DNA of 35,077 nt, taken from the NCBI GenBank assembly GCA_026710875.1, contig JAPOQE010000021.1, positions 1 through 35,077 on the forward strand. Direction: 5' to 3'. The notes under the pieces were generated by a model. That model searched no databases. It worked only from the letters and a program-made list of their open reading frames with translations, and was not told the DNA's origin. The stretch's first letter is position 1. Each line of letters starts with the position of its first letter. Made by a program: the position numbers and the translations under genes. The stretch comes from Gammaproteobacteria bacterium. Its GTDB lineage: Bacteria > Pseudomonadota > Gammaproteobacteria > UBA4575. Shown here piece after piece: positions 1 through 35,077 of this stretch.

Positions 1-13
1 GCTCTTCCGATCT
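1..13 (+). other. Illumina adapter remnant at contig end
   Basis: Bases 1-13 read GCTCTTCCGATCT, which is exactly the last 13 bases of the Illumina TruSeq universal adapter. A 13-base exact match placed at base 1 of a contig is best explained as untrimmed adapter. Genome sequence therefore starts at about base 14. The last adapter base also supplies one base of the stop codon of the gene that follows. Confidence 0.93.
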
Positions 14-279
14 CACCCGGTATCTTTCCCTTCGAGTTCCTGCACACGCTGTTCCAATTCCTTCACGCGCAACTGGCTTTGCGCCAGCATTTCGCTTTGT
101 GCATCAAATTCCTTGCGTGTAACCAGTTCAAGTCGCTGAAATACACTTTCTGCAACCGCACGCGCATTTTTCTCGACCTTGTCCTTGCCGCTCCTCAGAT
201 CATCAGGGAGCACAGCATCGAGCTTGCGTGATAACTCATCCAAAATACTGGAATCAAGTTTCATAGCCGGATACTCCAT
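13..279 (-). CDS. ubiK: UbiK-family accessory factor (YqiC/BMFP), 3' end uncertain
   Basis: This is an 88-residue, strongly charged helical protein of the BMFP/YqiC family. In E. coli UbiK is a small trimeric coiled-coil accessory factor of aerobic ubiquinone synthesis that works with UbiJ and binds lipid. The family signature is visible: an N-terminal LDELSRKLDAVLP segment, a middle QRLELVTRKEFDAQSEML segment, and a C-terminal heptad-like ELEQRVQELEG coiled coil. A ubiK-glnK-amtB order is also found in Pseudomonas, which supports the call. The oddity is the stop codon. It is read from bases 15-13, and base 13 is the last base of the sequencing adapter, so the TGA may be artificial and the true C-terminus may be longer. 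Confidence 0.9.
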   Translation of the reverse strand: MEYPAMKLDSSILDELSRKLDAVLPDDLRSGKDKVEKNARAVAESVFQRLELVTRKEFDAQSEMLAQSQLRVKELEQRVQELEGKDTG

Positions 280-327
280 ATAAAACTAGAAAACTCCTCA
301 CCCTAGCATACTAGTGCTAAATTTTTA

Positions 328-344
328 TGCACCTAAACCGTGCA
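328..344. promoter_or_regulatory. NtrC (GlnG) binding site
   Basis: TGCACCTAAACCGTGCA has the perfect half-sites TGCAC and GTGCA separated by 7 bases. That is the spacing of the enterobacterial NtrC consensus (TGCAC-N7-GTGCA, as at glnA). The inverted repeat extends outward by two bases on each side (326-346). It lies about 100 bases upstream of the sigma-54 promoter at 439-456, the usual enhancer distance. Confidence 0.8.
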
Positions 345-361
345 TACAGGACTCAGTTGTG

Positions 362-375
362 TGCACGATCGTGCA
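362..375. promoter_or_regulatory. Palindrome, possible second NtrC-like site
   Basis: TGCACGATCGTGCA is a perfect 14-base palindrome. It has the same TGCAC/GTGCA half-sites as the NtrC site upstream, but with 4 bases between them in place of 7. It may be a variant or weak NtrC site, or the operator of another regulator. Confidence 0.45.
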
Positions 376-438
376 TGCAGTCCAACTCAATATCTGCTAG
401 ATACAAATAACTTATTGATTTAAATAGAATTACTGATA

Positions 439-456
439 TTGGCACGATGTGTGCTT
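439..456 (+). promoter_or_regulatory. Sigma-54 (RpoN) promoter for porin-glnK-amtB
   Basis: TTGGCACGATGTGTGCTT matches the -24/-12 promoter pattern TGGCACG-N4-NTGCT. The GG at 441-442 and the GC at 453-454 are separated by exactly 10 bases, as required. Transcription should begin near 466, giving a leader of about 37 bases before the porin start at 503. With the upstream NtrC site this predicts induction under nitrogen limitation. Confidence 0.85.
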
Positions 457-502
457 GAGTTCTTGTACGTTTTATTGAATTAAGTGTCCGGGAGGAAGAC
501 CG

Positions 503-1201
503 ATGTACAAAAGATTATCCAAGATATTGCTCATGGCCGTCATGATCAGTCCTGTGGTGCCGTTATCAGTTGCAGCCGAGATGAGTGTGACGGGAAATGC
601 CGGGGTCCTGTCGGATTATATTTTCAGAGGGATCCCACAAGATTCTGGTGTTGCTAACGGAGGCGTCGATCTGGAATTTGGGGGATTGTATCTAGGCACA
701 TGGATTGCAGATGTAGGGGAAGGGATCGAGCAGGATTTTTACACAGGATATGTGCAGGAGTTACCTGGCGGTCTGTACCTTGGTGCTGGGTTCACCAGCT
801 ATCAGTACTCCGATGACTTCGACGATGAGTATAACGAAATCAACGTGTATGCCGGCTGGAGCAGCGAGAATCTGTCGCTGGACCTGGAGTATACGGATGG
901 TGAGTACAACGGAGTATTCACTGAGCTTGTGAATGGTGTAGAGGTTGACAAAGGTGACGAATACGGATTCGTTGCAGCTACCCTGGGCTACGGTGGGGCT
1001 TATCTAACCTACGGCGATTTCACCGATGATGCCGATGAAGCTTTGGGTAATTACATTGAATTTGGCTACTCGCTTGATGTTTCAGGGTTTGAGGTGACTG
1101 CAGCAATCGTACACACAGATGCTGAAATCTTGCAGAACGAAGATGACGATGATGAAACTGAGGCTTATATCAGTATTCATCACAGTTTTGATCTTATGTG
1201 A
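503..1201 (+). CDS. TorF-family putative porin (TIGR02001-type outer-membrane protein)
   Basis: This is a 232-residue outer-membrane beta-barrel candidate. A signal peptide occupies residues 1-25, with cleavage likely after PLSVAA. The mature protein opens with MSVTGNAGVLSDYIFRGI, the diagnostic start of the TorF/TIGR02001 family. The rest alternates short aromatic-rich strands with acidic loops, and a DDDDE cluster lies near residue 200. The substrate is unknown. Homologues commonly sit beside glnK-amtB, and here the gene is first behind a sigma-54/NtrC promoter and 93 bases before glnK with no terminator visible. I infer an outer-membrane route for ammonium or a small nitrogen compound feeding AmtB. 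Family assignment is firm; the function is inferred from context. Confidence 0.88.
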   Translation: MYKRLSKILLMAVMISPVVPLSVAAEMSVTGNAGVLSDYIFRGIPQDSGVANGGVDLEFGGLYLGTWIADVGEGIEQDFYTGYVQELPGGLYLGAGFTSYQYSDDFDDEYNEINVYAGWSSENLSLDLEYTDGEYNGVFTELVNGVEVDKGDEYGFVAATLGYGGAYLTYGDFTDDADEALGNYIEFGYSLDVSGFEVTAAIVHTDAEILQNEDDDDETEAYISIHHSFDLM

Positions 1202-1633
<432 letters not shown>

Positions 1634-1661
1634 AGATAAATACATTCCTTAGGAGGAAGTT

Positions 1662-2927
1662 GTGGTAGATCAAATTTTTGAATTGCAATATGCGATTGAC
1701 ACCTTTTACTTTTTGGTGTGCGGCGCATTAGTGATGTGGATGGCTGCCGGCTTTTCTATGCTCGAGTCAGGGCTTGTACGGAGTAAAAATACAGCTGAGA
1801 TCCTTACCAAAAATGTCGCGCTTTATTCAATAGCCTGCATCATGTACATGATTTGTGGGTATATGATCATGTATGACGGGGCATGGTTTTTATCAGGCAT
1901 CGCCGGTGGTGAGAGTCTGGTAGATGATGTATTGGCTGCTTCTGCAGAAAACGGATTCCACGGTGATTCTGTATATGCCGCTCCATCGGATTTCTTTTTC
2001 CAGGTGGTGTTTGTTGCCACGTCCATGTCGATCGTATCCGGCGCAGTTGCTGAGCGAATGAAAATGTGGTCATTTTTGTTGTTTGTCGTTGTGTTTACCG
2101 GATTGATTTATCCGTTGGAAGGCAGCTGGACCTGGAATGGGAAAGACGTCTTTGGTTTATTTAATCTCGGGGATGCCGGATTTTCCGATTTCGCCGGTTC
2201 TGGCATCGTTCATATGGCAGGTGCAACAGCTGCATTGGCTGGTGTACTGCTGCTCGGCGCCCGCAAAGGCAAGTACGGGCCCGATGGCAAAGTTGTAGCT
2301 ATTCCCGGAGCAAATCTTCCACTTGCCACATTAGGTACATTCATTCTGTGGATGGGCTGGTTTGGCTTTAACGGCGGATCTGTTCTGAAGCTTGGAGATG
2401 CGGCTAGCGCCAATGCGGTTGCCATGGTGTTCTTGAATACCAACGCGGCAGCAGCAGGAGGGCTTATGGCAGCCTTGATAACTGCGCGTTTGTGGTTTGG
2501 CAAGGCGGACCTGACCATGGCCCTGAACGGCGCACTGGCGGGGTTAGTGGCCATTACAGCTGAGCCCTCTACCCCTTCCGCCTTGTTTGCTACGCTCATT
2601 GGTGCGGCAGGTGGAGTCTTGGTGGTTATGTCGATCGTACTACTGGACAAAGTCAAAATAGATGACCCTGTTGGTGCGATTTCCGTGCATGGAACGGTAG
2701 GATTGTGGGGGCTGCTGGCCGTACCATTGACTAATCCTGGTGTGTCGTTCAGCGGGCAACTACTGGGTGCTGCTACGATATTTATCTGGGTATTTTTGGC
2801 AAGCCTGATCATCTGGAGTGTGATCAAGGTATTCATGGGACTTCGTATCAGCGAAGAGGAAGAGATGCAAGGAGCAGATATTTCCGAGTGCGGTATGGAG
2901 GCCTATCCAGAATTTGTGATTGAATAG
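1662..2927 (+). CDS. amtB: Ammonium transporter AmtB
   Basis: This is a 421-residue polytopic inner-membrane ammonium channel of the Amt/Mep/Rh family. It starts with GTG after an AGGAGG ribosome binding site at 1651-1656. The twin pore histidines are present at 184 (GSGIVHMAG) and 344 (ISVHGTVGLWG), and the periplasmic aromatic gate region lies around residues 105-115. The C-terminus ends in the conserved GMEAYPEF tail that contacts GlnK. It lacks the long cleaved signal peptide of E. coli AmtB. It follows glnK by 28 bases and is closed by a strong intrinsic terminator at 2949-2978. Expression should follow the NtrC/sigma-54 control of the operon. Confidence 0.97.
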   Translation: MVDQIFELQYAIDTFYFLVCGALVMWMAAGFSMLESGLVRSKNTAEILTKNVALYSIACIMYMICGYMIMYDGAWFLSGIAGGESLVDDVLAASAENGFHGDSVYAAPSDFFFQVVFVATSMSIVSGAVAERMKMWSFLLFVVVFTGLIYPLEGSWTWNGKDVFGLFNLGDAGFSDFAGSGIVHMAGATAALAGVLLLGARKGKYGPDGKVVAIPGANLPLATLGTFILWMGWFGFNGGSVLKLGDAASANAVAMVFLNTNAAAAGGLMAALITARLWFGKADLTMALNGALAGLVAITAEPSTPSALFATLIGAAGGVLVVMSIVLLDKVKIDDPVGAISVHGTVGLWGLLAVPLTNPGVSFSGQLLGAATIFIWVFLASLIIWSVIKVFMGLRISEEEEMQGADISECGMEAYPEFVIE

Positions 2928-2948
2928 CCACTGGTGAAGCCTTGTTTT

Positions 2949-2978
2949 AAAAGCGCCTCTCAGGAGGCGCTTTTTTTT
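2949..2978 (+). terminator. Rho-independent terminator after amtB
   Basis: An 11-base stem, AAAAGCGCCTC with GAGGCGC followed by T, encloses the loop TCAG and leads into eight T residues. The A-run on the left arm gives a T-run on the other strand, so it can also end the convergent speE transcript. Confidence 0.93.
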
Positions 2979-2984
2979 ATCCGC

Positions 2985-3830
2985 TTACTTCATGAATTGT
3001 GGCATTGAAAGGCTGGCGAGATGAATAGAGTGGTTGTAATACCTGGTTTCGAATCCGGGGTGTCTCGCAGATTTCTCACGGACAAAGGCTAGCTGGCCGG
3101 ATTTGCTCGCGATTGTTGCACTCCACCATCCCGTTGGATAGCAGGGTTGTGGAAAGTGGATCAGGTCCGTATCCAAAAATCCGGCAACCCGCATGGAATC
3201 ATGCATGGGCTTGATGATGCTTTCAAGATGGATTACAGGCGATTCACTTTGCTGGATGAGTAAGCCCTCGGGCCTGAGCACGCGAAAACAATCTGTGTAG
3301 AAAGAAGTCGAGAAGAGACCTTCTCCTGGACCGATGGGATCGGTACTGTCTACGATGATGATGTCTACGGAACTGGGCTGGCACATCTGTACCCACTCAA
3401 CAGCATCTTCAAAAATTAATTGCACACGAGGATCATGATTATCCGTGCACAAGTCGGGAAAATACATCTCTGACAGCCTCGTGACCCGCTCATCGATTTC
3501 GACCTGTGAAATATTCTGCACGCATGAATGTTTGGCAACCTCGTGCAGCGAGCCGCAATCCCCACCCCCTGCTATGACTACGCTTTCCGGGTTAGGGTGA
3601 CTGAACAGGGCCGGGTGTACCAGCATTTCATGGTATATAAAGTTGTCCCGTTCCGTTAGCATTATGAAACCGTCAATCACCATCAGTGTGCCAAAGCTTT
3701 TGGTGGAGTAGATCTCTACATTCTGAAAAGGTGTCTGTTCCTGATGCAGTCGTTCGTCAATCTCAAATGAGAGAGCAGTACCGCCTTCCGTGCAGGCCTC
3801 AGTAAACCATTTTTTACTTTTGTCCAACAC
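2985..3830 (-). CDS. speE: Polyamine aminopropyltransferase (spermidine synthase)
   Basis: This enzyme moves an aminopropyl group from decarboxylated S-adenosylmethionine to putrescine to make spermidine. The N-terminal beta-domain is followed by the FIYHEMLVHPAL helix. The binding loop reads GGGDCGSLHEV, a cysteine variant common in this subgroup, followed by the VEIDERV adenosyl site and the catalytic DSTDPIGPGEGLF segment. I chose GTG at 3830 (281 residues) because similarity begins at LDKSKKWFTE. An ATG at 3881 would add 17 residues but would leave only 7 bases before the divergent speA start. Pairing with speA makes an arginine to agmatine to polyamine route likely. No speD is in the window. 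Confidence 0.92.
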   Translation of the reverse strand: MLDKSKKWFTEACTEGGTALSFEIDERLHQEQTPFQNVEIYSTKSFGTLMVIDGFIMLTERDNFIYHEMLVHPALFSHPNPESVVIAGGGDCGSLHEVAKHSCVQNISQVEIDERVTRLSEMYFPDLCTDNHDPRVQLIFEDAVEWVQMCQPSSVDIIIVDSTDPIGPGEGLFSTSFYTDCFRVLRPEGLLIQQSESPVIHLESIIKPMHDSMRVAGFLDTDLIHFPQPCYPTGWWSATIASKSGQLAFVREKSARHPGFETRYYNHSIHLASLSMPQFMK

Positions 3831-3888
3831 GTGGGTATCTATTCGAAGAAGAGTTACAGATGGCAAGTCCAGATCATACATTATTGCT

Positions 3889-5832
3889 GTGAATATCCGT
3901 AAGCATTGGAGCGTTGGTAATGCCAAGATTCATTACCGGGTCCCCGGCTGGGGAATGGACTTTTTTGACATCAACAATGCGGGGCGCGTCAGCACTAAAG
4001 CAGGCAACCAAGAACTCGATCTATATGCGCTTGGCATGGACCTTAAAGACAGAGGGATTGGCTTTCCTGTCCTGGTCCGTTTCCCACATATCCTGCAGGG
4101 TATGCTGAGCAAGCTGAATAATGCATTCCAAAATGCAATGACTCACTGCGGATATACCGGCAATTATGTGGCTGCTTACCCGATTAAAGTCAATCAGCAG
4201 TCATCCGTAATTCAGCATTTCAGCCAACAAAGCCAGTGGCCAATTGCTTTTGAGGCAGGTAGCAAGGCAGAACTGATTGCCTGTCTGGGAACGATCCAGA
4301 CACGGAACCAGACAATAATCTGCAATGGCTACAAGGATGAGGCCTATATGCAACTGGCACTGACTGGATGTTTACTGGGCCATGAGGTCATTGTCGTCCT
4401 GGAGAATTTGAATGAACTCCAGCTTGTCCTGAAGCAATCCGAGGAGATGGATATTCAGCCGGTTCTTGGCATGCGGGTGCGCCTGTCTGCCGTTGCAGAA
4501 GGCAAATGGCAAAACACTGGAGGTGAGCATTCAAAGTTTGGCTTGACTGCAGGTCAGGTCGTGCAACTTGTCAATGAGTTACAGAGAAAAAAGATGCTTG
4601 GCTGTGTGCGGATGTTGCATTTTCACATGGGGTCCCAGATTCCTTCACTGCGGCATATACGTGCGGGCATTGAAGAGGCCATGAGTTGTTTTGTGGAGCT
4701 GCATCGACTCGGATTACAAATCAGCCAGTTGAACGTAGGTGGCGGTCTTGCCGTAGATTATGAGGGTAGCCTGTCGAATTCGTATTTTTCAAGAGAGTAC
4801 AGCGTGGATGAATATGCTGACTCCGTTGTACGTACAGTTCATAGGACATGTAGGGAAAACGGTGTAGCGGAACCTACAGTATTTACAGAAAGCGGGCGAG
4901 CCATGACAGCATATCATGCCGTGTTGATTACCAATGTGATCGATTCCGAGACCCGGGTGGAGGATCCTACCTATACCGTTGTGGATCATTCCATGAGTCG
5001 GGAACATGGAGGCGAACATCTAGAGGAGCTTGTGGAGCTGTGTCGACATATTCAATCCTGTTCTCAAAAGCACGGTAGTCAGATCGATTTTTCGCACAGC
5101 TTTACCCGCCTGACTCAAGCTGTAAACCAGGTGAACCAAGCGTTTACTCATGCAGGTCTTTCATTAGTTCAAAAGGCCTATGCAGAAAAAATTGCCAAGG
5201 CAGCCTATAGACAACTATCAAAGCACAAGGAAAGCTTGGATGCGCATCAAAGACGCGACCTTGAGAAAAAATTGGTTGAAAAATATATCTGCAATTTTTC
5301 TTTGTTTCAGTCGGCACCGGATATCTGGGGGCTGAATCAGATTTTTCCAGTCTTGCCATTGCATCATTTGAATCAGGCTCCAACACGGCAGGTGCGATTA
5401 TGTGACCTTACCTGCGATTCGGACGGCCAGATTGATCGCTATGTCGAAGCAGATTCAATTCAGCCCTACCTTTCCATGCATGAGCTCAGACCGGGACAGG
5501 ACTACCTGGTGGGCATGTTTCTGGTTGGTGCGTATCAGGAAATACTGGGCGACCTGCATAACCTGTTTGGAGATACGACTGCGGTAAATATCAAGGTGAA
5601 TTCTGACGGGAGTTACCAGATATGTGAGCGGCGAGGAGGAGATACTACCGAGGAGGTACTGTCCCATGTTCACATCGATGCAGTAAAAATGCGCAAGACC
5701 TGGCATGCGCATCTTGCTGAAATGAATACACCGGAACCGGTCACCGAACGGGTTTTATACACGCTAGAAACTGCTTTGCAGGCCAACAACTACCTGGTAT
5801 CGCCCTCGAGACAATCGTTGCATTCATCGTGA
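3889..5832 (+). CDS. speA: Biosynthetic arginine decarboxylase
   Basis: This PLP enzyme of fold III decarboxylates arginine to agmatine, the first step of polyamine synthesis from arginine. The predicted 647 residues match the family (E. coli 658). The PLP lysine lies in AAYPIKVNQ, with the EAGSKAEL segment following. The LHFHMGSQI and GGGLAVDYEG motifs, FTESGRA, and the C-terminal LFQSAPDIWGLNQIFPVLP and CDSDGQID active-site segments are present. The GTG at 3889 is preferred because the conserved HWSV...Y..PGWG..FFDIN block begins just after it. The open frame runs up to 3790, but that part overlaps speE. An ATG at 3955 would cut into the conserved block. The stop overlaps the ycgL GTG (GTGA), so the two are translationally coupled. 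Confidence 0.95.
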   Translation: MNIRKHWSVGNAKIHYRVPGWGMDFFDINNAGRVSTKAGNQELDLYALGMDLKDRGIGFPVLVRFPHILQGMLSKLNNAFQNAMTHCGYTGNYVAAYPIKVNQQSSVIQHFSQQSQWPIAFEAGSKAELIACLGTIQTRNQTIICNGYKDEAYMQLALTGCLLGHEVIVVLENLNELQLVLKQSEEMDIQPVLGMRVRLSAVAEGKWQNTGGEHSKFGLTAGQVVQLVNELQRKKMLGCVRMLHFHMGSQIPSLRHIRAGIEEAMSCFVELHRLGLQISQLNVGGGLAVDYEGSLSNSYFSREYSVDEYADSVVRTVHRTCRENGVAEPTVFTESGRAMTAYHAVLITNVIDSETRVEDPTYTVVDHSMSREHGGEHLEELVELCRHIQSCSQKHGSQIDFSHSFTRLTQAVNQVNQAFTHAGLSLVQKAYAEKIAKAAYRQLSKHKESLDAHQRRDLEKKLVEKYICNFSLFQSAPDIWGLNQIFPVLPLHHLNQAPTRQVRLCDLTCDSDGQIDRYVEADSIQPYLSMHELRPGQDYLVGMFLVGAYQEILGDLHNLFGDTTAVNIKVNSDGSYQICERRGGDTTEEVLSHVHIDAVKMRKTWHAHLAEMNTPEPVTERVLYTLETALQANNYLVSPSRQSLHSS

Positions 5833-6083
5833 AATGCTATGTTTACAAAAGCTTGAAAAGAGCAGATACATTCCTTTACTTGGGCGAGAAAGATCGTTTC
5901 GATCTTCTTCCGGATGGACTATTGGAACTTTTTGGCAAGCCCGTCTTTGTTTTGGAATTTGAGCTAAGGGAAGATCGAACACTTGCGCAAGCGGACACTA
6001 GGCAGGTCTTGGGCGACCTGGATGAACAAGGATACTTTTTGCAAATTCCGCCACAAGCTCACAAACTATCTTGTGCCCGGTGA
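5829..6083 (+). CDS. YcgL domain-containing protein
   Basis: This is an 84-residue protein of the YcgL family, whose function is not established. It shows the family pattern: CYVYKSLKRADTFLYL, then DRFDLLPDGLLELFGKP, and ending in DEQGYFLQIPP. E. coli YcgL is 108 residues, so this C-terminus is short: the usual proline-rich PPPPEDLL tail is replaced by QAHKLSCAR. The start is a GTG that overlaps the speA stop codon by two bases, so expression depends on speA. Nothing in the next 160 bases restores a longer tail in another frame. Confidence 0.87.
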   Translation: MKCYVYKSLKRADTFLYLGEKDRFDLLPDGLLELFGKPVFVLEFELREDRTLAQADTRQVLGDLDEQGYFLQIPPQAHKLSCAR

Positions 6084-6208
6084 CGGTATCTGTATTTTCA
6101 GTTTGTCCGGCCTGTTCCAGGCACAAGTTCTTCCCAAACCGGAGTATGCGGATATACAGCTTTAACAGAGGTACTGTCACCGAAGCGGGATCTTGCTTGA
6201 GGGGTCGG

Positions 6209-6225
6209 CATGCGGGTTCCGCATG
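6209..6225. terminator. Hairpin between convergent ycgL and nadA
   Basis: CATGCGG and CCGCATG form a perfect 7-base stem with a 3-base loop. It lies between the ends of the convergent ycgL and nadA genes. The following bases are only moderately T-rich (CTTTCTATT), so it is a weak terminator candidate. The rest of the 6084-6245 gap shows nothing else. Confidence 0.4.
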
Positions 6226-6245
6226 ACATGACTTTCTATTGGAAT

Positions 6246-7295
6246 TTAGTGGGCAACAAAATCCAGCATTCTGTGGGTTGAACGGTATGCTTTTCTTCGA
6301 ATTTCTTCAGGCACCTGAATCTCATTTTCGCCAGACTCCAGCACAGCTTCAAGATTATGCAGGCCATTCATAGCCATCCACGGACAGTGCGCACAACTTT
6401 TGCAGGTAGCCCCTTCCCCGGCAGTAGGCGCTTCGATAAATAGCTTGTCAGGTGCAGCTTTTTTCATTTTGTAAAAAATGCGATTGTCAGTGGCTACGAT
6501 GAATGACGGGTGTGGCAATTCCTGGGCCGCCCTAATGAGAGCGGTGGTCGAACCAACGACATCTGCTGCCTCAATTACTGCTTCCGGGGACTCTGGATGT
6601 ACCAAGATGCCGGCATCCGGATGTTTAGCAATCAGGTCTCCTAGGGCACGTGCCTTAAACTCCTCATGCACGATACAGGCACCTTGCCATGAGATCATGT
6701 CTGCACCCGTGACCTTTTCAATGTAGCGTCCCAGATGTCGGTCGGGTGCCCAAAGAATCTTTTTGTCTTGGTCCATTAGATGGGACACCACTTTCAGGGC
6801 GATGCTTGAAGTGACAACCCAGTCAGCCCGTGCCTTGACCTCGGCACTTGTGTTGGCATAAACGACGACTTCATGATCGGGGTACATATCACAAAACGTA
6901 CTGAACTCCTTGGCGGGGCATCCAAGATCGAGCGAGCAGGTGGCCTGGAGTGTCGGCATCAGCACTCGTTTCTCGGGATTTAATATTTTTGCAGTTTCAC
7001 CCATGAAGCGAACACCGGCCACGATCAAGGTGGTTGCATCATGACGGCTGCCAAACCTGGCCATTTCCAATGAGTCAGATACGTAGCCCCCCGTATCTTC
7101 TGCAATCTTTTGCAGGGTCTCATGGGTGTAATAATGTGCAATCAGTACTGCATTATTTTTCTGGAGCAGATGTTTAATATGGTCAATTTTCTCTTCTCTC
7201 TGCTTGGCAGAATATACCGGCAAGCTCGATTGGATCGCTGCTGTTTCAGGAATTTCCTGCAATGGGACGTTAGCTTCAAACGACATGTTCGGCAT
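6246..7295 (-). CDS. nadA: Quinolinate synthase NadA
   Basis: NadA condenses iminoaspartate with dihydroxyacetone phosphate to quinolinate, the committed precursor of NAD. From the ATG at 7295 the protein has 349 residues. The three 4Fe-4S ligand cysteines sit at 120 (QATCSLD), 207 ([10 protein letters not shown]) and 304 (AHCPWMAMN), each shifted by exactly seven from E. coli Cys113, 200 and 297. The CKSCAHC motif (298-304) is also kept. HYYTHETLQ and [12 protein letters not shown] are conserved substrate-site segments. A second ATG at 7286 is possible. A promoter with 17-base spacing lies just upstream at 7324-7352 (listed separately). The nadB and nadC genes are not in the window. Confidence 0.96.
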
Positions 7296-7314
7296 TCTTA
7301 AAATGAGAATTCGT

Positions 7315-7352
7315 GTTGACCTATATATAAAGAGGTCGACAGGGTAAATCAA
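7315..7352 (-). promoter_or_regulatory. Probable nadA promoter with flanking inverted repeat
   Basis: On the minus strand TTGATT (7352-7347), a 17-base spacer and TATATA (7329-7324) resemble a sigma-70 promoter. GTTGACC (7315-7321) and GGTCGAC (7334-7340) form an imperfect inverted repeat that brackets the -10 box. This is a typical place for a repressor operator. The regulator is unknown. Confidence 0.5.
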
Positions 7353-7469
7353 GCCGGAGCATTACAAGCGAATCAGGTTTGTGGGGTGTAAGATGGTTGC
7401 CATAAGAAAAAGTAATCACATCGCTGCTTTCATGTATAGCGCAGGTACAGGTACGAGGATAACTCATTC

Positions 7470-9284
7470 ATGAACGAGACTGATTACATTACTCTAGAAG
7501 TTGCCCAGACCCTGCCGGGATTATTTCATGAACGTGTGGTGCGTGCGCCTCGCACACAGGCCTATGGATTTTACGATGATGAGAAAAACACCTGGGAAAG
7601 TCTGACTTGGCAGCAGGTAGCCTGCCAGGCGGCAAAGGTACAGGCAGGGTTACAGAACAAAGGGCTGGGCAAAGGGGATCGTGTCGCTATCCTGTTGCGC
7701 AACTGTCCAGAATGGATCGTATTCGATGTGGCTGCACTGGGCTTGGGGTTGGTTACCGTCCCTCTATACACAAATGATCGCGCTGAGAATGTAGCCTACA
7801 TCATTCGAGATGCCGGCATAAAAGCGATACTTATCCAGAACTTGCGCCAGTGGAGGCAACTGTCGCAAATTGAAAGTGTCCGAGATGCATTGCAATGCGT
7901 AATCAGTGTCGCACCGGTGATGGATATGGCCCATCACGACTCCCGTTTGGTACATATGCAGGACTGGATCAACGATGAAACACGTGACGGATATAAAGCG
8001 GTTGTCCTGGACCGTAATGCCTTAGCCACAATTATCTATACTTCCGGTACAACAGGACGTCCCAAAGGAGTGATGCTCAGTCACTGGAACATACTTTTGA
8101 ATGCCTATGCCGCTTTGCAGTGTGCGGATTTTTTCGAAAAGGATGTATTTCTATCTTTTCTTCCTTTATCTCATTCGATGGAACGTACGGCAGGCTGTTT
8201 CATGCCCATGATGGCTAACTCGAAAGTATGCTTCGCCCGCTCTATACAGCAACTCGGGGAAGATCTTGAAAAGGTTCGCCCAACCATATTTATATCGGTA
8301 CCACGCATTTACGAGATCATTTACGCAAAAATCTCAAGCCAAGTGGAGGAACAGCCCAGTTACAGGAAAATGATGTTTGCTTGGGCACAGCGTATTGGTT
8401 GGCGAAGTCTCCGGTTCAGGACCGGCAAGGCAAGATGGCACTGGAGCCTGCTACTTTGGCCATTGATGGATCGACTTGTGGCAGCAAAGATCAGACAAAA
8501 GCTGGGTGGCCGATTGCGCTATGCAATAGTTGGCGGCGCGGCACTGGATAAAATCATCACTAAGTTTTTTGTCAGTCTAGGAGTCCCTATTTACCAGGGC
8601 TACGGCATGACAGAGTGCAGTCCGGTCATCAGCGTAGCCCGACCGGGAGGCAATGACCCATTTAGTATTGGCAAGCCATTGCCGGGCATCGAGGTGAATC
8701 TAACAGAAGAAGGCGAGCTGTGTACGCGAAGTGACTGCGTGATGCTCGGGTATTACGGCAATAAACAGGCGACTGAGCAAATGATTGATACTGAAGGCTG
8801 GCTGCATACCGGTGACATTGCACATATTACAGATGAGGGCTATCTGTATATCACAGGAAGGATCAAGGACATTATCGTTTTGGCAAACGCCGAGAAGGTG
8901 TCGCCCCAAGACATGGAGACTGCAATTTGTGCCGACCAGTTGTTTGACCAGGTCATGATACTTGGTGAAGGCCAGCCTTTTCTTTCTGCGCTTCTTGTGC
9001 TGAACCAGGCGGAATGGGAAGTCCTCGCTAAAGACATGAAGCTCAATGCTAAGGCGCCAGAAACATTGCAGGATGCCTCCCTGCATCGATATGTCATGCA
9101 GCGCTTGGCAGGTTGCCTGAAAGAATTTCCAGGTTATGCGCAGGTACGCAGGGTGAGCATGTACCTGGAGCCCTGGACGATTGAGAATAACTTGCTTACC
9201 CCAACCCTGAAAATCAGAAGAACCCAGCTTGCTGAGCTGTTTGCTGAAGACATATCTGCCATGTACAAATCCATGAAAACGTAA
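7470..9284 (+). CDS. Long-chain acyl-CoA synthetase / AMP-dependent ligase
   Basis: This is a 604-residue enzyme of the ANL superfamily that activates a fatty acid to acyl-CoA through an acyl-adenylate. The P-loop motif is complete (TIIYTSGTTGRPKGVMLSH). The A5 motif YQGYGMTECSPVIS and the hinge region WLHTGDIAHITDEGYLYITGRIKDII are intact. It belongs to the long FAA1/bacterial FadD15-like branch and not to classical E. coli FadD (561 residues); chain-length preference cannot be read from sequence. The start has GAGGA about 11 bases upstream. It stands alone between divergent nadA and the convergent SPOR gene. Roles in membrane lipid remodelling or fatty-acid uptake are both possible. Confidence 0.9.
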   Translation: MNETDYITLEVAQTLPGLFHERVVRAPRTQAYGFYDDEKNTWESLTWQQVACQAAKVQAGLQNKGLGKGDRVAILLRNCPEWIVFDVAALGLGLVTVPLYTNDRAENVAYIIRDAGIKAILIQNLRQWRQLSQIESVRDALQCVISVAPVMDMAHHDSRLVHMQDWINDETRDGYKAVVLDRNALATIIYTSGTTGRPKGVMLSHWNILLNAYAALQCADFFEKDVFLSFLPLSHSMERTAGCFMPMMANSKVCFARSIQQLGEDLEKVRPTIFISVPRIYEIIYAKISSQVEEQPSYRKMMFAWAQRIGWRSLRFRTGKARWHWSLLLWPLMDRLVAAKIRQKLGGRLRYAIVGGAALDKIITKFFVSLGVPIYQGYGMTECSPVISVARPGGNDPFSIGKPLPGIEVNLTEEGELCTRSDCVMLGYYGNKQATEQMIDTEGWLHTGDIAHITDEGYLYITGRIKDIIVLANAEKVSPQDMETAICADQLFDQVMILGEGQPFLSALLVLNQAEWEVLAKDMKLNAKAPETLQDASLHRYVMQRLAGCLKEFPGYAQVRRVSMYLEPWTIENNLLTPTLKIRRTQLAELFAEDISAMYKSMKT

Positions 9285-9330
9285 CAGCATCGTGCAATGG
9301 TTGTCTTCATCGCCCGAATCTCACACGATC

Positions 9331-9870
9331 CTACTGTTTAGCCTGCATCAAAATTGTATCGATCTGGTGGCTACGAAGACGTGCTCTGATTTGTTCCAGT
9401 GCCTGTCGGTCGTTTAAAGGTCCGACACGAACCCGGTGCCACTTGGTGTCATTCACATCCACAGACTGAACATTGGCCTCTATGCCCAATAATGCCAGCC
9501 GTGCCTTCAGACTGTCCGCATCATCAAAGCTGTTGAACGAACCTGCCTGCAGTAAATAGCCGCCCTTGTGTGTAGAGGGAGTAACCTTTTGGGCAGGTTG
9601 TTCGTTGGACAGACTTGTTTCCTCTTGCGGAATGACAATTTCCAATTCAGGTAGCAGTGTGTAGAAGTCAAAACTTCGTTTTGCAGGTGGTTCTGGAGTT
9701 CTTGCTGTATCCTGCGTGACCGACTGAGTTTGCTCCTTGTCCACATACCACCCATCAATGTCTATCAGCATTGCAATGCCTATACCGGTGACAACTCCAA
9801 GCGCCAGCCAGGCCCAAGCTGGCATTAGGGTGGACGGCTGGGTTGATTTTCTATTCTTTCTGGTCGCCAC
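9331..9870 (-). CDS. SPOR domain-containing membrane protein
   Basis: This is a 179-residue protein with a short basic N-terminus (ATRKNRKS), one membrane segment at about residues 17-36 (AWLALGVVTGIGIAMLI), a periplasmic linker, and a C-terminal SPOR domain from about residue 100 (GGYLLQAGSFNSFDDADSLKARL...VRVGPLNDRQALEQIRARL). SPOR domains bind denuded septal peptidoglycan, and this architecture is that of FtsN-like division proteins. It begins 8 bases after the argS stop, so it is co-transcribed with argS; an argS-SPOR pair is widespread in gammaproteobacteria. It could be the cell's FtsN, but the short linker and lack of a visible FtsN E-segment keep that open. Confidence 0.9.
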   Translation of the reverse strand: MATRKNRKSTQPSTLMPAWAWLALGVVTGIGIAMLIDIDGWYVDKEQTQSVTQDTARTPEPPAKRSFDFYTLLPELEIVIPQEETSLSNEQPAQKVTPSTHKGGYLLQAGSFNSFDDADSLKARLALLGIEANVQSVDVNDTKWHRVRVGPLNDRQALEQIRARLRSHQIDTILMQAKQ

Positions 9871-9878
9871 GTTTACCT

Positions 9879-11630
9879 CTACATTTGCTCAGGTGCGCTT
9901 ACATCAAGCAGATTCAGGCCCGTACTGAGCACAATTTGTGTGGCTCGGATTAACTTGAGACGTGCATATCGCAATTCCTTTTCAGGTACCAGCACTTGAT
10001 GAGTGTTATAAAAACGATGAAAGGAACTGGCCAAATCACGCAAATAATTGACTACGATATGTGGAGCCAGATGATTTGCCGCCGCCCGCACATTTTCCGG
10101 GAATTGGGCAAGTTGCCTTAGCAAGTTTTCTTCCTGTTCTGCAGTTAACACTTCCTCATCGACCTCGAGCAATTCTTCATCCTGTAAAGGGGAATCATTT
10201 TGTTTCAGAATGCTACAAATTCGGGCATGTGCATATTGCACATAATAGACGGGATTATCCTGGGTTTTTGCGGTCGCCAGATCCAGATCAAAATCCAGAT
10301 GTTGTTCGCATTTTCGCATCACATAGAAAAACCGTGCAGCATCCTTGCCGATCCGATTACGCAATTGCCGTAAAGTGACGAACTCTCCAGCACGTGTGGA
10401 CATGGGAAGTTTGTTGCCATTTTCGTATAGATTGGCAAACTGTACGAGCTGGATGTGCAAACAGTTTTTATCTTTGCCAAGTGCCTGCATGGCGGCTTGC
10501 ATCCGTGCCATATAACCATGGTGATCAGCGCCCCATATGTTGATCAGTTGATCGAAGCCACGATCATACTTGTCTAGGTGATAAGCAATGTCTGAGGCAA
10601 AGTAAGTAACCTTACCGTTCTTACGAACCAGCACACGGTCTTTCTCGTCACCAAAGACAGTGCTGCGGAACATTAGCGCTCCGTCCTTTTGAAAAGTATG
10701 TCCATTTTCTGTCAGGGTATCGATAATGGCCTGTATTCTTGCTTGCCCTAATGAGCGCTCGGAGTACCACTGATCGAAGGTGACAGCAAATAATTCCAGA
10801 TCGTCCCTGATGTCTCTCAACAGGGTATCGAGTGCGTGGCGAAGCAATGTATTGTACCCGTCTTCTGAGAGCAGATTTCTAGCCTTTTTGATTACTGCAT
10901 CAATACGGGCTTCTTCATCTGCCTTTTCATGGCTGTCTGCACCAGGCGCCAGGTCCAAGGCCTCGACAGGAGGAAGAAATTTATGCTGGTGCTCCCGGTG
11001 TATGGACGCCGCAATATCCCAAATATAATCACCCTGATACGCATTACTGGGGAATGGCAGGGTCTGCCCACACAGCTCCAGGTACCTGAGCCACACGGAA
11101 ACCGCCAGGATATCCATCTGGCGCCCCGTATCATTTACATAGTACTCACGCTTTACTTCATGCCCTGTTGCCTCCAGAAGATGGGCAATGGATGCGCCGT
11201 GAGCAGCTCCTCGTCCATGGCCGACGTGCAGGGGTCCGGTAGGGTTGGCAGAGACAAATTCTATCAGGATCTTCTTGCTCGGAGATGCATCGCTATATCC
11301 AAAAGAATCTTCGCTCTGAATGATGTGAGACAGTAGTCGGGGTGCATGGCCGGTGCGCAAATAAAAATTAATAAACCCGGGACCTGCAACTTCGATTTTT
11401 TCAATCTCAGGGTCTTTCGGCATATTCGCTACAAGCTTCTCAGCCAGCATGCGTGCAGATACTCCAGCAGTTTTGGATAACTGGAGGGCCAGGTTGGAGG
11501 CGAAATCACCATGCGAACTGTCTCGACTACGAATGACCTGGATCGGAGTGTCCGTATCTGAAGGTAAATCCCCTGCGTCTTGCAAGCTGGCTACCGCAGC
11601 AGCCAGCAGTTTCGAGATGTGTACTTGCAT
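9879..11630 (-). CDS. argS: Arginyl-tRNA synthetase
   Basis: ArgS charges tRNA-Arg with arginine; it is an essential class Ia synthetase. The predicted 583 residues fit the family (E. coli 577). The N-terminal Add-1 tRNA-binding domain is followed by the HIGH-like motif in NPTGPLHVGHGRGA. The KMSKS loop is replaced by LPMSTRAGEFVTL, as is normal for bacterial ArgS. The C-terminal DALR anticodon-binding domain ends with LNLLDVSAPEQM. I placed the start at MQVHISKLL (11630), where family similarity begins. ATG at 11663 or TTG at 11672 would add 11 or 14 residues and cannot be excluded because no start has a strong ribosome binding site. The gene lies between priA upstream and the SPOR gene downstream. 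Confidence 0.95.
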   Translation of the reverse strand: MQVHISKLLAAAVASLQDAGDLPSDTDTPIQVIRSRDSSHGDFASNLALQLSKTAGVSARMLAEKLVANMPKDPEIEKIEVAGPGFINFYLRTGHAPRLLSHIIQSEDSFGYSDASPSKKILIEFVSANPTGPLHVGHGRGAAHGASIAHLLEATGHEVKREYYVNDTGRQMDILAVSVWLRYLELCGQTLPFPSNAYQGDYIWDIAASIHREHQHKFLPPVEALDLAPGADSHEKADEEARIDAVIKKARNLLSEDGYNTLLRHALDTLLRDIRDDLELFAVTFDQWYSERSLGQARIQAIIDTLTENGHTFQKDGALMFRSTVFGDEKDRVLVRKNGKVTYFASDIAYHLDKYDRGFDQLINIWGADHHGYMARMQAAMQALGKDKNCLHIQLVQFANLYENGNKLPMSTRAGEFVTLRQLRNRIGKDAARFFYVMRKCEQHLDFDLDLATAKTQDNPVYYVQYAHARICSILKQNDSPLQDEELLEVDEEVLTAEQEENLLRQLAQFPENVRAAANHLAPHIVVNYLRDLASSFHRFYNTHQVLVPEKELRYARLKLIRATQIVLSTGLNLLDVSAPEQM

Positions 11631-11737
11631 GAAGAAAGGATAATCCTGTAGGGCAGGATGCATTGTACCCAAATGTAATTATCCTGCACTAAATTTACAA
11701 AGGCTATGCCTTGGCAACAGCTTAGATTCATAACTGA

Positions 11738-13942
11738 TCAGCCAGTTTCAAGGGGATCCACCTCGATGTTCCAACGCACACGATTGGTGAGTGGATGTTG
11801 CTGAATTACCTTGGCCCATTGAGGCAACAGCTCCTGTATCGTCTTCCTGTTAGGAGCAATGACAACCAGTTGACTCTGGTACAGGCCGGCCTTGCGCTCC
11901 AGGCTGGCAGGAATAGGTCCGAACAGGTTCAGCCTCGATGAGCCTGAAGCCGGCATTGAGGATTTGACATCCTGCAAGAATTGATGGGCCAACATCTGCT
12001 GATGAGCACGCGCACGAACCAGCAGCATGAAGGAATAGGGTGGTAATGCATAGTGTTCACGCTGTCGAAGGACTTCCATTGAAAAATCCTGATAGCCGTG
12101 CGTCAACAAGCGGTTAAGCAAGGGGTGTTCGGGTTGGTAGGTTTGTAGCAATACCCTTCCCCTGTTCGCAGAACGTCCTGCCCTGCCTGATACCTGCACG
12201 ATCAGCTGTGCCAGGCGCTCGGTGGCGCGAAAGTCGCTGCTTAACAATCCGTGATCAACATTCAGGATGCCTACCAGGGTTACATCAGGAAAGTCATGTC
12301 CTTTGGCAAGCATCTGCGTACCGATAATGATCTGGAATTTGCCCTTGCGGATATCGTCCAGTTTATCCCGTAGTGTGTTTTTCTTGCGCGTGCTGTCACG
12401 GTCAATGCGTACCATGGCGATGTCAGGAAAAATTTCTTTGAGCCTGCCTTCGATACGTTGTGTTCCTTCTCCCAAGAATATGATGTTTTCAGACTCACAT
12501 TGTGGGCACGCGACAGGCGCTTTTTCCTGTTTCTGGCAATGGTGACACTTGATAATGTCTTGCTCTTTATAAAAAACCATGTGTGAATCGCAACGGCTGC
12601 ACTCGGCGGTCCAACCACAGTCATGGCAAAGCAAGACGGGTGCAAACCCCCGCCGATTCAAAAAGAGCAGGACTTGGTGTTTCTGTTTGATTTCGGTGTC
12701 GATGGCTTGCAACAATTCGTTTGACAGGCCGTCGATAGCCCGTTTGGATCGCAGATCGATCAACTTCACTTGAGGAATTTTTGCAAGCTTCGCTCGCTTG
12801 CTCAGTGTGATGCTGTGATAGTTGCCCAGCGTAACGTTATGCTGGCTTTCCAGTGATGGCGTCGCACTGCCCAATACGACGGGTATGGAAAGCTGTTTTG
12901 CCCGATAAATTGCGACGTCACGTGCGTTGTATAGGATCCCTTCCTGTTGTTTGAAGGACAGGTCATGCTCCTCATCAACCACAATTAGACCCAGGTTCCT
13001 GAAAGACAAAAAAATGGCTGAACGGGTGCCAACTACGATGCTCGCCTTGCCCGTACTCGCCTGCAGCCATGTCCGGGCGCTTTCGCTTGCACTCAAATCT
13101 GAATGCATCAGTGCAACCGGCAGGTTCAGCCTGGCTTCAATTCGCTGCACTAACTGTGGTGTCAGTCCGATCTCAGGAACCAGCATCAGTACCTGTTTGC
13201 CACAACCAACGACATCTTTTGCCAAGGTGAGATAGACCTCGGTCTTGCCACTGCCGGTTACACCTGCAAGCAGATTGACCCTGAATTTATGGAGGTTTCT
13301 GTGAATCTGTTCATAGGCGTGCCGTTGTTCCTCATTAAGAGCTAAAGACTCTGCAGCGGAGTGCGGCGTCATGGAAAGGGTCCTGTCATCCATAGTTTCC
13401 CGGACAAGATTTTTTTCTATCAAGACTCGAACGAATGGGCGCCAGTGGCTGATGTGTGCAGCAATTTCATCTGCAGTGAGGCCCCCGGGATGTGCCTTTA
13501 TGAGGTTGAATATCTGGTGTTGCTTAGGTGCCTTTTGTAGCAGTTGATCCACGTCCTCATTTGTACAGGCGTGATAGATCATGCTGGACATCGTGGGGAG
13601 GTGTTTATGTGTCCGCAATACTTTGGGCAGTGCAGCATTGAGTACTTCACCCAGGGGTTGCTGGTAGTATCGCGCCACCCAAAACAGCAGCTTTTGCAAT
13701 GCAGGGTCAAACACAGGCTCGGTGTCCAGAATTTCCAGAACCGATTTGAGCTTATCCTGTGTTACAGAGGGGTCAGAGGAATTCTCGACCACGATACCTG
13801 TCAGTGTACGAGCGCCGAATGGCACACGCACACGCACACCTAGCTTGACGGCGCTGAAGGAAACACCTTCGGGAAGGCTGTAATCGAAACATTGATACAG
13901 AGGTACAGGCAGGGCAATTTTTAAAACGGGAGATGTTGGCAT
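11738..13942 (-). CDS. priA: Primosomal replication protein N' (PriA helicase)
   Basis: PriA is the 3'-5' helicase that recognises stalled forks and reloads the replisome. From the ATG at 13942 it has 734 residues (E. coli 732). The N-terminal 3'-DNA-binding domain begins IALPVPLYQCFDYSLPEG. The Walker A motif is GVTGSGKTE and the Walker B motif is VVDEEHD, followed by GSATPSLES. The paired zinc clusters (CHDCGWTAECSRC, CHHCQKQ and CPQCESEN) supply eight cysteines, and GTQMLAKGHDFPDV and GRAGR complete the helicase core. The open frame continues upstream to a TTG at 14023, but those residues lack family similarity. The priA, argS and SPOR genes form a minus-strand run. Two DnaA boxes lie about 90 bases upstream. 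Confidence 0.96.
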   Translation of the reverse strand: MPTSPVLKIALPVPLYQCFDYSLPEGVSFSAVKLGVRVRVPFGARTLTGIVVENSSDPSVTQDKLKSVLEILDTEPVFDPALQKLLFWVARYYQQPLGEVLNAALPKVLRTHKHLPTMSSMIYHACTNEDVDQLLQKAPKQHQIFNLIKAHPGGLTADEIAAHISHWRPFVRVLIEKNLVRETMDDRTLSMTPHSAAESLALNEEQRHAYEQIHRNLHKFRVNLLAGVTGSGKTEVYLTLAKDVVGCGKQVLMLVPEIGLTPQLVQRIEARLNLPVALMHSDLSASESARTWLQASTGKASIVVGTRSAIFLSFRNLGLIVVDEEHDLSFKQQEGILYNARDVAIYRAKQLSIPVVLGSATPSLESQHNVTLGNYHSITLSKRAKLAKIPQVKLIDLRSKRAIDGLSNELLQAIDTEIKQKHQVLLFLNRRGFAPVLLCHDCGWTAECSRCDSHMVFYKEQDIIKCHHCQKQEKAPVACPQCESENIIFLGEGTQRIEGRLKEIFPDIAMVRIDRDSTRKKNTLRDKLDDIRKGKFQIIIGTQMLAKGHDFPDVTLVGILNVDHGLLSSDFRATERLAQLIVQVSGRAGRSANRGRVLLQTYQPEHPLLNRLLTHGYQDFSMEVLRQREHYALPPYSFMLLVRARAHQQMLAHQFLQDVKSSMPASGSSRLNLFGPIPASLERKAGLYQSQLVVIAPNRKTIQELLPQWAKVIQQHPLTNRVRWNIEVDPLETG

Positions 13943-14031
13943 GGTGAACGTATAGTCTACCAAGGCACTCGGTCTGTAGTCCGAGTCTGGGTTGGCCAAG
14001 GATGAGGCTACACCTGTAGCCAACAGTTTGC

Positions 14032-14052
14032 TGTGGATAATTCTGTGGATAA
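14032..14052. promoter_or_regulatory. Pair of perfect DnaA boxes
   Basis: TGTGGATAA occurs at 14032-14040 and 14044-14052, each the exact complement of the consensus DnaA box TTATCCACA. The starts are 12 bases apart in the same orientation. They lie about 90 bases upstream of the priA start, on the side where its promoter should be. Confidence 0.65.
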
Positions 14053-14104
14053 AGTATCGAATTTGGAGTGAATTTGTCTCAAACCGTCTGTGAGGTTGGC
14101 AACC

Positions 14105-14120
14105 TTCTAAAATTTTAGAA
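14105..14120. repeat. 16-base perfect palindrome
   Basis: TTCTAAAATTTTAGAA is fully self-complementary. It lies in the control region between divergent priA and the HNH gene and is a candidate operator for a dimeric regulator. No regulator can be named. Confidence 0.5.
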
Positions 14121-14226
14121 TAAAACCCATTGAAATGAAGGACATAGATCGATAATGGATTTAAACAAATCAGCCGGCTACAGAGCAGTGCTTAGCCCCT
14201 AATGTGAATAAAGTACATCAATATTG

Positions 14227-14257
14227 AGGGATATCCCTTTCATGACTCATGCATGAG
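14227..14257. repeat. Two adjacent 12-base palindromes
   Basis: AGGGATATCCCT (14227-14238) and CTCATGCATGAG (14246-14257) are both perfect palindromes separated by 7 bases. They sit upstream of the HNH gene, and their pairing suggests binding sites. The identity of any protein is unknown. Confidence 0.4.
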
Positions 14258-14469
14258 GGCGTTCCTTTCGTGTGTTTGGATGGGACGGAATTTTGTCTGT
14301 CATACGGGAAGAACCGATACGAAAAAGCCGGGTATGGTCTGTCATTCAATTCCACAAGACATCATTTGCTACCTCCGGCACTGTTGTAATAGTGTAGTAT
14401 TCACATGCTCTAATCGTACAAGTGCAGCAGATTATGCTTCGGCTAAGTTGGAAGTAATGCGGTGAATCA

Positions 14470-15060
14470 GTGAACAACTTCAACCTACAAATACTGCGCA
14501 CGGATGTGTCGGGCATGCCCATGGAATGGGTAAATTATCAGGATGCTGTGCGCCTGTACCACATTGAGCAGGTAGCCTATACATGTGGTGAACGACTGTA
14601 TGTGGTTCGTGGTGGGATCAATGCACGTAGTGGTCTTCGCAGTCAAATCGAGGTTCATTCGATTATTGCCACACAAGGCAGCAACCGTTCAGTGCATGAA
14701 AGCTATATTCCTCCACTGAACAACCGCGCACTGTTCAAGCGTGATGCCAACATGTGCCTGTATTGCGGACAACGATTCAATCGGCGCGACTTGTCGCGGG
14801 ATCATGTGCGGCCTCTGAGTCGGGGCGGTTGTGATGACTGGAACAATGTTGTCACGGCTTGTAAACGCTGCAATAACCACAAGGCTGGACAAACTCCTGA
14901 GCAGGCGAACATGCAGTTGCTGGCCATTCCTTTTACTCCTACTCATGCTGAATATATTTATTTGCAGGGACACCGTGTACTTGCCGATCAGATGAAATTC
15001 CTACTGGCGCATTTCCCGCGCACAAGCCCCCTGCACAAGCGTCTCAATAAGCTGGCATAA
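14470..15060 (+). CDS. HNH endonuclease family protein
   Basis: This is a 196-residue protein with a C-terminal HNH nuclease fold. The zinc ligands form two pairs, C96-C99 (MCLYCG) and C131-C134 (CKRCNNHK). Between them are the catalytic DH at 111-112 (SRDHVRPLSRGG) and the conserved WNN at 124-126. The N-terminal 90 residues resemble the region found in stand-alone chromosomal HNH proteins of gamma- and betaproteobacteria, whose role is not established. The start is GTG at 14470 with GGTGA closely upstream; an ATG 15 codons downstream is an alternative. It has no methylase or toxin partner nearby, lies between priA and hemH, and seems part of the core genome. It acts on DNA by inference only. 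Confidence 0.85.
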   Translation: MNNFNLQILRTDVSGMPMEWVNYQDAVRLYHIEQVAYTCGERLYVVRGGINARSGLRSQIEVHSIIATQGSNRSVHESYIPPLNNRALFKRDANMCLYCGQRFNRRDLSRDHVRPLSRGGCDDWNNVVTACKRCNNHKAGQTPEQANMQLLAIPFTPTHAEYIYLQGHRVLADQMKFLLAHFPRTSPLHKRLNKLA

Positions 15061-15173
15061 TTGTCAGAATCCTGTAAAGAACAGAAGGCTGTGCGGGTCC
15101 TACGTTAAGCTTCGTGTTCTTTCTCACCGTATGGCAGGGATACTCCGCAGATAAGGTTGTACAGTTCAAATCG

Positions 15174-16277
15174 ATGTCGAAATACAAAGGCCAAATTGAT
15201 TATGTGCACGGAGACGATACCTGCCTTGGCGTGATGATTGTAAATCTGGGTACACCCGATGCGCCGACAATCCGAGCAATTCGAAAATTTCTTGCAGAGT
15301 TTTTATGGGATCCGAGGGTTGTCGAGTTGCCAAGGGCCTTGTGGTGGTTGATCTTGCATTTGGCGGTGCTGCAGTTGCGGCCTCGCAAAAAAGTCGAGTC
15401 TTATGCCAAAATCTGGACCGAAGAAGGCTCGCCGCTTCTGGTAATTGGAAAAAAACAGGAATTTGCATTACAGGCCGCCTTGGAAGGGACTTGTGTGGGC
15501 AGGGTAAGGGTTGTTCTCGCGATGCGATATGGGGAGCCCTCGATAACATCTGCATTGCAGGTTCTGCAGGAAAACAATGCACGTCGAATCCTGGTGCTTC
15601 CCATGTACCCGCAGTATTCAGCAAGTACGACAGCTTCTACATTTGATGGGTTGGTAAAGGAACTGGAAGGATTAAGATGGATTCCGGAAATACGCATGGT
15701 CAACTGTTATGGCGCAGAACCGGAGTACATTGATGCCTGTGCTGATCGTATTCGTTCGTATTGGGAACATCACCCGCGCAGCCAGAAGCTGTTGTTTTCA
15801 TTTCACGGACTGCCGAAGCGGAGCCTTGTACAGGGGGACCCATATCACTGTGAATGTCAGCAAACCGCACGCTTGATCGCAGAACAACTCGATTTAAAAC
15901 CCGAAGAATGGGTACTTACCTTCCAATCACGATTCGGTATGGCCGAATGGCTACAACCCTATACTGATAAAACCCTTAAAACGCTACCTTCTAAAGGAAT
16001 CGAGTCAGTCGATGTGTTTTGCCCGGGCTTTTCAGCGGACTGTATTGAGACCCTCGAAGAAATCGATATTCAGAATCATGAGATATTTTTGCAAAGTGGA
16101 GGAAAGTCATTCAATTACATCCCAGCCCTGAATGACTCACCTGCTCACATCCAGGCCCTTACACAGATTATCTCCAGGAATATACAGGGATGGCCGGAAT
16201 GTACACGGAGCCCTAGAGCCCCCGAAGAGCGGGAAAACATTCGGCAACGCGCACAGCAGCTAGGCGCTAAACACTAG
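15174..16277 (+). CDS. hemH: Ferrochelatase
   Basis: HemH inserts ferrous iron into protoporphyrin IX, the last step of protoheme synthesis. The protein starts with a short extension and then GVMIVNLGTPDAPT, the family hallmark. It continues with FLAEFLWDPRVVELP, LPMYPQYSASTTAST, and the catalytic histidine in LLFSFHGLPKRSL; GFSADCIETLEEI holds the second conserved active-site segment. From ATG 15174 it has 367 residues, slightly longer than usual (about 320-340) because of both ends. The open frame extends upstream to a GTG at 15114, but that part has no family similarity. Neither start has a good ribosome binding site. It converges on the fructosamine-kinase gene with only 20 bases between the stops. 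Confidence 0.95.
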   Translation: MSKYKGQIDYVHGDDTCLGVMIVNLGTPDAPTIRAIRKFLAEFLWDPRVVELPRALWWLILHLAVLQLRPRKKVESYAKIWTEEGSPLLVIGKKQEFALQAALEGTCVGRVRVVLAMRYGEPSITSALQVLQENNARRILVLPMYPQYSASTTASTFDGLVKELEGLRWIPEIRMVNCYGAEPEYIDACADRIRSYWEHHPRSQKLLFSFHGLPKRSLVQGDPYHCECQQTARLIAEQLDLKPEEWVLTFQSRFGMAEWLQPYTDKTLKTLPSKGIESVDVFCPGFSADCIETLEEIDIQNHEIFLQSGGKSFNYIPALNDSPAHIQALTQIISRNIQGWPECTRSPRAPEERENIRQRAQQLGAKH

Positions 16278-16297
16278 AGGTATGCGCTGATAGATCA

Positions 16298-17179
16298 TCA
16301 CTTCAGTTCACTGAGCACTAGCTGGCAAATGTTCTCAGCCTGCCGGGCATAATTGCCTCCAAACAAATTAAAGTGGTTCAGGACGTGATAAAGATTGTAG
16401 AAATCCTTGCGCACTTGGTAGCCGTTGTCCAGCGGATAGGACTCTGCATAGGCACTATAAAATTCCCGGCTGAATCCCCCGAATAGCTCGGTCATGGCGA
16501 GATCGGTTTCTCGGTCTCCGTAGTAGCATGCCGGATCAAATACCACTGGGTGCGCACTCTTATCAAAGCTGAAATTTCCTGACCAGAGATCACCATGCAG
16601 CAAGCTGGGTCTGGGCAAGTGGCTTTCAAACAGCCTATCCATATCTCCTAAAAGACAATCACCTTGTTCAAGTAATTCGCGGGGTGCACCGTTGTGTTTT
16701 GCCAGGTTCAGTTGATAGGCAAGGCGTCTATGGCGCCAGAATGAAACCCAGTCGGTGTTCTTCGTGTTTGGCTGTGGGGTTGTACCGATCCAGTTATCCT
16801 CAAACCAGCCATAGTAGCTTTCTGTATGCTGATGCAGCTGGGCTAGCAACCTGCCCAATGTTTCGTCTGACCCAGCAGGCTGGAGCTCCAGAAATTCAAG
16901 CAGCAGATAACAGTACGTGCCGGTTTGTCCATGGGCAACGGGTAACGGAACACGCAAGGTTCTTGTCTCAGCCAGCGCCCTCAGGTTCTGCGCTTCACCT
17001 TGCAGCATGGTGTGCATGCCCGGATGATGGACTTTCAGAAAATAGGTCTTTGTTTTGCACTCAACCTTGAAGGTTTCGCAAATGTCACCGCCAGCAACCG
17101 AAGTGATACTTTCGATGTGCAGGGGTTCTGCAAGCTTGTGGTTCAGTTGATCTTCTAGTACCTGGACATTGATGCGCAT
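16298..17179 (-). CDS. Fructosamine kinase family protein
   Basis: This is a 293-residue protein of the fructosamine-3-kinase/YniA group, related to aminoglycoside phosphotransferases. These enzymes phosphorylate ketosamines on glycated proteins or free ketoses and so help to reverse glycation. The ATP lysine lies in TYFLKVHHPG, the hinge is YCYLLLEFLEL, and the catalytic loop reads LLHGDLWSGNFSF, followed by the metal aspartate in VVFDPACYYGDRETDLAM. All kinase residues appear intact. The gene starts 12 bases after the end of the exonuclease gene, so the two are probably co-transcribed. The actual bacterial substrate is not known. Confidence 0.92.
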   Translation of the reverse strand: MRINVQVLEDQLNHKLAEPLHIESITSVAGGDICETFKVECKTKTYFLKVHHPGMHTMLQGEAQNLRALAETRTLRVPLPVAHGQTGTYCYLLLEFLELQPAGSDETLGRLLAQLHQHTESYYGWFEDNWIGTTPQPNTKNTDWVSFWRHRRLAYQLNLAKHNGAPRELLEQGDCLLGDMDRLFESHLPRPSLLHGDLWSGNFSFDKSAHPVVFDPACYYGDRETDLAMTELFGGFSREFYSAYAESYPLDNGYQVRKDFYNLYHVLNHFNLFGGNYARQAENICQLVLSELK

Positions 17180-17191
17180 GGCCGTATCGAT

Positions 17192-18082
17192 TCAGGCTTC
17201 AAGTACACTTAACCAGCGCTCCCGTCGATATTTGCTGAACCCGAATTTATCGAACAATTTGTCGAGAGCCGGGAAATCGGGAGGGGTTCGTTCCAGGCTG
17301 ATATCTTCAGAAAAATCGATATCACAATATATGGTTGTCAACTTTTTGTATAACAGAAGTTGTTCCTGGTGATTCTCAATCAATCCCTGGATACGCTTGG
17401 CGCCACGGATGTTCATTGAACTGATTTTTGCGCAGTTGCTGAGGAGTTCTTCGAGGCTGGTGAACTGATTCAACAGCTTTGCTGCCGTGGCCATACCAAT
17501 GCCAGGGGCGCCTTCAATGTTGTCCGTCTTATCCCCTGCGATAGCAAGCTGATCTGCAATTTGGCTGGGATAGACGCCGAACTGTTTTTTGATTTGGGGG
17601 ATAGAGTTGCGCAGGCCCTTGGCAAAATTCCACAGAATATCGTTTTCAAAAATAAGCTGTGCCAAGTCCTTGTCCGAGGTCAAGATGGTAATCGGATGCC
17701 CGCGCTCACGCATTCGCCGGGCCAATGTGCCAATGATGTCGTCCGCTTCATATTGAGGTTGTGCAGTTTCAAACAGGCCCGATGCCTGTAAAAATTCACG
17801 ACAGTAGACAAACTGCCGCTTGAGTTCTTTGGGTGCAGGTTCGCGGTTCGCCTTGTATTCAGGATACAGCCGATTGCGAAAGGAGGTGCTGAGACTCTCA
17901 TCAAAAGCGAAGGCAACATGTCTGGCTTGTGTTTGTCTTAGGAACTGGTAAACAAAGTCGGCGAAGCCATACACGGCGTTGACCGGTTCATTTTCCGGAT
18001 TCACGACATGGTCTGGCACGGTAAACCAGGCGCGAAATACGTAGATACTCGAGTCAATCAAGTAGACTTTGTCATGTGTCAT
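17192..18082 (-). CDS. Stand-alone 5'-3' exonuclease (PolA N-terminal domain / Xni-like)
   Basis: This is a 296-residue flap-endonuclease-type nuclease like the N-terminal domain of DNA polymerase I. The N-terminal metal site starts YLIDSSIYVFRAW. The arch region holds AFDESLSTSFRNRLYPEYKANR, the acidic cluster is YEADDIIGTLARR followed by ILTSDKDLAQL, and the helix-hairpin-helix region reads GDKTDNIEGAPGIGMATAAKLL. The acidic residues expected of an active enzyme, absent in part from E. coli ExoIX (Xni), look present, so it may have full metal-dependent flap activity. The start is ATG 18082; a TTG at 18094 would add four residues. It lies 49 bases after the M48 protease gene and just before the kinase gene. 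Confidence 0.92.
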   Translation of the reverse strand: MTHDKVYLIDSSIYVFRAWFTVPDHVVNPENEPVNAVYGFADFVYQFLRQTQARHVAFAFDESLSTSFRNRLYPEYKANREPAPKELKRQFVYCREFLQASGLFETAQPQYEADDIIGTLARRMRERGHPITILTSDKDLAQLIFENDILWNFAKGLRNSIPQIKKQFGVYPSQIADQLAIAGDKTDNIEGAPGIGMATAAKLLNQFTSLEELLSNCAKISSMNIRGAKRIQGLIENHQEQLLLYKKLTTIYCDIDFSEDISLERTPPDFPALDKLFDKFGFSKYRRERWLSVLEA

Positions 18083-18131
18083 TTGAGGCGCCAAAAAATT
18101 CAGCCGGTGTGGGCCAGTATATACAACGTAT

Positions 18132-19583
18132 TCAGCGGACTAATTTGATCCATTGGCCAGGCTCGGGTTCACCCTCTGGAAACATGCCATTCAGCAGACG
18201 CAATTGTTCCACGGGGTGATTCGTAAGGGTTGATTGATCTGCCAGGGACGCAAATGTATCCCCTGGCTTTACACGAACAAGCCGGATTCGCTGAGGTTCG
18301 GCAAGTTTTCTTTCTGAACCTTTGAGGTTTCGCATGCTTTTGACAGTACTCAACACTGCACTATCGTGGCGATCCAGGGCACTTTGGTTTTCGCCTATGG
18401 CTGCAATTGTGTAGATGCGTGTATCCTGAAAAAGAACTGCAACACGTCCTGGTCGGGCGGTGCCTTTCACGTTTAAAGAAGTACGTCCGGTATAGCCTGT
18501 AAAGTCCGCGGTCTGTATGTCTTTACCTTGCCTGAGCCGCCCCTGAGTCCGCTGCACCAGATATTCCCTTGGCGTCAGGTATCTGTTCAGGTCCTCAACT
18601 GTGATTTGCAACTGCAGTTCCCGGTTTGCCGGTCCTGCCACCAGGCGGTCTGGTCGGTTGTCTACTTTCCAGCCTTCGGGAAACACGATTACGAGGTCCA
18701 GGTCGCCATGATAGAACTTGTGACCACGCAACACACCATCGCTGGCTGAGGGACCTACTGGGAGTCCATCGATGAAGCCTAAGAATTTTTCACGATTGAC
18801 CTTGCGAGCGACCGGTGACTTGAATTTGTTTGCAGCCTGTACCACTTCCTTGAAACGCGTGTCGTTATCAGGATGTGTTGCAAATACACCATGATAGATG
18901 TTGGGCTCACGCCCTTCCTGTTTTGCCAGCTTCCTTTCAAACTCTTCTTGAGATTTCAGGATACCGACAACACTGAGCATCTCTTTAGGATCATAGCCAA
19001 CTCGGGCAAGATACTCAGCGCCCAGCCGATCGGCTTCCAACTCGTGCTTGCGTCCATAGCCACGGATCAATGCCATGCTACCGATGCCTGCAGCCTGTGA
19101 GGCCACCTGACTTCCTGTCAAGACTTCAAGACCTTTGCCCAGCAAATCAGCCACAGCCCCCGTACTTTGTTGCTGAACACCATGGCGTGCCGTGACATGT
19201 CCAATCTCATGACCGAGAACGCCTGCCATTTCAGCCTCGGTATTCATGTACGCCATGATTCCACGCGTAATGTAGATATAGCCACCGGGCAGAGCGAATG
19301 CATTAATCTCGGGGCTGTCTAGAACGGTCACATGGAAAACCAGGTCCTTGCGGTGGCTCTGTTGCGATAAATCCCTAACGATCCCTGCGACATAGTTCTG
19401 CAATTCAGGATCGTTGTAAGGGCGATACTGGCGCATGAGATCCTGATGCGCCCGCCTGCCCAGGCTGATCTCTTGGTCTTCCGTCATCAGGACCAAGTCC
19501 TGCTTACCTGTAACGGGGTTGGTTGCGCACCCTGAAAGGAGTAGTCCCCCAGCAAGGATCAGGTACGTTATAAAAGCTTTCAT
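18132..19583 (-). CDS. M48-family lipoprotein metalloprotease (BepA-like)
   Basis: This is a 483-residue periplasmic zinc protease. From ATG 19583 the signal peptide ends in a lipobox (LLLSGC, lipidated Cys19), so it should be anchored to a membrane, most likely the outer one. The zinc motif is HEIGH (125-129), with the downstream HELEADRLG supplying the third ligand near residue 183. Residues 115-200 resemble BepA/LoiP, which act in outer-membrane protein quality control. Unlike BepA it lacks an obvious TPR domain; the C-terminus carries a LysM-like segment (RLVRVKPGDTFASLADQ...LRLLNGM) that may bind peptidoglycan. The frame extends upstream to 19658, but the signal peptide fixes the start. 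First gene of a probable operon with the exonuclease and kinase genes. Confidence 0.92.
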   Translation of the reverse strand: MKAFITYLILAGGLLLSGCATNPVTGKQDLVLMTEDQEISLGRRAHQDLMRQYRPYNDPELQNYVAGIVRDLSQQSHRKDLVFHVTVLDSPEINAFALPGGYIYITRGIMAYMNTEAEMAGVLGHEIGHVTARHGVQQQSTGAVADLLGKGLEVLTGSQVASQAAGIGSMALIRGYGRKHELEADRLGAEYLARVGYDPKEMLSVVGILKSQEEFERKLAKQEGREPNIYHGVFATHPDNDTRFKEVVQAANKFKSPVARKVNREKFLGFIDGLPVGPSASDGVLRGHKFYHGDLDLVIVFPEGWKVDNRPDRLVAGPANRELQLQITVEDLNRYLTPREYLVQRTQGRLRQGKDIQTADFTGYTGRTSLNVKGTARPGRVAVLFQDTRIYTIAAIGENQSALDRHDSAVLSTVKSMRNLKGSERKLAEPQRIRLVRVKPGDTFASLADQSTLTNHPVEQLRLLNGMFPEGEPEPGQWIKLVR

Positions 19584-19657
19584 GCCCCGAAACACGGGCT
19601 CTTTGGGATGACGGTCGACCCGGAGAAGGGTTTCACAAATTTCAGGCATCGATGTCA

Positions 19658-19680
19658 CTTACCTGCCCTGGGCAGGTGAG
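19658..19680. repeat. Stable inverted repeat upstream of the M48 gene
   Basis: CTTACCTGCC and GGCAGGTGAG form a 10-base stem with one wobble pair and a 3-base loop. It lies between rpmE and the M48 gene, both on the minus strand. No T-run follows on the minus strand, so it may be a weak terminator for rpmE or an operator for the protease operon. Confidence 0.4.
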
Positions 19681-19804
19681 AGGAGAAGGAAGGCTGTGCG
19701 CACTCTGGCTGATTTGAAGAGCAGAGGGTTGTGTGCGCCCGAATTAATTGCGACAAATCCTTGAGATTTTCAAAAGTTGCATCGTACTGATACTCCGGGG
19801 AGCT

Positions 19805-20014
19805 TCAGCTTTTTTGACCATAACGCTTTCTGAACTTATCTACCTGGCCAGCCGTGTCAACAATTTTCTGCTTGCCTGTGAAAAAAGGATGGCATACCGA
19901 GCATACGTCAATATGGAGGGACTCGGCACCATAGGTTGAGCGCGTAGTAAAGCGGTTTCCACAACTGCAAATTACCTCGACTTCTTGATAATCAGGATGG
20001 ATATTGGCTTTCAT
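19805..20014 (-). CDS. rpmE: 50S ribosomal protein L31 (zinc-binding type)
   Basis: L31 is a small protein of the large ribosomal subunit that bridges to the small subunit. The 69 residues from ATG 20014 match the usual length (about 70). It begins [20 protein letters not shown] and keeps the cysteines of the zinc-binding (C+) form in CSCGN and [13 protein letters not shown], so it should be the zinc-replete paralogue. The C-terminus [10 protein letters not shown] is conserved. The open frame runs upstream to 20128, but those residues have no L31 similarity. Several DnaA-box-like words lie about 150-190 bases upstream of the start. Confidence 0.97.
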
Positions 20015-20579
20015 GGTCGTGACGTCTCCTGCAAAGTGGCATGGAGCATACTGAACCCCAACCTGCAACTCAAGTGCTGTATCCGGGGAATTCAAGTTAG
20101 CTGATTCCCTTAAAGTACTTTTAACCATTTTTACTTAACTGATTGTCCATATGAGGGTTTACCGCGTAATCCACAAATTTTGTGGATAAGACTGTGGACA
20201 ATTCTCAAACATGGCTACAAATCCCGAGGAATATGACAATTTTGTTAGACTGACTAAATAACGTACGATATTTTAACTGAATGATTTTATTGAGTAATTT
20301 ATGAACTGGCTGATGAATGCAAGAAACTTTAACGTAAATGTCGACAGAATTCAGCGTTAAATTACAGTTGTGTATAACTTTGTGCCTGAAGCCGCACAAA
20401 TACAGTAATTTACGGCCCGCCTGCACTGCCTGGAGATTGGTAGGTCTGATCCTGTATCTACCGATTTCAGAGGAATTTCCAAGAAAAATATCCCCCAGGA
20501 ACGAAATCCTTGTCCAGGGATGCCGTACCGAGTGAATCAGTCACGTTCTGGCCAAAATCAGGCAAATTCATCGTAGGAG
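20015..20579. other. Gene-free region upstream of rpmE, partly AT-rich, with DnaA-box words
   Basis: This 565-base gap between rpmE and hemW has no credible gene. Bases about 20163-20380 combine DnaA-box-like words with a strongly AT-rich core (about 20202-20370). The part from 20380 to 20579 is of ordinary composition and shows no clear terminator or RNA gene. Confidence 0.6.
20167..20201. promoter_or_regulatory. Cluster of three DnaA-box-like sites
   Basis: TGTGGATAA (20181-20189) is the exact complement of the consensus DnaA box. TGTGGACAA (20193-20201) and TAATCCACA (20167-20175) each differ from it by one base. The first two start 12 bases apart, the same phase as the pair upstream of priA. 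A further word, TGTGTATAA at 20369-20377, equals the complement of the E. coli oriC R2 box TTATACACA. Confidence 0.6.
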
Positions 20580-21749
20580 TCAGTGTCTTGCCGGTGCCTC
20601 AGGAAGCAGGCGTACCAGAATATTGTCCAGATACCGGTACCCTGTGCTGCTGCAGTGCAGGCCATGGTCCAGCCTGACCAGCAGGCCCTCTTCGATCAGG
20701 CCCTGCAGTTTCGGCATCAGCATGGTGTAGGTGAGGCCTGTATTATGTTCAAACTGTTGCCAAGTGAAACCGGCCTTCAGGCGCAGGGCATTCAACAAAA
20801 ACTCGAAAACCAACTCATCGTGACTCAGATGATGGCTGATGGGTCTGGCTGAGGGGCTATTGAGCATCTGTTCCATGTACTGCATCGGGTTTCTTGGTTT
20901 CTCACTGCGGAAAATGCCGGTTTTTTCAAAACTGATTTTTTGATGTGCACCGGCACCGATGCCGAGATAGTCTCCAAATTCCCAGTAATTCATATTGTGC
21001 ATGCATCTGAACCGATCTTTCGCATACGCGGAGATCTCGTATTGTTGCCAGCCATGCCGGTCAAGCAGGTCCATCCCCTGCTGCTGGATGGCCCATCCAA
21101 GTTCGCTGTCCGGTAACTCTGGAGGGTGGCGGTAAAAGCGGGTGTTCGGTTCCAGGGTAAGTTGATAATAGGAAATATGGGAAGGTTCCAGGTCAATTGC
21201 CTGCTCAACATCCGCACAGGCCTGTGTCTGGGTTTGGCCAGGCAAGGCATACATCAGGTCAATATTGATATTTTCGAAGCCTACCAGTTTTGCAGCTAGC
21301 ACTGCCTGTTTCGCTGCACTTGCATCGTGAATACGCCCGAGTGCATGCAGCAGGGCGTCATCAAAGCTTTGAACACCAATCGAGATACGGTTGACTCCAG
21401 CGCTTCGGAAACCGGCGAAATTTTGCTGATCCAAGGTGCCCGGGTTTGCTTCAATGGTAATTTCTGCATCATTTTCGAGGATTGTTTCGCGCGCAACGCC
21501 CTCCAGTAATCGTCCAATGCTGCTGGCCGAGAACAGACTCGGTGTGCCTCCGCCTATATACACACTGCTAATTTTCCGCCCGCTAACGGCATCTGCATGT
21601 TGTTTCAAGTCGGCGATCAGTGCATCGACATAGCGGACTTCGGGCAGGGAGGAACGTGATTCATGCGAATTGAAATCACAGTATGGACACTTCCTTGTAC
21701 ACCAGGGGATATGGATGTAGAGGGACAGCGGTATTTCAATTGCGGGCAT
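20580..21749 (-). CDS. hemW: Radical SAM heme chaperone HemW (HemN-like)
   Basis: This is a 389-residue radical SAM protein of the HemN/HemW family. The cluster motif is CTRKCPYCDF, matching CxxxCxxC followed by an aromatic residue. SVYIGGGTPSLFS and IEANPGTL continue the SAM-binding fold. Only the HemW-type motif is present and the extra N-terminal residues of true coproporphyrinogen dehydrogenase HemN are absent, so heme trafficking is more likely than the oxidation reaction. The start MPAIEIPLSLYIHIPWC aligns with E. coli HemW; ATG at 21761 would add four residues. It follows rdgB by 28 bases, completing a minus-strand rph-rdgB-hemW operon that is common in gammaproteobacteria. Confidence 0.93.
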   Translation of the reverse strand: MPAIEIPLSLYIHIPWCTRKCPYCDFNSHESRSSLPEVRYVDALIADLKQHADAVSGRKISSVYIGGGTPSLFSASSIGRLLEGVARETILENDAEITIEANPGTLDQQNFAGFRSAGVNRISIGVQSFDDALLHALGRIHDASAAKQAVLAAKLVGFENINIDLMYALPGQTQTQACADVEQAIDLEPSHISYYQLTLEPNTRFYRHPPELPDSELGWAIQQQGMDLLDRHGWQQYEISAYAKDRFRCMHNMNYWEFGDYLGIGAGAHQKISFEKTGIFRSEKPRNPMQYMEQMLNSPSARPISHHLSHDELVFEFLLNALRLKAGFTWQQFEHNTGLTYTMLMPKLQGLIEEGLLVRLDHGLHCSSTGYRYLDNILVRLLPEAPARH

Positions 21750-21777
21750 GTTGATGGGCATGAATACCACAGCTCAT

Positions 21778-22368
21778 TCAGCTTAGCGCACGCATCAGTT
21801 TCTGCAGGGCCTGGGCGCGGTGGCTGATACGATTTTTTTCGGCAGGATCCAGTTGTGCAGAAGAGCAACCGTGGGTCGGAACATAAAACAGGGGGTCATA
21901 ACCGAACCCGTTATCTCCCGTGAGATCGTGCAAAATTCGACCTTCCCATGTGCCTTGGCACAGGATGGGCATAGGGTCTTGTACGTGGCGCATATATACA
22001 ATGACACAGTGGAAGCGGGCAGTACGCTTAGGTTCTGGCACTTCTTGAAGTGCGCTTAGCAGTTTCTCATTGTTTGCTGCAGCGCAGGCCTGTTCGCCGG
22101 CATAACGCGCACTGTAGATACCTGGCGCACCTTGCAAAGCATCAACTTCAATGCCTGAATCATCTGCCAATGCGCTAAGTCCACTGTGCAGCGCGGCATA
22201 ACGCGCCTTGATCAGCGCATTTTCCACAAAGGTCGCGCCGGTTTCGGCGACTTCCCCGATTTGCAGTTCAGACTGTGCGATGAGGTGGTATCGCTGCTTG
22301 TCCACCACGGCCTGAATTTCTCTCAGCTTGCCGGCATTGTTGCTGGCCAGTACAATTTTTTGGGCCAT
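21778..22368 (-). CDS. rdgB: XTP/dITP diphosphatase (RdgB/HAM1)
   Basis: RdgB hydrolyses non-canonical purine triphosphates (XTP, dITP, ITP) to monophosphates and so keeps them out of DNA and RNA. The 196 residues match the family. It starts KIVLASNNAGKLREI, the substrate-binding signature. The metal-binding DDSGIEVDAL and GIYSARYAG segments follow, and GDNGFGYDPLFYVP plus the terminal NRISHRAQAL helix are conserved. Its ATG immediately follows the rph stop codon with no spacer, so the two are translationally coupled. Confidence 0.97.
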   Translation of the reverse strand: MAQKIVLASNNAGKLREIQAVVDKQRYHLIAQSELQIGEVAETGATFVENALIKARYAALHSGLSALADDSGIEVDALQGAPGIYSARYAGEQACAAANNEKLLSALQEVPEPKRTARFHCVIVYMRHVQDPMPILCQGTWEGRILHDLTGDNGFGYDPLFYVPTHGCSSAQLDPAEKNRISHRAQALQKLMRALS

Positions 22369-23097
22369 CTACATCCCCAGGCAGTTTTTTTGGTATTGAA
22401 TGATTTCCTGGATTCCCTGGCCGGCAAGATCCAGTAGGGTTTCCAGTTCCTCCCGGGTAAAGGTATGTGCTTCAGCGGTACCCTGTATTTCTATGAATGA
22501 TTGTGCATCGGTCATCACAATGTTCATGTCGGAATGTGCAGCACTGTCTTCTGCATAATCGAGATCAAGTACAGGGACATGATTGGAAATCCCGACCGAT
22601 ACAGCGGCCACGAAATGGCGTACTGGAATTTCAGGAATCTTGCCTGCATCGGCCAGTTGCATGAGAGCCATGAACAAGGCAACAAATCCACCCGAGATCG
22701 AGGCAGTACGTGTGCCTCCATCGGCTTGAATGACGTCACAGTCGACGGTGATGGTGTAGCCATCCAATCCGTGCAAGTCAACACCTGCCCTCAAGGAGCG
22801 CCCGATCAGCCGCTGGATTTCCAGGGTGCGCCCGCCTTGCCTACCACGCGCAGCTTCTCTAGGCATGCGGCTGGTGGTGGAACGCGGCAACATGCCATAT
22901 TCTGCCGTTATCCAGCCTTGGGCTTTGCCTTTTAGGAATTTTGGTACTTGGTCTGTAGTCGTTGCCGTGCAAATAACCCGGGTATCTCCAAATTCTGCCA
23001 ATACGGAACCTTCAGCATGTCGGGTATAGTTGCGTGTGAACCGAATTTCACGCAGTTGAGAGGGATTACGGCCGCTGGGTCTGTTTGCAGGAGTCAT
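22369..23097 (-). CDS. rph: Ribonuclease PH
   Basis: RNase PH is a phosphate-dependent 3' exoribonuclease that trims tRNA precursors and structured RNA ends. The 242 residues match E. coli (238). It opens with [19 protein letters not shown]. The phosphate and RNA-binding segment [20 protein letters not shown] is intact, as are the catalytic-face [20 protein letters not shown] and [10 protein letters not shown]. The gene is not truncated, unlike the frameshifted K-12 allele. It is divergent from yicC across 98 bases, the same arrangement as in E. coli. A TATAAT word reads toward rph at about 23132-23127, but no clear -35 box is seen. Confidence 0.97.
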
Positions 23098-23195
23098 AAG
23101 TCAACCTAGGAAGGGGAAAAAATGCGTATTATACGGGAAAAGTTTGCCTGCTCAGGTGCAGGTACTGGCTGAACCAGGAGAAAAAGGATCCACCC

Positions 23196-24062
23196 ATGCT
23201 CTGCAGTATGACAGGATTTGCACGCGTAGAGGATACCTGTGAACAGGGTAATCTGTGCTGGGAAGCGCGCTCAGTCAATCACCGGTATCTTGACATCAGT
23301 TTCCGTATGCCGGAAGAGGTCCGCAGTCTGGAGGTACAACTGCGCAATCATCTCAAGAGTCGGCTTGCACGGGGGAAAATTGACTGTGCGTTTCGTTACC
23401 GGATGACAGAAACGCAAACAGCGGAACTGGAGTTGAATGAGCCTTTACTGGGTAGTCTTCTACAACAAATTCGCAGCGTGAGTGAAAAGTTGCCTGTATC
23501 CGCACCTGTGGCACCCACAGATATTCTGGCTTGGCCCGGTATGATACAGGCGGTTGAGAGGGATCGGGAAAGTTTTCATGCCGCCTGTTTCAACTTGTTT
23601 GAGAAGGCAGTCGAGCAGCTTTCCGATATGCGTGCGGCTGAAGGACAACGAATTGAAAAGGTATTGCGAGATAAATGTGGTGATGTGAGAGCCATTGTCA
23701 GAAGTGTACGTACGCGCCATCCACAGGTAGTGACTGCGATACGGGAAAAGCTTCAGCAACGCATTGAGGAGTTGATGGAGGCTGTAGACCAGACACGTTT
23801 CGAGCAGGAACTTGTCTATCTTGTACAGAAGATGGATATTATGGAGGAGCTGGACCGCCTGGACAGCCATCTGGACGAAATGGCTTCAGTTCTTGCAGGC
23901 GCAGAGGCCAGCGGACGTCGCCTGGACTTTCTAATGCAGGAATTTCATCGTGAGGCAAATACATTGGGAGCAAAATCTGCAGATGCGGAAACCTCCCAAG
24001 CTTCTATCGACCTGAAGGTCTTGATCGAGCAGATGCGTGAACAGGTTCAAAATGTGGAATAA
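23196..24062 (+). CDS. yicC: YicC family endoribonuclease
   Basis: This is a 288-residue protein of the YicC/YloC family, described in E. coli as an endoribonuclease affecting small-RNA turnover. It starts MLCSMTGFARVE, the family N-terminus, and has WEARSVNHRYLDISFRMPEE. The C-terminal half contains EELDRLDSHLDEM and ends GRRLDFLMQEFHREANTLGAKSAD, the highly conserved DUF1732 part. Divergent from rph as in E. coli, but gmk, which often follows yicC, is replaced here by the short asparaginase gene 19 bases downstream. Confidence 0.95.
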   Translation: MLCSMTGFARVEDTCEQGNLCWEARSVNHRYLDISFRMPEEVRSLEVQLRNHLKSRLARGKIDCAFRYRMTETQTAELELNEPLLGSLLQQIRSVSEKLPVSAPVAPTDILAWPGMIQAVERDRESFHAACFNLFEKAVEQLSDMRAAEGQRIEKVLRDKCGDVRAIVRSVRTRHPQVVTAIREKLQQRIEELMEAVDQTRFEQELVYLVQKMDIMEELDRLDSHLDEMASVLAGAEASGRRLDFLMQEFHREANTLGAKSADAETSQASIDLKVLIEQMREQVQNVE

Positions 24063-24081
24063 ACTGTGAGTATCCCAGCCT

Positions 24082-24603
24082 ATGACAAATGACGTTCACA
24101 CCAATAGGCATCAGGTAAAGATTTTCTGCACTGGCGGAACCCTGGACAAAGTGTATTTCGATGCCCTGAGCGAGTACCAGATTGGCGATCCCGTAGTATG
24201 CGATATTCTCAAAGAAGCTCGGGCGAGATTCCCACACGAGGTACGGTCCATCCTGAGGAAGGACAGTCTGGAGATTACTGCAGAAGACCGACAGCAGATT
24301 GTAGAGCATGTCAAAGCGGAAGACTGTACACGCATCTTGATTACCCATGGTACGGATACCATGGTAGAAACCGCACAATGCCTGCAGCAAGTCCCTGGCA
24401 AAACGATTGTACTGACTGGAGCCATGCAACCTGCGCGGTTTCGCAATACAGATGCCATTTTTAATATTGGCTACGCGATTGCTGCAGCCCAGCACCTTCC
24501 TCACGGTGTTTATCTGGCGATGAACGGGCAGCTTTTCACCCCCGAATCAGTACAGAAGAACCGCGAGGCCGGGCAATTCGAGCAGATACAGGACTTCAAA
24601 TAA
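24082..24603 (+). CDS. Short asparaginase-domain protein
   Basis: This is a 173-residue protein equal to the N-terminal catalytic domain of type I/II L-asparaginase. It has both catalytic threonine motifs, FCTGGTLDKVY and LITHGTDTMVETA, plus IVLTGAMQPARF. Full asparaginases have about 330 residues; the C-terminal domain is missing and the following 500 bases do not encode it in any frame. Stand-alone domains of this length occur repeatedly in proteobacteria, so it is probably a genuine short family and not a recent truncation. Activity on asparagine is unproven, because the complete enzyme builds its active site across subunits. It lies 19 bases after yicC and may be co-transcribed. Confidence 0.88.
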   Translation: MTNDVHTNRHQVKIFCTGGTLDKVYFDALSEYQIGDPVVCDILKEARARFPHEVRSILRKDSLEITAEDRQQIVEHVKAEDCTRILITHGTDTMVETAQCLQQVPGKTIVLTGAMQPARFRNTDAIFNIGYAIAAAQHLPHGVYLAMNGQLFTPESVQKNREAGQFEQIQDFK

Positions 24604-25135
24604 ACGTCGCTTCCAGGGCTTTAAAAAATATGTTCACTTGCAAAATGGCCGTAGTCTAGATTTGAATCTTCTTCCAGGAGTCACTTCGGGAGCAACGGAG
24701 ACGTCTTGCAGAGCAGGGTGGGACAGGAAGCCGGGGAGGCCACAGAGGAGACCTATATTTTGAGGTCGCAATTCTGCCGCACAGGCTATACAAGTTGGAT
24801 GGCCGGGATATCTAGCTGGATTTGCCCATAGGAGCTGCATCAGATGCGCACGTGCGGGTGTCTGCGCTTGGTGGGCGTGTACAAAGATGTATGCCATCGG
24901 CTCCAAGTCAGGTAACAGGTTGCGGCTGCATAAACGAGGCTTGCTAGGGTCTCCTGCAGGTCATCACTTTGTCACGTTGTAAATTGTCACGCCTGAACCC
25001 AAATCCGAGCCGGACCGGGAAAATTAGTGCGAAATGGCAAGGTATTTTAAATTCAGGCCCCGAGAATACTTTTGACCACGTTTGCTCGTATAATCGGGGT
25101 CGGTCGAAATTCTAAGACACAATAGTTCAATTATT
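24604..25135. other. Gene-free 530-base region before degQ
   Basis: No credible gene is seen. A 90-codon minus-strand frame at 24634-24906 has no recognisable family pattern and starts without a ribosome binding site. TTGTCACG is repeated at 24969-24976 and 24984-24991, 15 bases apart. A TATAAT word at 25089-25094 lies 42 bases upstream of the protease start and may be its -10 box, but no -35 box stands at the right distance. Confidence 0.5.
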
Positions 25136-26488
25136 ATGCTGAAAACCATGTTTCAAGCAGCTGCAATGGCAGTTTTGCTGGTATCCATCTCTTTTATTTC
25201 TGGAGCCGCAGCCCCAGGTACAGACAGCCAAATTTTGCCTACGCTAGCACCGATGCTGGAGAAGACAACTCCAGCAGTTGTCAACATTTCTACTACGGGC
25301 AAGGTAGTAGTGCGCGACCCGTTTTTTAATGATCCTTTCTTTCGAAGATTTTTTGACGTACCGCAACAACGACGGGAGCGACGTATCGCCGGCTTAGGGT
25401 CTGGCGTTATATTCGATGCTGATGATGGCTATATCGTGACAAACTCACACGTCATTGATAAGGCTGAGGACATTGTAGTCACCCTTGAGAATGGACAACG
25501 CTTTAATGCCACGGTAATAGGAAAGGACCCGGGTGCCGACATTGCAGTCATTCAGGTTGAAGCAGACAACCTCACCGAGATTACTCTGGGGGACTCGGAT
25601 AGCCTGCGACAAGGGGACTTTGTGGTAGCGATAGGTAATCCCTTCGGGCTGGGACAAACAGTGACTTCCGGAATTGTCAGCGCACTCGGCCGCAGTGGGC
25701 TCGGGATAGAGTCGTATGAAGATTTTATTCAGACAGACGCATCCATTAATCCCGGGAATTCGGGCGGGCCGCTGGTTAATTTGCGTGGAGAATTGATTGG
25801 AATCAACACCGCCATCTACGGATCGGGAGGCAATATCGGGATCGGGTTTGCCATTCCTGTCAACATGGCAAAACAGATTACGTCCCAGTTGATTGAACAT
25901 GGCGAAGTCAGGCGGGGTCGACTTGGATTTGTAGTGCAGGATTTAACTCCGGAACTGGCGGAGGCGTTCGGGGTAACCCGTAAAAAGGGTGTGGTGGTTG
26001 CACGTGTGGAAGCAAAGTCTCCTGCGCATAAAGCAGGTGTCAAAGTGGGGGACGTCATTGTAAAGGTGAATGGTCGTGAAGTAGAAAGTTCTGCCCAAGT
26101 ACGAAACGAAATTGGGTTGCTGCGTGTGGGCTCACAGGTCGAGATTGAAGTATTGCGTGATGGCAAGAAACGTCAGCTCAAGGCATCGGTTGGCAAACAA
26201 CTGAAACAGACGGTCAGCGGGAAATCACTAAGCGACAAACTGGCAGGAGCCAAACTTAGTGAGGCTTCAGAAGATCCTTCACGCGGAACTGCTGCGGGAA
26301 TAGAGGTGGTTGATGCTGACGGCAGAGCGGCAGCTTCCGGCATTCGGAAAGGCGATATCATCATCAGTGTGAACAAAAAGCGGGTGAAGACGTTGCGGGA
26401 TATGCGAGCTGCCATCAAGAAAAACCCCAAGACACTGTTACTGAATATCCAGCGTGAAACGCGAGGGCTGTTTATCCTCATCCGATAG
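25136..26488 (+). CDS. Do-family periplasmic serine protease (DegQ/DegP/MucD type)
   Basis: This is a 450-residue HtrA protease-chaperone for misfolded periplasmic proteins. Residues 1-26 are a Sec signal peptide ending SGAAA. The catalytic triad is His105 (TNSHVID), Asp135 (GADIAVI) and Ser209 (NPGNSGGPL). Two PDZ domains follow at about 250-345 and 375-445, the second with the GIRKGDIIISVNKKRV core. The LA-loop (residues 55-80) is short and lacks the DegP-type cysteine pair, so it is closer to DegQ or MucD. It stands alone, convergent with moaD. No sigma-E promoter matching the usual consensus was found. Confidence 0.95.
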   Translation: MLKTMFQAAAMAVLLVSISFISGAAAPGTDSQILPTLAPMLEKTTPAVVNISTTGKVVVRDPFFNDPFFRRFFDVPQQRRERRIAGLGSGVIFDADDGYIVTNSHVIDKAEDIVVTLENGQRFNATVIGKDPGADIAVIQVEADNLTEITLGDSDSLRQGDFVVAIGNPFGLGQTVTSGIVSALGRSGLGIESYEDFIQTDASINPGNSGGPLVNLRGELIGINTAIYGSGGNIGIGFAIPVNMAKQITSQLIEHGEVRRGRLGFVVQDLTPELAEAFGVTRKKGVVVARVEAKSPAHKAGVKVGDVIVKVNGREVESSAQVRNEIGLLRVGSQVEIEVLRDGKKRQLKASVGKQLKQTVSGKSLSDKLAGAKLSEASEDPSRGTAAGIEVVDADGRAAASGIRKGDIIISVNKKRVKTLRDMRAAIKKNPKTLLLNIQRETRGLFILIR

Positions 26489-26498
26489 TCGCTTGAAC

Positions 26499-26526
26499 AT
26501 GCATGTCTATGGAACAAGACATGCAT
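26499..26526. terminator. Inverted repeat between convergent degQ and moaD
   Basis: ATGCATGTCT (26499-26508) and AGACATGCAT (26517-26526) form a perfect 10-base stem with an 8-base loop, starting 11 bases after the protease stop codon. Its place between two convergent genes suits a bidirectional terminator, but neither side has a proper T-run. Confidence 0.5.
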
Positions 26527-26613
26527 TACTCAGTGCCACTTTCTAATATATTCAAAGCGTTATTTGAATTGGGGTGTTGTACAAAGCCTCCAGCGGCCTT
26601 TGTAAGGAACAGC

Positions 26614-26847
26614 TCATCCCCCAGTGACTGGCGGAAAGAAAGCCACCTCATCACCGTCTTCGACGACATGTGCAAAATCTGCGTATTCCTGGTTGATAGC
26701 CACTAACACTCGCTCAGGCCGTTGCATGCCGCTTGTTGTCTGATGCCAAATTTCTTCTACAGTGGCGCGTCCCGTTATCGAGATTTCATCACTCGAACGC
26801 CCAATCGTTTCTCGCAGACTCGCAAAATACTTTACATGGACGGACAT
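26614..26847 (-). CDS. moaD: Molybdopterin synthase sulfur-carrier subunit MoaD
   Basis: This is a 77-residue ubiquitin-like protein that carries the thiocarboxylate sulfur for molybdopterin synthesis. The fold begins [14 protein letters not shown] and ends in PPVTGG; the terminal Gly-Gly is the thiocarboxylation site. It is divergent from moaC with 85 bases between the starts. MoaE, its partner, and MoaB/MoaA are not in the window, so the pathway genes are dispersed in this genome. Confidence 0.94.
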
Positions 26848-26932
26848 TGCTGTACCTCAGTATTTGATCGACAATGTGAAAGGTTTGCATCGAATAGTAC
26901 CATTACTATTTTGGAAATATGGAGTCAATGAC

Positions 26933-27415
26933 GTGACTAGATTTACGCATTTCAATCCTGCAGGAGAAGCACACATGGTCGATATTGGCGGAAAGCCGGT
27001 TACCCGCCGTGTTGCTGTTGCAGATGGAAGAATATGCATGCATGCAGAAACATTGCATAGCATACAAAAGGGCAGTCATAAAAAGGGTGACGTGCTGGGT
27101 ATTGCGCGGATTGCCGGCATAGCGGGTGCAAAAAAAACCTCGGATCTAGTTCCTTTGTGTCATTCGATACCCCTTACATCGGTACAGGTCGAGTTTGCGT
27201 TCGAAGATACCGTGCCAGCTGTGTATTGCAAGGCTACCGTGGAAACACTCGGCCAGACAGGTGCGGAAATGGAAGCGCTGACTGCCGTGCAGATCGCATT
27301 ATTGACAATCTATGATATGTGCAAGGCAAAAGATCGAGGCATGACCATGCAAGCAATTGGCTTGGTACGGAAGTCTGGCGGCAAGTCTGGTGATTGGGAG
27401 CGTGATGGACAGTAA
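26933..27415 (+). CDS. moaC: Cyclic pyranopterin monophosphate synthase MoaC
   Basis: MoaC converts the MoaA product to cyclic pyranopterin monophosphate in molybdenum cofactor synthesis. From GTG 26933 the protein has 160 residues (E. coli 161). It starts [18 protein letters not shown], the family N-terminus. The active-site segments [38 protein letters not shown] and KSGGKSGDW are complete. The GTG is chosen because GGAG stands 8 bases before it and the aligned N-terminus begins there; the open frame extends to 26762 but overlaps moaD. It is divergent from moaD. Confidence 0.96.
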
Positions 27416-27487
27416 CTTCAGGGCAGGAAATTCCGGGCTTGTTCATCTGCAGTATATGACGCATTTCAGCAGCCTCACCATGCAGCC

Positions 27488-28528
27488 ATGAGCCCTGCAT
27501 TCAGTGAGCAGCTACTGGTCTGGTTTGATCGGCATGGCCGTAAAGACCTCCCATGGCAACGCGATCGTGACCCTTACCGAATCTGGATTTCGGAGATCAT
27601 GCTGCAGCAGACACGCGTGGATACTGTGATTCCTTACTATGAAAAATTTATACATCGCTTTTCGGACATAGAAAAGCTGGCCGTTGCAGACATTGATGAG
27701 GTGTTGCACTACTGGACAGGACTGGGGTATTACGCACGTGCACGTAATATGCATAAAGCTGCACGAGAACTTTGCAGACGGTCTCAAGGGAAGTTTCCTG
27801 AAGACATAGACGCAATGACTGCTCTGCCTGGAATAGGGCGCTCCACAGCTGCAGCTGTACTGGCACTTAGCTTTGGCAAGCGTCATGCCATTTTGGATGG
27901 CAATGTAAAGCGTGTACTGACAAGATATTTCGAAGTAGAGGGATGGCCCGGTAAAGCCAAGGTGGAGAAGCAGCTCTGGGAAAGTGCAGAGTCTCTGCTG
28001 CCTGATGATCGCATGGCAGACTACACGCAGGCTTTGATGGACCTTGGAGCAACGCTATGCACGCGGGTACGGCCGGACTGCAGGCAGTGTCCGGTTCAGG
28101 GTAATTGCATCGCGTTCAAAAAATGTCGGCAACATGAACTGCCTGCACCCCGGCCTACTCGCGATTTACCTCGCCGGAATGTCCATGTCGCACTGATTCG
28201 AAACAAGGAAAATGCGGTGTGGTTGGAGAGGCGACCTTCAACTGGAATTTGGGGCGGGCTCTACAGCTTCCCTGAATTCGAGAAGGAAGCTGACTTACAG
28301 AAGTGGCTGACAGATACGTGTAAAATGGACAACCTGACAGTGAGGATGTTGCCCGTGATTACGCATACTTTCTCACATTTTCGACTTCACATGCACCCGA
28401 CGGTGGTGTTGATGGAAAACAACCCCATTGGTGTGATGGAAGATGATGACGGGGTTTGGTATAAAGCCATCGGTGAAAAGATTGGCCTAGCAGCCCCTGT
28501 TCGCAAGGCCTTACTGCAAGTAATTTGA
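27488..28528 (+). CDS. mutY: A/G-specific adenine DNA glycosylase MutY
   Basis: MutY removes adenine mispaired with 8-oxoguanine and prevents G-to-T transversions. The 346 residues match the family. The N-terminus has the catalytic glutamate helix [18 protein letters not shown]; the helix-hairpin-helix is [18 protein letters not shown], with the catalytic aspartate in [11 protein letters not shown]. The 4Fe-4S ligands form [17 protein letters not shown] (C-x6-C-x2-C-x5-C). The C-terminal Nudix-like domain ([18 protein letters not shown]...) reads 8-oxoG. It is followed by yggX after 19 bases, the same pair as in E. coli. Confidence 0.97.
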
Positions 28529-28547
28529 TGTACAAAGGAAAACATTC

Positions 28548-28826
28548 ATGGCGCGTATGGTTCAATGTGTAAAGCTTCATAAGGAAGCGGAAGGGCTTGA
28601 ATACATGCCGTATCCGGGAGAACTCGGACAGAAAATTTACGATAATGTTTCCAAAGAGGGGTGGCAACAGTGGGTAGGTCATCAGACCATGCTGATGAAT
28701 GAATACAGATTGACGCCCGTTGACCCCAAAGCACGCAAGTTTCTAGAAGAGGAAATGGAAAAATTCTTTTTTGGCGAAGGGTCGGAAAAACCCAAGGAAT
28801 TTGTGGACCCCGACAGCAGGCAATAG
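28548..28826 (+). CDS. yggX: YggX, Fe(2+)-trafficking / oxidative-damage protection protein
   Basis: This is a 92-residue protein of the YggX family, linked to protection of iron-sulfur clusters and iron handling during oxidative stress. It begins [20 protein letters not shown] with the conserved cysteine near residue 7. It continues [21 protein letters not shown] and [11 protein letters not shown], all family hallmarks. AAGGAAAA lies 6-13 bases upstream of the ATG. It is co-transcribed with mutY, whose product is itself a 4Fe-4S protein. Confidence 0.97.
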
Positions 28827-28904
28827 TCAACTCGGAGTTCAAGTCGATCCCTTCATAATTGGAAGTCTCCGTTAAATTACAGCCTTAACAAGACCTTCAG
28901 CTCT

Positions 28905-28980
28905 GGCCAGGTAGCTCAGTCGGTAGAGCAGTGGACTGAAAATCCTCGTGTCGGTGGTTCGATTCCGCCCCTGGCCACCA
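28905..28980 (+). tRNA. tRNA-Phe (GAA)
   Basis: The 76 bases fold as a tRNA. The acceptor stem GGCCAGG/CCTGGCC is perfect, the D-arm is GCTC...GAGC, the anticodon loop CTGAAAA has anticodon GAA, the T-arm GGTGG-TTCGATT-CCGCC pairs with one wobble, and CCA is encoded. The anticodon stem GTGGA/TCCTC has a T28-T42 mismatch (bases 28932 and 28946). An integrase gene starts 85 bases downstream in the same direction, so the 3' end is the probable attachment site of the island that follows. Confidence 0.96.
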
Positions 28981-29065
28981 AATATATCAATAAGATATTA
29001 GGTTACTGTTTTCAATCCCTGTGTCATTCGGTACAATTGCGGTACACTTCTACTGGAATGGACCC
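28981..29065. other. Probable attL-proximal region with CGGTACA repeats
   Basis: This is the junction between tRNA-Phe and the integrase. AATAT...ATATT words lie at about 28981-29000. CGGTACA is repeated at 29029-29035 and 29040-29046, 11 bases apart, or one helical turn. Such repeats beside an integrase gene suit arm-type integrase or excisionase sites or a repressor operator. Confidence 0.5.
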
Positions 29066-30106
29066 ATGGCAACAATTACGAAGACCCCATCGAACACCTG
29101 GAAAGCGATGATCCGCAAGCGCGGCTGGCCGACCACCATCAAGACCTTCCGCACCAAGCGTGATGCACAGGACTGGGCACGGCGCACCGAGGATGAAATG
29201 GTGCGCGGCGTGTACATCGACCGGGCCGGATCGGACCGTCTCCTGCTGAAGCACGCACTGGACCGCTACCTGCGTGAAGTGTCCTCCACCAAACGTGCGA
29301 CTACAGCTTATGCTGAGGGACACAAGGCCAAAGCCTTGAAGGAAAACCTGGGGGCTTACAGCCTTGCTGCGATCACGCCGGACCTCGTGGCCCGGTATAG
29401 GGACCAACGGCTGGAGGCAGGCAAGTCCAACAACACCGTGCGCCTGGAACTCTCCCTGCTCTCGCACCTGTTTACCATCGCTATCAAGGAATGGCGAGTG
29501 GGCCTGTTCTACAACCCGGTGGCCAATATCCGCAAGCCTAGTCCAGGTAAGGGCCGGGATCGGAGATTGAAGGCCGAGGAGGAAAAGGTCTTGTTCCAGG
29601 CCTGCGACCGACATTCCAACCCGATGCTCGGCTGGATAGCAAGAATTGCCCTATACACTGGCATGCGTGCCGGGGAGATCAAATCCCTGATGCGTTCACA
29701 GGTAGACCTGAACAAGCGCACCGTGCACCTCACTGAAACCAAGAATGGATCCTCAAGGACCGTACCACTTACAAAACAGGCTACGAATGTCTTTCGTGCT
29801 GCCCTCAGCAATCCTGTCCGACCCTTGGACACGAATTTGATCTTCTGGGGTGAGCCTGGAAGAGATGGAATACGCCGCCCCTATGAGTTTCGGCCAGCCT
29901 GGGTCCGCACATTGAAGAAAGCCGGTATTGAAGGCCTGCGCTTTCATGATCTTCGCCATGAAGCGGTCTCACGTCTGGTCGAGGGGGGCCTGGGCGACCA
30001 AGAAGTGTCTGCGATCTCCGGGCACAAGTCCATGCAAATGCTCAAGCGCTATACGCACCTGCGTGCGGAGGATTTGGTGGAACGTTTGGATCAGCTAATG
30101 GGTTGA
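29066..30106 (+). CDS. Tyrosine recombinase / phage-type integrase
   Basis: This 346-residue integrase has all catalytic residues: R201 (YTGMRAGEI), K226 (ETKNGSSRTVPL), H294xxR297 (FHDLRHEAVSRL), H320 (SGHKSMQML) and nucleophile Y329 (KRYTHL). The N-terminal AP2-like/arm-binding part (residues 1-55, TWKAMIRKRG...TKRDAQDWARR) and the SAM-like core-binding domain (55-150) are complete. ATG 29066 is chosen; a GTG at 29021 would add 15 residues without family similarity. Its place 85 bases after tRNA-Phe indicates site-specific insertion into that tRNA gene, and it marks the left end of the island. To the eye it is richer in G and C than the genes to its left. Confidence 0.93.
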   Translation: MATITKTPSNTWKAMIRKRGWPTTIKTFRTKRDAQDWARRTEDEMVRGVYIDRAGSDRLLLKHALDRYLREVSSTKRATTAYAEGHKAKALKENLGAYSLAAITPDLVARYRDQRLEAGKSNNTVRLELSLLSHLFTIAIKEWRVGLFYNPVANIRKPSPGKGRDRRLKAEEEKVLFQACDRHSNPMLGWIARIALYTGMRAGEIKSLMRSQVDLNKRTVHLTETKNGSSRTVPLTKQATNVFRAALSNPVRPLDTNLIFWGEPGRDGIRRPYEFRPAWVRTLKKAGIEGLRFHDLRHEAVSRLVEGGLGDQEVSAISGHKSMQMLKRYTHLRAEDLVERLDQLMG

Positions 30107-30275
30107 ACAGGCACTCGATATTTATCGCACTCGTCTCATCGGTGATGCTTACCGATCCCTGAGTTAAAGTGCAAAAATCTAAGAAAGTTGGCCGTCTCTG
30201 CCTAAGGGTCAAATGTCCTTCCACATGCTGTCGAATCAGCCAATGAACATTTCAGCTTCACTTCGGCACGCGGGG

Positions 30276-31055
30276 TCATTGTCCGGAAACGGGCTTAAGC
30301 GAGAAAGAGATTTCGTACTCGACGAGCCGAATGTTCTCAACGAATGCAGTTGCCAGAATAAGGTCCTCGGAAATCTCGCTTGCGACAATGATGCCCCTGA
30401 CCGAAGCTTCACCGGCGAGGTTCCCTTTGATCCAGCTCATGTATCGAAGGATCTGACCCACGACTCGGTCGTAGGCACGGGAAACTTTGGTCTCAATCAC
30501 CACGTAGGCACCGTCAGTGCCAACCGCAAGAATATCAATTCGACGCTGGCCTGCGGGAAACTCAATGCCGGTGAATACTCCGTCCTCGTCTTCGTAGAGC
30601 TTCAGCCCGGGTTCCAGAAGTCCGAGGTTTTGGGCAAGATAGTTTTGAAGATCCCGCTCAAACGCGAACTTGCGCGACCCGAGTTCGTCTTCCTCGGTGG
30701 TCTCTTCGGCAATATCACCCGTCTCGGTGACGTTTCCTGCAATATCTGCCTCAATATCGGCCTTGTAGCGGGGGGCCGGGTCTTTCTCGGAATCCCATAA
30801 GCGAAATTCGCTCGGGCCCAACTTGAAGAACAGGTCCCAGCCTGCATCTGGCTTCACGTTGGAGTGATGTCGCCGACTAGGAGAATTCACAGACATGCCA
30901 TCTACATGCATCCCGACGGTGTTGCTCTTGATGTTTGGGTAGTGTTTAGAAAACCAGCGAACCGCATCCTTGCGAGAGAACACCTGACCAAGCGTTAGCT
31001 TTTGAGCCGCAAACTCGTGCATCAGTTCCTTGGTGGATTTTTCGTAAATTGACAT
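30276..31055 (-). CDS. Winged-helix plus PD-(D/E)XK nuclease, NucS-like C-terminal domain
   Basis: This 259-residue protein has two parts. Residues 1-95 look like a DNA-binding winged-helix domain (DUF7669-like: FSRKDAVRWFSKHYPNIKSNTV...WDLFFKLG). An acidic linker follows (100-125). Residues 128-259 carry a PD-(D/E)XK nuclease core like the NucS/DUF91 C-terminus: D174 (RRIDILAV), E188 and K190 (VIETK), then Q201 and Y205 (GQILRYMSW). All expected catalytic residues are present. GGGAG lies 7 bases upstream of the ATG. It is alone on the minus strand within the island, with no methylase beside it. A defensive or modification-dependent nuclease is my inference; mismatch-type EndoMS activity is less likely in this setting. 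Confidence 0.82.
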   Translation of the reverse strand: MSIYEKSTKELMHEFAAQKLTLGQVFSRKDAVRWFSKHYPNIKSNTVGMHVDGMSVNSPSRRHHSNVKPDAGWDLFFKLGPSEFRLWDSEKDPAPRYKADIEADIAGNVTETGDIAEETTEEDELGSRKFAFERDLQNYLAQNLGLLEPGLKLYEDEDGVFTGIEFPAGQRRIDILAVGTDGAYVVIETKVSRAYDRVVGQILRYMSWIKGNLAGEASVRGIIVASEISEDLILATAFVENIRLVEYEISFSLKPVSGQ

Positions 31056-31176
31056 GGTGATCTCCCGTATTTTTTATTCTGGTGGTTTGATCTGGAAATG
31101 CGATCGTGTGTAAGCTTATCTGATACTAGGATGATCAGGCAGGCTGCGGGCACCACTGGATTTGAGTGGAGATTAG

Positions 31177-31652
31177 GTGCTACGGACTTAATCTTATTCG
31201 AAGGCACATGCTGCGGTTTTTCAGCAAGCGTCGGCGCCCAACTTCGGTTAGCTTATATTGTCTAGTTCCGTTTTCTTTTCTATGCAGAACACACTCAGTT
31301 CATTGATTTTCTCAAGCGTATCTAGAACTGCGCTTTCTTCCGGGTATTCACAAATTCCCTTGTAATCCTCGTTCCGTGCAGGTTTGTCGGGCCCTACAAA
31401 AAATCCGATGCGGTTATCACCTCTTGCTCGATGAACGTTATAGCTTTTTTCAAGTGCATTCAGGATGATTTTCAAGTCGTCGATATACTGCTGTCTCCGG
31501 TCCTCGTAATTGGCTAAATCTTTTTTTGCGTTTTGCAGGGCCAAGTGTAACTCGCCGGCAAGCTTAACCTTATCCGAATCCGTCATGCTGATAACCCTCG
31601 TTGTAAACTATGAACAAGAATCAAGCATAGTAACTTATCAGTGCTACGGACT
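31177..31652. repeat. 12-base direct repeat flanking the hypothetical gene
   Basis: GTGCTACGGACT occurs at 31177-31188 and at 31641-31652 in the same orientation. The pair brackets the 112-codon hypothetical gene with its likely promoter. It could mark a small inserted cassette, or be chance. Confidence 0.45.
31248..31586 (-). CDS. Hypothetical island protein
   Basis: This is a 112-residue protein that I do not recognise. Residues 1-55 are predicted helical and charged (LHLALQNAKKDLANYEDRRQQYIDDL), a short Gly/Pro-containing segment GDNRIGFFVGPDKPARNEDY forms the middle, and residues 85-112 are helical again. There is no signal peptide or membrane segment. GAGGG lies about 9 bases upstream of the ATG. 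It lies behind the nuclease gene's start on the same strand but 192 bases away, so it has its own promoter. A 12-base direct repeat (31177-31188 and 31641-31652) flanks it. It may be real, but nothing shows its role. Confidence 0.6.
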   Translation of the reverse strand: MTDSDKVKLAGELHLALQNAKKDLANYEDRRQQYIDDLKIILNALEKSYNVHRARGDNRIGFFVGPDKPARNEDYKGICEYPEESAVLDTLEKINELSVFCIEKKTELDNIS

Positions 31653-32030
31653 CACGTCCTGTTGCTCGGCTCTTTTCTGCGGATCCCGCAAGCGCTTTAA
31701 CGAGCCACGAGAATCGCCTGCAGGTGAGGAGATCGAACACAAGGCAGCAGGAGCAATGCACAGCGGGGGGCATCTGTTTAGAGGATGGGGTTAAACGAAA
31801 GCGTTACCTTGAATGTGTGTACAGCAAGTACCGCAAAGCATAGTAGACCTGACCTACTTCGTCTTTTTGCTATGTCTTAATATAGGCATAGCCTAGACCA
31901 AACCCTTTTTCAGTTTACATTACCTGTCAATGAAAAACCGCGACACTTCCTGTATCGGTTTTCTATAGATTTTGTTTGACGTCTTTTGCAGTCTTGTGTT
32001 TTCGAAACCTGCACAAGGAGAACATGGATC
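31587..32030. other. Gene-free region within the island
   Basis: About 440 bases lie between the minus-strand hypothetical gene and the plus-strand DNA-binding gene. A 94-codon frame at 31510-31794 overlaps the hypothetical gene and looks like chance. GCTATG (31869-31874) and CATAGC (31887-31892) form a 6-base inverted repeat. The right part (31860-32000) is AT-rich and should hold the promoter for the replication operon, but no box pair stands out. Confidence 0.5.
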
Positions 32031-32282
32031 ATGCAAGACACGAACAGTCCCCATGCCGTTGCATTGGAGAATCAATTGACCGAGCGGTTTGGGCTATTGT
32101 TGTCCCAGACGCAGCTGGCCCAGTTGCTTGGCCGCACCACCGGCGGCCTGCGCTATAGCCTGAGCTATCCGAGTGACCGGCAGACAAGAGCCCTGAAGGC
32201 CTGCGGGCGAAAGATCGGGCGGCGGGTGTATTACCCGGCCTCAGAGGTCGCCCGGATCATTCTCGGTCCCAACGGGGAATGA
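32031..32282 (+). CDS. Small helix-turn-helix protein, AlpA/excisionase-like
   Basis: This is an 83-residue DNA-binding protein. The segment LLSQTQLAQLLGRTTGGLRYSL is a helix-turn-helix, and the C-terminus KIGRRVYYPASEVARII is the winged strand typical of AlpA, excisionase and MerR-like adaptors. Such proteins control excision or early transcription of integrated elements. AAGGAG ends 10 bases before this ATG; a nearer ATG at 32024 opens a different frame without family pattern. It is followed after 28 bases by the replication-protein gene, so the two form an operon. Whether it acts as an excision factor for one of the two recombinases is not shown. Confidence 0.72.
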   Translation: MQDTNSPHAVALENQLTERFGLLLSQTQLAQLLGRTTGGLRYSLSYPSDRQTRALKACGRKIGRRVYYPASEVARIILGPNGE

Positions 32283-32310
32283 GTCACAGGAATAGATCCA
32301 GGCTGAACCA

Positions 32311-33141
32311 GTGAGCCTCACAGCCAGTGAGTGGGCCCTGCGCCAGAACCTCGGGCCGGTGCCCAAGTTCGTCCTGGTCGTGCTGGCCGATGCCGCCAAT
32401 GACCAGAATATCTGCTGGCCGCGTATCTCGACTGTGGCAAACAGGGTGGGCGTATCCCGGCGCACCGTGCAGCGTGCCATCCAGTACCTGGTCCAGCGTG
32501 GACTGGTTACCGTTGTACCACGCAACCGGAACGATGGCTCGAGTTCCTCGAACCTGTACCGATTGATGGTTGGAGGGGGTGTCAATTTGACATCCCCCCG
32601 TGACAATATGGCACCACCCCCTGACAGGGGCGTCACCCCCCCGTGTCACCTGTGTCATGGGGAGGGTGTCACAGGTGACACCCCATTAACCACCAGAAGA
32701 ACCGTAAGGGAACCACCACCACTGCCACAGGGAGCAAAACCTGAATCTGGGATGAAATCCGGGTCCTCGGGAAGTGGTGGGGAAGACGCTTCCAGTTTGC
32801 ACTACCCTGAGGGCCTGTTGCCCTCCGAGCGAGACCGTGCAACAGTCATGGTTCGCAAGCTCAGCGCACCGGTCAACCAGCAGGTGCTGGACGAATGGGC
32901 CGGGATCATGGTGGCAGGAGACATACGGGCCTCACCGCTCGGTTGCCTGCGTGTACTAGTCCAGCGCGCGCAGGAGGGCACGTTCACGCCGGAGCGGGCC
33001 ATGCGTGTGGCCCAGGCACGCAAGGCGAAGCAGCGAGTGAAAGCTCAGATGGAGGAACTGCCTGAACTGGCCCCGGCTGATGAAAGCAACCCGATTGTGC
33101 ACCGAATGCAACAGATCGCACAGCGCCCCCGCAGGGAATAG
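32311..33141 (+). CDS. Helix-turn-helix protein, likely phage/plasmid-type replication initiator
   Basis: This is a 276-residue protein starting at GTG. Residues 10-80 match the N-terminal winged-helix of phage O-type replication proteins: WALRQNLGPVPKFVLVVLAD, then ISTVANRVGVSRRTVQRAI and LVQRGLVTVVPR. Residues 85-160 are a low-complexity Gly/Pro/Ser-rich linker. The C-terminal part (190-255) is helical (VNQQVLDEWAGIMVAGDI...AMRVAQARKAKQRV) and could recruit a helicase loader. The linker is coded by DNA full of TGTCA/TGACA repeats (32575-32684), as if the replication origin sits inside the gene, as in lambda O. The gene is G+C-rich. It may instead be a regulator; no helicase or primase gene is next to it. 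Confidence 0.75.
   Translation: MSLTASEWALRQNLGPVPKFVLVVLADAANDQNICWPRISTVANRVGVSRRTVQRAIQYLVQRGLVTVVPRNRNDGSSSSNLYRLMVGGGVNLTSPRDNMAPPPDRGVTPPCHLCHGEGVTGDTPLTTRRTVREPPPLPQGAKPESGMKSGSSGSGGEDASSLHYPEGLLPSERDRATVMVRKLSAPVNQQVLDEWAGIMVAGDIRASPLGCLRVLVQRAQEGTFTPERAMRVAQARKAKQRVKAQMEELPELAPADESNPIVHRMQQIAQRPRRE
32575..32684. repeat. Iteron-like repeat cluster inside the replication gene
   Basis: Eight exact TGTCA/TGACA words occur in 101 bases. TGTCA starts at 32580, 32644, 32653 and 32667, and TGACA at 32588, 32601, 32622 and 32676; a near match CGTCA is at 32631. GGGTGTCAC (32664-32672) and GTGACACCC (32675-32683) form a perfect inverted repeat, and 32575-32598 forms an almost perfect one. G- or C-runs flank most words. 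Chance would give about 0.2 such words, so they are likely protein-binding sites, perhaps an origin. Confidence 0.65.
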
Positions 33142-33427
33142 CCTGGTTCCATGACCCCCCCGCAGCCTGCCTGCACAAGAGGTTGTCTGACCCAGGCAGA
33201 GGCGCCCTGCGGGCCAGCGAAAGTCCGGAGAACTATCCGGCGATACCGCAGTCCCACGTACGTGGCCGTGTCACTGCCAGCAAAGCGCAGTAGTGACGCG
33301 GCCGCATCCGGTACAGGAAGCAAGATACACCGTACGCCGTTTTCTGCGGGCCTGAATGCCACGCGAATTACGGTGTCCACGAATCCGGATGCATGTGATT
33401 TTTTTTGCCACGGACCTGAATTTTTCC

Positions 33428-33455
33428 GTGACGGATCTGACCCGCATGCTATACT
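33428..33455 (+). promoter_or_regulatory. Possible promoter for the hairpin array and second recombinase
   Basis: GTGACG (33428-33433), a 16-base spacer and TATACT (33450-33455) resemble a sigma-70 promoter (4/6 and 5/6 matches). A transcript starting near 33462 would run about 475 bases through the hairpin array before reaching the recombinase start at 33937. Confidence 0.45.
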
Positions 33456-33591
33456 GAACACGTATCGATTTTGTACCGAAGCCATGGCGGTATATCCGTG
33501 GCGACAAGGCACCGTTCGGACCGTGCAACAGGTGCATCAGCGAAAGCTGCGGTCCATCTTCAACGTCCTTCAAGGACCCAGGGCAAGTCCA

Positions 33592-33867
33592 GGGCTTGTC
33601 CATCTTCAACCGCACAGGCGTAAGCCTGTTTATTCAATCCACGAGCGCCATGCGTGACGTTCGCCTGTGGGCGAGGTCACACCGGGCTTGTATTTTCAAT
33701 CCATGCGGAGGAATCCGCTTACTTCAAAGGAGGTGTAATCCTGTCGCCCGTATACCGGGCATGTTGACTGTCGCAGGGCTGGTCTTCCACAGAAGTCATC
33801 CTGCGTGGCCTTGACTGAGGCACATTCAAGTCGATCGGGAGTGGTGTCCCGTGACCGTATTCGCGAT
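33592..33867 (+). repeat. Tandem hairpin array, three diverged 92-base units
   Basis: GGGCTTGT at 33592 and 33684 and GGGCTGGT at 33776 start three units spaced exactly 92 bases. Each then has a first hairpin (33614-33629 with loop GTAA; 33705-33718 with loop GGAA; 33804-33823 with one bulge), a TTCAA linker (33633, 33723, 33825), and a second hairpin (33654-33680; 33746-33760; 33836-33851). Stem sequences differ between units while the layout is kept, which points to selection on folding. Further hairpins follow at 33860-33874 and 33881-33894. Confidence 0.6.
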
Positions 33868-33936
33868 AAGCGAAACTTGTGCAGCCCAGGCTGCCAGGTG
33901 GCTCAGAAACACTAACCGGAAAAGATAGAGAACACT

Positions 33937-34803
33937 ATGCGCGACTTGAACCACAACCTGAAACAGCTCTGCAAACACTGCCGGGAAGGCAGCTATGCCA
34001 CGCAGAGAAACCGGGAGCGGATCTTGACACAAATTGCGAATGAACTGCATGCGATGGGCTACCGGAAGATGCAGGCGAAATCCTTGAAGCCCAAGCATAT
34101 CGAGGCCCTGGTCCAGCACTGGCAGGACCGGGGCCTGTCCATCGGAACCATAAAAAACCGGATGGCGGCGGTACGCTGGTGGGCCACGAAGGTCAACAAG
34201 CGCAACGTCATGGCCAACTCGAATGAACATTACGGCATTCCGGATAGGCGATTCGTGACCAACGAGGATAAAGCCAAAGACCTCACAAAAGAGCAGCTCA
34301 GCAAGGTCAAGGACGATCATGTGCGCATGAGCCTGGAACTCCAGAAAGCCTTTGGGCTGAGGAGAGAAGAAGCGATGAAGTTCATGCCCAGCTATGCCGA
34401 TAGAGGGGATCATATCCAGCTGAAGGCCAGCTGGACCAAGGGCGGCAAGTCAAGAACAATTCCTATTCGCACAGTAGCCCAGAGAGAGGTGCTTAACCGG
34501 GCAAGGGGCCTTGCCGGTCTAGGGTCCTTAATCCCGAGCCACCGAAGCTACGTTCATCAGTTGAGAGTTTATGAGGGCAGTACGCTACGGGCGGGACTTT
34601 CAAGCATGCACGGTCTGCGCCATGCCTATGCGCAGGAGCGTTATGAGGAGCTGACGGGCTGGAAGTGTCCGGCTACCGGAGGGTTAAACACCAAATCCCT
34701 AAGCCCAGAGCAGCGGGAGTTGGACCGGGAGGCCCGGCTGACGATCAGCCAAGAACTGGGACATGAGCGAGAGCAGGTGACTGCAGCGTATCTTGGAAGA
34801 TAA
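33937..34803 (+). CDS. Second tyrosine recombinase (Integrase_1-type)
   Basis: This is a 288-residue tyrosine recombinase of the short Integrase_1 / phage-integrase SAM-like type, clearly different from the tRNA-proximal integrase. Residues 1-90 form the core-binding SAM-like domain (LTQIANELHAMGYRKM...TIKNRMAAVRWW). Catalytic residues are R142 (FGLRREEAM), K168 or K171 (WTKGGKSRTIPI), H225xxR228 (MHGLRHAYAQERY), H276 (LGHEREQ) and Y285 (TAAYLG), all present. There is no arm-binding domain at the N-terminus. It follows the hairpin array, which may be its leader or its target. It could mobilise a nested element; its sites are unknown. Confidence 0.88.
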   Translation: MRDLNHNLKQLCKHCREGSYATQRNRERILTQIANELHAMGYRKMQAKSLKPKHIEALVQHWQDRGLSIGTIKNRMAAVRWWATKVNKRNVMANSNEHYGIPDRRFVTNEDKAKDLTKEQLSKVKDDHVRMSLELQKAFGLRREEAMKFMPSYADRGDHIQLKASWTKGGKSRTIPIRTVAQREVLNRARGLAGLGSLIPSHRSYVHQLRVYEGSTLRAGLSSMHGLRHAYAQERYEELTGWKCPATGGLNTKSLSPEQRELDREARLTISQELGHEREQVTAAYLGR

Positions 34804-34861
34804 TGAACGGTATTGCACTTGGTCCTGAAAACATACTTTTAGAACTTTTAGGATTGATACT

Positions 34862-34882
34862 ATTCAAATTCTTCTTTTGAAT
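34862..34882. repeat. 7-base inverted repeat over the -35 box of the antitoxin promoter
   Basis: ATTCAAA (34862-34868) and TTTGAAT (34876-34882) are perfect inverted arms with a 7-base centre. The right arm contains the -35 box. It may be an operator, or a weak terminator for the recombinase gene ending at 34803. Confidence 0.45.
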
Positions 34883-34917
34883 TTTGTCTATAAAACTAGT
34901 ATAATTTCAGACAAAAT
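34877..34917 (+). promoter_or_regulatory. Promoter and operator of the AbiEi-like gene
   Basis: TTGAAT (34877-34882), a 17-base spacer and a perfect TATAAT (34900-34905) form a strong sigma-70 promoter. ATTTTGTCT (34881-34889) and AGACAAAAT (34909-34917) are perfect 9-base inverted arms bracketing the -10 box. This fits negative autoregulation, as is known for AbiEi antitoxins, which bind inverted repeats in their own promoter. Confidence 0.75.
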
Positions 34918-34929
34918 AGGGTTTATCTA

Positions 34930-35077
34930 ATGACTACTGCAAAAGCTATTCGAACCGATCTGCGGAAACTGCCTAAGGGCAAGCCGTTTACCAACTCGCG
35001 CTTTCTGAGGCATGGGTCGCGCGGGGCCGTCGGCCGAGCACTCTCACGCCTGGTTGCGGAAGGTGAAATCAAACGCC
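34930..35077 (+). CDS. AbiEi-type antitoxin / DUF6088 family protein, cut by window edge
   Basis: Only the first 49 codons are in the window, and the frame is open to the last base. The visible part, with TAKAIRTDLRKLPKGKPFTN, then SRFLRHGSRGAVGRALSRL and VAEGEIKR, is the N-terminal winged helix shared by type IV antitoxins of the AbiEi family and DUF6088 proteins. AbiEi silences its own promoter and counters the nucleotidyltransferase toxin AbiEii, a phage-defence system. The toxin gene would be expected just beyond the right edge. The start is ATG, 18 bases after the predicted transcription start, with a weak ribosome binding site. Confidence 0.72.
   Translation, partial: MTTAKAIRTDLRKLPKGKPFTNSRFLRHGSRGAVGRALSRLVAEGEIKR

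Follow-up and report, generated by a model that had tools for sequence, protein, structure and literature searches.

A structured RNA ahead of an MpsA-type tyrosine recombinase, probably the RNA part of a module for conjugative mobilization

Results and discussion

In the window, as we call the whole 35,077-nucleotide stretch of gammaproteobacterial DNA analysed here, a structured RNA of about 475 nt spans the interval from a promoter to the start of a tyrosine recombinase gene (Table 1). That this RNA, which is absent from Rfam, is real and lies at this place we regard as close to certain. On balance we favor the interpretation that the region encodes the RNA component of an RNA-assisted conjugative mobilization module of the tyrosine-recombinase type; our confidence in the role of the RNA is moderate because its 5' domain also leads genes of the DUF3577 family. 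Judged from sequence, the module appears to be a variant of the mobilization module of SGI1, and the 'integrase' of the annotation is probably a DNA-transfer enzyme (a relaxase) working with its own RNA. In the literature covered, the sgm-sRNA of SGI1 is the sole RNA reported to be essential to a conjugative mobilization module; the window adds another RNA, conserved separately, in the same position next to a homologous protein, and its covariation suffices to design exact RNA mutants.

Table 1. Features of the window and of related loci named in the text.
Feature	Position	Strand	Basis
tRNA-Phe, probable attachment site of integrated element	28905..28980	+	ARAGORN
Phage-type integrase beside tRNA	29021..30106	+	PF00589, E=2.7e-30
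Inverted repeat GGCCGTGTCACT..AGTGACGCGGCC, candidate oriT / nick-site hairpin	33264..33303	.	comparison of 41 recombinase genes
Sigma-70-type promoter, GTGACG then extended -10 TGCTATACT	33428..33455	+	sequence
5' RNA domain, P1 + P2 + P3 + pseudoknot GGACC/GGTCC	33476..33562	+	alignment A3, model R2
P1, part of 5' RNA domain	33481..33502	+	
P2, part of 5' RNA domain	33508..33535	+	
P3, part of 5' RNA domain	33538..33549	+	
TTCAA-linked variable hairpins, first part of the initially annotated array	33565..33640	+	sequence, comparison of relatives
Larger hairpin, closed by CGAGC/GCTTG	33642..33690	+	sequence, fold
Hairpin GCGGA-GGAA-TCCGC	33705..33718	+	hairpin at same place in most of 24 relatives
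Shine-Dalgarno-like word AAAGGAGGTG after that hairpin	33726..33735	+	AAGGAGG in 17/24 relatives
3' RNA domain, helices H1-H6	33743..33920	+	alignment A2, model R1
Terminal word CAGAAACACTAACC of 3' domain	33904..33917	+	sequence
MpsA-type tyrosine recombinase, putative conjugative relaxase	33937..34803	+	Pfam PF12834 + PF12835, alignment A4, hhalign
L102 module copy split by group II intron, between RNA and recombinase	G000:C100:5757-5904 and 8719-8904		
RNA-only copies (two genomes, G280 and G222)	L083:490-661, L091:1501-1718, L093:1501-1664		
Lone 5' domain before DUF3577	L120:5910-5994, L118:11835-11919, L052:877-965, L053:1278-1365, L125:6319-6408		model R2

The hairpin stretch is the variable middle of the RNA

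The initial annotation had described positions 33592-33894 as a tandem array of hairpins with a period of 92 bases. The elements it named are where it placed them: GGGCTTGT, a second GGGCTTGT and GGGCTGGT start at 33592, 33684 and 33776, the hairpins ACAGGC-GTAA-GCCTGT (33614-33629) and GCGGA-GGAA-TCCGC are present, and so are the TTCAA words. The period, on the other hand, did not hold up, being detected by neither of two repeat finders and not kept in relatives. Tandem Repeats Finder reports no array in the hairpin stretch, and a repeat finder yields there only short pairs with spacings of 46 and 62. Nor do the GGGCT words open three equal units, since each sits in a different structure: the first lies within a small hairpin (33581-33601), the second is the closing arm of the larger hairpin, and the third contributes to helix H2 of the 3' domain. 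Both hairpins with a GNRA loop likewise stand on their own and are not copies of one unit.

The idea that the fold is kept while the sequence changes is correct between homologous loci and fails between units of the window. The hairpin ahead of AAAGGAGGTG differs in stem sequence and retains its pairing in most of 24 relatives, and an AGGC..GCCT hairpin occurs in 14 of the 24. When the upstream regions of homologous loci are aligned, conserved blocks flank a variable middle that measures 179 nt in the window and 24-293 nt across the 24 relatives, and is almost wholly missing in two of them. The supposed array is this variable middle of the ~475-nt RNA, and its hairpins may serve as a spacer separating the 5' and 3' domains. 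Compared with shuffled sequences, the region is stably folded (z = -3.1 for 33560-33936 and -3.6 for 33142-33936). The perfect Shine-Dalgarno-like word AAAGGAGGTG is kept in relatives, with no clear conserved open reading frame (ORF) downstream of it.

The initial annotation had also proposed that the hairpins are folded single-strand recombination sites, like the attC sites of integrons. Variable-sequence hairpins do adjoin a tyrosine recombinase here; with neither conserved core words nor a period, no cassettes, and a stretch so variable in length and nearly missing in two loci, we nevertheless consider such sites very improbable.

Covariation in the two flanking domains

Homologous upstream regions show strong covariation in both domains that flank the variable middle. 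In the first alignment of the 3' domain, with 14 loci, 23 of the 37 pairs had changed on both sides, and the covariation score was 0.398 against 0.202 +/- 0.015 for shuffled alignments; sliding the pairing partners abolished the covariation. When 369 genomes of the class were screened with a covariance model built from these loci (R1), 14 gave matches, a good many of these being new, at E-values as low as 1e-47; R1 also gave weak matches at the expected place on a Pleionea plasmid, in Saezia and at one further locus. The enlarged set comprises 33 loci, 19 of which were outside the training of R1, and has compensatory changes in 27 of the 37 pairs and a score of 0.423 (shuffled, 0.174 +/- 0.009); the 14-locus figure is the cleaner one because the 33-locus alignment was fitted to the model. 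For the 5' domain (24 loci), double changes were seen in 13 of 20 pairs, among them three of the five pairs of its pseudoknot.

On the plus strand, G-U pairs outnumber A-C mismatches by 60 to 26, which points to the plus strand as the folded one, a count that by itself cannot tell RNA from single-stranded DNA. RNA is the likelier of the two because a promoter with a conserved -10 box precedes the 5' domain; in most of the 24 relatives, a -10-like box lies ~24-38 nt ahead of it. Covariation in both domains, the promoter, the plus-strand bias and the position before the recombinase all bear out the other reading of the initial annotation, that of a structured RNA or RNA partner. Almost no room is left for hairpins that arose by chance in the GC-rich DNA between genes, or for a coding region that escaped recognition: the covariation stands well above shuffled and slid controls, and although open frames are present (e.g. 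33151-33657), that frame has no family match that counts and indels among relatives disrupt the frames.

The RNA does not belong to a catalogued family. Searched with the 4227 families of Rfam, the window gave nothing over the gathering score besides the tRNA, a lax search of 33100-34000 returned one chance match only, and neither the 5' nor the 3' domain corresponds to an Rfam family. A ribozyme was looked for in the window and none was found.

Arrangement of the RNA and its gene

Among 16 new loci examined closely, the recombinase starts ~13 nt past the RNA domain in ten. At L086 the distance is ~350 nt, and two loci are interrupted, L081 by inserted sequence and L102 by a group II intron, which brings its own reverse transcriptase and apparently entered the terminal word of this module copy, at CAGAAACACTCAC^GTGCG. 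Three RNA-only copies (Table 1) have lost the start codon and the recombinase gene and share a common end point, as if they formed a separate non-autonomous lineage.

The 5' pseudoknot domain also occurs alone, directly upstream of DUF3577 (PF12101) genes in five ICE loci. This suggests a reusable leader module, probably a regulatory one; of the two domains, only the 3' domain is recombinase-specific. The 5' domain probably controls or matures the transcript.

These arrangements bear on another account, in which the RNA is only a cis-acting 5' leader (an attenuator, antiterminator or ligand sensor) for the recombinase and the ICE transfer operon. It would agree with an RNA that begins at the promoter and ends at the start codon, with a recombinase that heads a conjugation operon in two genomes (G033 and G350, below), and with the recurrence of the 5' domain before DUF3577. 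It accords poorly with the window and several relatives, where no operon follows the recombinase, and with the RNA-only copies, which keep the 3' domain without the gene. In SGI1, moreover, MpsAB expressed in trans fails to rescue the loss of the RNA (PMC9299015). We therefore judge a leader function alone to be unlikely, yet well worth keeping in mind.

The recombinase and MpsA of SGI1

The window protein scores 76.7 bits against PF12834 (Phage_int_SAM_2; cut-off 22) and 51.7 bits against PF12835 (Integrase_1; cut-off 23), and its catalytic set is complete (R142, K168, H225, R228, H276 and Y285 in alignment A4). For comparison with SGI1, we used an MpsA-like ORF on an unannotated Salmonella Kentucky contig, whose identity as MpsA rests on five residues (R162, H247, R250, H251 and Y319), the same as those published for MpsA (PMC6414798), and on the next ORF, of 99 aa, which lies behind it as mpsB does. 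This ORF matches PF12835 (E=4e-11). Aligned by hhalign with a profile of 21 window-type proteins, it gave a probability of 99.7 and E=3.8e-25 over 263 columns with 30% identity, by which measure the window recombinase is homologous to MpsA. A sequence search of the PDB found nothing relevant, and a DNA search of E. coli genomes with MpsA found no match.

MpsA is regarded as an atypical relaxase, and the sgm-sRNA is likewise required for SGI1 transfer (PMC9299015). The name 'recombinase' given initially to the window protein is apt for its fold; as a statement that it is an integrase it is not, as both the MpsA homology and the association with coupling proteins described below suggest a conjugative relaxase, which we consider its likely role.

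Linkage to conjugation genes

In G033 and G350, the recombinase gene heads a series of genes for PilL2, a DotF-like protein, TIGR03759, PFL_4695, TraD and TIGR03747, as found in ICEs of the PFGI-1 class. The 14 genomes with a module contain ten TIGR03754 TraD genes in all, every one of them on the same strand as a module and 2.1-6.1 kb downstream of it; none of these genomes carries a PF07514 MOBH relaxase. Such a relaxase is found in 20 of 27 other genomes with TraD and adjoins TraD in eight. No TraD has both module and MOBH nearby (P ~0.012 under independence, by our own count of loci). The module stands where the MOBH relaxase gene otherwise sits and appears to replace it, which makes its recombinase a candidate relaxase for ICEs and small plasmids typed as non-mobilizable, including Acinetobacter baumannii plasmids. 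A partial scan of the larger proteins of one ICE copy with insertions, in G263, found TraC, TraU and TraG and no relaxase. The module of the window, for its part, has no coupling protein linked to it.

On small plasmids, the recombinase gene is the first of an operon that also encodes a VirD4-type coupling protein, the Vibrio plasmid pSIO1 being one example. The order of recombinase, a ~70-80-aa ORF and VirD4-type protein recurs on plasmids of Vibrio, Pleionea, Acinetobacter and Psychrobacter. A PAGEV RNA (RF03037) is present on the 4.9-kb pSIO1 (L070:348-565), alongside the recombinase and the coupling protein. The record of the Pleionea plasmid (L073, NZ_CP133550) consists of two near-identical halves of ~17.6 kb, either a dimer or an assembly duplication.

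An upstream inverted repeat as candidate oriT

A conserved palindromic DNA site lies upstream of the promoter, outside the coordinates of the initial annotation. Of the 16 new loci, 13 have a repeat of the form (G)TCACT..AGTGA(C), which stands 256-533 nt upstream of the RNA's 3' domain. Across 41 recombinase genes, some of which are less than 50% identical to that of the window, an inverted repeat with arms of at least 8 bp precedes 28, and CACTNACC or a near form stands shortly ahead of the start in 33. A strict pattern for the repeat occurs about 1-7 times per genome, mostly beside R1 modules, with 38 strand matches against eight for a reversed control. No T-run follows the repeat in the window, which makes it unlike an intrinsic terminator; we infer a role as oriT.

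The 3' end of the window's tRNA-Phe has a 49-bp copy, 98% identical, on another contig (G000:C63:11150-11198), likely the second attachment site, and the PF00589 integrase beside the tRNA is predicted to be the element's own integration enzyme. Seen together with the tRNA, the integrase and the attachment copy, the module at 33.2-34.8 kb would be the part of an integrated element that serves transfer. These findings weigh against the MpsA-type protein being a true site-specific integrase that acts on the inverted repeat, with the RNA as an expression leader or integration guide. Its full tyrosine-recombinase catalytic set, its several copies per genome and the Pfam name of its domain would suit an integrase. 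Given that the element already has its own PF00589 integrase beside a tRNA for which a matching, likely second attachment site exists, that the spacing between the arms of the inverted repeat varies widely, and that the gene is linked to coupling proteins, we find this improbable. Also within the element, on the minus strand (30276-31055), is a protein that joins DUF7669 to a NucS C-terminal nuclease domain, possibly a defence gene.

Comparison with known systems and a proposed mechanism

In SGI1, the sgm-sRNA is encoded between oriT and mpsA and can act in trans (PMC9299015). In the window the order is inverted repeat, promoter, RNA and recombinase gene; with the repeat as candidate oriT, this would likewise place an RNA between oriT and a homologous tyrosine-recombinase relaxase, here a putative one, on the same strand. 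The two share the word CACTTACC upstream of the gene, and to this short word the sequence similarity of sgm-sRNA and window RNA is limited; with filters off, R1 gave no significant match in the region upstream of the MpsA ORF. They differ in the primary transcript (~650-700 nt in SGI1 versus ~475 nt expected for the window) and in the inverted repeat, which in the window is unlike that of SGI1 in sequence and outside the expected transcript. SGI1 has mpsB, whereas no ORF directly follows the window recombinase, and the kinship to MpsB of the ~70-80-aa ORF of plasmid relatives is ambiguous. A further difference from SGI1 is that the module also occurs within complete ICEs and on plasmids that encode a coupling protein themselves.

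Published descriptions of MobK (pIGRK) and TcpM (pCW3, MOBM) likewise present a tyrosine-recombinase fold serving conjugative nicking. The oriT of MobK lies directly upstream of the promoter of its gene (PMC8152469), as does the inverted repeat of the window; the literature covered on MobK and TcpM, however, reports no RNA partner. A review of type IV secretion from December 2025 includes tyrosine-recombinase relaxases only as MOBM/TcpM (PMC12857230). The MOBH relaxase (TraI_2) of PFGI-1- and SXT-class ICEs takes the equivalent position next to TraD in this class of ICE, but has an unrelated HD-hydrolase fold and was not found at the same TraD as the module. An integron attC array was tried as a counterpart and rejected, as there are no repeated sites with conserved core words.

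In G059, RAGATH-13 and RAGATH-32 (RF02688 and RF02922) stand directly before PF12834-type recombinases, and the loci concerned share the inverted repeat seen in the window. The end of RAGATH-13, a short way ahead of the gene, is formed by CAACACTAAAC, and two copies of this RNA lie no more than about 3 kb from a TraD gene. Neither family is matched by the window RNA, which differs in length and structure, and a search of the window genome with RF02688 gave no match. At the distant loci L067 and L068, RAGATH-13 precedes a tandem pair of PF12834-type recombinases, with RAGATH-32 also in L068; both loci have, by eye, a type-I hammerhead-like core, which Rfam did not call in L068.

The proposed mobilization module would thus comprise, in order, a hairpin DNA site (the candidate oriT), a promoter, the ~475-nt RNA and a relaxase of the MpsA kind. 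We infer that the recombinase nicks at the inverted repeat upstream and remains attached to the strand. Assembly of this complex, or its passage to the coupling protein, would depend on the RNA and chiefly on the 3' domain with its terminal CAGAAACACTNACC, a need modelled on that for sgm-sRNA in SGI1. More tentatively, and with somewhat less than even confidence, we suggest an RNA-dependent relaxosome, a complex of a tyrosine-recombinase relaxase containing or requiring a dedicated structured RNA of ~0.5 kb, for the transfer of a large class of Gram-negative ICEs, IMEs and small plasmids at present typed as relaxase-less.

Distribution

In a search for spread beyond the class, only the window's own genome matched among 398 genomes sampled across the phylum, and viral contigs contained no relatives. 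By protein search, the recombinase is present in 17 of 143 related genomes, with several copies in some, in ten loci of a public genome collection and in 226 plasmid records; at the DNA level, the similarity to plasmids is confined to the recombinase gene, on one Halioglobus plasmid. The window genome carries further copies of the region. C-terminal fragments of the recombinase recur in related genomes (L017, L018, L019 and L020), some of them far from contig ends.
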